A model generated the notes under the pieces. The model made no database searches and had not been told where the DNA came from. It saw nothing but the letters and a program-made list of their open reading frames with translations. Below are positions 1-54,842 of a stretch of 54,842 nt of DNA, piece by piece. Both the position numbers and the translations under genes were made by a program. The first letter of the stretch is position 1. Each line of letters opens with the position of its first letter. This DNA is from Fonticella tunisiensis (lineage in GTDB: Bacteria > Bacillota > Clostridia > Clostridiales > Caloramatoraceae): positions 1-54,842 of the forward strand of contig NZ_SOAZ01000020.1 of assembly GCF_004364155.1 (NCBI RefSeq), given 5' to 3'.

Positions 1-16
1 AATAAATCTTTATCGT

Positions 17-91
17 TCCATGGTAGCTCAATGGTGGAGCATCCGGCTGTTAACCGGAGGGTTGGAGGTTCGAGTCCTCTCCATGGAGCCA
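17..91 (+). tRNA. tRNA-Asn (anticodon GTT)
   Basis: This is a complete cloverleaf. The acceptor strand TCCATGG (17-23) pairs with CCATGGA (81-87), followed by discriminator G88 and an encoded CCA (89-91). The anticodon stem TCCGG/CCGGA encloses a seven-base loop with GTT at 49-51, which reads Asn codons. The T loop carries the usual TTCGAGT. A T-rich tract follows directly and probably terminates the transcript. The start of the transcription unit is at or outside the left edge of the window. The gene heads an array of degenerate tRNA-like repeats. Confidence 0.95.
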
Positions 92-361
92 TTTTTATTT
101 TTTTGAATACAATGTTGTCGCAAACCGGCAGTTCAACGGTCGGATTGGATGTTAGGTCCTCTCCATGGAGCCATTTTATTTTTTGAATGCAATGTTGTCG
201 CAAGCCGGCCGTTCAACGGTCGGGTTGGAGGCTTAGGTGCTCTCCATGGAGCCAATTTTATTTTTTGAAACAATAGTGTCGCAAGCCGGCCGTTCAACGG
301 TCGGGTTGGAGGCTTAGGTCCTCTCCATGGAGCCATTTTATTTTTTGCATATAAATGTCGT
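92..361 (+). repeat. Tandem array of degenerate tRNA-Asn-like units, about 81 bp each
   Basis: Three consecutive units end at 173, 254 and 335, and a fourth begins at 336 and breaks off near 361. Each unit has a T-rich start, a decayed D-arm-like stretch, a CCGGCCGTTCAACGGTCGG hairpin where the anticodon arm should be, and a 3' segment ending CTCTCCATGGAGCCA that matches the last 15 bases of the intact tRNA-Asn. The 5' acceptor strand is replaced by a T-rich tract and the T loop reads CTTAGGT instead of TTCGAGT, so these units should not be functional tRNAs. They look like tandemly amplified tRNA pseudogenes or repeated attachment-site remnants. The antisense reading frame over 133-336 is a by-product of the repeats. 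Confidence 0.85.
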
Positions 362-380
362 AATTAGTTTGACAATATCC

Positions 381-630
381 TGCTTTTTCTGCTAAGAAAG
401 CGGAGATAAAAAATATATGAAATTCACATAAAGCGAGCATCTAGAAGTTCTAGGCGAAGGGATGCAGAGAAATCCTAGAACTTTCGTGACTTAAGCAAGG
501 CGAGTTTAATGAAAGTTCTTGATTTTTCAAATACCGAGCCTTAGAACTTCTTTGCTAGGCGCACTGGTGAATGAAATATATTTTTTATCGCAGCGTTCTT
601 TGAAAGCGAAAACCAGCATGACGAGTTGGC
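381..630 (+). repeat. Foldback intergenic repeat, copy 1
   Basis: The left end (GCGGAGATAAAAAATATATG near 400-419) and the right end (ATATATTTTTTATCGCAGCG near 577-596) are inverted copies of each other, and the similarity continues outward to TGCT at 381 and AGCA near 615. Inside, AGAAGTTCTAGG pairs with a later TAGAACTTCT, and AGAACTTTC pairs with GAAAGTTCT around an apical core related to GTGTTTAAGCAAAGCGAGTT. It lies inside the tRNA-like array, separating its third complete unit from the last degenerate unit. Other copies are annotated below. No protein is encoded. Confidence 0.75.
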
Positions 631-669
631 TTAGGAATGAAATTTTTACAAACTTTAGAAGCATAGATT

Positions 670-740
670 AGATGCGATGTTGTTGCAAGCCAGCCGTTCA
701 ACAGTCGGTCTGGAGTTTAGGTCCTCTCTATGGGGCCTTT
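670..740 (+). repeat. Fourth degenerate tRNA-Asn-like unit
   Basis: This is one more diverged copy of the 81-bp tRNA-like unit. It contains GCGATGTTGTTGCAAGCC, a degenerate CCAGCCGTTCAACAGTCGG hairpin and a 3' part (GGTCCTCTCTATGGGGCC) in which the acceptor-like end has further substitutions and the CCA is lost. A T-rich tract follows. Together with the truncated unit at 336-361 it brackets foldback copy 1, which suggests the foldback element was inserted into an existing array. Confidence 0.7.
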
Positions 741-821
741 TTTATTTTTTGTACGTTTGTTTGTTTCCTTGAAACATATAGTATAATAAATATATGGAAA
801 ATAATATGAAGAGGTGGTCGC

Positions 822-1109
822 ATGTTAACTCACGTTGTGCTCTTTAAACTGAAGGATAGAAGCCCCGAAACTTTAAACAAAGTTAAGGAGCTTTTAATGA
901 ACCTTGAGGGAAAAATACCACAGCTTAAGTACATAGAGGTAGGAATTGACATACTTCATTCTGAAAGATCCTATGATATTTCATTAATTACCAGATTTGA
1001 TTCCCTTGAGGATATGCAGGCTTATCAGGTGCATCCTGCACATGTTGAGGTTTTGAACTTCCTGTCAACAGTTAGAGAATCTTCAGTGGCAGTTGATTAT
1101 AATTCATAG
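822..1109 (+). CDS. Dabb-family (stress-responsive alpha/beta barrel) protein
   Basis: This 95-residue protein has the layout of the Dabb (stress-responsive A/B barrel) family: an N-terminal strand MLTHVVLFKLKD, a helix, a second strand pair and a conserved HPAHVEVL segment around residues 71-78. Members form dimeric ferredoxin-like barrels; many are uncharacterised and some bind small hydrophobic ligands. The start is supported by GAGGTGG upstream. A possible -10 (TATAAT) lies near 782. It stands alone between the tRNA-like array and a convergent DNA glycosylase gene. Family assignment is firm; substrate and role cannot be inferred. Confidence 0.85.
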   Translation: MLTHVVLFKLKDRSPETLNKVKELLMNLEGKIPQLKYIEVGIDILHSERSYDISLITRFDSLEDMQAYQVHPAHVEVLNFLSTVRESSVAVDYNS

Positions 1110-1146
1110 AGTTAAATTTAACGCTATGGGTGCAATAGGCTTCAAT

Positions 1147-1192
1147 GAAAAAGCCCCTGGATAGAAGGCCTTCCTTCTATTCATGGGGCTTT
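1147..1192. terminator. Bidirectional terminator between the Dabb gene and mpg
   Basis: A long hairpin with arms AAAGCCCC...GGGGCTTT and an inner AGAAGG/CCTTCT stem lies between convergent genes. It overlaps the last codons of the glycosylase gene on the minus strand. Confidence 0.75.
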
Positions 1193-1803
1193 GACACATA
1201 CATGTTTCCCTTTATATAAAACCTCCATAGATAGTCCCGGGCTTCCTCAGCATAGTCTATATTTATTCTTGGTGAACGGGCTATTGTAAAGTTCTCATTA
1301 AACTCGGGTTCCATTATATAGAGCCTATCTCCTAACAGGTCGTCGCCGTTGTTGTCCCTTGTGATTCCCATTGCACTGCACAGTTTCCCGGGGCCGTTTG
1401 TGAGATTTTTAATCTGGAATTTTGTAAGATCATTATAATCCTTTTTAAACCTGTTTCTAGCCATTTCTTCAATGCCCTTTACAGGTTCAACAGCCCTTAT
1501 TAAAACCCCATGTGGAACATCCTTTTTAGCGGTTATTACATTCATGCAGTAGTACATTCCATAAATTATATACACATATGCGTATCCTCCAGGGCCATAC
1601 ATAACTTCATTTCTTTCTGTTCTCCTGTTGTTATATGAATGGGCTGCCTTATCATGGGGTCCCATATATGCTTCAACTTCAACGATTTTTCCTACAAGCT
1701 CCTTTCCATCAACGACGTGAATCAGATATTTGCCAAGAAGATCCGGTGCCACCTCGAGGCTGGCTCTCATATAAAATTCACGGGGAAGTTTATTCAATGT
1801 CAT
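1177..1803 (-). CDS. DNA-3-methyladenine glycosylase (AAG/MPG family)
   Basis: This base-excision repair enzyme removes alkylated purines such as 3-methyladenine. The family signature is clear: the VEVEAYMGP segment holds the glutamate that activates the catalytic water in the AAG family, followed by [18 protein letters not shown], the [13 protein letters not shown] strand that carries intercalating and base-pocket residues, and [12 protein letters not shown]. At about 208 residues it is a full-length bacterial member. The start is uncertain: ATG at 1803 sits very close to the GAGGTGAT ribosome site, a TTG at 1797 has better spacing, and a GTG at 1806 is also in frame. The end of the gene lies within the shared terminator hairpin. 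Confidence 0.92.
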
Positions 1804-1857
1804 CACCTCGTATTGTTGTTTGATAAGTTCACCTGTTGGCTAGTTCATTATCTCTCC

Positions 1858-1912
1858 AAACATATTTTTAGCGCAGCATTTTCTAAAGCTAAAATCAGCA
1901 CATTTAATTAAA
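1858..1912 (+). repeat. Fragment of the foldback repeat (right end only)
   Basis: The segment ATATTTTTAGCGCAGCATTTTCTAAAGC...ATCAGCACATTTAATTAA resembles the right end of foldback copy 1 (ATATTTTTTATCGCAGCG...AACCAGCA). No matching left half is recognisable, so this is a decayed remnant. It makes up part of the 230-bp gap upstream of the next gene, where I see no other feature. Confidence 0.5.
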
Positions 1913-2041
1913 TTATACTATTATTATAATCGCTTCACATCATATATATAATCACTGACAAAGCCATAAAACAGGTATTAAGAATTGAAATAAGTAGAAA
2001 ACTAACATATGAAAATTTGAAAAACTAAGGAAGGTGAAGGT

Positions 2042-2695
2042 ATGAAGATAAAAAGATTTTTTTATACTTTCCTTTGTCTTGTAGTCTTAATATCGTTTTT
2101 CGACTTTTTGGGATATGAAGATCGTTTATCGGCCCATGCAGCCTCCGAGGATATGATAATTGTAAACGGTATAACATATGTAACAGGCGGAAATGACTGC
2201 AATCTTGAGGTTATAAAAGCAGGAAAGCTTATGGCTACATTAACGGGAGGCGTTAAAGTCTATGAAATAGTGGGCCAGGAGGATCACAAATGGGTTTTAG
2301 TTAAGGGGGGCAATTTTTTAAACAGGGTTTTCAGAAGGGAGGATATATCACCTGTTAACTTCAGGACTATGCCGATAGAGGAAATACAGACATTAAGGGC
2401 AAAATCATCAAATGGAATACTTGCATCCACCAGAGATAGGGGGATTATAGAAGAGCTTATGAACAGCAGTGGAAGGTCAATTCATATAACAACACCTTAT
2501 CCTGACACTGCAAACTACAAAATAAGGCTAATATCCCCTCATCTTAAGGGCATTTCATGTTATGTAGAGGCTGAGATTAATCGGAACGGAGAAGTATATA
2601 TCATATATAGAAGCTCGGGCATAAAAGGAGATGAATATGTTAAGGCCGGACCAAAGGTTACTGGTTGGATAAAGAGTATAAAAACGGTACGATAA
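2042..2695 (+). CDS. Exported protein of unknown function
   Basis: This 217-residue protein has an N-terminal hydrophobic segment (about residues 6-24) and an AHAAS sequence near residues 31-35 that looks like a signal peptidase I site. The remaining roughly 180 residues are hydrophilic, mixed alpha/beta, with no catalytic motif I recognise. AAGGAAGGTG upstream supports the ATG start. It is monocistronic. The last codons and the TAA stop (within CGATAAAAAA) fall inside the end of a foldback repeat, so the natural C-terminus may have been altered by that insertion. Function unknown. Confidence 0.75.
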   Translation: MKIKRFFYTFLCLVVLISFFDFLGYEDRLSAHAASEDMIIVNGITYVTGGNDCNLEVIKAGKLMATLTGGVKVYEIVGQEDHKWVLVKGGNFLNRVFRREDISPVNFRTMPIEEIQTLRAKSSNGILASTRDRGIIEELMNSSGRSIHITTPYPDTANYKIRLISPHLKGISCYVEAEINRNGEVYIIYRSSGIKGDEYVKAGPKVTGWIKSIKTVR

Positions 2696-2914
2696 AAAAC
2701 GTTTCATTCATCAACGGGCCTGTAGAGGGGAGTTCTAGAGGCTGGCTGACAAGGCAAGTACCTTTGTGTAACTCCCTTCGTTAAAACACCACAAAGGTCA
2801 CCTGGCCTTCCTAACTACTAACCTCTAAGAATTTTCCACTGCTTACTAAACGTGAATTTCATATATTTTTTATCTCCGCTTATTTATACATAAAAAACCA
2901 ACACAACAAGTTAT
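2690..2914 (-). repeat. Foldback intergenic repeat, copy 2 (reverse orientation)
   Basis: Read on the minus strand this copy starts with the family end AAGCGGAGATAAAAAATATA (near 2863-2882) and ends with the TGAATGAAAC...TTTTTTATCG boundary at 2690-2713. The outer right edge ACACAACAAGTTA (2901-2913) matches the family terminus. Internally, GCTGACAAGGCAAGTACCTTTGTG is broadly complementary to the CACAAAGGTCACCTGGCCTTCC region. It accounts for most of the 335-bp gap before the next gene. Confidence 0.7.
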
Positions 2915-3029
2915 TTATATTTTGATAAAATATATGTTATAGTATGGTATGAAGTATTATCAAGTGGCTTTTTACAGAAATTTTTAGGACATGCCTTTAA
3001 CCTAATTTTCATATTCAGGAGGATTTTGA

Positions 3030-3857
3030 ATGAAGAAATATGTTTTAAAGCCTTTAAAGCTTCTGGCCTTTCTTACATTATTTACACTGGCTGAATTTTT
3101 AGCACAACCAATTGTTCAATTAAGTGCAGATATAATTAACAACGATTATTTGACGGATTTGATAAAAATAATCTTAGAAACCCTTGCAGCTGTGCTTATT
3201 GTAAAGGTTTTTTTATGGAAGAAGAGCTTCAGAGAAATAGGACTTTACTTGAAAGTCAATAAAAACATACTTTACATGGCTATTGGAGGGCTTATTTCAG
3301 GCTTGGCTGGTATCCTTATAATATTGGCCGCAGGAGGCTTTACCTTTGATAGATTCATATGGAATAAGCTCTTCCTGGAGGATATAATTCCTGCTCTCAT
3401 AATGGGAATACTGCATTCAATGGGAATAGCAATAACTGAAGGAATAGTAATAAGAGGATATGTATATAAGCTGTTAGATCTTAAAAACATCTATCTGGGA
3501 GTTATACTGGCTTCTCTCGTTTATGTGCTTATAAATATATTGAATATATTAACACTGGGATTTAATATACTGCCTATTTTAGGATACTTCCTCTTTACAG
3601 TTCTTTTATCTCTGATTTTTATTTTAACAGGCAATCTAATGTACAGTATAGTTTTCCATGGAGCATGGTACTTTGCAAATATGTATATATTCTCCCCCCT
3701 ATCTGCCCAGACCTATGGAGTTATAATGTTAAACCCTACGGATAAAATTCTATTAAACGGTGGAGAATTTGGCATTATGGGAAGTGCAGTCTTTATACTT
3801 ATAATGTTCATAGCCGATATCTTGCTTTTTGTAAAAATAAAAGGCAAAAAGAATTGA
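3030..3857 (+). CDS. CPBP-family (CAAX protease/Abi-like) membrane protein, degenerate active site
   Basis: This 275-residue protein has about seven hydrophobic segments and the fold pattern of the CPBP/Abi family of intramembrane glutamic-type proteases. Motif 1 reads EGIVIRG where the family usually has EExxxRG, so the second glutamate is a glycine. Motif 2 appears as SLVYVLINILN, with asparagine where the conserved histidine is expected. Motif 3, NLMYSIVFHGAWYFAN, keeps its histidine. Two changed active-site positions suggest it is not a standard protease. AGGAGG upstream supports the start. It is monocistronic between a foldback repeat and nrdJ, with no obvious partner. Confidence 0.8.
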   Translation: MKKYVLKPLKLLAFLTLFTLAEFLAQPIVQLSADIINNDYLTDLIKIILETLAAVLIVKVFLWKKSFREIGLYLKVNKNILYMAIGGLISGLAGILIILAAGGFTFDRFIWNKLFLEDIIPALIMGILHSMGIAITEGIVIRGYVYKLLDLKNIYLGVILASLVYVLINILNILTLGFNILPILGYFLFTVLLSLIFILTGNLMYSIVFHGAWYFANMYIFSPLSAQTYGVIMLNPTDKILLNGGEFGIMGSAVFILIMFIADILLFVKIKGKKN

Positions 3858-3982
3858 TTTTCTGCCTATATTTTATGAATATATGTTCAACAACTATTTT
3901 CGATTAAGCAAAAAAACTGTTATTATTGATAAGGCGGAGAAGGATGAAGAATTCTAAAATAAAATTTATCCTATATCCAATT

Positions 3983-4010
3983 TTGCTGTTATTTAGTTTT
4001 GCAGTATAAT
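3983..4010 (+). promoter_or_regulatory. Promoter of nrdJ
   Basis: TTGCTG (3983-3988) and TATAAT (4005-4010) are separated by 16 bp, giving a good housekeeping-type promoter with a start expected near 4017, just ahead of the operator boxes. Confidence 0.7.
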
Positions 4011-4020
4011 TTTAAAGATG

Positions 4021-4068
4021 ATACAATATATTGTATTAGTAGATAAATTATAGCACTAAATATAGATA
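4021..4068 (+). promoter_or_regulatory. Tandem NrdR boxes upstream of nrdJ
   Basis: Box 1 (4021-4036) is the perfect palindrome ATACAATATATTGTAT and contains the NrdR core CwAtATaTwG exactly. Box 2 (4053-4068) is GCACTAAATATAGATA and matches with one core deviation. Their centres are 32 bp apart, three helical turns, which is the geometry known for NrdR operators. They lie immediately downstream of the -10, so binding would block transcription. NrdR itself is not in the window. Confidence 0.8.
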
Positions 4069-4080
4069 GGAGAGATAGAT

Positions 4081-6003
4081 ATGGAGTTTAGTCAAAATGC
4101 AATAAGGGTTCTTGAAAAGAGATATCTGGCGAAGGATGAGAAGGGCAAACTTATTGAAACTCCTGAAGATATGCTTAAAAGAGTTGCAAATACCATTGCT
4201 AAGGTAGATAGCATTTATGATAAAAATGCCGATGTGAAGGCAACCGAGAAGAAGTTTTACGATATGATGGCATCCCTGAGGTTTATACCAAACTCGCCTA
4301 CACTTATGAACGCTGGAAGGCCCCTTGGACAGCTTTCGGCATGCTTCGTTCTGCCTGTTGAAGATTCGATGGAGGGGATTTTTGATTCCATTAAAAATGC
4401 TGCACTTATCCATAAATCAGGCGGAGGAACAGGTTTTAGCTTTTCAAGGCTGAGGCCAAAGGGTTCAACTGTAAGGACAACAGGTGGAGTTGCATCCGGT
4501 CCTGTTAGCTTTATGAAGGTTTTCAATGCTGCAACAGAGGCTGTAAAACAGGGTGGAACAAGACGCGGTGCCAATATGGCAATACTTAGGGTTGACCATC
4601 CGGATATACTTGAGTTTATAAAGTGCAAAGAAGATAACAGAGAAATAACTAACTTCAATATAAGCGTTGCAATAACTGAAAAGTTTATGGAGGCGGTACA
4701 TAGGAATGAAAATTATGATTTAGTAGATCCACACACCAATGAAGTTAAAGGAAGCCTAAATGCCAGGGAAGTGTATAATCTTATAGTAAAGATGGCATGG
4801 ACAAATGGGGAACCGGGAATAGTTTTTTTAGATAGAATAAACAGAGATAACCCAACCCCACACCTTGGTGAGATTGAAAGTACTAACCCGTGTGGTGAGC
4901 AGCCCCTTCTTCCATATGAAAGCTGCAATCTCGGGTCGATTAATCTTGTTAAAATGCTTAAGAAAAACGGAAGCAGATATGAGATAGATTTTGAGCTTCT
5001 TGAAAAAACCGTGTACGATGCAGTGCACTTCCTTGATAACGTTATAGACGCAAACCATTACCCCCTTCCCGAGATAGACAGGATGACAAAGGCTACAAGG
5101 AAGATAGGGCTTGGAATAATGGGCTTTGCTGATATGCTTATAATGCTTGGAATACCATACAACTCAGAAGAAGCCGTTGAGCTTGCGGATAAGATAATGG
5201 GCTTTATAAACAGAAAGTCAAAGGAGGCCTCAAGGAAACTTGCAAAGGTTAGAGGAGCCTTCCCCGAATTTGAAAGAAGCATATATGGTGGCGGTGAGCC
5301 AATTAGAAATTCTACAACCACAACCATAGCTCCAACAGGAACTATAAGTATAATCGCTGGCGTTTCTTCAGGAATAGAACCCTTGTTTGCAGTTGCCTTT
5401 GTTAGAAACGTAATGGATAACGATAGGCTCGTTGAAGTTCATCCATATTTTGAAAAGGTTTTGAAGGATAGAGGGCTTTACTCGGAGGAGCTTATGATGA
5501 AGGTTGCAAAGTATGGAACTCCTTCCTATATAAGCGAAATACCATCGGATATAAAGAGGATATTTGTAACTGCCCACGACGTCGATCCTATCTGGCACAT
5601 AAAGATGCAGGCGGCCTTCCAAAAGCACGTTGATAATGCAGTATCAAAGACTGTAAACTTTAGAAACGAGGCCACCGTTGAAGAGGTTAAGGAAGTATAT
5701 GACCTTGCCTACAGCCTTGGCTGCAAAGGAGTAACAATATACAGGGACGGAAGCAGGGATGGACAGGTATTAAGCGTTGGAACGGAGGTTAAGGAAGCTC
5801 CCCAAGAGGACAAAAAGGTTGAAGTCAGGAAGATTAGAAATGATGAAGAAACTGCTGTAGAAACTGTAGAGGACATAGAAGACCTTATCCCCGTTCCACA
5901 ATCACAGAAGAAGCAGATTACATGTCCTGAGTGTGGAAACATAATAACCCATCAGGACGGTTGCGTAATCTGCCCCAACTGTGGATTCTCCAAGTGCGGC
6001 TAA
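4081..6003 (+). CDS. nrdJ: Adenosylcobalamin-dependent (class II) ribonucleotide reductase
   Basis: NrdJ reduces ribonucleotides to deoxyribonucleotides using a cobalamin-generated thiyl radical and needs no oxygen. The 640-residue protein starts at the catalytic barrel region without an ATP-cone. Visible family signatures are [27 protein letters not shown] (redox cysteine), [16 protein letters not shown], the [20 protein letters not shown] finger loop with the radical cysteine, and [13 protein letters not shown]. The C-terminus is a zinc-ribbon-like CPECG...[10 protein letters not shown] tail, which also supplies the re-reducing cysteines. It is shorter than many class II enzymes. AGGAGAG precedes the ATG. 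Transcription is probably repressed by NrdR through the boxes just upstream, and a terminator follows. Confidence 0.95.
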
Positions 6004-6020
6004 AATACACATTTAAAAAG

Positions 6021-6059
6021 ATAGTAACTCCTTTTGCAAGGGGTTACTATTATTTTTTA
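6021..6059 (+). terminator. Terminator of nrdJ
   Basis: ATAGTAACTCC pairs with GGGGTTACTAT and is followed by TATTTTTT, an intrinsic terminator 18 bp after the nrdJ stop. Confidence 0.85.
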
Positions 6060-6069
6060 AGAATATATT

Positions 6070-6472
6070 AATTAACTCGATGTGCTAGATAAATTTACAG
6101 ATCGACTCTTAGCCTCTGAACTAGCTATACATGAAACAAAATTCGCCACAATATTATGAAAACAGTTTCTAGATTAATCTGTTGTTTCAGTTCAAAAACT
6201 AAAGCGGAGATAAAAATATATGCAGGCCGCATTTTAGCAAGCAATTAGAAGTTCTTGGCACATAGGATGAAGCAGAGCCTTAGAAGGGTTCGTGGTGTTT
6301 GAGCGAGAGCAAGTTCATAAGCCTACTTAGGCTGTGCGAATCCGGTGCCATAGAACTTCTTTGCGAAGCGTAGCAGCGGCTGAAATATATTTTTTATCGC
6401 AGCGCCAGTCTGTAGATATTTTCTGCATTTTTTTCAACGGACTTTTCAGAGTAGTAGCACAACAAGTTAATT
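6070..6472 (+). repeat. Foldback intergenic repeat, copy 3 (long or composite)
   Basis: The outer left end (TTAACTCGATGTGCTAGATA from 6072) is an inverted version of the family right end, and the right edge is GCACAACAAGTTAATT (6457-6472). The usual core starts near 6202 with AGCGGAGATAAAAATATATG and ends with ATATATTTTTTATCGCAGCG. Inside, AGAAGTTCTTGGCAC pairs with GTGCCATAGAACTTCT, and GCAGAGCCT pairs with AGGCTGTGC around the apical core. The extra bases 6107-6195 are not seen in other copies, so this may be a nested or composite element. It fills the gap between nrdJ and the convergent methyltransferase gene. Confidence 0.7.
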
Positions 6473-6547
6473 AGTGTGGATATATGGAAAGTAATAAATA
6501 CTTAATATGTAATAATACGGTAGAAAAAGCACTGTAATAAACCTAAT

Positions 6548-7915
6548 CTAAACCCACCTTAAGCCCTTTGGATAATGATTCTTCAAAGTTCCACTAACAG
6601 CCTTTCCCCATCCAAGGGAGTACCCATCGACGTTTACAAGGTTCCACCCATCGCTACACTGAAGCTTAATGGACTCACCCTTAAGGTATAAAAGGGTTTC
6701 TTTGGAGGAGGAATCAAGGAAAACATTGTTTTTTGCCTCTGAGGCTTTAAGGCTGAGTGCAAGGGCATGGGAAGGCTCAAATCTGTTTTTCTTTATTGTA
6801 CCAAGATGCAGCCCGGGCCTTACAACCCTTAATCCATCAAGGGAAAGCATTTCCTCTGGAACTATGTAAAGGTTATCTCCAAATATAATAAACTCCCCTT
6901 CGGGAACAATATTTAGATATTTATTGGCAAAATCATAATAATCCTTTAAATATTGTTTATCCACTTGCTTTCTTTTTACCTTAGGCTTAGGACTATCTTC
7001 TCCATCGGTTTTTCTAAGGACTGCTATAAAATGGCCTTCTCCCCTTAATTTATGGGGCCAAAGTCTAATGCTTCTACGAAGTTTTGGATTCCTGCTATCA
7101 CTCCACTCAGGCCTTCCGGATTCAAATCCTGTGTATGGGTGTACCTCTTGAATTGAAAATTCACTATGCTTTTTTAAAAACTTTTCTATGGTTTTCTCAT
7201 TTTCCTCAGGTGAGAAGGTGCAGGTGGAATAAAGAAGGATACCTCCAGGCATTAGCATTTCAGCAGCACTATCTAAAATTTCATCCTGCCTTATGGCGCA
7301 GTGAAGTACGTTTTCAAGGCTCCATTCCTTAACAGCTGTTTCGTCCTTTCGGAACATACCTTCACCTGAACAGGGTGCATCCACTAAAATTCTGTGAAAA
7401 TATCCCTTAAACCTTTGTGCAAGCCTTCCGGGGCTTTCATTGGTTACAACACAGTTTTTAATGCCCATTCTCTCGATATTCTGGGAAAGCACTCTGGCCC
7501 TTGATTGGTTTATTTCGTTTGAAAGAAGGAAGCCCTGGCCTTGAAGTTTAGAGGCTATGTGGGTTGATTTTCCTCCTGGGGCGGCGCACAGGTCAAGAAC
7601 CCTCTCTCCCGGCTGAGGGGCAAGAAGAGTTCCTGCCGCCATAGCACTTGGCTCCTGTATGTAGTATAGGCCGCATTCATGATGGGGATGCTTCCCAGGC
7701 CTGTCATCTTCGGCGTAGTAAAAACCTTCCTCAGCCCATGGAATCCCTTCTAAATTAAATGGGGTTATTTTAAGGAAATCATCTATATTGATTTTTAAAG
7801 TGTTTATCCTTAATCCATAGCTTCTAGGAGAGTCGTAGCTTTTAATAAATTCGTCATATTCCTCACCGAGAAGTTCCTTCATTTTATTTGTAAAATCATG
7901 GGGAAGTTTGATCAA
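6548..7915 (-). CDS. RsmB/NOP-family (RsmF-like) rRNA cytosine-C5 methyltransferase
   Basis: This 455-residue S-adenosylmethionine-dependent RNA m5C methyltransferase has the SAM-binding LDLCAAPGGKSTHIA near residue 108, DAPCSGEGMFRKDE near 178 with the motif IV cysteine, and YSTCTFSPEENE near 229 with the motif VI catalytic cysteine. A C-terminal extension of about 150 residues resembles the RsmF-type domain plus a PUA-like tail (LYLKGESIKL...GYSLGWGK). The likely target is 16S rRNA, but the exact position cannot be read from sequence. The start is TTG at 7915, with GAGGTGAT at good spacing. It is transcribed alone. Confidence 0.88.
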   Translation of the reverse strand: MIKLPHDFTNKMKELLGEEYDEFIKSYDSPRSYGLRINTLKINIDDFLKITPFNLEGIPWAEEGFYYAEDDRPGKHPHHECGLYYIQEPSAMAAGTLLAPQPGERVLDLCAAPGGKSTHIASKLQGQGFLLSNEINQSRARVLSQNIERMGIKNCVVTNESPGRLAQRFKGYFHRILVDAPCSGEGMFRKDETAVKEWSLENVLHCAIRQDEILDSAAEMLMPGGILLYSTCTFSPEENEKTIEKFLKKHSEFSIQEVHPYTGFESGRPEWSDSRNPKLRRSIRLWPHKLRGEGHFIAVLRKTDGEDSPKPKVKRKQVDKQYLKDYYDFANKYLNIVPEGEFIIFGDNLYIVPEEMLSLDGLRVVRPGLHLGTIKKNRFEPSHALALSLKASEAKNNVFLDSSSKETLLYLKGESIKLQCSDGWNLVNVDGYSLGWGKAVSGTLKNHYPKGLRWV

Positions 7916-8239
7916 TATATCACCTCACTAATTCTTCTATGATAAAGACACATAAGCACTATAAAGATTATAACACTTATATTATATTCTTCCAGCATTT
8001 CCAAAGCAGACATCATTATTTTTAGCATAGGAGAACTCTTTACTTTTCTATTCACCATTCCTGTAAAAATATTGTTCCTGTTAACTTTTGGTGCTTATCA
8101 AGAATCTTTTATATTTCCTTCGCCAGCATAAAAGATTCCAGGATTCACTCTATGTTTCCTGCAGCAATATCCTTTGTCTTCATTTTTTATGGCATATAAT
8201 AGCAAATCCACTTCCATCCATGGAAGTAGAACTATATTA

Positions 8240-8488
8240 TTACTTCGAAGAAGCAAGATAAAGTAATATATGAAATTCAAATTGAGGGAGCAAGTTGGAG
8301 TTTTTGGTGAGTGGATAGCTGAAAAGCCAAAACAGAGTCCGTAGTGTTTAAGCAAAGCGAGTTTTAAAAGTTCGCTTGGCTTGTCAGCTATCCCGGGCCT
8401 TAGAACTTCTTTGCAAAACGTACTGGTGAATGAAATGTATTTTTTATCGCAGCGCCGATCTATAAATTTATCTGGCACAACAAGTTAA
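8240..8488 (+). repeat. Foldback intergenic repeat, copy 4
   Basis: The left part AAAGTAATATATGAAATTCA (8260-8279) mirrors the right part TGAATGAAATGTATTTTTTA. The right terminus GGCACAACAAGTTAA ends at 8488, two bases before the stop codon of tgl on the other strand. The inner stem is strong: GGATAGCTGA plus AAGCCAA pairs with TTGGCTT plus TCAGCTATCC around the apical core GTGTTTAAGCAAAGCGAGTT. The minus-strand reading frame over 8098-8478 is a by-product of this repeat. Bases 7916-8239 upstream show no gene. Confidence 0.75.
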
Positions 8489-8489
8489 C

Positions 8490-9284
8490 CTAAGTGATTT
8501 TGTAGTTTCTTTTCAAAAGCCGTGAAGAAAAACTATAAAACTTATCAGCAAGATATTTAAAGTCCGGCCTGCCTGCTAAATCCATTAAATAGGCTGATAT
8601 TTGTGCATCATTCTTTCTGAGCTTGTTTAGTATGTCTATTATTTTTTCAGCTGTTTTTATCCCTATTCCATGGCCGTAATAGGTTCCATCACCAAGATCA
8701 ATTGCATTTTCTCCCTGCCATTCGGGATGAACTGGATCCACAGCCGGGTTTTTAAAATATCTTCTATCTCCTGGCAAATAGTCCTCTTCCTTTTCCATAT
8801 AGCCTATATTGCCGAGATCCCTATCTATATGTTGCCAATCCATTAAATATATCTCAGAAAACAAGTCATTGAAAAGTTCCTCAGGGAATATATTAAGAAG
8901 TGCCTTATAATAAACGATAACCATAGCTGTGGCGCACTCGGTGGCGTATTTTGAAGCATTTATATAGATATCTTTAATGGCATGGGAGGGTTTTACGCCT
9001 TTCTTTAATAAAAAACCTCCTTCATCGGTTCGTTCCCAATAATCAGGGTTGCATCTGGATTTACGGAAAACCGCAAAGGCAAAATTCGTTCCATTAAGCT
9101 CCCTTGATGCATTGATAATATTTACCCGAAGGTTTAATTCAAATTTCAGCTCCTTAAGGGATTTATAGTTATATGTGCTGCTGCTCGACGATAATATCGA
9201 TATAATTTTCCTCTCAATGCTGTTTTGGGGATATTGATTTAAAACGTCGTTGGAATTAATGGGGCTGCCTGAAATTTTAATCAT
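8490..9284 (-). CDS. tgl: Spore coat protein-glutamine gamma-glutamyltransferase (transglutaminase)
   Basis: Tgl cross-links lysine and glutamine side chains of spore coat proteins. The 264-residue sequence closely follows the Bacillus enzyme: RKSRCNPDYWERTDEGGF, SKYATECATAMVIVYYKALL with catalytic Cys117 preceded by Glu116, LPGDRRYFKNP, VDPVHPEWQGENAI, and YYGHGIGIKTA with a conserved histidine near 205. The start ATG overlaps the stop of the upstream gene (ATGA) and has GGAGG six bases ahead, so the two form an operon. By analogy with Bacillus it should act late in the mother cell. The stop abuts a foldback repeat. Confidence 0.93.
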   Translation of the reverse strand: MIKISGSPINSNDVLNQYPQNSIERKIISILSSSSSTYNYKSLKELKFELNLRVNIINASRELNGTNFAFAVFRKSRCNPDYWERTDEGGFLLKKGVKPSHAIKDIYINASKYATECATAMVIVYYKALLNIFPEELFNDLFSEIYLMDWQHIDRDLGNIGYMEKEEDYLPGDRRYFKNPAVDPVHPEWQGENAIDLGDGTYYGHGIGIKTAEKIIDILNKLRKNDAQISAYLMDLAGRPDFKYLADKFYSFSSRLLKRNYKIT

Positions 9285-10282
9285 TCTAATCCTCCAATTC
9301 TAGTTCTGGCAATTTTTATTTGTTCCGACAGGGGATAGTGAATCCACATGTTCCACCAGTATAAATTTTGATGATTTAACAGAACGGAGCAGTTTGCAAG
9401 GAGCATCCTGATGTCATCGTTCAGCTTGTTGAAGTTATCAAGAAGTCTTTGCTCTTCCTCCGTTACAGGTGCTATCGGCTTGCCATTATCCAGACATATG
9501 GATTTGCAGAGATATTTTGCTTCCAAGCTCAACTTATAGGGGGTTGGTCTGCTGGTTTGATGGAAATTTTCCCCCGTAAAATATAAAAAGGGGCCGTTTT
9601 CTCTAATCCATCTAATGCAGAAAGAGTACTGTTTCTCATTATCAGCTCTCATTTCATATGCCATATCTGGAATAAAGCTTAAAAGTCTATGGGACAGTTT
9701 AACATCCTTTATATCTCTTGAGTGCAGGTAATTTGCGATGAGGCTTAAGCTATATGGGTCACGGCATTGGAAAAAAGCCCATACAAGATCGTAAAAATAA
9801 TGCCCTTTTCTGTTGCGCTTAAAGATCATATCTGAAATAATGGGTAAAGCTGATTTGTCCCTGTATTCAGTAGTTAAAATCGCTGAAACAATATCCAGGA
9901 CTTCATCGTATTCGTCACCTATGTCAAAATCCATAAAACCTGTTTCGAGCATCCATTTAAGAACGGGATAATTTCTTTTCCTGTATTCTGATTTAAGAAC
10001 TTTAGTATTGGAGTTTTCTTTAAGCAGTATTTCATTTGTAATCTGTAAAGCGATTTGATTTCGCAGGCTTAAATTATTGAAGAGATTTGACTTTTCAATT
10101 TCAGGTGAAAGCAAAAACAGGGAAGGGAAATGAAGGTTTTCGTGATTGATTAAACTTAGAGCATCATTTGCATTGTCCTTAATCAATCGGTTAAAAATGG
10201 ACTTCAATTCTTCAGTTCCATCCATAATTCTTATTCTGTCTAAGAAGCTGAAGTTATTTGAGTTTAAATTACCGCTATTCAC
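9281..10282 (-). CDS. Unknown protein translationally coupled to tgl
   Basis: I do not recognise this 333-residue protein. It has no signal peptide or membrane segment. It looks largely alpha-helical with many Leu, Asn and Asp residues and several aromatic clusters (KGHYFYDLVWAFFQCRD, NLYWWNMWIHYPLSEQ near the C-terminus). The start is GTG at 10282, with AAAGGAG eight bases ahead. Its stop overlaps the tgl start by four bases, which implies coupled expression. It faces the prkA cluster across a 206-bp divergent spacer. A role with Tgl in spore coat assembly is an inference from position only. Confidence 0.75.
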   Translation of the reverse strand: MNSGNLNSNNFSFLDRIRIMDGTEELKSIFNRLIKDNANDALSLINHENLHFPSLFLLSPEIEKSNLFNNLSLRNQIALQITNEILLKENSNTKVLKSEYRKRNYPVLKWMLETGFMDFDIGDEYDEVLDIVSAILTTEYRDKSALPIISDMIFKRNRKGHYFYDLVWAFFQCRDPYSLSLIANYLHSRDIKDVKLSHRLLSFIPDMAYEMRADNEKQYSFCIRWIRENGPFLYFTGENFHQTSRPTPYKLSLEAKYLCKSICLDNGKPIAPVTEEEQRLLDNFNKLNDDIRMLLANCSVLLNHQNLYWWNMWIHYPLSEQIKIARTRIGGLE

Positions 10283-10488
10283 ATACTATCTCCTTTCATG
10301 CTTGTTACTGAAGGAAACGGAGTCCTATCAGACTAATATATAATATTACTGTTTTGGTTTTGGTGTTAAAAATAATCATGTTATAAACTATCTACAGCAT
10401 ATTATATTAATAACATTACGAATGCTTTAAATCTATTCCTGCACGCAGGTTGGTTATCCAGGAAAATTATTTTAAATGGAGGTGCCTT

Positions 10489-12411
10489 ATGGATTTTAGG
10501 GAAATAATTCAGAGGGACAGAGAAAGGCAGAACAAAGGTAAATTTGAAGGCACATTTTTAGAATATCTTGAGCTTGTGAAAAAGAATCCGGATATAGTAA
10601 AACTTGCTCATAAAAGGGTTCACGATATAATCCTTCAAAGGGGGGGTGAGGTTTTAAAGCCTGAGGAAAATCAGAGGGTTAGAAAGATATACGGAAACGA
10701 GGTCATAAAAAGGTATAACTTTTTTAAGGATGATTTCTTCGGCATAGATAAGGTGCTTATGAAAATCGTAAACTATTTCCATTCTGCATCTATGAAGGGG
10801 GAGGAATCAAGGCAGGTGCTTTATCTTGTTGGGCCTGTAGGTGCAGGTAAATCCTCCCTGGTAGAGGCACTTAAAAAAGCGCTGGAACAGTCTGAACCTA
10901 TATATGCCATCAAGGGATGTCCCATGAGGGAAGAACCACTTCACTTGATTCCAAAGCATCTTAGGAAGGACTTTGAGAAAATGCTTGGAGTTGAAATTGA
11001 GGGGGATTTATGTCCCGTTTGCAGGTATAGGCTTTTAAATGATTATAATGGCCAGTATGAAAATTTCCCGGTTGTTACAACTGATTTTTCAATAAGGTCA
11101 AGAAAGGGAATAGGAGTTGTGCCTCCGGTTGATCCAAACAATCAGGATACCTCAATTCTTACAGGGTCTATAGACATATCTAAAATGGATATGTATCCGG
11201 AAGATGATCCTCGAATTTTTTCACTTAACGGAGCATTCAATGTAGGCAATAGAGGAATTGTTGAATTTATAGAGGTATTTAAAAACGATGTAGAGTATCT
11301 TCATACAATAATAACTGCAACCCAGGAAAAATCGATTCCATCTCCGGGAAAAGGTTCTATGATATATTTTGATGGAGTAATCATCGCACACTCCAATGAA
11401 GCTGAATGGAACAAGTTTAAGTCAGATCATACAAACGAAGCAATTCTTGATAGAATTGTAAAAATCGAGGTTCCCTACTGTCTTGAACTAAACGAAGAGA
11501 TAAAGATATATGAAAAAATATTGAAGAAGAGCAATTTCAAAGCCCATATAGCTCCCCATACCATAGAGGTAGCATCTATGTTTGCAATCCTTACAAGGCT
11601 TGCGCCGTCAGGCAAGGCAGATCCAATGACCAAGTTAAAAATATATAACGGCGAAGAAATTGTAGAAAAGGGCAGCACCAGAAAGATAGATATTATGGAA
11701 TTGAGGGAAGAAGCTGGTATAAGGGAGGGTATGACAGGAATTTCTACAAGGTTTATCATAAAGGCCATAGATAATGCCCTTTCAAATTCAGAGTTTGAAT
11801 GCATAAATCCATTGAGCATTATGGAAAGCATTATAAAATCTGTTAAGGAGCTTGATATTGGAGAAGATGAGAGGAAGAGGTATCTTGGATTTGTGCAGGA
11901 TACAATAAGAAAGGAATACAATAAAATTCTCGAAAAGGAAATTACGAAGGCCTTCATCTATGGCTATAGGGAACAGGCAGAGAGTTTGTTTAACAATTAC
12001 CTTGATCATGCGGAGGCCTATGTGAATAAGACAAAGCTAAAGGACAAGTATACAGGGGAAGAGCTTCAACCCGACGAAAAGTTTATGCGTTCAATTGAGG
12101 AGCATATAGGAATATCTGAAGGCTCTGCAAAGGGATTTAGGACAGATGTTACCTCCTATATGTTCTATGTTATAAGAAATGGAGGAAAGATAGACTATAC
12201 CTCCTATGAGCCCCTTAAGGAGGCTATAGAGAAAAAGCTCATAGCTTCGGTAAAGGATTTATCCAGGGTAGTTACAAAATCAAGGGTAAGGGATAAGGAA
12301 CAGGAGGAGAAGTATAACGCCATGGTTGAACAGATGAAGAGCAACGGATACTGTGAACATTGCTGCGATGTTGTATTAAAGTATGCTGCCAACAACTTAT
12401 GGAAGGATTGA
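10489..12411 (+). CDS. prkA: PrkA family AAA+/serine kinase-like sporulation protein
   Basis: PrkA proteins combine an AAA+ ATPase domain with a C-terminal kinase-like region, are needed for normal sporulation in Bacillus, and occur beside YhbH and SpoVR. This 640-residue protein has the Walker A motif GPVGAGKSS at about residues 115-123, a CPVCRYR cysteine pair, and a long AAA core with sensor-type motifs. The ATG at 10489 is chosen because GGAGG lies six bases upstream; an in-frame TTG 39 bp earlier lacks a ribosome site. It is the first gene of a tight three-gene operon. Whether it is a kinase or a protease-like ATPase is debated for the family. Confidence 0.92.
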
Positions 12412-12415
12412 TATT

Positions 12416-13585
12416 ATGGCGATATTTAAAGAGCATAATTCAAATCCTGTAGAGCATGATAGATCCATAGAGGATAGGAGAAGGCATCACAAGCTTGTAG
12501 AAAGGGCTATTAAGGAAAACCTCGGTGATATTTTATCTGAAGAAAGCATCATAGGGGAAGGAAATGATAAAAAGATAAAAATTCCTATAAGGGGTCTTAA
12601 GGAATATCAATTCATTTATGGGAAAAACTCGCCGGGTGTAGGAAGGGGGGATGGAACGGAAAGAAGAGGAGATATAGTTGGGGAGGATAAAAGCGGAAAG
12701 GGACAGGGCAGCCAGGGGGCAGGAAATGAAGAAGGGGAGGATATATATGAAACCGAGATAACGATAGAGGATGTGTTAAACTACCTTATGGAGGATCTTG
12801 CCCTTCCCTACATGAGTAAAAGCAGATTTTCTGAAATACTTACTGAAAACAGTAAAAAAAAGTCAGGGTATCAGAAACATGGTATAAACCCAAGGCTTGC
12901 AAAGAAGAGGACTGTTATTGAAAAGATAAAGAGGAAGCAGAGCATGAAAAGGACACTCAGGGAAATTAAAAAGCCCGATAAAATAGAAAGATTCCCATTT
13001 AAGGAGGATGATTTAAGATACTACAGGGCTAAAAAGACTTATAAAAGAGAATCCAATGCAGCAATAATATGTGTAATGGACGTATCAGGTTCCATGGATA
13101 ATACGAAAAAATATTTAGCCCGCTCATTCTTCTTCGTTCTTTCAAGATTTATCAGAATGAAGTACAACAGCATCGAAGTGGCCTTTGTTTCCCATACTAC
13201 CATCGGAAAGGAAGTAAATGAAAACGAATTTTTCCACAGGGGTGAATCCGGTGGTACATATATCTCAAGTGGATTAAATAAGGCACTGGAGATAATCGAT
13301 AAAAGATATAATCCGGCACACTGGAACGTTTATACCTTCTATGTAAGCGACGGCGAAAATTGGGCCGAGGACAATGAAAAGGCAATACAGGCTTCAAAGA
13401 AGCTTTGTGAGATATGTAATATGTTTGGTTATGCAGAGATTTTGCCGGGAACGTATTCCATGATAAAGAACAGGATGGTTAGTGAAATTAATTACACCAA
13501 TTTTATAGCTGTAACAATAAACGAGAAAAAGGAGCTCTGGACAGCCCTTAAAACCATGCTTAAAAAAGAACTGAGCGGGGAGTGA
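12416..13585 (+). CDS. yhbH: Sporulation protein YhbH (DUF444, VWA-like)
   Basis: This 389-residue YhbH/DUF444 protein is the usual partner of PrkA and SpoVR. The N-terminal half is charged and contains a low-complexity Gly/Lys/Glu segment (about 75-110). The C-terminal half is von Willebrand factor A-like: [12 protein letters not shown] (Asp222, Ser224, Ser226) is a metal-ion-dependent adhesion site, and FYVSDGENW follows later. The start four bases after the prkA stop is preferred over an in-frame ATG at 12383 inside prkA; GGAAGG sits about nine bases upstream. Such proteins are thought to scaffold AAA+ partners, here PrkA. Confidence 0.92.
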
Positions 13586-13589
13586 TTGT

Positions 13590-14957
13590 GTGGATTATAC
13601 TATAAGGGATCTTGAAAGATGGAGCGAGCGTATAGAAGATGTTGCAAGGGATGTGGGACTTGATTTCTACGATCAGGAGTTTGAAATAATAAACTACAGA
13701 GATATGATAGCCTATGAGGCATATGTAGGAATGCCCTCAAGGTACCCCCACTGGAGCTTTGGAAAGGCATATGAAAAAACCAGAACCCTTTATAAATTTA
13801 ATCTTACGGGACTTCCTTATGAGATGGTAATAAATTCTAATCCCTGTCTGGCATACCTTATGAATGAGAATACTCTGCTTATTCAGATTTTAACCATTGC
13901 CCATGTTTATGGCCATAATGACTTTTTTAAGAATAACAGGCTGTTCAGGGAAGGTATCTGCGCAGATTATACCATAGGGATGTTTAAAACCCATGCAGAT
14001 ATAATAAGAAGCTATGCAAACGATCCAAGCATAGGTTATGAAAGCGTAGAGGGAGTAATAGATTCAGCACATGCCATAAAGATTCAAACTTCAAGGGTGG
14101 TTGGAGAAAAAAGGCTAAGTTATGAAACTATGAAACGAAATATTTTAGAAGATTATAAGAAAAAAAGTGAAAGGTATAACATCCTGGAACCCTATACAAA
14201 GCCTGAACCTCCGAAGATCGATAAAGTTCCCCTGGAGCCTGAAGAAGATCTTTTATACTTTATTATTGAGTATGGTGATCTGAAGGAATGGGAGAAAAAT
14301 GTACTTGAAATAGTAAGGAAAGAGACCCAATATTTCATACCTCAAATAGAAACAAAGATAATGAACGAGGGATGGGCGAGCTACTGGCACTACAATATAC
14401 TTAAAAAGCTCGAACTCCCGGAATATCTCAATATGGAGTTCATTAAACGCCATAACGATGTTATTGCTCAGTGGTCGGGAAGTTTAAACCCATATTTCCT
14501 GGGATTTAAAGTGTTTGAAGATATTCATAAAAGGTATGGAAAGGATAAGATATTTGAGGTTAGAAGCATTGAGAGGGATGAATCCTTTATAAGAAGGTAT
14601 TTAACTGAGGAACTTTGTATGGAGCTTAACTTGTTTAGTTATGTTAAACAGGGAAAGAACTACGTTATTGAGGATATATCGGATGAAGCAGGATGGAAGA
14701 ATATAAGAAATATTCTTGCCAGCTCCTGTGGCATGGGTATGGTGCCCTATATAAGGGTAATTGATATGTCAAGAAAGGATAAAACCCTCATACTTGAGCA
14801 TGTTTATGATGGAAGAGAATTAAACATGGACTACGCAGAGTCCACTTTAAAACATATTGTCGATTTGTGGGGGCATACAGTAATACTTAAAACTAAACTT
14901 GGTGGAAGGGAGATTAAAATAGTGTGTGATGAATACAGGAAAATATCACATATTTAA
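13590..14957 (+). CDS. spoVR: Stage V sporulation protein R (SpoVR) family
   Basis: This 455-residue SpoVR-family protein is the third member of the conserved prkA-yhbH-spoVR set. Recognisable segments include AYVGMPSRYPHWSFGKAYE, HVYGHNDFFKNN, NEGWASYWHYNIL (the typical SpoVR EGWAxxxH stretch) and NPYFLGFKVFEDI. It starts with GTG at 13590, five bases after the yhbH stop, with GGGGAG upstream. In Bacillus SpoVR affects spore cortex formation; the biochemical activity is not established. The operon ends in a terminator. Confidence 0.93.
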   Translation: MDYTIRDLERWSERIEDVARDVGLDFYDQEFEIINYRDMIAYEAYVGMPSRYPHWSFGKAYEKTRTLYKFNLTGLPYEMVINSNPCLAYLMNENTLLIQILTIAHVYGHNDFFKNNRLFREGICADYTIGMFKTHADIIRSYANDPSIGYESVEGVIDSAHAIKIQTSRVVGEKRLSYETMKRNILEDYKKKSERYNILEPYTKPEPPKIDKVPLEPEEDLLYFIIEYGDLKEWEKNVLEIVRKETQYFIPQIETKIMNEGWASYWHYNILKKLELPEYLNMEFIKRHNDVIAQWSGSLNPYFLGFKVFEDIHKRYGKDKIFEVRSIERDESFIRRYLTEELCMELNLFSYVKQGKNYVIEDISDEAGWKNIRNILASSCGMGMVPYIRVIDMSRKDKTLILEHVYDGRELNMDYAESTLKHIVDLWGHTVILKTKLGGREIKIVCDEYRKISHI

Positions 14958-14967
14958 GACGTTTATA

Positions 14968-14995
14968 GAGGAGCCGATGCTCCTTTTTTGTTTTT
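14968..14995 (+). terminator. Terminator of the prkA-yhbH-spoVR operon
   Basis: AGGAGC-CGAT-GCTCCT is followed by a T-run (TTTTTTGTTTTT), placed just after spoVR. Confidence 0.85.
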
Positions 14996-15143
14996 AGCTG
15001 ATATAAAGGTTTAACTCCCATTTATATCCGCGATAAAAAAGTTAAGTAAAGCAGAACTTGTATTATGTAGGGCTGTCTGTTTAACAAATGAAGCTCAATT
15101 TCAGTAGAGGACTTTTTTCTATTGTTAAAATGAAGAAGTATAA

Positions 15144-15242
15144 GGATATGTAACACTACTTTTCGCTGCAAAAAATATTGAATACAGCCATGCACTTATT
15201 CTAAAGCATTGGATTGAAAAGAAATTAAATGAAATAGGTTAG
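15144..15242 (+). pseudogene. Possible gene remnant (open frame without a start)
   Basis: Between spoVR and the kinase-like gene, a frame that opens after a stop at 15141 reads about 32 codons to TAG at 15240, ending NIEYSHALILKHWIEKKLNEIG. The residue composition looks coding (amphipathic, charged) but there is no start or ribosome site, and I cannot match it to a family. It may be the tail of a decayed gene. The rest of the 307-bp gap shows only the spoVR terminator and the hairpin below. Confidence 0.3.
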
Positions 15243-15262
15243 CGAAAAGCTAACCTATTTTG
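15232..15262. terminator. Hairpin terminator downstream of the kinase-like gene
   Basis: AAATAGGTTAGC pairs with GCTAACCTATTT. It is T-rich on the plus-strand side and lies directly after the stop of the minus-strand kinase-like gene. Confidence 0.65.
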
Positions 15263-15264
15263 TT

Positions 15265-15810
15265 TTATAAAATCTGTTTGTTATGTTTCCACAACTCATA
15301 TAAAGAAGGCCTTAGCATTTTAACATGGCTTAAAAATATATCCTTGTAACCTAGCTTATCGAGTTCCTCCATCATAATCTTAGGATATACAACGGTCTTT
15401 TTCATCATCCTTGCAGTATCAATCATTCTGAGGCTTCCATCCTTGGTTAAAAAAATATGAAATAAAATCGCATCGCACCTTTTATAACCAACTTCAACCA
15501 TCGCCTCATAAAGCCTTACCATTTTTTCCGAAAGGTCAAGGGTTAAAGGGTTTTCCTTAAGATATTTGTCAAGTTCTATACCGTCGACATATTCCCTTAC
15601 TATAAAATTCTTGCCCCAGGAAAAAATTCTGGGAAAGTGGGGATTTCCCTGTGCCATATTAAGAGTATCAACTTCCTGCTTACAGATTTTTTCGCTTTCA
15701 AATATCTTTATGCATTTATTATCGTCTATTTTATATACGCTTCCCTGCATGCCCTTTCCAATGAATTTAAGTTTTGTTATGTCGTATTCTCCATATTTTT
15801 TTATAATCAT
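15265..15810 (-). CDS. Small protein kinase-like protein, degenerate catalytic loop
   Basis: This protein of about 181 residues has an eukaryotic-like kinase N-lobe: the glycine loop IGKGMQGSVYK, a lysine in KCIKIF, a glutamate in the next helix (CKQEVDTLN), and the hinge VREYVDGIELDKYL. In the catalytic loop, RCDAILFHIFL keeps an aspartate but has histidine where the metal-binding asparagine is expected, and the DFG equivalent reads IDTAR. It may be a divergent kinase or a pseudokinase, similar in size to the short kinases of Bacillus such as YrzF. The ATG at 15810 (or 15813) follows AAAGGGG; the upstream extension of the frame runs into a foldback repeat and is rejected. Confidence 0.75.
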   Translation of the reverse strand: MIIKKYGEYDITKLKFIGKGMQGSVYKIDDNKCIKIFESEKICKQEVDTLNMAQGNPHFPRIFSWGKNFIVREYVDGIELDKYLKENPLTLDLSEKMVRLYEAMVEVGYKRCDAILFHIFLTKDGSLRMIDTARMMKKTVVYPKIMMEELDKLGYKDIFLSHVKMLRPSLYELWKHNKQIL

Positions 15811-15863
15811 CATCCCCTTTGAAACAACTATATTATAAAATATGTGACAAATGCTGATTTGGT

Positions 15864-16035
15864 AATTAACTTGTTGTGCCAGTTTCAATTTAAGCTTATA
15901 AGCCAAACAACCAAAAGTTTCAGGATTTTTCTGCATCCCTTCGCCTAGAACTTCTTTGTGAAGCGTACTGATGAATGAAATATATTTTTTATCTTAGCGC
16001 CGGTCTATAAATTTATCTAGCACAACAAGTTAATT
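15864..16035 (+). repeat. Foldback intergenic repeat, copy 5 (clean termini)
   Basis: This copy has the clearest ends: AATTAACTTGTTGTGC (15864-15879) and GCACAACAAGTTAATT (16020-16035) are a perfect 16-bp terminal inverted repeat. The left internal half is missing, but the right half is typical (CGCCTAGAACTTCTTTGTGA, then TGAATGAAATATATTTTTTA). The element is 172 bp, so it is probably an internal deletion derivative. It lies between the kinase-like gene and the pst operon. Confidence 0.8.
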
Positions 16036-16059
16036 CATTAAACACTTAAATTAAAGACT

Positions 16060-16198
16060 AGTTTAAATGTTTAACGCAAACTTAATAAAACATAATAATG
16101 TGTAAAATTGGTTTAACCTTCGGACAATACTGCCTTAATATTGGGGCTGTAATATATAGGTGTAGGGAAAATAAAATTAAAAAACGGAGGTTTTTTAA
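16060..16198 (+). promoter_or_regulatory. Probable phosphate-regulated upstream region of the first pstS
   Basis: TTTAAC-like heptamers (GTTTAACG near 16069, GTTTAACC near 16112) precede CTTAATATTGG (16135-16145), and a similar block occurs before the second pstS (17366-17413), including CATAAT, GTAAAATT and TTAATATTGG. The conserved block suggests shared regulation, plausibly by PhoP, but exact Pho boxes and -10 cannot be fixed by eye. Confidence 0.4.
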
Positions 16199-17089
16199 AT
16201 GAAAAGAAAAAAGACAACCCTTATAGTTTTAGGTCTTATGCTATCCCTTATGTTAGGATTATTCGCTGGGTGTTCCAAGGGTGAAGCAACCTCGAAGCAA
16301 TCAGAAAATAACAACTTATCAGGAACAATTACAGCAGCAGGTTCAACAGCCCTTCAACCACTTGTGGAGGCAGCAGCTGCGGAATTTAAAAAGAAAAATC
16401 CAGAGGCCACAGTCAACGTTCAGGGCGGTGGCTCAGGAACAGGTCTTACTCAGGTAGCTCAGGGTGCTGTAGAAATAGGTAATTCAGATATATATGCAAA
16501 TGAAAAGTCAGGTATAGATGCAGCGGCGCTTGTTGACCATAAGGTTGCGGTTGTAGGATTTGCAGTGGTTGCAAATGAAAAGGTTAAAATTGACAATTTA
16601 ACCAGGGATCAGCTTGTAAAGATATTTACTGGAGAAATAAAGAACTGGAAAGAAGTCGGTGGTGATGATAAGAATATAATTGTAATAAACAGACCAAAGT
16701 CATCGGGAACAAGGGCAACCTTCAAGAAATATGCCCTCGATAACAAGGAAGAAGTTGAAGGTGTGGCACTAACGCAGGATTCAAGCGGTGCAGTACACAA
16801 GACAATTGCAGAAACAGATGGATCAATAGGTTATTTAGCATTATCATATCTAACAAGTGATGATGCTAAGAAGGGACTTAAAATGCTTAAGCTTGATGGA
16901 GTAGAAGCAAATAAGGAGAACATAACATCTGGAAAATATCCAATCTGGTCCTATGAGCATATGTATACAAAGGGTGAGCCAACAGGACTTACAAAGGCAT
17001 TCCTTGAATATATGACAAGTGATGAGGTTAAGCCAATAATTGAAAGACTTGGATATATTCCAACAGCAGATATGAAGGTATCAAGATAA
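16199..17089 (+). CDS. pstS: Phosphate ABC transporter substrate-binding lipoprotein PstS (copy 1)
   Basis: This is the extracellular phosphate-binding component of the Pst high-affinity importer. The 296-residue protein has a lipoprotein signal with lipobox LFAGC (Cys25), then GTITAAGSTALQPLV, VNVQGGGSGTGLTQV and NRPKSSGTRATFKKYA, the phosphate-binding loops of the family. It starts at ATG with GGAGG upstream. A second, closely similar pstS follows after a foldback repeat, and the permease genes follow that. An 84-bp stretch (16898-16981) is identical in both copies, whereas the rest differs at many synonymous sites. Confidence 0.96.
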   Translation: MKRKKTTLIVLGLMLSLMLGLFAGCSKGEATSKQSENNNLSGTITAAGSTALQPLVEAAAAEFKKKNPEATVNVQGGGSGTGLTQVAQGAVEIGNSDIYANEKSGIDAAALVDHKVAVVGFAVVANEKVKIDNLTRDQLVKIFTGEIKNWKEVGGDDKNIIVINRPKSSGTRATFKKYALDNKEEVEGVALTQDSSGAVHKTIAETDGSIGYLALSYLTSDDAKKGLKMLKLDGVEANKENITSGKYPIWSYEHMYTKGEPTGLTKAFLEYMTSDEVKPIIERLGYIPTADMKVSR

Positions 17090-17140
17090 TAATATGGAAG
17101 GGCTGCTCTATGCGGCTCTATTTTAATTTGTTATGATAGT

Positions 17141-17335
17141 TTTTTATAAACAAGAGGAGATAAAAATATATAAAATTCATATTTAGCGAGCAATAGGAAT
17201 TTTTCTGTAACTTCACTGCACAAACCTATTGGTGAATGAAATATATTTTTTATCGCAGCGTCGTTATATATATATTTTCTGCTTTTATTCCAATGGGCTT
17301 TTCAGAGTAGCGCAACGAATTAATTTATTTAGTAA
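17141..17335 (+). repeat. Foldback intergenic repeat, copy 6 (short)
   Basis: GATAAAAATATATAAAATTCA (from 17159) mirrors TGAATGAAATATATTTTTTA (from 17232). The short inner stem AATAGG...CCTATT replaces the long stems of other copies, and the apical core is lost. The right end CGCAACGAATTAATT ends at 17335 and, with TTTCTGCTTTTATTCC before it, resembles the right end of copy 3. It sits between the two pstS genes, so the gap of 376 bp holds this repeat plus the upstream region of the second copy. Confidence 0.65.
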
Positions 17336-17465
17336 TTATATAAATATTAAGAACATGGAGAACATAATGTAAAATTTAACTTAACATAAGGATAATATTC
17401 TTTTAATATTGGCATTATAAAATTAAAAATGAATGACTGTATAAATCGAATGGAGGTCGATTTTT

Positions 17466-18341
17466 TTGAAAAGAAGCACAAGGCTTTTAATGTTTTTTTT
17501 GATAAGCACAATGATTTCAGGCTTTTTTATTGGATGTGCCAAGGAAGAGGCACCTCAGGGAGGAGCAACTTCAGGTACCATAACAGCAGCTGGTTCAACA
17601 GCCCTTCAGCCACTCGTAGAACAGGCGGCAGCAGAGTTTAAGAAGAAGTATCCAGACGCAACGGTAAACGTTCAGGGGGGAGGATCAGGAACAGGTCTTA
17701 CACAGGTTGCGCAGGGAGCCGTTGAAATAGGCAACTCGGATATATATGCTAATGAAAAGTCGGGAATAGATGCGGCAGCCCTTGTAGACCACAAGGTAGC
17801 AGTAGTAGGATTTGCGGTGGTTACAAACCCAAATGTTAAGGTTGATAATTTAACAAAGGATCAGCTTATAAAGATATTTACAGGACAGATAACAAACTGG
17901 AAAGAAGTTGGAGGACAGGACTTGGCGATACAGGTAATAAACAGACCAAAATCATCAGGAACAAGGGCAACATTTAAGAAATATGCCCTTGATAATAAGG
18001 AAGAGATAGAGGGCAAGGCCTTAACACAGGATTCAAACGGAGCAGTAAAGCAGGCTATACAGCAAACAGAAGGTGCGGTAGGATACCTTGCGCTATCATA
18101 CCTTTCAACAGAGGAAGGAAGAAAGGGGCTTAATATATTAAAGCTTGACGGAGTAGAAGCAAATAAGGAGAACATAACATCTGGAAAATATCCAATCTGG
18201 TCCTATGAGCATATGTATACAAAGGGTGAGCCATCAGGACTTACAAAGACATTCCTTGATTTTATGGCAAGCGATGAAGTTAAGCCAATAATTGAAAAGC
18301 TTGGATATATTCCAACAACAGATATGAAGGTCTCAAGATAA
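17466..18341 (+). CDS. pstS: Phosphate ABC transporter substrate-binding lipoprotein PstS (copy 2)
   Basis: This is the second PstS, 291 residues, with lipobox FFIGC (Cys24) and the same phosphate-binding loops (AAGSTALQPLV, GGGSGTGLTQV, RPKSSGTRATFKKY). It starts with TTG at 17466; GGAGGT lies nine bases upstream. Its arrangement immediately before pstC suggests it is the main binding protein of the transporter, with copy 1 being a tandem duplicate. The N-terminal third differs most between copies, the C-terminal part least. A stem-loop separates it from pstC. Confidence 0.95.
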   Translation: MKRSTRLLMFFLISTMISGFFIGCAKEEAPQGGATSGTITAAGSTALQPLVEQAAAEFKKKYPDATVNVQGGGSGTGLTQVAQGAVEIGNSDIYANEKSGIDAAALVDHKVAVVGFAVVTNPNVKVDNLTKDQLIKIFTGQITNWKEVGGQDLAIQVINRPKSSGTRATFKKYALDNKEEIEGKALTQDSNGAVKQAIQQTEGAVGYLALSYLSTEEGRKGLNILKLDGVEANKENITSGKYPIWSYEHMYTKGEPSGLTKTFLDFMASDEVKPIIEKLGYIPTTDMKVSR

Positions 18342-18353
18342 TTTTAAATTTTG

Positions 18354-18383
18354 GACTGGTTGTTTATATTCAAACAACCAGTC
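18354..18383 (+). terminator. Stem-loop between pstS copy 2 and pstC
   Basis: GACTGGTTGTTT and AAACAACCAGTC form a perfect 12-bp stem with a six-base loop. There is no T-run after it, so it probably attenuates or protects the upstream pstS mRNA rather than ending the operon, which would favour excess PstS over permease. Confidence 0.6.
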
Positions 18384-18420
18384 TTGTGTTGCTTAAAAAA
18401 ATAAAAATGAGGATGATGTT

Positions 18421-19323
18421 ATGGAAAGAAAGCAAATTGCCAGGATAAAAAATGAATATCTAGGTAAAACCTATTCAATCATATGTGGCCTTTTAATAGT
18501 GATAATAACTTTATCCATAATATTTTTTATAGCTTCTCAGGGATTAAGCCTTTTCATTAAAAATCACTATCCAATTTCTAAATTCCTTTTTTCAACAATA
18601 TGGAAGCCGGATGCAGGTCCTGAAGCGGGTGGACCTCAATATGGAGTGATGATATTTATTACAGGCTCAGTTCTGGTATCCCTTGGAGCAGTTTTGATAA
18701 GTACTCCTGTTGCAATAGCACTTGCAATATTTATGAATTTTATTTCTCCAAAACTTGGAACAAGGGTTTTACAACCTGCAATGGAATTGTTTGTTGGAAT
18801 ACCATCCGTTGTTTATGGATGGGTTGGCGTAACCCTTTTAATACCGCTGCTCAAATCCATGTTTGGAGGTATAGGATTTAGTCTTCTTGCGGGCATAATA
18901 GTTTTAAGCATTATGATACTCCCCACAATAACAAGCATTTCATCGGACGCAATAAGGGCCATACCTATAGAATATGTAGAAGCCTCCTATGGGTTAGGTG
19001 CCACAAGATGGCAGACCATAAGCAGGGTGGTTGTTCCGGCGGCAAAGAGCGGTATACTTACTGGAGTAGTACTAGGTCTTGCCAGGGCCTTTGGAGAAGC
19101 TTTAGCGGTTCAAATGGTCATTGGAAACTCTATTAATCTCCCTAAAAGCCTGCTTGGAACCACATCTACTTTAACAAGTATATTGACGATGGATATGGCA
19201 AATACTGTATTTAAGACTGAGTGGAATAACGCATTATGGTCAATGGCATTGCTTCTTCTTTTAATATCCTTTTTATTTATAGTCGTTATAAGGATAATTG
19301 GAAGGAGAGGTGAAGTTAAATGA
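18421..19323 (+). CDS. pstC: Phosphate ABC transporter permease PstC
   Basis: This inner-membrane permease subunit of the Pst importer has 300 residues and about six membrane segments. The family motifs are GVMIFITGSVLVSLGAVLISTPVAIALAIFM (split over two helices) and the EAA-type cytoplasmic loop EASYGLGATRWQTISRVVVPAAKSGI, which contacts the ATPase. It is paired with PstA, whose ATG overlaps its stop by four bases. Confidence 0.95.
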   Translation: MERKQIARIKNEYLGKTYSIICGLLIVIITLSIIFFIASQGLSLFIKNHYPISKFLFSTIWKPDAGPEAGGPQYGVMIFITGSVLVSLGAVLISTPVAIALAIFMNFISPKLGTRVLQPAMELFVGIPSVVYGWVGVTLLIPLLKSMFGGIGFSLLAGIIVLSIMILPTITSISSDAIRAIPIEYVEASYGLGATRWQTISRVVVPAAKSGILTGVVLGLARAFGEALAVQMVIGNSINLPKSLLGTTSTLTSILTMDMANTVFKTEWNNALWSMALLLLLISFLFIVVIRIIGRRGEVK

Positions 19324-20207
19324 ATGTTAGAACAAAGGATAAAATTGCTACAGCAGTTTTGTATGTGATTTCCTCTGCCATAGTTTTGTTATTGGTTATG
19401 TTTATAGGATATATAATCATAAAGGGAAGCGAATCGCTGAACTTTAGGTTTTTATTTGGAAGTTCAGGAGTTGGCGGAGAAGGGGGAGGAATTGGCCCAC
19501 AATTATTTAATTCCTTTTATCTTCTCATAATTTCTCTTCTTATAACTGTACCGCTGGGTGTTGGAGCGGGAATATATCTTTCCCAGTATGCAAAGGAAGG
19601 ATGGTTCTTAAACCTTATAAGGCTCTCAATTGAAACAATGGCATCGCTGCCATCCATAGTGGTTGGATTGTTTGGACTTTTAGTTTTTGTAATAATGCTT
19701 AAAATGGGATATTCTATGCTTGCAGGAGCCCTTGCAATTACCGTACTTAATCTTCCTGCGATGACAAGGGTAAGTGAGACGGCAATAACAACTGCTGCCA
19801 AAGGCGTTAAGGAAGCAAGTTTAGCCCTCGGGGCAACGGAATGGCAGACTATTAAAAAGGTTATCCTTCCTTCAGCAATACCTCAGATATTAACAGGAAT
19901 TATTCTTGCTGCAGGAAGAATATTTGGAGAAGCAGCAGCCCTTTTATATACAGCAGGAATGAGCACAACAAAGCTGAACTTTAAAAGTATTAACCTTCTT
20001 GGAAAAAGCTCTGCATTCGGACTCTTCAGGCCATCGGAAACGCTTGCAGTTCACATCTGGAAGCTTAATTCAGAAGGAATGGTTGCAGATGCTGTTAAAA
20101 TAGCAAATGGTTCAGCAGCTGTTCTTGTAATAATGGTTCTGATTTTTAACTTACTTGCCAGATATTTAGGAAGAAAATTATATTATTCTTATACAGGTAA
20201 AAAGTAA
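19320..20207 (+). CDS. pstA: Phosphate ABC transporter permease PstA
   Basis: This second permease subunit has 295 residues and six predicted membrane segments. The EAA loop EASLALGATEWQTIKKVILPSAIPQI and the AGRIFGEAAALLYTAG segment are typical of PstA. Its ATG overlaps the pstC stop (ATGA), so the two are translationally coupled. It forms a heterodimer with PstC that is driven by PstB. Confidence 0.95.
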   Translation: MNVRTKDKIATAVLYVISSAIVLLLVMFIGYIIIKGSESLNFRFLFGSSGVGGEGGGIGPQLFNSFYLLIISLLITVPLGVGAGIYLSQYAKEGWFLNLIRLSIETMASLPSIVVGLFGLLVFVIMLKMGYSMLAGALAITVLNLPAMTRVSETAITTAAKGVKEASLALGATEWQTIKKVILPSAIPQILTGIILAAGRIFGEAAALLYTAGMSTTKLNFKSINLLGKSSAFGLFRPSETLAVHIWKLNSEGMVADAVKIANGSAAVLVIMVLIFNLLARYLGRKLYYSYTGKK

Positions 20208-20219
20208 AGGTGGGAGAAT

Positions 20220-20969
20220 ATGAGCATACTTAAAGCTGAAAATTTAAATCTATATTATGGTAATAACCATGCCCTTAAAAATATAAATCTGGACATACGA
20301 AAAAATGCGATAACTGCATTAATAGGACCTTCTGGTTGTGGAAAATCGACCTTCCTCAGAACTTTAAATAGAATGAACGACCTTATAGAAAACGTTAGGA
20401 TTACAGGTAAAGTATTATACGAAGGAAAGGACATCTATGACAATTATGATGTGATAGAATTAAGGAAGAAAATAGGTATGGTATTTCAAAGGCCAAACCC
20501 CTTCCCAATGCCTATATACGATAATATAGCCTATGGCCCGAGGATACATGGAAATAACAATAAGGCAGAGCTTGATGAAATTGTTGAAAACAGTTTAAAA
20601 AGTGCTGCCCTCTGGGACGAAGTTAAAGACAGGTTAAAGAAAAGTGCTTTAGGCCTTTCTGGAGGCCAGCAGCAGAGGTTATGTATTGCAAGGGCACTTT
20701 CAGTAGAACCTGAGGTGCTTCTCATGGATGAACCAACCTCTGCACTTGACCCAATTTCAACGATGAAGATCGAGGAATTGCTGCTTGAACTTAAGAAAAA
20801 ATATACTATAATTATAGTAACCCACTCTATGCAGCAGGCGGCGAGAATCTCTGACTATACAGCCTTCTTTTTGAGTGGAGAGGTTATAGAATACGATGAA
20901 ACGAACAAAATATTCTCTAATCCACGTGATAGGAGGACAGAGGATTACATTACAGGTAGATTCGGTTAA
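20220..20969 (+). CDS. pstB: Phosphate ABC transporter ATP-binding protein PstB
   Basis: This is the ATPase of the Pst importer, 249 residues, a usual length. Walker A is GPSGCGKST (36-44), the Q-loop region is [17 protein letters not shown] (characteristic of PstB), the ABC signature is [15 protein letters not shown], Walker B is [13 protein letters not shown], and the switch histidine is in [10 protein letters not shown]. It is spaced 12 bp after pstA with AGGTGGG as ribosome site. Confidence 0.97.
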
Positions 20970-20983
20970 AAGGAGAGGATTAT

Positions 20984-21637
20984 ATGGTAAGAGAGCATTT
21001 CACACATCAGATAGAGGAAATAAAACGCAAGGTTTTAAGAATGGGGTCCATGGTTGAAAACATTATCAATATTGCCGTTACAGCCCTTAAGGAACAAAAT
21101 GCAGAAATGGCAAAAAAAGTATATATTGAGGATGATGAAATAGATGCCATGGAGCTTGAAATAGAAGAACAATGTATGAGACTTTTAGCCCTTCAGCAGC
21201 CAATTGCAAAGGATTTAAGGACTATTACAACTGCCCTTAAGATTATAACAGACCTTGAAAGAATGGGCGATCATGCAGTAAATATAGCTAAGATTGTAAT
21301 TGAAATTGGCAAGGAACCTCTAATAAAGCCACTTGTTGACATACCAAAGATGGCAGATATGGCTCAGGAAATGGTGCGTTTAAGCCTTGATGCCTTTGTA
21401 AAGGAAGATAAGGCACTTGCAAGAAAGGTGGCTGAAATGGATGAAGAAGTCGATAAAATATATGAAGAAATTTTAAAAGACGTATTAGAGCTTATCACCG
21501 CTAAGAAGGATACTATAAGGCAGGGAACAAAACTTTTATTCATAGGAAGGTATCTTGAAAGAATTGCTGACCATACAACGAATGTATGTGAAAGGACTAT
21601 ATACATGATTACAGGAAAACTTGAGGAGATAAACTAA
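20984..21637 (+). CDS. phoU: Phosphate uptake regulator PhoU
   Basis: PhoU is an all-helical cytoplasmic protein that links Pst transport to the PhoR/PhoP sensor system and limits phosphate uptake. At 217 residues it is normal length and shows both repeat motifs: EQCMRLLALQQPIAKDLRTITTALKIITDLERMGDHAVNIA, and a second half with KLLFIGRYLERIADHTTNVCE carrying the metal-binding E/D-rich positions. It is the last gene of the pst operon. Confidence 0.95.
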   Translation: MVREHFTHQIEEIKRKVLRMGSMVENIINIAVTALKEQNAEMAKKVYIEDDEIDAMELEIEEQCMRLLALQQPIAKDLRTITTALKIITDLERMGDHAVNIAKIVIEIGKEPLIKPLVDIPKMADMAQEMVRLSLDAFVKEDKALARKVAEMDEEVDKIYEEILKDVLELITAKKDTIRQGTKLLFIGRYLERIADHTTNVCERTIYMITGKLEEIN

Positions 21638-21640
21638 AAT

Positions 21641-21675
21641 AATCCCGAAGCTTTAAGCTTCGGGATTAAATTTTG
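21641..21675. terminator. Bidirectional terminator between phoU and lepB
   Basis: AATCCCGAAGC-TTTAA-GCTTCGGGATT is followed by AAATTTT on the plus side, and the stop of lepB lies within it. It serves both convergent genes. Confidence 0.85.
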
Positions 21676-22184
21676 CCCATCTGGTTAAAGGGAAAGATTC
21701 TAAATAGGGCATGCCCTTTAAGATTTTTAATAGGTATGGGTCCTATAATTCTGCTGTCCTCGCTTACCTGTCTGTTATCACCCATTACAAATACTGAATC
21801 CTCCGGTATGGTAACCTTCATATCTATATCAGTATAGGTTCCGGATCTCAGGTAATTTTCATGAAGGATCTCTCCGTTAATGTAGACATTTCCATTTTTT
21901 ATCTCAATTGTTTCTCCCGGAAGGCCAATTACCCTTTTAATGTAAATGCCCCTTCCTTTGGTACCGGGATCTAAAATTACTATTTCCCCTCTTTTAATAT
22001 CCTTAGTATAAAGGGTTATCTTTTCAATAGCTACTCTATCCTTGTCATGGAGTGTAGGCAGCATAGACGTGCCTGAAACTTCTATAATGTCAAATAAAAA
22101 AGTCTTAATTGAAAAGGCAACTACAGCAGCAATAACAATGGAAACTGACCATTCCTTAAGCTCCTCTATAAAACTTTTTTGCAT
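21666..22184 (-). CDS. lepB: Signal peptidase I
   Basis: This protein cleaves signal peptides of exported proteins at the outer face of the membrane. The 172-residue protein has one N-terminal membrane segment (about 13-30), the nucleophile in SGTSMLPTL (Ser40), the general-base lysine in YIKRVIGLPGE (Lys83), and VFVMGDNRQVSEDSR near the end. ATG at 22184 is chosen because TTAGGAGG lies six bases upstream; the frame continues upstream with hydrophobic non-homologous residues that overlap a repeat fragment. It is divergent from the EF-G paralogue. Confidence 0.93.
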   Translation of the reverse strand: MQKSFIEELKEWSVSIVIAAVVAFSIKTFLFDIIEVSGTSMLPTLHDKDRVAIEKITLYTKDIKRGEIVILDPGTKGRGIYIKRVIGLPGETIEIKNGNVYINGEILHENYLRSGTYTDIDMKVTIPEDSVFVMGDNRQVSEDSRIIGPIPIKNLKGHALFRIFPFNQMGKI

Positions 22185-22300
22185 AATATCCCTCCTAAAG
22201 CCTACACAGTATATTATATACTCCGGAAAAGAAAAAATCATGATAAAAAAGCATTTAAAAAGTTTTTCTAAGGAGAAAAGGAGCCTTAAGAATACAAAAC

Positions 22301-22318
22301 TAGCATAACAAGTTAATT
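22301..22318 (+). repeat. Terminal fragment of the foldback repeat
   Basis: AGCATAACAAGTTAATTC matches the family right terminus (GCACAACAAGTTAATT) with one change. No body of the element is recognisable. It lies in the 350-bp spacer between lepB and the EF-G paralogue, where the only other visible structure is a TATACATGTATA palindrome at 22383-22394. Confidence 0.4.
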
Positions 22319-22534
22319 CAAGAATAAAATTTACATAAACAGAAAGGTTGCTAGAAACAACTTTTCTATTGGCGAAATATAGTATACATGTATAAGATGG
22401 TAAAAAATAGAATATAATATAAACAAACGCTGTCAAAAAATTTTAAATATTGTAAAAAGGAAAAATGAGATTTTTATAGAATATCATAATTAGGATATGG
22501 TATTCAATTTATAAAGACCAAAGGGGGAATAAAT

Positions 22535-24622
22535 ATGAAGGAATATAAGGTTGAAAACGTCCGAACTATCGGGATTATAGGCCATGGTGGTACCGGAAAG
22601 ACCAGCCTTACAGAGGCTATTCTGTTTGATACAAAGGAAACGGATAGAATAGGAAGAGTTGAGGATGGTACTACAATTTCTGACTATGACCCCGAGGAAA
22701 GGAAAAGGCAGATATCAATTTCTGCAGCTGTTGCCCCCTGTGAGTGGAACAATCACAGGATACATATAGTTGACATACCAGGGTATTTTGATTTTATGGG
22801 AGAGCTTATCCAGGGTATGAAGGCTGTTGATTCAGCAATTATAAATGTTTGTGGAGTATCTGGAGTTGAAGTTGGAACAGAAAAAGGGTGGGAATTTGTA
22901 AACAGGTATAAATTGCCGAGGGCATTCTTTGTTAATAAGCTTGATAGGGAAAATTCAAACTTTGAAAAGGTATATTCAAGCTTAAAGGATAAGTTTGGTT
23001 TATCGGTAGTTCCACTTCAGGTGCCAATAGGAAAGGAATCAGGATTTAAAGGCGTTGTTAACGTTGTAAATAAACAGGCCAAGGTATATGACCCTAAAAC
23101 CAGGTCTATGATTGATACTGAGTTAGCGGCCGAGCTAATTCCAATTGTCGATGAATATAGAAATAACCTTATGGAAGCTGTAGCTGAAACGGACGAAGAA
23201 CTCCTTGAAAAATACCTCGGTGAAGGGGATTTATCAGAGGAAGATATTATAGTGGGGCTTAGAAAAGGAATTGCATCCTGCGAGATATCTCCTGTTTTCT
23301 GCGGCTCAGCCCTTGGAAATATCGGTATTCATACCTTCCTTGACAGCGTAGTGAATTATCTACCTTCACCAGCCGATAGAGGATTCTATGAAGGCAAGAA
23401 TCCAAAGACCGGAAATAACGAAAAGAGAAGTGTAAAGAGGGAAGAGCCTTTCTCAGCCTTTGTATTTAAGACTATTGCAGACCCCTTTGTTGGAAGACTT
23501 TCACTCTTTAGAGTTATATCGGGAACTATGACATCTGACACGTCTATATACAATGCAACTCAGGATAAAGTTGAAAAAGCAGGCACATTATATTTATTAA
23601 AGGGTAAATCACAGATTCCTGTAACGAAGCTTTATGCAGGAGATATCGGTGCTGTTGCAAAACTTCAATATACGATGACGGGCGATACCATATGCGATCT
23701 ATCAAATCCCATAGTTTACGATAAATTTGAATTCCCGGAACCATGTATATCGATGTCAGTAAAACCAAAATCCAAGGGAGATGAAGATAAAATTTCAACC
23801 GGGCTCCACAGGCTGCTTGAAGAGGATCCAACCTTTAGAGTTTCAAGGGATGTGGAAAACGCTGAAATGATTATATCGGGCCTTGGAGAACTGCATCTTG
23901 AAATAATCGCAAGCAAGCTTAAAAGTAAATTTGGTGCAGATGTTGAACTCACCCTGCCAAAGGTTCCATACAGAGAAACTATAAAGAAGGTTTCTGACGT
24001 TCAGGGCAAATACAAAAAGCAGAGTGGTGGACATGGACAATATGGAGATGTATGGATTAAGTTTGAACCTCAAAGTGAGACTGAAGATTTAATCTTCGTT
24101 GATCAAATTGTTGGTGGAGTTGTACCGAGGCAGTATATTCCAGCAGTTGAAAAGGGATTAAAGGAAGCCTTAAAAAGAGGTGTCCTTGCAGGCTATCCTG
24201 TAATTGGCATTAAAGCAACCCTACATGATGGCTCTTACCATCCTGTTGACTCCTCTGAAATGGCCTTTAAAACAGCAGCATCCCTTGCCTTTAAGAAGGG
24301 TATGAAAGAAGCACAGCCTGTACTTCTTGAACCTATTATGCATGTTGAGATATCCATCCCTGATGAATATATGGGAGATGTAATGGGTGATATAAACAGA
24401 AGAAGAGGAAGAGTGCTTGGGATGGAGCCAGTCAACGGAAAGCAGGTAGTAACCGCAGAGATTCCAATGGCAGAGCTTTTTAAATATGCGACTGATTTAA
24501 GATCAATGACACAATCAAGGGGAAGCTTTACGATGAAGTTTGAAAGGTATGAGGAAGTACCTTCAGCAATTGCTCAGAAGATCATAGAAGCCTCAGAAAG
24601 GTTAAAGGACGAAGAAGAATAA
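22535..24622 (+). CDS. EF-G paralogue (translation factor GTPase, FusA2-type)
   Basis: This 695-residue five-domain translational GTPase is related to elongation factor G. Visible motifs are G1 GHGGTGKTS (16-24), G3 DIPGYFDF (80-87), G4 NKLD, and the EF-G-type domain IV/V sequences GHGQYGDVWIKF and EISIPDEYMGDVMGDINRRRGRVLGM. The histidine of the canonical DTPGHVDF, which is needed for normal GTP hydrolysis, is tyrosine here (Tyr84). Such paralogues are common in clostridia beside the true fusA in the ribosomal cluster; their role is unclear and may be stress-related. AGGGGG precedes the ATG, and it is monocistronic with its own terminator. Confidence 0.92.
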   Translation: MKEYKVENVRTIGIIGHGGTGKTSLTEAILFDTKETDRIGRVEDGTTISDYDPEERKRQISISAAVAPCEWNNHRIHIVDIPGYFDFMGELIQGMKAVDSAIINVCGVSGVEVGTEKGWEFVNRYKLPRAFFVNKLDRENSNFEKVYSSLKDKFGLSVVPLQVPIGKESGFKGVVNVVNKQAKVYDPKTRSMIDTELAAELIPIVDEYRNNLMEAVAETDEELLEKYLGEGDLSEEDIIVGLRKGIASCEISPVFCGSALGNIGIHTFLDSVVNYLPSPADRGFYEGKNPKTGNNEKRSVKREEPFSAFVFKTIADPFVGRLSLFRVISGTMTSDTSIYNATQDKVEKAGTLYLLKGKSQIPVTKLYAGDIGAVAKLQYTMTGDTICDLSNPIVYDKFEFPEPCISMSVKPKSKGDEDKISTGLHRLLEEDPTFRVSRDVENAEMIISGLGELHLEIIASKLKSKFGADVELTLPKVPYRETIKKVSDVQGKYKKQSGGHGQYGDVWIKFEPQSETEDLIFVDQIVGGVVPRQYIPAVEKGLKEALKRGVLAGYPVIGIKATLHDGSYHPVDSSEMAFKTAASLAFKKGMKEAQPVLLEPIMHVEISIPDEYMGDVMGDINRRRGRVLGMEPVNGKQVVTAEIPMAELFKYATDLRSMTQSRGSFTMKFERYEEVPSAIAQKIIEASERLKDEEE

Positions 24623-24625
24623 ATA

Positions 24626-24662
24626 AGAAAACCTCCCATTTTGTGGAGGTTTTCTTTATTTT
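24626..24662 (+). terminator. Terminator of the EF-G paralogue gene
   Basis: AGAAAACCTCC and GGAGGTTTTCT flank a nine-base loop and are followed by TTATTTTTT. Confidence 0.85.
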
Positions 24663-24726
24663 TTACTTTCATATTTAATTTTATAACGTAAAAAATAAGA
24701 CTACAGAGGCGTAAGGAGGTGTAACT

Positions 24727-24963
24727 ATGTCTGACTATAGGATAAATTTTGGTAAAATAATTGGACCATCGGATTACAGTAAGCTTTATGATATGTTAGA
24801 TATATTGGATAAGGACGATGAGCTTATAATAAGTATAGATGCAACGGATGCAACGCAGTCAGGAGGCGTTTTTAGAGTTCTTGAAGGTAATAACTTTGAA
24901 GTTAAAACAAAGGGAGGAAACGACGACGGAAAATATAACATCATAGCCAGAAGAAAAGGGTGA
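24727..24963 (+). CDS. Small acidic protein of unknown function
   Basis: This 78-residue protein is Asp/Ile-rich (MLDILDKDDELIISIDATDAT), soluble, with no signal peptide. AAGGAGGTG ends four bases before the ATG, a strong ribosome site. It is followed after four bases by another small unknown gene, so the two are co-transcribed and end at one terminator. I recognise no family. Confidence 0.7.
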   Translation: MSDYRINFGKIIGPSDYSKLYDMLDILDKDDELIISIDATDATQSGGVFRVLEGNNFEVKTKGGNDDGKYNIIARRKG

Positions 24964-24967
24964 TGCT

Positions 24968-25195
24968 ATGAAGGTAATAAAACTTTTGAGAAATAAAGTA
25001 GGACTTGATAACGTTAGAAATAAGGAATACCATCAAAATCTTGAGGTTTATGGTGAGACGGCACCCTTAGTTTCGATATGGTCTCCATCGGAGGTTAAAA
25101 AGGAAGCTTGTTCGGTTAAAAGTTTGGGAGTTCAAGGAAATCTAAATGATGGGGAAGCAAAGGATATAGAATTTAAGAATAATGGGTTAAAATAG
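24968..25195 (+). CDS. Small protein of unknown function
   Basis: This 75-residue hydrophilic protein (MKVIKLLRNKVGLDNVRNKEYHQNLEVYGETAPL...) has no membrane segment and no recognised domain. It starts four bases after the preceding small gene; the GGGTG at 24958-24962 overlaps that gene's end and serves as ribosome site. A terminator directly follows. It is likely part of a two-gene unit that is independent of the acc operon. Confidence 0.6.
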   Translation: MKVIKLLRNKVGLDNVRNKEYHQNLEVYGETAPLVSIWSPSEVKKEACSVKSLGVQGNLNDGEAKDIEFKNNGLK

Positions 25196-25203
25196 AATTG
25201 AGA

Positions 25204-25232
25204 TGGAAAGCTATTGCTTTCCTTTTTTTATT
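25204..25232 (+). terminator. Terminator of the two small genes
   Basis: GGAAAGC-TATT-GCTTTCC is followed by seven T residues. Confidence 0.9.
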
Positions 25233-25267
25233 GTAAATATTAACAAAATGTTAAATAGGTGAATAAG

Positions 25268-25297
25268 TTGATATGTAGTTTTAATATGTGGTATAAT
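25268..25297 (+). promoter_or_regulatory. Promoter of the acc operon
   Basis: TTGATA (25268-25273) and TATAAT (25292-25297) are separated by 18 bp, with TGTGG directly before the -10. Confidence 0.65.
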
Positions 25298-25305
25298 AGA
25301 TTAAA

Positions 25306-25324
25306 ATTATTACTAGGTTATAAT
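25306..25324 (+). promoter_or_regulatory. Candidate operator of the acc operon
   Basis: ATTATTACTAGGTTATAAT is an imperfect palindrome starting about 9 bp after the -10. Its inverted form contains ACCTAGTA, which resembles the core of FapR-type operators of fatty-acid genes. No fapR gene is in the window, so the regulator is a guess. The 16-mers TAATATGTGGTATAAT (25282) and TAATATGTGGTATTAT (25321) form a near-perfect direct repeat around it. Confidence 0.35.
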
Positions 25325-25348
25325 ATGTGGTATTATGGAGGGGTGAAA

Positions 25349-25807
25349 GTGAACTTAAAGGAAATTAAGGAACTTATAAAGCTCATAGATTCAAGCAGCC
25401 TGAGCGAGTTCCATCTGGAAAAGGATGATATTAAACTGCAGATAAAAAAAGAAAGTACTGTCAAGATTATAAAGGATGAAAAAGCTTTAACTTTAAATAA
25501 GGAAGAGCATATAAGTGAAATAGATGCATTGAAGGAAGAAAGGATTAAGGATAAGGAAGATGAAAATCTTCACTTAGTCAAATGTCCAATTGTAGGTGTA
25601 TTTTATTCATCTCCAAAGCCGGATTCTCCCCCATTTGTTAAGGTAGGGGATAAAATTAAAAAGGGAGATGTGCTATGTATAGTTGAAGCTATGAAGCTTA
25701 TGAACGAAATAACCTCCGATGTTGATGGTGAGGTGGTTGAAATACTGGTTGAAAATCAGAGTCCTGTGGAATATGGACAGCCACTTTTCAAAATTAGAAA
25801 GGTGTGA
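25349..25807 (+). CDS. accB: Acetyl-CoA carboxylase biotin carboxyl carrier protein
   Basis: AccB carries the biotin that shuttles carboxylate between AccC and AccA/AccD. The 152-residue protein has an N-terminal helical segment, a charged linker, and a C-terminal biotinyl domain with VEAMKLMNEI, in which Lys116 is the biotinylation site. GTG at 25349 is chosen because GGAGGGG lies five bases upstream; the open frame extends further upstream through the promoter, which is not coding. It is the first gene of accB-accC-accD-accA. Confidence 0.95.
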   Translation: MNLKEIKELIKLIDSSSLSEFHLEKDDIKLQIKKESTVKIIKDEKALTLNKEEHISEIDALKEERIKDKEDENLHLVKCPIVGVFYSSPKPDSPPFVKVGDKIKKGDVLCIVEAMKLMNEITSDVDGEVVEILVENQSPVEYGQPLFKIRKV

Positions 25808-25811
25808 TGGT

Positions 25812-27164
25812 ATGTTTAAGAGGATTCTGATTGCAAATAGAGGGGAAATTGCAGTAAGGATAATCAGGGCATGTATGGAGATGGGGATTGAGACCGTTGC
25901 AGTTTATTCTGAAGCTGACAGGGAAAGCATGCATGTTTATATGGCGGATAAAGCTATATGTATAGGTCCTTATCAGTCAACGAAGAGCTATTTAAACATA
26001 CCTTCGGTTATTACAGCAGCAAAAATAACAGAATGCGATGCAGTTCATCCAGGGTTTGGATTTCTTTCTGAAAATTCTAAGTTTGCAGCTTTATGTGAAA
26101 TGGCTGGGCTTAACTTTATAGGGCCATCACCTGGTGCAATATCGCTGATGGGTGATAAGGCTGCAGCAAGGGAAACTATGAAAAAGGCAGGAGTACCTAT
26201 TGTTCCAGGTTCAGAAGGTAAGATATATTCATCAGAGGAAGGTAAAAAAATAGCTTTACAAATCGGATATCCTGTTATGATAAAAGCCTCAAGCGGCGGC
26301 GGTGGAAGGGGCATGAGGATTGTAAAAAGTGAAGAAGAGTTTGAAGAGCTCTTTAACCTCTGCCAGAATGAAGCTAGATCAGCCTTTAACGATGAGGCTC
26401 TTTATGTTGAAAAATACATTGAAAATCCAAGGCATATTGAGTTTCAGATACTTGGGGATAAGTATGGAAACATAATACATCTTGGTGAAAGGGACTGTAC
26501 ACTTCAGAGAAGAAATCAGAAAGTTTTAGAGGAAGCACCATCCATAATACTTGATGATGAGCTTAGAAGGAGGATGGGTGAGGAAGCAGTAAAGGCTGCC
26601 AGAGCATGTAACTATTACAATGCAGGAACGGTTGAGTTTCTTCTTGATAAGAATAAAAACTTTTACTTTATGGAAATGAATACAAGGGTTCAGGTTGAGC
26701 ATCCTGTAACTGAAATGGTTACCGGGATTGATATAATCAAAGAACAGATAAGGATTGCAGCAGGGGAAAAGCTTAATATAACTCAGGAGGAAGTTAAAAT
26801 ATCAGGACATGCAATTGAGTGCAGAATAAATGCTGAAAATCCATCCTGTAATTTCAGGCCAAGTCCTGGGAAGGTAACTACATTCCACACACCAGGAGGG
26901 TTTGGAGTTAGAGTTGACAGTTCCATTTATCAGGGCTATACAATTACCCCCTTTTATGATTCTATGATTGCGAAGTTAATCGTTCATGGTAAGGATAGAA
27001 AAGAGGCCTTGATGAAGATGAGAAGGGCCCTGTCTGAGTTTGCCGTTGAGGGAGTTGATGTAAATATAGACTTTTTAATTGGGCTTTTAAGAGAGAAGGA
27101 TATAGAGGATAACAATTATGATACATCCTATATTGAAAGATGGCTCAGGAAGCAGGGTGAATAG
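25812..27164 (+). CDS. accC: Acetyl-CoA carboxylase biotin carboxylase subunit
   Basis: AccC is an ATP-grasp enzyme that carboxylates biotin on AccB. The 450-residue protein begins MFKRILIANRGEIAVRIIRA, as usual for the family. It has HPGFGFLSEN, the glycine-rich ATP lid KASSGGGGRGMR, LGERDCTLQRRNQKVLEE and EMNTRVQVEHPVTEMVTG. The ATG at 25812 lies four bases after the accB stop. Confidence 0.97.
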   Translation: MFKRILIANRGEIAVRIIRACMEMGIETVAVYSEADRESMHVYMADKAICIGPYQSTKSYLNIPSVITAAKITECDAVHPGFGFLSENSKFAALCEMAGLNFIGPSPGAISLMGDKAAARETMKKAGVPIVPGSEGKIYSSEEGKKIALQIGYPVMIKASSGGGGRGMRIVKSEEEFEELFNLCQNEARSAFNDEALYVEKYIENPRHIEFQILGDKYGNIIHLGERDCTLQRRNQKVLEEAPSIILDDELRRRMGEEAVKAARACNYYNAGTVEFLLDKNKNFYFMEMNTRVQVEHPVTEMVTGIDIIKEQIRIAAGEKLNITQEEVKISGHAIECRINAENPSCNFRPSPGKVTTFHTPGGFGVRVDSSIYQGYTITPFYDSMIAKLIVHGKDRKEALMKMRRALSEFAVEGVDVNIDFLIGLLREKDIEDNNYDTSYIERWLRKQGE

Positions 27165-27166
27165 AT

Positions 27167-28060
27167 ATGTGGAAGGATATATTTGTCAAAAGAAAGCAGT
27201 ATGGTACTATAAGGGTTACCAGTCAGGATATTGGCAAAAGGCCTGAAGCAGCAGTTGAAGAGTTTGATAAGGATATCTTTACTAAATGTCCTTCCTGCGG
27301 TGAGGTTTTGATAAATATCGATGTTGAGGAAAATATGGATGTCTGTTATAAATGCGGGTATCATTTCAGAATTGACAGCTTAAAGAGAATAAGAATAACC
27401 TTTGACGAGGGTAGTATTGAATATTTTGATAATCATATGTCCAGCATAAATCCGTTAAATTACCCCGGATATGATGAAAAGCTAAACAAATTAAAAACAT
27501 CCCTTGGAATTAATGAGGGTGTTTTAACGGGTAGAGGAAAAATTAATGGACAGGAAACCTGTTTTGGAGTGATGGATTGGAGATTTATGATGGGCTCTAT
27601 GGGCAGCGTTGTTGGGGAAAAGCTTGCAAGGATGGTAGAGAGAGCTGCTGATTTAAAGCTGCCTGTTATAATATTCTCCGTATCAGGGGGCGCAAGAATG
27701 CAGGAGGGTATGTTTTCGTTATCCCAGATGTCCAAGGTTTCAGCTGCGCTTAAAAGGCATATGAGAAGGGGACTATTATATATAAGCGTTTTAACGGACC
27801 CTACAACCGGAGGGGTTACAGCAAGCTTTGCATCCCTTGGGGATATAATAATTGCAGAACCAGGCGCAACGATTGGTTTTGCAGGAAAAAGGGTAATCGA
27901 ACAGACAATAAAGCAAAAGCTTCCTGATTCTTTCCAGAGTGCGGAATTTTTACTTGATCATGGTTTTGTTGATATGATAGTTAAGCGAAAAGACATGAAG
28001 GATGTACTGGAAAAGCTTCTGGCCATTCACGGGGAGGTGGTCTCTTTTGGAAGATCTTGA
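27167..28060 (+). CDS. accD: Acetyl-CoA carboxylase carboxyltransferase subunit beta
   Basis: AccD and AccA transfer carboxylate from biotin to acetyl-CoA, the first step of fatty acid synthesis. The 297-residue protein has the N-terminal four-cysteine zinc ribbon (CPSCG...CYKCGYHF, about residues 38-63) and crotonase-like core motifs VSGGARMQEGM and PTTGGVTASFASLGD. It starts two bases after accC and overlaps the accA start by 14 bases. Confidence 0.97.
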   Translation: MWKDIFVKRKQYGTIRVTSQDIGKRPEAAVEEFDKDIFTKCPSCGEVLINIDVEENMDVCYKCGYHFRIDSLKRIRITFDEGSIEYFDNHMSSINPLNYPGYDEKLNKLKTSLGINEGVLTGRGKINGQETCFGVMDWRFMMGSMGSVVGEKLARMVERAADLKLPVIIFSVSGGARMQEGMFSLSQMSKVSAALKRHMRRGLLYISVLTDPTTGGVTASFASLGDIIIAEPGATIGFAGKRVIEQTIKQKLPDSFQSAEFLLDHGFVDMIVKRKDMKDVLEKLLAIHGEVVSFGRS

Positions 28061-28991
28061 ACTTCAGCTTAAGGATGTTGAAAAAAAACTTCAGGCTGTA
28101 AAGGAGTTTATTGAGGAAACGGGCATAGACCTCTCGGGTGAATACGAGGCACTTGAGGAAAAGAGGCAGGCTATTATGAAAAAGCTATATTCAGGGCTTA
28201 CTCCATGGCAAAAGGTGCAAATAGCCAGAAACAAACAGAGGCCAAATTTTCAGGATTATATAGATGGAATGATAGAAGGATTTATGGAACTCCACGGAGA
28301 CAGGCTCTATGGAGATGACAGAGCGGTAGTAGGGGGCATAGGCTATTTAAATTCTGTACCCGTCACTATTATATGTCATGCCAAGGGCAAGAATACGGAG
28401 GAAAACATCATAAGAAACTTTGGAATGCCCCATCCAGAAGGTTATAGAAAGGCTCTTAGGCTTATGAAGCAGGCCGAAAAGTTTAAAAGGCCTGTAATAT
28501 GCCTTATAGATACTCCAGGTGCCTACTGCGGTGTAGGAGCAGAGGAGAGGGGACAGGGTGAAGCAATAGCACGTAATCTTCTTGAAATGTCAGATCTAAG
28601 GACGCCTATAGTTTCAGTTGTTATAGGGGAAGGAGGAAGCGGCGGCGCCCTGGCTCTGGGAGTTGGGGATAGGGTGCTTATGCTTGAAAACGCCATATAT
28701 TCTGTTATATCACCGGAAGGGTGTGCTTCCATACTTTTAAAGGATTCATCAAGGGCACATGAAGCAGCAAAGTACCTGAAGCTAACGGCACAGGACTTAT
28801 ATGATTTTAAAATAATAGATGGAATTATTGAAGAGCCCGTTGGGGGAGCCCACAGCGATGTCGCTGGAACTGTCAGAAGGGTAAAGGATGAAGTTTTTAA
28901 AGTTTTGCAGGATTTAATGAAAAAAGATATAGATGTACTATTAGAGGAAAGATATAAAAAGATTAGAAGCATAGGTGCATATATTGAATGA
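28047..28991 (+). CDS. accA: Acetyl-CoA carboxylase carboxyltransferase subunit alpha
   Basis: This is the partner of AccD, 314 residues. Features are the N-terminal coiled region (DLELQLKDVEKKLQAVKEF), TPWQKVQIARNKQRP, LHGDRLYGDDRAVVGGI, and the oxyanion-forming GEGGSGGALALGVGD. I prefer TTG at 28047, since GGGGAGGTGG precedes it by six bases; an in-frame ATG at 28002 lies within accD and lacks a ribosome site. It is the last gene of the acc operon. Confidence 0.96.
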   Translation: MEDLELQLKDVEKKLQAVKEFIEETGIDLSGEYEALEEKRQAIMKKLYSGLTPWQKVQIARNKQRPNFQDYIDGMIEGFMELHGDRLYGDDRAVVGGIGYLNSVPVTIICHAKGKNTEENIIRNFGMPHPEGYRKALRLMKQAEKFKRPVICLIDTPGAYCGVGAEERGQGEAIARNLLEMSDLRTPIVSVVIGEGGSGGALALGVGDRVLMLENAIYSVISPEGCASILLKDSSRAHEAAKYLKLTAQDLYDFKIIDGIIEEPVGGAHSDVAGTVRRVKDEVFKVLQDLMKKDIDVLLEERYKKIRSIGAYIE

Positions 28992-28992
28992 C

Positions 28993-29018
28993 AAAGGGAG
29001 CGTATTGCTCCCTTTGCA
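28993..29018 (+). terminator. Terminator-like hairpin after accA
   Basis: CAAAGGGAGC-GTATT-GCTCCCTTTG lies immediately after the stop. The downstream T-run is weak. The following 230 bp up to the next small gene show nothing I can name. Confidence 0.7.
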
Positions 29019-29250
29019 TTTAAAAAGATGAAAATCTTTTAAACATAATTCTTCAAATTACATATAATGTAGTAGAAGGGCACAGCTACAAAAAATTCTT
29101 CACCATAGCTAAACTCCCAGCCTTAAATACCTTCTTTGTGAGACATAACTGTATTTTAACCGATATTTATTGAATAGACCATATTAAGTCAAAATTATTT
29201 TAATTCGGTTGATATACAGGAATGATTTACGATAATAAGGAGGTATTACA

Positions 29251-29382
29251 ATGTACTGGTATCCTTACTACCCATATTACGGAGGTTACCCATACTACGG
29301 GGGTTACCCATATTGGGGCTGGGGCGCAAATTGGGGACTTCCATTCCTTGAAGGTTTTCTGCTAGGTGGGCTGCTGTTCTAA
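29251..29382 (+). CDS. Tyr/Gly/Pro-rich small protein, spore-coat-like
   Basis: This 43-codon gene begins ATG at 29251 behind a perfect AAGGAGG seven bases upstream. The product is built of YYPYYGG-type repeats (MYWYPYYPYYGGYPYYGGYP), then a Trp/Gly segment and a hydrophobic GFLLGGLLF tail. Such tyrosine- and glycine-rich peptides are typical of Firmicutes spore coats, where tyrosines cross-link, but I cannot assign a family. It is a monocistronic unit with its own terminator, placed before ctsR. A spore function is inferred from composition only. Confidence 0.7.
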   Translation: MYWYPYYPYYGGYPYYGGYPYWGWGANWGLPFLEGFLLGGLLF

Positions 29383-29399
29383 TTATATAGTAAACTATT

Positions 29400-29436
29400 A
29401 AAAATGGATATGCTACATTGCGTATCCATTTTTAAT
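29400..29436 (+). terminator. Terminator of the Tyr/Gly-rich gene
   Basis: AAAATGGATA and TATCCATTTT flank the loop and the hairpin is followed by T residues. Bases 29437-29611 show no further feature. Confidence 0.8.
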
Positions 29437-29611
29437 TTTTCATTATGCTGCAAGCCATCCTGAGATCTAAAGCTTTTCTGCGGAGGCGAATCAGAGATAT
29501 GAAAATAAAAGCATTCAACAGGATGTTTAAGGAAAAGATAGAAATATCGTTATATTCTACAATATAAACCATTTATTAGAAATAAACAAACTATTTTATT
29601 GAAAATCGTTG

Positions 29612-29639
29612 TTGCATCTCCATAATCTGGTATTATAAT
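29612..29639 (+). promoter_or_regulatory. Promoter of the ctsR operon
   Basis: TTGCAT (29612-29617) and TATAAT (29634-29639) are separated by 16 bp, directly upstream of the CtsR operator. Confidence 0.75.
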
Positions 29640-29648
29640 TAAATTGAA

Positions 29649-29671
29649 AGTCAAAGAAAGTCAAAGTCAAA
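29649..29671 (+). promoter_or_regulatory. CtsR operator (heptad direct repeat)
   Basis: AGTCAAA-GAA-AGTCAAA matches the CtsR consensus RGTCAAANANRGTCAAA exactly, followed by a third partial GTCAAA. It covers the expected start of transcription, so CtsR would repress its own operon and clpC. Confidence 0.92.
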
Positions 29672-29683
29672 AGAGGTGAGTAA

Positions 29684-30142
29684 ATGGCTAGGCTATCTGA
29701 TATAATTGAAAGCTTTATAAAGGAAATGCTTGAGGGGTCAAAGGAAAATGTACTTGAAATACAAAGAAATGAACTTGCTAATATATTCAACTGCGCCCCT
29801 TCACAGATAAACTATGTACTTACCACAAGATTTACCATAGATAAAGGATATTACATTGAAAGCAGGAGGGGTGGAGGAGGATTTATTAAGATTACCAGAA
29901 TAGACATAGACAAAAATGATTATATTAAAGATGTAATTTGGAATAATATAGGTAACAGCATCACTCTCCAGGAGGGCGAAAGGTATATTGAGCTTTTCAA
30001 GGAGAGGGGATATATAAGCGACAGAGAGGCGAAAATTATGAAAGCAGCGATAAACGATAAAACATTAGTGCTTCCGGTAAATTTAAGGGATATAATAAGG
30101 GCCCAGATATTAAAAACCATGTTAATAACTGTTTTAGATTAA
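29684..30142 (+). CDS. ctsR: Transcriptional repressor CtsR
   Basis: CtsR represses class III heat-shock genes and is released on heat or by McsB/ClpC action. The 152-residue protein begins MARLSDIIESFIKEML and contains the winged-helix region with the tetraglycine thermosensor loop RRGGGGFIKI (about residues 60-69), then a C-terminal helical dimer domain. AGAGGTGAG precedes the ATG. It is the first gene of ctsR-mcsA-mcsB-clpC, and its own operator lies just upstream. Confidence 0.96.
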   Translation: MARLSDIIESFIKEMLEGSKENVLEIQRNELANIFNCAPSQINYVLTTRFTIDKGYYIESRRGGGGFIKITRIDIDKNDYIKDVIWNNIGNSITLQEGERYIELFKERGYISDREAKIMKAAINDKTLVLPVNLRDIIRAQILKTMLITVLD

Positions 30143-30155
30143 AGGGGGTGTAAAT

Positions 30156-30689
30156 ATGCTCTGTCAATCATGTAATCAGAAGGAGGCCAACGTTCATATT
30201 ACAAAAATAATAAACGGCGTTAAAACCGAACTTCATCTCTGCGAAGATTGTGCAAAACAGAAAAATGAGTTTAACTTTAGCTCACCATTTAGTTTTGGAT
30301 CGGATCTTTCCTTCCAGAATATACTGGATGGTTTTGTTGAGGTGATGGGAGGCAGCAAGCCTCAGTACTTTGAGGAAGAGAAATGTTCAGTGTGTGGAAC
30401 AACCTTTGAGGATTTTAGAAGAACAGGCTTTGTGGGATGTGGAAATTGCTATAAGGAATTCAATAAAAATATAGTACCTCTTATAAGAAGAATTCATGGA
30501 AATATACATCATACGGGAAAGCTTCCAAGACGTGCAGCAGGGCTTTTAAAATTAAAAAGAAGGATTAATAATCTTAAAGAAGAGCTTAAAATGGCAGTAA
30601 ATAATGAGGAATATGAAAAAGCTGCTAAAATAAGGGATGAAATTAAGGAGCTTGAAGCAAAGATAAAGGATCAGGAAACCAGGGGGTGA
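30156..30689 (+). CDS. mcsA: McsA, zinc-binding activator of McsB
   Basis: McsA activates the arginine kinase McsB. The 177-residue protein has the N-terminal CxxC pairs (CQSCNQK, CEDCAKQ), a second CxxC set (CSVCGTTF, CGNCYKEF), and a C-terminal UVR motif (EEYEKAAKIRDEIKELEAKI). It follows ctsR after 13 bases with AAAGGGGGTG as ribosome site and is followed after four bases by mcsB. Confidence 0.95.
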   Translation: MLCQSCNQKEANVHITKIINGVKTELHLCEDCAKQKNEFNFSSPFSFGSDLSFQNILDGFVEVMGGSKPQYFEEEKCSVCGTTFEDFRRTGFVGCGNCYKEFNKNIVPLIRRIHGNIHHTGKLPRRAAGLLKLKRRINNLKEELKMAVNNEEYEKAAKIRDEIKELEAKIKDQETRG

Positions 30690-30693
30690 ATTT

Positions 30694-31716
30694 ATGGATA
30701 AGTCGGTTGAGAATATGTTTGGAACTGATATTGTATTAACCAGCAGAATAAGAATAGCCAGAAACCTTGAAAATATGCCATTTCCCCATAAAATGACGAA
30801 TGAACAAACCCGTAAACTTATTAATGAAGTTGCATCTTCCATAATAGATAGCAATTCTGCCATAGCCCATACATTTGACCTTATAAAGCTTAAGGATATA
30901 AATCAACTTGAAAGGCTTTCGCTTGTTGAAAAGCATCTAATTAGTATGGATCTTTTTAAGAACTACGATAAAACTGCAGTGCTTTTAAATAGTGACAGAA
31001 CCGTTTCAATAATGATAAACGAGGAGGATCATATAAGGCTTCAGGTAATATATCCCGGTCTGAAAATCAAGGAAGCATATGAGTATGCAAGCAGGCTTGA
31101 TGACCTCATTGAGGAGAAAATAACCTATGCCTTTGATTCAAAGCTTGGTTACTTAACAAGCTGCCCAACAAACATTGGAACTGGCTTAAGGGCGTCTGTT
31201 ATGCTTCATCTTCCAGCTCTTACGATAACCAAAAATATAAATAATATATTAAATACAGTAACTCAGGTTGGGATAACAATAAGAGGGATATATGGAGAAG
31301 GAAGTAATGCCATGGGCAATATATACCAGATATCCAATCAGGTCACTTTGGGGCTTTCAGAGGAGGATATTATAAACAACCTTCTTGCAGTTGTTAATAA
31401 AATCATACTTCAGGAAAAAAGAACAAGGGGAATTATGCTTGAGAAGCAGGGAATGGAGCTTGAAGATGATATATACAGATCCCTTGGTGTGCTGAAGTAT
31501 GCAAGGGTACTTTCAGCATCCGAATGTTTAAATTTATTGTCCAAAGTAAGAATGGGAATTGAAATGGGAATAATTAAGGATATAGATATAAATAAAATAA
31601 ATGAGCTTATAGTTAAAGTTCAGCCCGCAACCCTTCAGATAATAGAGGGAAGGGAGCTGGACAGCAGGACAAGGGATATTACCAGAGCAAAAATAGTAAG
31701 AAAATCCATTAGTTAG
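30694..31716 (+). CDS. mcsB: Protein-arginine kinase McsB
   Basis: McsB phosphorylates arginines on damaged proteins and marks them for ClpCP. It belongs to the phosphagen kinase family. The 340-residue sequence shows the nucleotide-binding [27 protein letters not shown] with the catalytic glutamate, and [24 protein letters not shown] with the reactive cysteine that is conserved in the family. The C-terminal pArg-binding region includes EMGIIKDID. The gene is coupled to mcsA and clpC. Confidence 0.96.
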
Positions 31717-31727
31717 GAGGTAGGAAA

Positions 31728-34157
31728 ATGTTTGGAGGATTTACTGAAAGAAGCCAGAGGGCATTCTATGCAGCGGCCGAAGAAGCAAGAAATTTAGGAC
31801 ATAACTATATTGGAACGGAACATGTGCTTTTAGGCATTGCTGTGGAAGGCGGTCAGGCTTCGAAGATATTAAATGATTTTGGAGTAACCGTAGATAAGAT
31901 AAGAAACGCAATAATCGAAATAGAAGGAAAGGGAGAGCCGGATTTACTTCTTAAAGAAATTCCTCTAACTCCAAGGACTAAAAGGCTAATAGAGGTTGCA
32001 AGGGCAGAGGCGAGAAATTTAAACCATAATTTCCTGGCTCCTGAACATTTACTTCTTGCAATAATCAGAGAAGGTGAAGGGGTAGCAGTTGCAATTTTGC
32101 AGAGGATGGGCCTTGATCTTAATAATCTTAGAAATGCTATACTGGCCAATATAAATGCCGATGGTGCTGCTCCAAGGACATCGGGAGAAAAGGGAAGAAA
32201 TACTTCAACCCCTACCCTTGATCAGTTTGGAAGGGATTTAACACAACTTGCCAGGGAAGGAAAGCTTGACCCTGTGATTGGAAGGGATAAGGAAACTGAA
32301 AGAGTTATTGAAATACTCAGCAGGAGAACCAAAAACAATCCATGCCTTATAGGAGAGCCTGGAGTAGGTAAAACAGCAATAGCCGAAGGCCTTGCACAGA
32401 AGATCGTAGAAGGAAACGTGCCTGAGGTTTTAAAGGATAAAAGGGTTGTAACGATGGATCTTTCAGGAATGGTTGCAGGTTCCAAATATAGAGGAGAGTT
32501 TGAGGAAAGGCTCAAAAAGGTTATGGACGATATAAAGAGGGCTGGCAATGTAATACTATTTGTCGATGAAGTCCATACAATTGTTGGTGCAGGAGGGGCA
32601 GAGGGAGCAATAGATGCTTCAAATATATTAAAACCTGCACTTGCAAGGGGAGAAATACAGATAATTGGCGCAACCACCATAGATGAATACAGAAAATACA
32701 TCGAGAAGGATGCTGCACTAGAGAGAAGGTTTCAACCCGTTACTGTTGGAGAGCCCAGTAAGGAAGAGTCAATACTAATTCTTAAGGGACTCAGGGATAA
32801 ATATGAAGCTCACCACAGGGTTAAGATCACCGATGAAGCCCTTGAAGCAGCTGTAAACCTATCCGACAGATACATTACAGACAGATTTCTGCCTGATAAG
32901 GCAATAGATCTCATGGATGAGGCAGCAGCAAGGGTAAGGCTTAAACATTTAACTCCACCACCGGATGTTAAGAGCCTTGAGGAGGAGCTTGAAAAGATTA
33001 AAAGTGAAAAGGAAGAAGCCGTTAAGATGCAGGAATTTGAAAAGGCAGCAAAGCTAAGGGATAAGGAGCAGGACCTCACAAACAGGCTCAATGAGATGAA
33101 AGCAAGCTGGCAAAACAAAAAACAGAGCGACCTTATGGTGGTTACACCGGAGGATATAGCAGGTATTGTATCAAGATGGACTAATATACCTGTAAATAAG
33201 CTCACTGAAACAGAATCCGAAAGGCTTTTGAAGCTTGAAGAAATACTTCACAAGAGAGTTATAGGGCAGGAGGAAGCTGTAAAATCCGTTGCCAGGGCAG
33301 TTAGAAGGGCAAGGGTAGGGCTTAAGGATCCGAAAAGGCCCATTGGTTCATTTATATTCCTGGGACCTACAGGGGTTGGTAAAACAGAGCTTACCAAGGC
33401 ACTGGCCGAGGCAATGTTTGGCGATGAAAATGCTATGATAAGAATAGACATGTCTGAGTACATGGAAAAGCATACCGTTTCAAGGCTTATAGGCTCTCCT
33501 CCAGGATATGTTGGATATGATGAGGGGGGACAGCTGACAGAAAGGGTTAGAAGAAATCCATATTCGGTTGTTCTGTTTGACGAAATAGAAAAGGCCCACC
33601 CTGATGTATTCAACATTCTTCTTCAAATACTTGAGGATGGAAGGTTAACCGATGGAAAGGGTAAAACCGTTGACTTTAAAAATACAGTTATAATCATGAC
33701 ATCGAACGTAGGAGCCCACACAATTAAAAAGCAGCAGTCAATAGGCTTTACCCAAAGTGGCAGAGAAGCAGAGGATGCCTATGAGAGAATGAAGAATAAC
33801 GTAATGGAAGAACTGAAAAGAACCTTCAGGCCGGAGTTTTTAAACAGAATTGATGATATAATAGTCTTCCATTCACTTGGTGAAGAGCATGTTCAAAGGA
33901 TAGTAAAACTTATGCTTGATAGCGTAGTAAAAAGACTCAAGGATCTTGATGTTCATATCGAGTACACAGATGCTGTTGCAGCCCACCTTGCAAAGGAAGG
34001 CTTTGATCCTGCCTATGGCGCAAGGCCTCTTAGAAGAGCAATTACAAAGACCGTTGAAGATCGGCTTTCGGAGGAGATGCTTAAGGGTACAATTAAAAAG
34101 GGCGACGAAGTAGTTATGGATGTTGAGAATGGTGAAATAGTGTTTAGAAGGAAGTAG
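31728..34157 (+). CDS. clpC: ClpC, AAA+ unfoldase of the ClpCP protease
   Basis: This is an 809-residue Hsp100 protein. It has the double Clp-N repeat (about 3-140), D1 with Walker A GEPGVGKT and Walker [11 protein letters not shown], the middle coiled coil with a UVR motif ([15 protein letters not shown]) that binds adaptor proteins, D2 with GPTGVGKTE and [13 protein letters not shown], and the C-terminal region. It unfolds arginine-phosphorylated substrates for ClpP. It is the last gene of the CtsR-controlled operon. AGGAGG precedes the ATG. Confidence 0.97.
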
Positions 34158-34160
34158 ATT

Positions 34161-34192
34161 AAAATGCCTGCTATAACAGCAGGCATTTTAAT
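34161..34192 (+). terminator. Terminator of the ctsR operon
   Basis: AAAATGCCTGC-TATAA-GCAGGCATTTT lies four bases after the clpC stop. Confidence 0.85.
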
Positions 34193-34293
34193 ATATATTC
34201 CAAATATTTTTAAATAGGTATAATTTAATTGATAATGTTTAAATAATAAAATATAATGGTTATGCTGAAAAATATTTCCCGGGAAGTGATATT

Positions 34294-35658
34294 ATGGCTA
34301 AGATAAAAACGGTTTTTGTATGTCAGGAGTGCGGCTATGCATCACCTAAATGGATGGGTAAATGCCCTGGCTGTGGAAGCTGGAATAGTATGGTTGAAGA
34401 AATTGAAGATAGGGATAAGGATAGAAATCCTGTTTTAAATATAGAAACTACAAGGCCCCTTACAATAGATGAGATAGAGATTACCGATGAAGAAAGGTAC
34501 ACTACCTGTATGGAGGAGCTTGACAGAGTTCTGGGTGGAGGGATAGTTAGGGGCTCCCTTATACTGGTTGGAGGAGATCCGGGTATAGGTAAATCAACCC
34601 TTCTTCTGCAGGTATCTAAAAATATCTCATCAACCGGTAAAACTGTATTATATATATCGGGTGAAGAGTCTGCCAAGCAGATTAAGATAAGGGCGGAGAG
34701 GCTTAAAGTCGCTGCTCAAAAGCTTTTCATAGTTTCTGAAACAAACCTCTCTATAATTGAAAAGTATATATCTGATATAAGCCCCCATGTGGTGATAATA
34801 GACTCTGTTCAGACTGTGTATAGGCCAGAGCTGCAGTCAGCACCAGGGAGTGTAAGCCAGGTAAGGGAGGCAACGTCATCCATAATGCGTATAGCTAAAA
34901 ATTTAAATACTTCTGTATTCATTGTAGGTCATGTTACCAAGGAAGGCTCCATAGCAGGGCCGAGGGTACTGGAGCATATGGTTGATACAGTTTTATACTT
35001 CGAAGGTGAAAGGCATCATGCATACAGGATAATAAGAGCAGTGAAAAACAGATTCGGTTCGACAAATGAAATAGGCATTTTTGAAATGAAGGGAACAGGA
35101 CTTGAGGAAGTTAAAAACCCATCTGAGATGCTTCTTTCCGGAAGGCCTGAAGGTGTGCCGGGATCTGTTGTTGTGTCAAGCCTTGAAGGAACAAGGCCCA
35201 TGCTGGTTGAAATTCAAGCACTTGTTTCTGCAACGAGCTTTGGAATGCCAAGGAGAATGGCAACTGGAATTGACTATAACAGAGTTGTGCTCCTTATGGC
35301 AGTTCTTGAGAAAAGGGTAGGGATGCAGCTTCAAACCTTTGATGCTTACGTTAACGTTGCAGGGGGACTGAAGCTTGATGAGCCTGCCTGTGACCTTGGC
35401 ATTGCATGTTCAATAGCCTCAAGTTTTAGAAATATACCTATAGATCCTAAAACAGTTGTTATAGGCGAGGTTGGTTTAACGGGGGAAATAAGGGGCGTAA
35501 ACTTCATAGAAAAGAGAATTTTGGAGGCCCAAAAACTTGGATTTTCAAAATGTGTTGTACCTAAGGAAAACCTGAAGGGTATAGAAATACCTGAAGGAAT
35601 ACAAATATCACCAGTGGAAAATATATACGAAGCATTAGATGAAGTGCTGGGGGGGTAA
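34294..35658 (+). CDS. radA: DNA repair protein RadA (Sms)
   Basis: RadA is a RecA-like helicase for branched recombination intermediates. The 454-residue protein has an N-terminal zinc finger ([19 protein letters not shown], about 10-29), Walker [11 protein letters not shown], the RadA-specific [11 protein letters not shown], and a C-terminal Lon-protease-like domain. It starts at ATG behind GGGAAGTG and sits with disA three bases downstream, an arrangement consistent with the known functional link between RadA and DisA. Confidence 0.96.
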
Positions 35659-35661
35659 AAT

Positions 35662-36726
35662 ATGAGAGATGCAAAGGAAATTGAGCTTATTAACGTTTTA
35701 AAAATGATGGCACCGGGAACACCCCTTAGAGAAGGACTTGAGAACGTTTTAAGGGCAAAAACGGGAGGACTTATCGTAATCGGCGATGAAGAAGAGGTAA
35801 TGAAGATAGTTGACGGTGGATTTTATATAAACAGCGAATATAATCCATCTTATATATACGAGCTTGCTAAAATGGACGGGGCCATAGTAGTGAGCAGCGA
35901 CCTTAAAAGAATTCTATATGCCAATACACAGCTTGTGCCAGACCCGTCCATTCCAACAACTGAAACGGGAACGAGGCATAGAACCGCCGAGAGGGTTGCA
36001 AAGCAAACTGGTAATCTCGTCATATCAATTTCAGAAAGAAGGAACGTTATAACGGTTTATAAGGGAAATTTAAAATATGTATTAAGGGATACCAGTATAA
36101 TACTTACAAAGGCAAACCAGGCAATTCAGACCCTTGAAAGATATAAATCTGTTCTCGATGAGGTTATGGCAAACCTTTCAGCCCTTGAGTTTGAAGATCT
36201 TGTAACAGTCTACGATGTTTCAACCGCTGTACAGAGAAACGAAATGGTTATGAGGATAGTTTATGAAATAGAAAGGCATATAGCTGAGCTTGGAAATGAG
36301 GGAAGGCTTGTTTCTATGCAGCTGGATGATCTTGTGGATAGAGTTGAAGAAGATGGAATAAGGCTTATAAGAGATTATGCAGATGAGCAGAAGGATGCTA
36401 ATGATGTTATTAAGGCAATTAAAAGTATGTCTTCAGATGAGCTGTTGGATTTATCTGTTATTTGTAAAACCCTTGGGTATTCTCCAGACGCCATGCTTGA
36501 TACAATGGTATCCTCACGAGGATACAGACTTTTAAGTAAAATATCAAGAGTACCTCAGGCGGTTATCGAAAACATAGTAAAAACCTTTGGACAGCTTAAA
36601 AACGTTATCAAAGCCTCCATTGAAGAACTTGATACAGTTGAAGGTATAGGTGAGGCAAGAGCCAGGGCGATAAAGGAAGGTTTAAGGAAGATGCAGGAAC
36701 AGGTTATTTTAAACAGGCCTATATGA
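35662..36726 (+). CDS. disA: Diadenylate cyclase DisA (DNA integrity scanning protein)
   Basis: DisA makes cyclic di-AMP and scans DNA for lesions, inhibited by branched DNA and by RadA. The 354-residue protein carries the DAC domain with [10 protein letters not shown] and [14 protein letters not shown], a helical spine, and a C-terminal helix-hairpin-helix DNA-binding region ([21 protein letters not shown]). It starts three bases after radA with GGGGGG as ribosome site. Confidence 0.96.
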
Positions 36727-36733
36727 CAAAAAA

Positions 36734-36757
36734 ACTCCCGGCTGTGCCGGGAGTAAG
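36734..36757. terminator. Terminator between disA and the convergent gene
   Basis: ACTCCCGGC-TGT-GCCGGGAGT lies between the two convergent stops. Confidence 0.85.
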
Positions 36758-36759
36758 TT

Positions 36760-37155
36760 TTACAGCATAGAAAATTTACCTAGGGTTTGAATTTTACCAT
36801 ACTGTTTTAAAATGATGTCAAAAAGGTTGATGTCAAGAGACTCAGATAAAGCTGCAATATAGTATAGAAGTGTACCTATTTCTTCTTCAAGTACTTCACG
36901 GCAGTTGCTGCACATCTTTCCGTCAACCTGGTAGCTTAAGATGTTTCCTATCTGGTCAAGGGAAGCATCCTCAGGGAGGGACTGCTTATGTGCATTTATT
37001 TCAATGCAGCCGCAGTTAGTAACGGATTTTGCCAGTGCCCTGTTTATCCTCGAACTGGATTCGCCTATTTTTGTCATTATATCTATTATACTTTTGTGCC
37101 TTATTAGAGATTGTGATACAGAATTTTGAAAATCATCAACTATAATATCCTTCAT
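36760..37155 (-). CDS. Small conserved clostridial protein with cysteine pairs, unknown function
   Basis: This 131-residue protein is predicted all-helical. It has NCGCIEINA around residue 47 and CSNCREVLEEEIGTLLYYIAAL after residue 80, a composition like small metal-dependent helical proteins; the E-rich helix is vaguely MazG-like. I recall similar genes beside disA/carD in clostridia but no function. ATG at 37155 is chosen because AAGGAGTGG lies six bases upstream; the upstream frame extension is hydrophobic and non-coding. It is transcribed convergently to disA. Confidence 0.75.
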   Translation of the reverse strand: MKDIIVDDFQNSVSQSLIRHKSIIDIMTKIGESSSRINRALAKSVTNCGCIEINAHKQSLPEDASLDQIGNILSYQVDGKMCSNCREVLEEEIGTLLYYIAALSESLDINLFDIILKQYGKIQTLGKFSML

Positions 37156-37480
37156 ATGCTTCCACTCCTTGTAGTAATATTTTAGGAAACAGGAAGTGCT
37201 TAAGGTAAAACAAAACAGAAACAAAATCAACTTTAAAATATGTACTATATAGCAGCAAAATTTAAGGAACAACAACCTATATAAATATTATAAATATTCA
37301 AATAATGACATGTCAATTATATTGAAGGGTGAAATAAGTTTATGTAAACATATTTTCAACGAGGTTAATATAATAATACTAAAGAGGTCACTCATGCGCT
37401 GGTTATAACATATATCTTAAGGATATCGAATAAATTCTAAATTTCCAGTCAAGACATTTTATGTATAAGGGGTGACCTTA

Positions 37481-37975
37481 ATGTTTTCAATAGGAGATAT
37501 AATATTTTATCCTGTATTTGGAGCAGGGTATATTTTAAATATAGAAGAAAAGGAAATCTGCGGTGAAATAAAGAAATATTATATTATGAAATTTTTATTA
37601 AATGATATGAATATGATGATACCTATAGAATCGGTCGTGGGAAGAAGGATTAGAAGGGCAATATCTCCCGATGAATGTGAAAAGGTATTAAATATTATAA
37701 AAAGCAATCCTGTTAAACTTTCTTCAAAGTGGTCCAAAAGATGTAAACATTATACCCAGAGCATAAGAAGTGGAGATATTTTTTTGCTTGCATCTATTAT
37801 TCGTGATATTGCCGGGCTATATAGAACAAGAAGTTTATCAAAAAGTGAGGCGAAAGTTTTCATGGATATTGTTGATATGGTAGCAGGAGAGATATCGCTT
37901 GTTACAAACAGAGATTTGAATTCGGTAAAAAAGGAAATATTAAATAAGGTCAATATGAATGAGTTCCTTTGTTAA
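37481..37975 (+). CDS. CarD/CdnL-family transcription regulator
   Basis: CarD-like proteins bind RNA polymerase beta through an N-terminal Tudor-like domain and influence promoter opening. The 164-residue protein begins MFSIGDIIFYPVFGAGYILNI, typical of the RNA polymerase-interacting domain, and continues with a helical C-terminal domain (RSGDIFLLASIIRDIAGLYR...LSKSEAKVFMD). ATG at 37481 follows AAGGGGTG; a GTG nine bases earlier overlaps the ribosome site. It lies between disA and the PIN-TRAM gene, as in many clostridia. Confidence 0.88.
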   Translation: MFSIGDIIFYPVFGAGYILNIEEKEICGEIKKYYIMKFLLNDMNMMIPIESVVGRRIRRAISPDECEKVLNIIKSNPVKLSSKWSKRCKHYTQSIRSGDIFLLASIIRDIAGLYRTRSLSKSEAKVFMDIVDMVAGEISLVTNRDLNSVKKEILNKVNMNEFLC

Positions 37976-38129
37976 CAAAAATATAATAGTATGTTTCATA
38001 TCCATACGTTGCATTTTTAAAATGATTACGGTATATTAATATTAATACCTTTTATCTGGAAATATTTGAAATATACTATGGTTTATCCATTTAAAATATG
38101 ATAATAATATATTATAAGGAGGTGTATAA

Positions 38130-39263
38130 ATGTTAAATAAATTATTCAGATGGCTTCTTACAGCTATAGGACTCTTATTAGGCTATGCAGTAAGCAGAGC
38201 TATTCTTAGACTTGAATTTGTGCAGGGCTTAATAAATGTTAAATCAGGTTCAGTATCCATGATAGCTGCAGTGGCTGTTGGAACTATTTTATTTGGAATT
38301 ATACTTTATTTAGCAGCTCCATTAATTATCGATTCCTTCTGGAAGCTTACGGGACTTTTAGAAAGTGGGATTCAAAAACTGCCTACAAACGACATAATAA
38401 TTGCAGTAAGTGGACTTATAATAGGTCTTTTAGTAGCTTTTCTTGTACGAAGCGCCTTTATTGACCTTCTTACCGGAAGTACAACTCTAAAAATTATGGG
38501 AAGTATCGTATCTATAGTTCTTTACATCGTATTCGGAACCCTTGGAGTTAACATTGCCATTAAAAAGAAAGAGGATCTGTACAGCTGGCTGGCTCTTCCC
38601 AAAAAATTTGGCAAGGATAAAAAGTCAAAGGGAGAACACAAGACGGGGATATCCCAGCCCAAGGTACTCGATACGAGTGTAATCATTGATGGCAGAATAC
38701 TTGATATACTGAAAACCGGATTCATCGAAGGACCTATCGTAATTCCATCCTTTGTTCTTGAGGAGCTAAGGCACATTGCAGATTCTGCTGATTCCCTTAA
38801 GAGAACAAGGGGTAGAAGGGGACTTGATATTTTAAATCAGATTCAAAAGGAACTTTCTATAGCAGTTGAAATCAGTGAAAGGGACTTCCCGGACATACAG
38901 GAGGTTGACAGCAAACTTTTAAAGCTTGCCCAAGTTTTAGGTGGAAAGATAATAACCAACGATTTCAACCTGAATAAAGTTGCGGAATTTCATGGTGTTT
39001 CAGTTTTAAATATAAACGAGCTTGCAAACGCAATAAAGCCCGTTGTAATCCCAGGAGAGGAAATGAATCTCCAGATTATAAAGGATGGAAAGGAATCGGG
39101 GCAGGGAGTTGCATACCTTGATGACGGAACGATGATAGTTGTTGAGGGTGGTAAAAAATTCGTTGGGGAAATCGTTGATGTCACAGTAACCAGCGTGCTT
39201 CAGACTGCAGCAGGCAGAATGATATTTGCAAAGATAAAAAATGCACATGAAAAGGCAGTTTAA
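38130..39263 (+). CDS. PIN-TRAM domain membrane protein (YacL-like)
   Basis: This 377-residue protein has four hydrophobic segments in its first 150 residues, a PIN nuclease-like domain ([39 protein letters not shown] with conserved acidic residues), and a C-terminal TRAM RNA-binding domain ([22 protein letters not shown]). Homologues such as YacL always sit before ispD in Firmicutes, as here. They are probably membrane-attached RNases, but the target is unknown. AAGGAGGTG precedes the ATG. Confidence 0.92.
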
Positions 39264-39269
39264 AATCTA

Positions 39270-39425
39270 AAAATCGAAGTGGCTGACAAGCCAAGTGAAT
39301 TCGTTAATTTAACACATGCTAAAACACAACGAATTGCACTAAGGCTTCTCAGTCACTTTTTGTCTTGTGAACTCCTAATGATCGCTGAAATATCCATTTC
39401 ATATATTTTCTTTGTCTCCTTACCA
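39270..39425 (-). repeat. Foldback intergenic repeat, copy 7 (truncated, reverse)
   Basis: GGCTGACAAGCCAAGTGAATTCGTT pairs (in two blocks) with AACGAATTGCACTAAGGCTTCTCAGTC around a loop that on the minus strand reads GTGTTTTAGCATGTGTTAA, a variant of the family apical core. The boundary CATTTCATATATTTTCTTTG is the inverted family end. The outer termini are not recognisable. It starts just after the stop of the PIN-TRAM gene. Confidence 0.6.
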
Positions 39426-39536
39426 TTTTATTCCCTGTAATATAGGATGAAAAATCCTATAAGCTCTTTGACTTTTTAGACAGCCCCCCTTTTTTATGAT
39501 AATATATAAGGGTACTAAAGAATTAGGAGGAGTTTT

Positions 39537-40223
39537 ATGATTTCTGCAGTGGTCGTAGCAGGGGGAAAAGGGAAAAGGATAGGCAGGGACATATCAAAGC
39601 AGTATATAAAAATAAATGAAAAGGAGATACTTGCCTGGACTTTAGAGGTTTTTGAAAAAAGCAGTGAAATCGATGAAATAGTGCTTGTTGTTCCTGGCGA
39701 TGATATTGAATTTTGCAGGAAAGCTATAGTCGATAAATATAGGTTCGCAAAGGTTAGGAGCATTGTGGCAGGAGGAGAAGAAAGGCAGTATTCTGTTTTT
39801 AACGGGCTTCTCTCCTGCAGCGGTAAAACTGAAATAGTCGTTATACACGATGGTGTACGTCCATTTATAAATGAGGGATTAATAAAGCGCACAATAGAGG
39901 AAAGCAGAGAGTTTGGCGCCTGTGCTGCAGCTGTGCCCGTTAAGGATACAATAAAAGTTGTAGATGATAAGAAATTTATTATTTCGACTCCTGACAGGAA
40001 GATTTTATATGCCGTACAGACTCCCCAGACGTTTAGATATGATCTTATATTGAGGGCCCACAGGGAAGCAATGGAAAAAAATGTTTTGTCAACTGATGAT
40101 ACTGCTCTTGTTGAGAACATAGGATATAAAGTTAAGTTAACCCATGGTGATTATTTCAATATAAAGATAACCACTCCTGAGGATTTAATTTTTGCAGAAG
40201 CCATTTTGCGCAACGTTAAATAA
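39537..40223 (+). CDS. ispD: 2-C-methyl-D-erythritol 4-phosphate cytidylyltransferase
   Basis: IspD makes CDP-methylerythritol in the MEP route to isoprenoids. The 228-residue protein has the nucleotide-binding N-terminus AVVVAGGKGKRIG, VVIHDGVRPF, the AVPVKDTIKVVD loop, and QTPQTFRYDLIL with the conserved arginine. It starts behind AGGAGGAG. In most Firmicutes ispF follows directly; here glnN and asnB lie between. Confidence 0.95.
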   Translation: MISAVVVAGGKGKRIGRDISKQYIKINEKEILAWTLEVFEKSSEIDEIVLVVPGDDIEFCRKAIVDKYRFAKVRSIVAGGEERQYSVFNGLLSCSGKTEIVVIHDGVRPFINEGLIKRTIEESREFGACAAAVPVKDTIKVVDDKKFIISTPDRKILYAVQTPQTFRYDLILRAHREAMEKNVLSTDDTALVENIGYKVKLTHGDYFNIKITTPEDLIFAEAILRNVK

Positions 40224-40251
40224 TTTGTATAAAAAAATTAACAAAGTCATT

Positions 40252-40276
40252 ATTGCAAATCTCCTTGATTTGCAAT
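40252..40276 (+). terminator. Hairpin after ispD
   Basis: ATTGCAAATC-TCCTT-GATTTGCAAT is a perfect 10-bp stem 28 bp after the ispD stop. It has no T-run, so it may be part of the glnN leader or a weak terminator. Confidence 0.5.
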
Positions 40277-40324
40277 AGAATAAACTATATGAATTATTGA
40301 GTTGAATATAATTTTGGAAGCAAA

Positions 40325-40386
40325 GGCGTTTCCACGGGCTTGTACTTAATTGTACAGGCACTTGGAAACGTCTCTTTTTTTATTTT
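40325..40386 (+). promoter_or_regulatory. Leader terminator (attenuator) upstream of glnN
   Basis: GGCGTTTCCA pairs with TGGAAACGTC, an inner CTTGTAC pairs with GTACAGG over a six-base loop, and a T-run follows. The whole structure ends 30 bp before the glnN start. A TATAAT at 40307-40312 would start transcription just ahead of it, so it must be read through to express glnN. It looks like a regulated nitrogen-responsive attenuator; the antiterminating factor is not visible. Confidence 0.65.
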
Positions 40387-40415
40387 AAGCTAAATATGTT
40401 AAGGAGGATGGAGAA

Positions 40416-42545
40416 ATGAGGTCAGAAAATGAGGTGTGTAAAAATAGCTTGGTTGAATGCTTTGGAATCAATGTTTTTAGCGATGCAGTTATGAGGGAGA
40501 GGCTTCCAAAGAGCACATATAAGGCCCTTAAGAAAACAATTGATGAAGGTAAACCATTGAGCCTTGAAGTAGCTGAGGTTGTAGCCAATGCTATGAAGGA
40601 TTGGGCTATAGAAAAGGGGGCAACACATTTTACTCACTGGTTCCAGCCCATGACTGGAGTAACCGCTGAAAAGCATGAATCCTTTATATCACCATCAGGA
40701 GATGGAAGAGCAATTACTGAATTTTCAGGCCTTGAACTTACCAAAGGGGAATCTGACGCATCATCCTTCCCATCGGGGGGATTAAGGGCGACCTTTGAAG
40801 CAAGGGGTTATACTGTATGGGATTGTACTTCCCCTGCCTTTCTAAAAGAAGACGAGGGTGGTATTACCCTTTATATACCAACGGCATTTTGTTCATATAC
40901 GGGAGAGGCTCTTGATAAGAAGACACCACTGCTTAGATCCATCGAAGCAATATCAAAACAGGCAATAAGAGTCCTCAGGCTATTTGGAAATACTACAGCA
41001 TCAAAGGTTATTCCAACTGTGGGACCAGAGCAGGAGTATTTTCTTGTTGACAGGGACCTGTATATGAAACGAAAGGATCTGGTGTTTACAGGAAGAACCC
41101 TGTTTGGTGCAAAACCTCCAAAGGGACAGGAGCTTGAAGACCATTACTATGGAAGTATAAAGGAAAGGGTTGCGGCCTTTATGAGTGAGATAGACACCGA
41201 GCTTTGGAAACTTGGAGTAGCTGCCAAAACAAAGCATAATGAAGTCGCTCCTGGGCAGTTTGAGATAGCAACAATATATAATGACTGCAACATTTCTACG
41301 GACCACAACCAGCTAGTTATGGATACACTTAAAAAGGTTGCAAACAGGCATGGGCTTGTGTGCCTCCTTCATGAAAAACCATTTGAAGGAATCAACGGCT
41401 CAGGAAAGCATGTTAACTGGTCGTTATCTACAAATGAGGGAGAAAATCTATTAAATCCGGGTAAAAAGCCCCATGAAAATAAGCAGTTTTTAATATTCCT
41501 GGCTGCTGTTATTAAAGCAATAGATGAGTATGCGGATATACTCAGGGTATCCACTGCAAGTCCTGGAAATGACCACAGGCTTGGAGCCAACGAGGCACCT
41601 CCGGCTATTATATCGATATTCCTGGGTGAGCAGCTCACGGACATTTTGGAACAAATTGAGAAGGGAGAAATTAGGGGAACAAAACAGAGTGAGGAACTGG
41701 CAATAGGTGTTACAACCATACCATCCCTCTATAAGGATGTAACTGATAGAAACAGGACATCACCCTTTGCCTTCACAGGCAATAAGTTTGAATTTAGAAT
41801 GGTTCCATCATCGGTATCCATATCCGATGCCAATTTTATACTAAATACAGTTGTTGCTGAAACATTAAGCCAGATTGCAGACAGGCTTGAAGGTGCAGCT
41901 AATTTTGAAGAAGAAGTTGAAGAAATACTTAAAGATATAGTAAAAAATCATAGAAGAATAATATTCAACGGAGACGGATATTCAAAGGAATGGGTAGCGG
42001 AGGCTGAAAGAAGGGGGCTTCCAAATATTAAATCCACCGTTGATGCTATACCGGCATTAATTACTGAGAAGGCCATAAAACTATTTGAAAAGCATAACGT
42101 TTTAAGCTTTAGTGAACTTAATTCAAGGTATGAAATAATGCTTGAGACCTATATAAAGCAAATTAATATAGAGGCTAATACAATGCTTGACATGGGAAAG
42201 AGACAGATAATTCCTGCAGTTGTAAGGTATCTAAATGACATTGCACTATCAATTAATCAGATAAAAGCTTCAGGGACTGCAGTTGATACAGCCTTCCAGG
42301 AGGAGATTTTAGAGGAAGTGTCAGGGTACGCTGCTTCCTTCAAGAAGCATATAAAGGAGCTTGAGGAATTAGTTTCAGAGGGTGCTTCATTTGAAGGGAG
42401 CATGTTTGAAAAGGCGTGCTTCTACAGGGATCAAGTAGTTGAAGCTATGAAAAGGTTGAGAGCTGATGGAGACAAGCTTGAAACCGTTGTCGATGAAAAG
42501 TTGTGGCCTTTCCCAACCTATGGGGATCTGTTATTCAACATATAA
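40416..42545 (+). CDS. glnN: Type III glutamine synthetase (GlnN)
   Basis: GlnN condenses ammonia with glutamate at the expense of ATP. At 709 residues it is the long GSIII form, which is not related closely to the 450-residue GlnA. Motifs include [63 protein letters not shown] and [20 protein letters not shown] lies ahead of the ATG. The leader terminator suggests regulation by nitrogen status. It interrupts the usual ispD-ispF order and is followed by asnB, another nitrogen-assimilation gene. Confidence 0.95.
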
Positions 42546-42549
42546 ATTA

Positions 42550-42596
42550 AAAGTGTGACTAAAAATCTACAGGGATTTTTAGTCACACTTTTTTGC
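42550..42596 (+). terminator. Terminator of glnN
   Basis: AAAGTGTGACTAAAAATC and GATTTTTAGTCACACTTT form a long perfect stem with a T-run. Confidence 0.92.
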
Positions 42597-42704
42597 TGTA
42601 GCATTTTCACTATTCCCTTTGATAATCTGTCTTTGTAACATTTTTTTATTTCAATCATAAATTATTATATGTAGCAATAAACATCAATATTAGGAGATGA
42701 AGAT

Positions 42705-44546
42705 ATGTGCGGAATAGCAGGATGGATAAACACTAAGAAAAATATAGGGGGGAATATGGAGATAATTGAGAATATGACCAATAGACTAGAAAAAAGAGGG
42801 CCTGATGATTTTGGTTTTTATGTTTCTCAACATGCACTGTTGGGTCATAGAAGGCTCGTTGTGGTTGATCCAAAAGGCGGGGCACAACCAATGACAAGAA
42901 CATCTGGAAATAGGAAATACACGATAGTTTATAACGGGGAGCTTTATAATACGGATGAAATAAGAAACAGGTTGATTGAGGCAGGATATAAATTTAAGTC
43001 CTATTCCGATACGGAAGTTATTCTGATGTCTTATATTGAGTGGGAAGAGGAATGTGTAAAGTATTTTAATGGGATTTTTGCATTTGGAATATGGGATGAG
43101 AGTAAAAGGAAAATCTTTCTTGCAAGGGATCCATTGGGAGTGAAACCATTATTCTACACACGAAGGGACAATTCATTGCTCTTTGCATCAGAAATTAAAG
43201 CACTCCTTGCACATCCTGAGGTAGAGCCTGTAGTTGATCAGGAAGGGATTCTTGAGATTTTTGGACTGGGGCCTTCAAGATCACTGGGCTGCGGTGTTTT
43301 TAAGGATGTAAAAGAGGTTGAGCCGGGATTTTATTTGGTTTTTGATGGAGAAAGGATAACAAAAAGGCAGTACTGGAAGCTTGAAAGCAAGCCTCATAGG
43401 GAAAATTTAGATGAGACAGTTGAACACGTGAGAGGATTGCTGCTTGATGCAGTTAAAAGACAGCTTGTTGCAGATGTTCCCGTATGTACGTTTCTGTCAG
43501 GGGGGCTTGATTCCAGTGCAATATCAGCCATTGCAGCAGAAAACTTTAAAAAGGATAATAAAGGGCAGCTAAAAACATATTCAATAGATTATGTTGATAA
43601 CGACATTTACTTTAAGCCAAACGAGTACCAGCCAAATTCAGATGGGGTATGGGCTAATAGAATGGCAGGTTATATACAAAGCAATCATCATAACATTTAT
43701 ATTGATAATGAAAAACTTGTATTAGCACTTAAGGATGCTGTTATGGCAAATGATCTGCCGGGAATGGCAGATGTTGATTCCTCCCTGTATCTTTTCAGCA
43801 AGGAGGTGCGAAGGGAAAACACCGTTGCCCTCTCAGGAGAATGTGCAGATGAAATATTTGGAGGATATCCATGGTATATAAGACAGGAGGATATTAATGC
43901 TACAACTTTTCCATGGTCAAAGGCATTAAAGGAGCGCAAGGAAGTTGTATCTAAAAATCTTGGAAATCTGCCCCTTGAAGAATACGTTGCATCTAAATAT
44001 TTTGATACACTGAAGGAGGTTCCAAAACTTGAGGGGGAATCGAAGGAAGAACACAGGATGAGGGAGATGTTCTATCTAAATATCAAATGGTTTATGATTA
44101 CTCTTTTGAACAGGAAGGATAGAATGTCCATGGCAAACAGCCTTGAAGTTAGAGTTCCCTTTGCAGATTATAGAATAGTTGAATATGCCTTTAACATACC
44201 ATGGAAATTTAAATACTGCGATGAAAGGGAAAAGGGGCTTTTAAGGAGAGCCCTTAAGGGAATACTTCCCGATGAAATACTAGAAAGAAGAAAAAGCCCA
44301 TATCCAAAAACCCATAACCCTAAATATCTTAAACTGGTAAAGAGATGGATGCAGCAGATATTAGATGATAAAACATCTCCTATACTTCAGATAATAGATG
44401 TGGGTAGGGTAAGGGAAATAGTTGAAACTGGAGGAGCTGCCTTCCAGAAACCCTGGTATGGACAGCTTATGACAGGTCCCCAGCTCATTGCCTATTTTAT
44501 ACAGATTAATGAGTGGATGAAGGAGTATAATATAAGGATCGTATAA
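42705..44546 (+). CDS. asnB: Glutamine-dependent asparagine synthetase
   Basis: AsnB converts aspartate to asparagine with amide nitrogen from glutamine. The 613-residue protein starts with the Ntn-type catalytic cysteine Cys2 (MCGIAGWI), has the glutaminase loops RRGPDDFG-like KRGPDDFGFY and YNGELYN, and the synthetase P-loop LSGGLDSSAIS (near residue 265) followed by SGECADEIFGGYPW. AGGAGATG precedes the ATG. It lies with glnN in a nitrogen-assimilation insertion. Confidence 0.95.
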   Translation: MCGIAGWINTKKNIGGNMEIIENMTNRLEKRGPDDFGFYVSQHALLGHRRLVVVDPKGGAQPMTRTSGNRKYTIVYNGELYNTDEIRNRLIEAGYKFKSYSDTEVILMSYIEWEEECVKYFNGIFAFGIWDESKRKIFLARDPLGVKPLFYTRRDNSLLFASEIKALLAHPEVEPVVDQEGILEIFGLGPSRSLGCGVFKDVKEVEPGFYLVFDGERITKRQYWKLESKPHRENLDETVEHVRGLLLDAVKRQLVADVPVCTFLSGGLDSSAISAIAAENFKKDNKGQLKTYSIDYVDNDIYFKPNEYQPNSDGVWANRMAGYIQSNHHNIYIDNEKLVLALKDAVMANDLPGMADVDSSLYLFSKEVRRENTVALSGECADEIFGGYPWYIRQEDINATTFPWSKALKERKEVVSKNLGNLPLEEYVASKYFDTLKEVPKLEGESKEEHRMREMFYLNIKWFMITLLNRKDRMSMANSLEVRVPFADYRIVEYAFNIPWKFKYCDEREKGLLRRALKGILPDEILERRKSPYPKTHNPKYLKLVKRWMQQILDDKTSPILQIIDVGRVREIVETGGAAFQKPWYGQLMTGPQLIAYFIQINEWMKEYNIRIV

Positions 44547-44574
44547 GGAGGTTGTCTTTTTAGACAGCCCCCTA
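44546..44574 (+). terminator. Terminator-like hairpin after asnB
   Basis: GGAGGTTGTC pairs with GACAGCCCCC (one mismatch). The 3' half, CTTTTTAGACAGCCCCC, also occurs at 39472-39489 upstream of ispD without its partner. Confidence 0.6.
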
Positions 44575-44689
44575 ATTGTTATCGTTTAACAATTCTTAGA
44601 TAGCTTTTACATCACTTTTCTTGATATTAATTTTAAAATAAGTTAGTATTAAATTGTTAATGTAAATATTAGGAATAATGGAGGTGCTT

Positions 44690-45160
44690 ATGAGAATAGG
44701 TCATGGATATGACGTTCACAGGCTTGCATACGATAGAAAACTTATAATTGGAGGTGTTGAAATTCCCTATGAAAAGGGGCTTTTAGGACACTCTGATGCA
44801 GATGTACTTCTTCATGCTGTTATGGATGCGCTTTTAGGTGCGGCAGCACTTGGAGATATAGGGAGACACTTTCCTGATAACGATGAAAGGTTTAAGGGAG
44901 CAGATAGCCTGAAACTTTTAGAATACGTTGGAAGGCTTTTATCGGATAAAGGATATAAAATAAGCAACATCGATGCAACGATAATTGCCCAGAGGCCAAA
45001 GATGGCGCCATACATAAATACCATGAGGGAGAATATTTCAAGGACGCTTAACATAGATATTGACTGTGTCAACGTAAAGGCAACAACTGAAGAGGGCCTT
45101 GGATTTACGGGAAGTGGTGAAGGAATATCTTCGCATGCAGTTTGCCTTATATATAAATAA
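44690..45160 (+). CDS. ispF: 2-C-methyl-D-erythritol 2,4-cyclodiphosphate synthase
   Basis: IspF cyclises the phosphorylated product of IspD/IspE. The 156-residue protein starts [12 protein letters not shown] with the zinc-binding DxH (Asp8, His10), then [25 protein letters not shown] and the C-terminal [15 protein letters not shown] at 44690 is preferred because GGAGGTG lies just ahead; an in-frame ATG at 44678 overlaps that ribosome site. Confidence 0.96.
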
Positions 45161-45174
45161 AGGAGTGAATTGGT

Positions 45175-45897
45175 TTGGTTGAAGTGAGAGGATTAAGCAA
45201 GCACTTTAAAGAGGTTAAGGCTGTAGATAATATTAGCTTTTATATAAGCCCAGGTGAAATTGTTGGCCTCCTTGGAGAAAATGGAGCTGGAAAGACAACA
45301 ACATTAAGAATGATTGCAACTATGTTAAAGCCCACATCAGGTACTGCCCTGGTTAATGGATATGACCTAATAAAAGAACCACATAAAGTAAGGAGCCAGA
45401 TAGGTATACTCTTTGGAGGAGAGGTTGGGCTTTATGACAGGCTTACAGCCAGGGAAAATATAAGATATTTTGCGGACTTAAATGAAATGGACTCAAAGGA
45501 AGCTGAAAAAAGCATTGAAAATTTAATTAAGCTTCTTGGCATGGAGGAGTTTATAGACAGGAGAGTTGGCAAGTTTTCAAGGGGTATGAAACAAAAGGTT
45601 GCAATAGCAAGATCCATAGTTCACAACCCCAGCGTTATGCTTTTTGACGAACCTACCATTGGCCTTGATGTTACATCTTCAAAAATAGTACAGGACTTTA
45701 TACTCAGCTGCAAAGGTGAAAATAAATCCATAATTTTCTCAAGCCACAGTATGCAGGAAGTGGAAAAACTCTGTGACAGAATTATTATAATACATAAAGG
45801 AAAAATCGTTGAAGATGGAACCCTGGATGAGATGAAGACAAAATATGGACAGGACCTTGAGGAAGTATTCTTAAGATTGGTGGGTGAGTCTAGATGA
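45175..45897 (+). CDS. ABC exporter ATP-binding protein (NatA-like)
   Basis: This 240-residue ABC ATPase has Walker A GENGAGKTT, the signature KFSRGMKQKVAIARSI, Walker B VMLFDEPTIGLD and switch histidine SSHSMQEV. Sequence and size are closest to NatA of the sodium/drug exporter NatAB. It starts with TTG at 45175 behind AAAGGAGTG and overlaps the permease gene start by four bases. It is inserted between ispF and gltX. Confidence 0.9.
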   Translation: MVEVRGLSKHFKEVKAVDNISFYISPGEIVGLLGENGAGKTTTLRMIATMLKPTSGTALVNGYDLIKEPHKVRSQIGILFGGEVGLYDRLTARENIRYFADLNEMDSKEAEKSIENLIKLLGMEEFIDRRVGKFSRGMKQKVAIARSIVHNPSVMLFDEPTIGLDVTSSKIVQDFILSCKGENKSIIFSSHSMQEVEKLCDRIIIIHKGKIVEDGTLDEMKTKYGQDLEEVFLRLVGESR

Positions 45898-47078
45898 ATA
45901 TAAAGGGAGTTTTAACAGTTTTTAATAAAGAAATTAAGGATCTTTTCAGGGATAGAAAAACATTAGTAGTTGGAATACTTATACCTTTTTTAATATTTCC
46001 ACTTATATTTGGCCTTATGGGAAGGGGAATTGAGAGCAGTACAAAGAAGGTGGAAGAAAACCTTAAAATAGGTGTAGTTGATAAGGGAAACAGCTCCCTC
46101 AGCAAATTCTTAAAATCACAGCAAAAGGTTACGGTAATTGATTCTCAGGATATTCAAAAGGACGTTAAGGATGGGAAGGTATATGTTGGATTGATAATTC
46201 CCGAAAATTTTGATAATATGGTTAATGAAAATAAACAAGTTGATTTAAAGATGGTTATGGATGATTCAAGTCAGAGTTCAATGATGGCCCAGGGAAGCCT
46301 TGGGGCAATGATTGAAGCCTATTCCAAAGAAGTGGTAAAGTCAAGGTTAACGTCAAGGGGGATTGACCCTATAATACTTACTCCCTTTACTACAAGCATA
46401 GAAACCGTCTCAAAGGAGCAGGGAGGATTTACAAAGTTTATGATGTCCCTTATGCTTCCACTTATGCTGTTAATGTATGCCGTATCGGGGCCATTGGCTG
46501 CAGCCATTGACTTAGGTGCAGGTGAAAAGGAAAGAGGAACTTTAGAACCTCTTTTGACAACCCAAACAAGCAGAATGAACCTTCTCTTTGGAAAGTTCTT
46601 TGCAATTACTGTAATGGGAGTTATAGGTGTAATATCATCTATTGCAGGCCTGATGATATCTATGAAGATATCACCAGGAGTTTTCGGAGGGAAAGGCGGG
46701 CTGTCATTTCCAATACCGGCCTTAGTTATAATGGGTATTTTAACCATACTTTTAACAATGGTTTTTGGGGCCCTCGAGCTTTCAATAAGTATATATGCAA
46801 GGTCATTTAAAGAGGCACAGACATACCTTACTCCATTTACCTTCATAGGTATGGCTGCGGCATATGGAACATATGCTATGGAAATAAAAAATGTAAGCCT
46901 GTTCCTCTTTAACATTCCTCTAGTAAACGCATCCCTTGTAATGAAGGAGTTAATAAACGGCTTATTTAACCCTGTCCATATAGCAATAACATTTGTGTGG
47001 ATCTTCGTATATGCAGCAGCGGCAATAGCCTTTGCAAGATACATGTTCTCAAGGGAAAGGGTAATATTTAGAACATAA
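45894..47078 (+). CDS. ABC-2 type exporter permease (NatB-like)
   Basis: This 394-residue ABC-2 permease has one N-terminal membrane segment, a large extracytoplasmic region (about 50-180) and a C-terminal bundle of five to six segments with the GEKERGTLEPLLTT loop typical of NatB proteins. It is coupled to the ATPase gene by an ATGA overlap. The substrate may be sodium, a drug or a peptide and cannot be read from sequence. Confidence 0.9.
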   Translation: MNIKGVLTVFNKEIKDLFRDRKTLVVGILIPFLIFPLIFGLMGRGIESSTKKVEENLKIGVVDKGNSSLSKFLKSQQKVTVIDSQDIQKDVKDGKVYVGLIIPENFDNMVNENKQVDLKMVMDDSSQSSMMAQGSLGAMIEAYSKEVVKSRLTSRGIDPIILTPFTTSIETVSKEQGGFTKFMMSLMLPLMLLMYAVSGPLAAAIDLGAGEKERGTLEPLLTTQTSRMNLLFGKFFAITVMGVIGVISSIAGLMISMKISPGVFGGKGGLSFPIPALVIMGILTILLTMVFGALELSISIYARSFKEAQTYLTPFTFIGMAAAYGTYAMEIKNVSLFLFNIPLVNASLVMKELINGLFNPVHIAITFVWIFVYAAAAIAFARYMFSRERVIFRT

Positions 47079-47106
47079 AAGGCATGTCTGTGCATGCCTT
47101 TTATAA
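47074..47106. terminator. Terminator between natB-like gene and the convergent small gene
   Basis: AAAAGGCATG-TCTG-TGCATGCCTTTT lies between convergent stops and serves both. Confidence 0.85.
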
Positions 47107-47523
47107 TTGCTGTGTTTCAATAAATTCATTAAGAAGCGCTGACAGCGAAGCGTTTATATAGTCAACTTTATCCTTAAGCAATCTGAAGCTTTCAGCATAA
47201 ATATCACTAACTTCAATTAAAGATAAATTATGCTTTAAAGAAAGGAATCTCTTATAGGCAGGTATATAAAGGTTGTTAATAAAAAAGTTCTTTCCTGATA
47301 AGGACGGGTTATTCTCAAAGTATCTTGATTTTAAGAATCCACAGCATTGATAAAAGTAAATGGAGCCTTCTTTATAAATGTTATGGCACCTGTTGTAGGA
47401 TTCCATTGAGCTTTTAGGAACTTTAATTCCTCTAAGATGATTTGATGTGCTTGAGATCATTTTTTCAATATCCTTCATTTTGAAAAGCAACTTTACCGCA
47501 TCAGCATTTCTTTTATACTCCAA
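47101..47523 (-). CDS. Hypothetical protein of unknown function
   Basis: This 140-residue protein looks largely helical with no signal peptide or membrane segment. Cysteines in HNIYKEG...YQCCGFLKS are notable but there is no domain I recognise. It starts with TTG at 47523 behind GGAGGTCC. The 296 bp between it and gltX, on the divergent side, contain only AT-rich sequence, with a possible TTGACT (47728) promoter element for gltX. Confidence 0.6.
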   Translation of the reverse strand: MEYKRNADAVKLLFKMKDIEKMISSTSNHLRGIKVPKSSMESYNRCHNIYKEGSIYFYQCCGFLKSRYFENNPSLSGKNFFINNLYIPAYKRFLSLKHNLSLIEVSDIYAESFRLLKDKVDYINASLSALLNEFIETQQL

Positions 47524-47822
47524 AGGACCTCCACCCCACCCGAATATTTACTCTCTAATAAATATTATGTTCAAGCAGTATGTTTAATGAATGAATAAAT
47601 GTATTGAAAACTACGCAGAAGGGTTCTGATATTGATGGAAGATTGGTGATAAGCATTTATAAAAGGGTATAGGTTAAAAAGATGTTTACCTTTGATATTT
47701 TTACTGAATTTTAAGTGAGAAAACTTTGACTTATTCAGTTTACAGTTGAAAAAAATGCCTGAAAAATATAAAATTTAAAGGATGGATATACTAGAAGCTA
47801 AGGAATTTTGGAGGTGTAGTTG

Positions 47823-49277
47823 ATGGAAAGGGTAAGATTTGCCCCGAGTCCAACAGGGCATTTGCATATAGGCGGAGCAAGAACAGCACTTTTTAACTAT
47901 CTTTATGCAAAGCATACAGGTGGAAAGTTTATAGTTAGAATTGAGGATACGGATTTGAACCGTTCAACGGAGGAGTCTGAAAAGGTAATAATAGAAGGGT
48001 TAAAGTGGCTAGGTATAATATGGGATGAAGGAATAGAAGTGGGAGGAGATTACGGCCCATATCGTTCAACCGAGAGGACATATATATACAATCCCTATGT
48101 TGAAAGGCTTCTAAAGGAAGGCAAGGCTTATCTTTGTTATTGCACTGAAGAGGAGCTGGAGGCTGAAAGACAGGCCTTCGCTGCAAGGGGAGAAATGCCA
48201 AGATATTCAGGAAAATGCAGACATTTAACTGAGGAGGACAGAAGGAGGCTTGAGTCAGAGGGAAGAAAGCCCGTTGTAAGGTTTAGGGTTCCCGATGATG
48301 AAGTTATTGTTGTTGATGATATTGTAAGGGGAAGGGTTGAATTCAACTCAAAGGATATAGGAGACTTTATAATTGTAAAGTCCGATGGAATACCTGTATA
48401 TAACTTTGCTGTTACGATAGACGACCACCTTATGAAGATCACAACAGTTATAAGGGGTGAAGAGCATCTTTCAAACACTCCAAGGCAGATTTTAATATAC
48501 AAAGCCCTTGATTTTGATGTTCCAAAGTTTGCCCATGTATCCCTGATACTTGGCAAGGACAGGTCCAAAATGAGCAAAAGGCATGGTTCAACCTGGGTTG
48601 AACAGTACAGAGATGCAGGATACCTGCCGGAGGCGATAGTAAACTTTTTAGCCCTGCTTGGATGGTCTCCCCAGGGGGAAGAGGAGATATTCTCCCTCGA
48701 TGAACTTATTGACATGTTCACCCTCGATAGAGTGGTTAAAAATCCTGCGGTATTTGATATTGATAAATTAAATCATATAAATGGTATATATATTAGAAAG
48801 AGCCCCGTGGAAAGAATAGTTGACCTTGCCATTCCTCATCTTGTTTCTGTTGGATATGTTACGGAGGAATTTGCAAAGGAAAACAGGGAATGGATAACAA
48901 AGGTTGTTGAAGCAGTTAAGGATGGGCTTCCATACGTTGGAGATATTGTAAATCATGTTGGCATATTCTTTGGAGATGAAGTAAGACTTGAAAATGAAGA
49001 AGCTGCTGAGGTATTAAAACAGGAACATGTATCTGCACTCCTTGATGAGTTTTTGAATATGATAAAAGAGGCAGAAGAAGTTAATTTAGAGTTTGCACAG
49101 GGACTATTTAAGGAGCTTAGGAAGAAAACCGGTGTAAAGGGCAAGGCGCTTTTTATGCCTGTAAGAGTTGCAATAACGGGTCAGGTCCACGGGCCAGAGC
49201 TTGTGAATATAATCGATATAATGGGAAAAGATAAATTAATAAAAAGAATTGAATATACTAAAAACAATTTGATATAA
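47823..49277 (+). CDS. gltX: Glutamate--tRNA ligase
   Basis: GltX charges tRNA-Glu (and in many Firmicutes tRNA-Gln). The 484-residue class I enzyme has the HIGH-type motif APSPTGHLHIGGART at its start, a CYCTEEE zinc-like knuckle, and KMSKRHGS in the second catalytic motif (near residue 244). ATG at 47823 is preferred over the adjacent TTG at 47820; GGAGGTG lies ahead. It precedes cysS with a T-box in between. Confidence 0.96.
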   Translation: MERVRFAPSPTGHLHIGGARTALFNYLYAKHTGGKFIVRIEDTDLNRSTEESEKVIIEGLKWLGIIWDEGIEVGGDYGPYRSTERTYIYNPYVERLLKEGKAYLCYCTEEELEAERQAFAARGEMPRYSGKCRHLTEEDRRRLESEGRKPVVRFRVPDDEVIVVDDIVRGRVEFNSKDIGDFIIVKSDGIPVYNFAVTIDDHLMKITTVIRGEEHLSNTPRQILIYKALDFDVPKFAHVSLILGKDRSKMSKRHGSTWVEQYRDAGYLPEAIVNFLALLGWSPQGEEEIFSLDELIDMFTLDRVVKNPAVFDIDKLNHINGIYIRKSPVERIVDLAIPHLVSVGYVTEEFAKENREWITKVVEAVKDGLPYVGDIVNHVGIFFGDEVRLENEEAAEVLKQEHVSALLDEFLNMIKEAEEVNLEFAQGLFKELRKKTGVKGKALFMPVRVAITGQVHGPELVNIIDIMGKDKLIKRIEYTKNNLI

Positions 49278-49278
49278 T
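49249..49278 (+). promoter_or_regulatory. Promoter of the cysS T-box transcript
   Basis: TTGAAT (49249-49254) and TATAAT (49273-49278) are separated by 18 bp and overlap the end of gltX. Confidence 0.65.
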
Positions 49279-49285
49279 ATCAAAA

Positions 49286-49516
49286 AAAGCATTGAAGGGA
49301 AAGAGTAGGGGAGGAGTTCATTTAAGAGAGAAGCTGTCAATGGCTGAGAGCAGCTTTAATGAATATTTCCGAAGGTGCGTCCCGGAGCTTCTCTATTGAA
49401 ACCATTAGATAGAGACGGATAAACCGTTATATTTTTGAGTGAGGCCTTTGCCTAATTAGAGTGGAACCACGGAGAGCCCTTCGTCTCTAAATCGAGATGA
49501 AGGGCTTTTTTACATA
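49286..49516 (+). promoter_or_regulatory. T-box riboswitch of cysS
   Basis: This is a leader of about 230 nt that senses uncharged tRNA. The specifier region contains GGTGCGTCC, with TGC matching a cysteine codon. The conserved T-box AATTAGAGTGGAACCACGG (49454-49472) and the terminator AGCCCTTCGTCTC/GAGATGAAGGGCT with T-run (49474-49511) are complete. Uncharged tRNA-Cys would switch it to the antiterminator and turn on cysS-mrnC. Confidence 0.93.
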
Positions 49517-49535
49517 GGTGGAAAGGAGAATGGAT

Positions 49536-50939
49536 ATGGGTATTAAGATCTATAATACTATGACAAGAAAAAAAGAAGAATTTGTTCCTGTTACTTCAGG
49601 CGAGGTTAAGATGTATGTATGTGGCCCTACTGTGTACAACTTCTTTCATATAGGAAATGCAAGAACCTTTATCGTATTTGATACCGTAAGAAGGTATTTC
49701 GAGTACAGGGGGTACAGGGTGAAATTCATTCAGAATTTTACCGACATCGATGATAAGCTTATTAAAAAGGCCAATGAGAAAGGTACAACTGTTAAGGAAG
49801 TGGCAGAGAGATTTATTGAGGAATATTACAAGGATGCAGATGCATTAAAACTTAAGCGAGCAACTGTAAATCCAAAGGCAACTGAGCATATTAATGAAAT
49901 AATAAAATTTATAAAGGATCTTGAGGATAAGGGATATGCCTATGCTGTAGATGGGGATGTATTCTTTAGAACTAAAAAGTTCAAAGAGTATGGAAAGCTT
50001 TCACATCAAAATATAGATGAACTTGAGTCAGGAAGCAGAATTGAGGTTGATGAAAGAAAGGAAGACCCACTGGATTTTGTACTGTGGAAGTCACAAAAGC
50101 CTGGAGAGCCTGGATGGGAGAGCCCATGGGGAGTTGGAAGACCGGGATGGCATATAGAGTGCTCCGCTATGGCAAGCAGCCTGCTTGGAGAAACGATAGA
50201 TATTCATGGAGGTGGAGCTGACCTTGCCTTTCCACATCATGAAAATGAAATTGCCCAGAGTGAGGCAAGGAGCGGCAAACCCTTTGCAAACTACTGGATG
50301 CATGTAGCCTTTTTGAACGTAAACAATCAGAAAATGTCAAAATCCACAGGAAACTTTTTTACTGCAAGGGAAATACTTGAAAAGTATGATTCAGAGGTTG
50401 TAAGGCTTTTTATGATTTCAGGGCATTATAGAAATCCAATAAACTTCAGCATAGAACTTTTAGATCAGGCAAAGTCAGCCCTTGAAAGGCTCTATAACTC
50501 TGTAAATCATCTAGAGTACATTATAGAGGCTGCACAGGACAGAGAACTTACAGATGAGGAAAGGGATTTTGCAAATAAGCTTGACGGATACAGGGAAAGG
50601 TACATTGAGGTTATGGATGATGACTTTAACACAGCTGATGCTTCATCGGTTCTTTTTGATATAGTAAGGGATGTTAATATCTTTATAAAAGAATCCACGG
50701 CAAAATCCCTTGCTGAAAAGGCCCTTGGTCTTTTAAGGGAGCTTGGCCAGCCCCTTGGAATACTTCAAAGGAGCACAAAGGGGGAACTTGATGAGGAAAT
50801 TCAAAGGTTGGTTGAAGAAAGGCAGAAGGCGAGAAAGGAAAAGAACTTTGCCCTTGCAGATAAAATAAGGGATGAGCTTAAGGCAAGGGGAATTATTCTT
50901 GAAGATACTCCACAGGGAGTTAGATGGAAGAGGGTATGA
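49536..50939 (+). CDS. cysS: Cysteine--tRNA ligase
   Basis: CysS charges tRNA-Cys. The 467-residue class I enzyme has the [19 protein letters not shown] motif with a zinc-ligand Cys near the start, [10 protein letters not shown] with another ligand, and [11 protein letters not shown] at 49536 is chosen because AAAGGAG is seven bases ahead; an ATG at 49530 and a GTG at 49518 lie too close to or before it. Expression is controlled by the T-box upstream, and mrnC follows seven bases after the stop. Confidence 0.95.
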
Positions 50940-50946
50940 TATATTA

Positions 50947-51360
50947 ATGTTTAATGCTGAAAAGTATATAAATCTGGGAGAAATGGACGTTAGAATGCTA
51001 AATCCCCTTGTATGGGCATATATAGGGGATGCTGTATATGAGGTTTATGTAAGAAGCTTTATAATTTCAAACACAAAAAAAAACTCCCACGACCTCCATG
51101 TAGAGTCAATTAAGTTTGTCAAGGCAGGTGCCCAGTCTGAAATTCTCGAGGAGCTTATGCCTTATCTTACCGAAGAGGAGCAAAACGTTGTAAGAAGGGG
51201 AAGAAACACGAGGACAGGGCATGTTCCTAAAAATGCCGATGTAATAGACTATAGAAGAGCAACTGCATTGGAAGGGCTAATAGGTTACCTGTACCTTATG
51301 AAGCGCTTCGAAAGAATTGATGAAATAATGAATATTGTATTTGAAAGGACAACCTCATAA
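50947..51360 (+). CDS. mrnC: Mini-ribonuclease III
   Basis: MrnC matures 23S rRNA ends and has the RNase III catalytic domain without a dsRNA-binding domain. The 137-residue protein shows LNPLVWAYIGDAVYEVYVR with the catalytic aspartate in GDAVYE, and a second acidic site in ATALEGLIGYLYL. The ATG is preceded by AGAGGG at wide spacing. The same cysS-mrnC-(rlmB) order occurs in Bacillus. Confidence 0.94.
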   Translation: MFNAEKYINLGEMDVRMLNPLVWAYIGDAVYEVYVRSFIISNTKKNSHDLHVESIKFVKAGAQSEILEELMPYLTEEEQNVVRRGRNTRTGHVPKNADVIDYRRATALEGLIGYLYLMKRFERIDEIMNIVFERTTS

Positions 51361-51377
51361 GGCGTCCTTTGAAAAAC

Positions 51378-51410
51378 GGGAAGGGGGACAGTTCTTCCCT
51401 CTTTTTATTT
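51378..51410 (+). terminator. Terminator of cysS-mrnC
   Basis: GGGAAG and CTTCCC flank a loop and are followed by TCTTTTTATTTT. The stem is short. Confidence 0.65.
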
Positions 51411-51648
51411 TGGGTGTATCTCATAAAGCGGGGTTATAATTTTTGGTGAAAGTCCAGTAAGTGCAGTTTAAAAGAAGCACTATGGATAAACATAAGGCAT
51501 AATGGAAATATTGGAGTAAAGGCTTGAGAGTAAAGCAGCCTGTAATCTTTGGTTTATTTTCAAAACAGATTTTAGAACAAAGTAGGGTGAACTGCTTACC
51601 AATTTGTTATATAATATGACATAAGATTGTCAGAGAGGTGGAGCATAA
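51411..51648 (+). other. Intergenic region upstream of thyX, possibly structured
   Basis: No gene is seen here. There is a GC-richer stretch around 51430-51550 with GGCT...AGCC and AGTGC...GCACT stems, and then a TATAAT (51610-51615) that probably serves thyX. I cannot name an RNA family for it. Confidence 0.35.
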
Positions 51649-52422
51649 ATGGAAGCAAAATTAAAAGTTAAGTTAATTGCATATACACCGGATCCTGAGA
51701 AGATAGTGGCATCTGCTGCAAAGCTTTGCTATAGCAAAGCAGGCGTTGATAATATCATGGAAAATCTGACGGATGAGAACACAAGTAAATTTTTGAATAT
51801 GCTTATGAGCCTTGGACATGAAAGCCCTATTGAGCATGTGAGTTTCACATTTGCTGTTGAAGGAGTTTCCAGAACCCTTTCCCATCAGCTTGTAAGGCAT
51901 AGAATTGCGTCCTATTCCCAGCAGAGCCAGAGGTATGTTAAGCTTGAACAGTTTGAATACATAATACCTCCTTCAATTGAAGTTATTCCTGAGGCAAAGA
52001 AGCTATTTATAAAGACAATGGAGCAGCAGCAGAAAGCCTATAATGAATTGTCCCTTATGCTCAAAGAGAAGCACTTAAGGAGGCTGGTGGAAGAGGGATA
52101 TGACGAAGGAAAAGCGGAAAAAATGGCGGAGAAAATGGCTATAGAGGATGCAAGGTACGTTTTCCCAAATGCATGCGAAACCAAGATAGTATTTACAATG
52201 AACGCAAGGTCCCTTCTTAATTTCTTCAGCCATAGATGCTGCAACAGAGCACAATGGGAGATCAGAAGAATGGCAGATGAAATGCTAAAGGAAGTTAAAA
52301 AAGTTGCCCCGAATCTCTTTAAACATGCAGGGCCATCCTGTATTTCGGGTCCTTGTCCGGAAGGGTCAATGACATGTGGTAAAATAATCGAAGTAAGGGA
52401 AAAATATAATGGTATGAGGTAA
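51649..52422 (+). CDS. thyX: Flavin-dependent thymidylate synthase ThyX
   Basis: ThyX makes dTMP with a flavin and methylene-tetrahydrofolate and suits anaerobes. The 257-residue protein has the ThyX signature [16 protein letters not shown] (RHRxxSxxxxSxRY) near residue 83, the upstream [17 protein letters not shown], and [30 protein letters not shown] precedes the ATG. It lies between mrnC and rlmB, separated by its own probable promoter. Confidence 0.96.
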
Positions 52423-52440
52423 ATGAAAGGATGATTGTTT

Positions 52441-53259
52441 ATGAAAAATCAAAAGGATGCAGGTAAGAAGCACGCAAGTAGAGTAAGAAGAGATAGGGAA
52501 ACGGAAATAGATTTCGAAAAAGATGAAAATATAGTTGAGGGAAGAAACCCGGTTATAGAAGCAATAAAATCAGGAAGAACGATAGAAAAGCTTTATGTTG
52601 CAAAGGGAGATCTTGAAGGTTCAATAAAAATGATAATTTCCATGGCAAAGGATAGGGGGATAGTAATCAGCGAGGTTGACAGGAGAAAGCTTGATGAACT
52701 GTCCCGGGGTGGAATCCATCAGGGGGTTTTGGCAGTTGTATCTCCATATCAGTATTCATCGATGGATGATATATTAAGCTATGCAGAGGAGAAAGGAGAG
52801 GATCCATTTGTTATAATACTTGATGAAATAGAAGATCCGCACAACTTGGGCTCAATTGTAAGAACAGCCAATATATGTGGTGCCCATGGGGTAATTATAC
52901 CTAAAAGGCGTTCTGCACTGGTAACTGCAGCGGTTGCAAAGGCATCAGCCGGAGCTGTTGAGTATACAAAAATAGCAAAGGTAACAAACATTACCCAAAC
53001 TATTAAGAAGTTAAAGGATAGAGGAATATGGGTAATGGGTGCTGATATGGACGGAAGCATAGTATATGAGAGCAACATGAAGGGTCCAATAGCCCTTGTT
53101 ATAGGCAGTGAAGGAAGAGGTATTTCAAGGCTTGTTAGAGAAAACTGTGATATGATTGTAAGCGTCCCTGTGAAAGGTCAGATAAACTCCCTTAATGCAT
53201 CTGTTGCAGCTGGTATTATTATGTATGAAGTTGTAAGACAAAGGAGTAGCACAAGGTGA
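52441..53259 (+). CDS. rlmB: 23S rRNA (guanosine-2'-O-)-methyltransferase RlmB
   Basis: This is a SpoU/TrmH-family trefoil-knot methyltransferase. The 272-residue protein has an N-terminal L30e-like region (EGRNPVIEAIKSGRTIEKLYVA) and the motifs ILDEIEDPHNLGSIVRTA, IGSEGRGISRLVREN and SLNASVAAGI. ATG at 52441 is preferred over a TTG at 52435; GAAAGGATG is upstream. The stop overlaps the yacP start by four bases. Confidence 0.93.
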   Translation: MKNQKDAGKKHASRVRRDRETEIDFEKDENIVEGRNPVIEAIKSGRTIEKLYVAKGDLEGSIKMIISMAKDRGIVISEVDRRKLDELSRGGIHQGVLAVVSPYQYSSMDDILSYAEEKGEDPFVIILDEIEDPHNLGSIVRTANICGAHGVIIPKRRSALVTAAVAKASAGAVEYTKIAKVTNITQTIKKLKDRGIWVMGADMDGSIVYESNMKGPIALVIGSEGRGISRLVRENCDMIVSVPVKGQINSLNASVAAGIIMYEVVRQRSSTR

Positions 53260-53774
53260 GTCAATTAAAGTTTATTATGGTGGATGGGTACAATGTGATA
53301 AATGCCTGGCAGCAGCTCAAGGCTCTTAGAGAGGAGAGCCTTGAGGATGCAAGGGACAAACTTGTAGATATGATGCAGGATTTTACTGCCTATAGAGGCA
53401 TAAAGGTCATAGTGGTTTTTGATGCACACCTTGTCAGGGGAAGTATTGAGAAGCATGAAAAGTACGGCAATATTGAAGTAGTATACACAAAAGAGGGTGA
53501 AACGGCGGACTGTTATATTGAAAGAACAATTGTTGAACTTTCAAAAAAAGGTGAAGTTGGTGTAGTTACCTTCGACTATCTTGAACAGAGGATTGCAATG
53601 CAGATGGGGGCAATAAGGATTACTCCAAGGGAGTTTCTGGCTGAGATTCAAAATGCCAAAAAAAGGATACAAGAAAAATCAAAATTAACCTATGTTGAGA
53701 AAAGAAATGGCCTTGAGGATCGCATTGATAAAAGCATTTTGGAAAAACTTGAAAAAATGCGTCGAAACCTTTGA
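53256..53774 (+). CDS. NYN-domain ribonuclease YacP (Rae1-like)
   Basis: This 172-residue protein has the PIN-like NYN fold: IMVDGYNVINAWQQL with the first acidic residue, VVFDAHLV, and VTFDYLEQRIA. In Bacillus Rae1 (YacP) is a ribosome-associated mRNA endonuclease. GTG at 53256 overlaps the rlmB stop. The gene order rlmB-yacP-sigH is the conserved Firmicutes order. Confidence 0.9.
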   Translation: MSQLKFIMVDGYNVINAWQQLKALREESLEDARDKLVDMMQDFTAYRGIKVIVVFDAHLVRGSIEKHEKYGNIEVVYTKEGETADCYIERTIVELSKKGEVGVVTFDYLEQRIAMQMGAIRITPREFLAEIQNAKKRIQEKSKLTYVEKRNGLEDRIDKSILEKLEKMRRNL

Positions 53775-53780
53775 AAATAC

Positions 53781-53810
53781 TTGACTTTTTAAAGTTTATG
53801 ACTATATAAT
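53781..53810 (+). promoter_or_regulatory. Promoter of sigH
   Basis: TTGACT (53781-53786) and TATAAT (53805-53810) are separated by 18 bp. Confidence 0.7.
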
Positions 53811-53851
53811 TTATTCTATACGGTGACCTTGCTTATCTCGGGGGGGAGGGA

Positions 53852-54499
53852 ATGGTGAAGACGAATTTGGAAGTGAAGCATACTTTGCATGACTTTGATA
53901 ACATGCTTGATGAAGAAATAGTTGTTTTAGCTAGAACTGGTGATAGTAGTGCAGAAGAATATCTTATAAACAAGTATAGAAACTATGTTAAAGCTAAAGC
54001 AAAGTCATATTTCCTGATTGGTGCCGATAAGGATGATATCTATCAGGAGGGGATGATTGGTTTATATAAGGCTATCAGGGATTTTAAACCAGATAAGCTA
54101 TCATCGTTCAGAGCCTTTGCTGAGCTCTGTATTACAAGGCAAATCATAACAGCAATTAAGACGGCGACGCGTCAAAAGCATATACCTTTGAACAGCTACA
54201 TATCCTTGAATAAGCCTATATATGATGAAGAATCGGACAGGACCCTTATAGATGTACTTTCAACAATTCATGTTTCAGACCCTGAGGAGCTTATAATAAG
54301 CAGGGAAGAAAGGATAAAAATTGAGAGGAAAATGTCTGAGATATTAAGCGATCTTGAAATGGAGGTTCTAAGATGCTATCTTGATGGTAAAAGCTATCAG
54401 GAGATTGCCTGTGATTTGGACAGACATGCGAAATCCATTGACAATGCCCTTCAAAGAGTAAAAAGGAAGCTGGAGAAATTTCTTAAAGAAGAGGAATAG
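53852..54499 (+). CDS. sigH: RNA polymerase sigma factor SigH (SpoIIA-independent stage 0)
   Basis: SigH is the stationary-phase sigma that starts sporulation. The 215-residue protein has region 2 (EEYLINKYRNYVKAKAKSYF, DDIYQEGMIGLYKAIRDFKP), the FAELCITRQIITAIKTATRQKH stretch, and a helix-turn-helix in region 4 (LDGKSYQEIACDLDRHAKSIDNALQRVKRKL). GGGGGGGAGGG lies ahead of the ATG. It is the expected neighbour of tuf in clostridia. Confidence 0.95.
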   Translation: MVKTNLEVKHTLHDFDNMLDEEIVVLARTGDSSAEEYLINKYRNYVKAKAKSYFLIGADKDDIYQEGMIGLYKAIRDFKPDKLSSFRAFAELCITRQIITAIKTATRQKHIPLNSYISLNKPIYDEESDRTLIDVLSTIHVSDPEELIISREERIKIERKMSEILSDLEMEVLRCYLDGKSYQEIACDLDRHAKSIDNALQRVKRKLEKFLKEEE

Positions 54500-54518
54500 A
54501 TTACTAGTTAAAATCATA

Positions 54519-54547
54519 TTGACATATGTTTTGCTTGAGTGTAAAAT
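54519..54547 (+). promoter_or_regulatory. Promoter of tRNA-Thr/tuf
   Basis: TTGACA (54519-54524) and TAAAAT (54542-54547) are separated by 17 bp. Confidence 0.75.
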
Positions 54548-54578
54548 AATTAATCGAAAGCAAAATAATATTCCTTTT

Positions 54579-54654
54579 GCCCATGTAGCTCAGTCGGCAG
54601 AGCGTCACCTTGGTAAGGTGGAGGTCACCGGTTCAATCCCGGTCATGGGCTCCA
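54579..54654 (+). tRNA. tRNA-Thr (anticodon GGT)
   Basis: GCCCATG (54579-54585) pairs with CATGGGC (54644-54650), followed by T and encoded CCA. The anticodon stem TCACC/GGTGG holds the loop TTGGTAA with GGT, and the T loop has TTCAATC. It lies between sigH and tuf, probably in one transcript with tuf. Confidence 0.95.
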
Positions 54655-54762
54655 TTATTTTACATATTGGATACGCCGGGATAAGTTTATTAAACGGTTT
54701 AGGCCGTTGAAAAACTATAAACTATTGGTTTTAATATATGTCAGAAGAAGGAGGAAAAAATA

Positions 54763-54842
54763 ATGGCAAAGGCACATTTTGAGAGAACCAAGCCACACGT
54801 AAACATTGGAACAATCGGTCACGTAGACCATGGAAAGACAAC
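54763..54842 (+). CDS. tuf: Elongation factor Tu (5' end only)
   Basis: The first 26 codons read [26 protein letters not shown], the N-terminus of EF-Tu with the start of the G1 P-loop (GHVDHGKT). AAGGAGG lies upstream. The gene continues beyond the right edge of the window. In clostridia rpmG, secE and nusG normally follow. Confidence 0.97.

Follow-up and report, generated by a model that had tools for sequence, protein, structure and literature searches.

A tandem array of decayed tRNA-Asn copies behind a tRNA-Asn gene of Fonticella tunisiensis

The stretch of DNA analysed here (the window; 54,842 nucleotides, contig C20 of a 3.10-Mb draft genome in 64 contigs) opens with an intact tRNA-Asn gene, behind which stand units of about 81 bp that are collinear with this gene from its D-loop through its anticodon arm. 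By its anatomy, this array is of the same type as the tRNA-linked repeats (TLRs) of E. coli. A second array of three units (C7_1 to C7_3) lies on contig C7 and a solitary unit on contig C2, such that seven of the eight units are found behind a tRNA-Asn gene, one of these past an unrelated palindromic element, and only the C2 unit is without a tRNA. We consider it probable that the units arose by tandem duplication from inside the tRNA gene and decayed, that recombination has since homogenised them, and that the block as a whole was copied.

Anatomy of the array and its relation to tRNA-Asn

The features of the C20 locus, in which the borders of units 1-3 were set by their CCA ends, are as follows.

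17-91, + strand: intact tRNA-Asn (GTT), the source of the repeat (ARAGORN; Rfam tRNA, 68 bits)
92-173, + strand: unit 1, 82 bp, a T-rich head plus a diverged tRNA copy from D-loop to CCA
174-254, + strand: unit 2, 81 bp
255-335, + strand: unit 3, 81 bp
336-365, + strand: may be the head of one more unit, cut short (tentative)
398-595, + strand: core of the palindromic element (dispersed, MITE-like) that separates units 3 and 4
658-738, + strand: unit 4, the most decayed copy, CCA lost, ending in GGGGCCT
719-748, + strand: terminator-like hairpin formed from the end of unit 4, with a T-rich tail

The tRNA gene starts 16 bases from the start of the contig. That it is intact and followed by tandem copies of about 81 bp, as the original prediction had it, was confirmed by ARAGORN, Rfam and Tandem Repeats Finder, the last of which places a period-81 array at 59-351 (score 459). 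The span first given to the array, 17-740, takes in about 320 bp that are not tRNA-like, including the palindromic element between units 3 and 4. With respect to 336-365, its counterparts at C2 and C7 look like unit heads, with scores that are matched by 3-11 and 56-96 of 2000 shuffles, respectively, but 336-365 of the window itself does not (492-618 of 2000).

Each 81-bp unit consists of a T-rich head of about 16 bases and 65 bases that align to tRNA positions 13-75, with single-base insertions ahead of the anticodon arm and within its loop. A T-rich trailer is usual behind tRNA-Asn: in 24 of 33 tRNA-Asn genes from 29 loci of relatives, at least 9 of the first 12 nt after CCA are T. When the alignment to the 5′ part of the tRNA was anchored on the 3′ half, units 1-3 and the three C7 units scored above all 300 dinucleotide shuffles, and the scores of unit 4 and the C2 unit were reached by 1 and 8 of 300, respectively. 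Free local alignment of the 5′ part was weaker, the scores of units 1-3 being reached by 25, 54 and 46 of 5000 shuffles, and it was not significant for unit 4 (4121 of 5000). The exact 3′ suffix held in common with the tRNA amounts to 18, 15, 18 and 0 nt in C20 units 1-4, to 18, 33 and 18 nt in the three C7 units and to 16 nt in the C2 unit, so that exactly 18 nt recur in four of the seven tRNA-linked units. The perfect palindrome CTCCATGGAG is kept in seven of the eight units.

These data support the view of the units as tandemly amplified, decayed copies of tRNA-Asn, and amend it in several respects. The 5′ acceptor strand is missing, as proposed, and the 3′ end including CCA is indeed kept in the three adjacent units, but not in unit 4. 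The anticodon arm, thought to have been replaced, is instead diverged within a collinear copy, and the T loop is altered rather than lost: six of the seven tRNA-linked units have the variant TTAGGT, and unit C7_2 carries the tRNA's own T arm and last 33 bases. As for the strong GC hairpin described in place of the anticodon arm, unit 3 clearly folds better than its shuffles (z −2.8) and unit 2 does so somewhat (z −1.6), but units 1 and 4 and the three C7 units do not (z −0.6 to +0.4). When all eight units were made to follow the anticodon-like and T stems (with the C2 row shifted 3′ by one base too many), none of the 12 candidate pairs had changed on both sides, and 87.4% of cells were paired as against 88.1% in shuffles, both being low-power figures from eight similar sequences. 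We therefore rejected an anticodon-arm hairpin as a conserved feature, since most units fold no better than shuffles and no compensatory change supports it.

By the cloverleaf standard, the units are not functional tRNAs. ARAGORN calls tRNAs in the window at 17-91 and 54579-54654 only, and an Rfam search of 1-800 to E 5 matched no unit and returned the gene as its sole tRNA row, beside seven weak rows (best E 0.55) that are all far under their gathering scores. A check of the array with tRNA models had been suggested at the outset, and the two models used here see the gene and miss the units; likewise, a genome-wide Rfam tRNA search, in which 150 of 230 candidates were scored, has no unit among its hits. 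The units do not appear to encode a protein either. We do not regard a minus-strand ORF at 133-336 (67 aa) as a gene. A similar frame (MAPWRG..PPTRPLN..) runs open across two C7 units and breaks at the 80-bp unit; because 81 is divisible by 3 and the units are alike, such open frames are to be expected from the repeats. The first five genes searched behind the C20 array are Dabb, MPG, one without a family, an Rce1-like protease and ribonucleotide reductase.

It is in its 3′ ends and its location that the array matches the TLRs. According to PMC8144298, tail repeats behind E. coli tRNA and 5S genes have been described since 1978, and their function is mostly unknown; K-12 has 22 TLRs at ten loci, one to five at each, in tRNA and rRNA operons; their last 18-19 bp are the 3′ end of the gene upstream; and an early functional claim for one of them was withdrawn. 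Like the tyrV tail repeats with rttR and tpr (PMC8144298), the units described here stand in tandem behind a tRNA and end in about 18-19 nt of the exact 3′ end of the gene, to be precise 18 nt in four of the eight units, 33 in one and 16, 15 and 0 in the others. Seven of the eight also lie behind a gene of a tRNA or rRNA operon, and the units number within one to five per locus. At tyrV of MG1655, as we checked directly, the last 19 bases of the gene occur four times, the gene itself counted, in exact copies spaced 178 bp apart; the period here is 81 bp instead. The unit body is, moreover, itself tRNA-derived, the phylum is a different one, and Rfam, searched to E 5 on 1-800, gave no rtT row. 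The likeness of the array to the E. coli repeats is one of anatomy. We presume an origin independent of the E. coli TLRs.

The second array, the solitary unit and other genomes

A DNA search of the whole genome with 92-360 returned six places, namely the query itself, the window tRNA, unit 4, the C7 array (in two rows) and C2:200182-200265. On C7 the order is 23S end, 5S, a second 5S-like copy, tRNA-Asn, three units and then the palindromic element, and the gene searched beyond this array is an alkaline phosphatase. An alignment of window positions 1-663 with C7 has 614 identical columns out of 683, and the C7 tRNA is preceded by the same 16 bases with which the window opens, so the C20 and C7 loci represent a single block in two copies. 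An rRNA operon upstream of the window is what we infer, as the contig begins at this point. The solitary unit has no tRNA within its 2.5-kb stretch; it adjoins a copy of the palindromic element, in a stretch with a Mur-ligase gene on one side and lgt on the other, and our guess is that it travelled with this element. Had the repeats occurred at many loci away from any tRNA, their likeness to tRNA might have been incidental, as the original prediction cautioned; since only one of three loci lacks a tRNA, this likeness is not refuted.

The unit 5′ part plus head, sought in 17 genomes of the family (12 of them at least 90% complete), was found in its own genome only. In 225 genomes of the order, a pattern of two Asn-type 3′ ends 57-87 bp apart, covering one acceptor type only, matched this genome and G105, where the match consists of three true tRNA-Asn genes. 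A further exact, same-strand 15-nt copy of the 3′ end outside a tRNA was present for none of 37 encoded-CCA tRNA genes at 29 loci of relatives. Among 46 of the genome's own encoded-CCA tRNA genes (from the window, the C7 locus and 30 other loci; 74 tRNA hits over the cut-off), the two tRNA-Asn genes alone had an extra exact 3′ copy. A tail survey of genome contigs took in two encoded-CCA tRNA genes. Neither a degenerate unit pattern in genome and viral contigs nor a DNA search of plasmids gave a match, the own genome possibly being excluded from both. Of 12 loci from relatives scanned with Rfam, 16S lies near tRNA-Asn in six and 5S precedes it in three; the place of tRNA-Asn relative to rRNA genes thus varies.

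Origin of the units and alternative explanations

The six units adjacent to their tRNA depart from it at 12-17 of 65 positions; 10-12 of these changes fall in the 33 positions of the 5′ part and 0-6 in the 32 of the 3′ part. When the units are compared with one another, two from one locus differ at a mean of 4.7 of 65 positions (6 pairs) and two from different loci at a mean of 5.7 (9 pairs), the same-position pairs of C20 and C7 differing by 7, 7 and 4. This supports the earlier suggestion that the array is recent or homogenised, in that the likeness of the units would be upheld by homogenisation or by recent turnover. Units 2 and 3, singled out as almost identical, do differ by only 3 of 65 positions outside the T-rich head, but they are not special, as C7_1 and C7_3 differ by 2 of 65. 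Unit C7_2 looks converted from the 3′ half of the tRNA, as a conversion tract would. Judged from the alignments, the better-kept 3′ part would be explained equally well by gene conversion and by selection for a signal at the 3′ end, be it for processing or for termination.

The course of events that we favor can be outlined as follows. An early tandem duplication would have copied the segment from the D-loop to about 16 nt past CCA, that is, including the T-rich trailer, behind the tRNA-Asn gene, whereupon slippage or unequal crossing-over would have multiplied this segment with a period of 81 bp. Since the duplication left out the 5′ acceptor strand, none of the copies could have served as a tRNA, and they would have decayed. 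Recombination would have kept the copies of both loci alike, converting C7_2 from the tRNA 3′ half, and the palindromic dispersed element would have come to sit in or behind the array. The block is now present at two places, one of which is certainly an rRNA-operon tail, and one unit lies beside the element at a third. Any transcription of the units would stem from read-through of the rRNA-tRNA-Asn transcript, and they are probably devoid of function.

Among the alternatives, processed small RNAs come first, though we hold them to be unlikely. The rRNA-tRNA read-through would then be cut at the repeated 3′ ends into products tied to growth rate, as has been proposed for RrA, RrB and RrF. This would be in keeping with the position of the C7 array at an rRNA-operon tail, with the preserved 3′ ends and with the E. 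coli precedent, in which three TLRs behind 5S yield short RNAs that bind Hfq and CsrA and the repeated 3′ end is the proposed processing signal (both in PMC8144298). However, the eight similar units display no covariation (at low power), most of them fold no better than shuffles, none has an Rfam match, and they are absent from the 16 other family genomes searched.

Alternatively, the tRNA 3′ arm and T-rich tract of each unit might serve as serial terminators that stop read-through of a strong operon. A T-rich stretch does stand behind every unit, the end of unit 4 does form a terminator-like site, and a trailer of this kind follows the 24 of 33 tRNA-Asn genes of relatives counted above. Yet such sites do not exceed chance, with 2 found (the unit 4 end and unit 2) versus 1.8 expected in window 1-2000 and 0 versus 2.4 at the C7 locus, and we consider this role quite improbable.

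tRNA 3′ ends are common attachment sites, and the original prediction accordingly entertained the units as remnants of repeated integration. We think this very improbable, and reject attachment-site remnants, for several reasons. The period of 81 bp is fixed and has the tRNA's own trailer inside the unit, which points to tandem duplication, and the alignment to the tRNA is collinear. In addition, a search for PF00589, to which tyrosine and not serine recombinases belong, found none on C20 or C7, and there is no integrase gene among the array neighbours searched. Five tyrosine recombinases passed the cut-off elsewhere (two on C5 and one each on C6, C2:157242-157805 and C42), with a weak match on C21; the one on C2 lies about 42 kb from the solitary unit.

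Least credible of all would be decoys of tRNA-Asn that engage processing enzymes or T-box leaders through the kept GTT, CCA and self-complementary CTCCATGGAG, since, for all the retention of the latter in seven of eight units and the 23 T-box leaders over the cut-off in this genome, the units are without a 5′ acceptor strand and are not recognised as tRNAs. A small-RNA or decoy function, as originally considered, finds no positive support in this analysis and is unlikely.

rRNA-operon tails and the palindromic element

Copies of the gene just upstream are found at more than one tail in this genome: of 5S at four of the five visible tails and of tRNA-Asn at one tail and the window locus. Five contigs show the 5S 3′ end. 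A diverged 5S copy follows at 127 bp on C7, C47, C56 and C42, whereas the rRNA-operon tail of C43 has no second copy; the first 5S copies on C42, C43, C47 and C56 are cut by the contig ends.

L007 2210-2325, − strand: second 5S copy of C7 (38.7 bits versus 105.5 for 5S)
L218, L219 and L220 (the last on contig C42): the other diverged second 5S copies, 127 bp behind 5S

The second copy on C7 matches 5S in 93 of 120 columns and seems, by eye, to be without the 5′ strand of the outer helix. The exact 5S 3′ end retained in the second copy measures 23 nt at C7 and C56, 5 at C47 and 4 at C42. Relative to C7 and C47, the two versions of helix IV are swapped between the first and second copy at C42 and C56, which may be read as a sign of exchange between 5S copies. 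Given these swaps and the diverged copies at four of five tails, tails in this genome do gain and recombine copies; and since helix IV can still fold in either 5S version, the copies at tails need not lack a function. On sequence grounds, the diverged second 5S could be either a decayed copy or a divergent working 5S. The three loci of relatives that reach 5S have a single 5S each. As a separate observation, the inter-tRNA spacers of C42 resemble, by eye, the 23S-5S spacer of C7 (the GTCTGACTTC.. and CAGAAGTCAGAGGTGAGAG.. stretches), perhaps through a dispersed repeat.

Like RrA, RrB and RrF, which stand behind 5S in three E. coli rRNA operons, the second copy on C7 occupies an rRNA-operon tail and carries a copied 5S 3′ end; unlike them, it resembles 5S over its whole length. 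One could extend this likeness to the idea that rRNA-operon tails here carry 3′-end-preserving copies that are read through and that the ordinary machinery of 3′ processing cuts into growth-coupled small RNAs, making up an independent Gram-positive counterpart of TLR/RrB, but to this we give little credence. The foldable helix IV, the better-kept 3′ part of the units and the weaker free local alignment of their 5′ part count against regarding the units as debris left by duplication. Taken together, a separate array from a distant phylum, with a repeat body visibly built of the tRNA itself, supports the view that TLRs can originate by duplication from within a gene, and offers a second system for asking whether useful small RNAs come from the read-through of stable-RNA operons.

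The palindromic element has a core of 198 bp (RNA fold z −9.1) and recurs at 39 or more other places in the genome that are 91-95% identical to 398-595 (40 of 233-235 candidates scored). The class of MITE-like palindromic dispersed repeats would describe it and may explain why the C2 unit lies beside a copy; the element is no part of the tRNA array. In 30 copies that we inspected, at least two outer shells occur and some copies mix shell sides, and those at the arrays match neither shell. The cores at C20, C7 and C2 are not mutual nearest relatives among the 30 (distances of 0.065 for C20-C7, 0.045 from C20 to its nearest and 0.106 for C7-C2), so that their likeness alone is no proof of block copying after insertion; this is shown instead by the linker between unit 3 and the core which, along with a match beyond the core, is common to all three loci.

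Forty-two matches of about 30-60 bp (76-93% identical) to the ends of the element occur in G002, a genome of the same family (e.g., at L212), which suggests a related element family that differs in its middle. The window itself contains further relatives of the element, diverged or partial, at 2852-2896, 6201-6404, 8256-8454, 15914-15999 and 17152-17261. Elsewhere in the window, a T-box leader (49283-49491) precedes a cysteinyl-tRNA synthetase-type gene (49518-50939), and two short tandem repeats of period 18 are found at 29269-29314 (2.6 copies) and 35570-35607 (2.1 copies).
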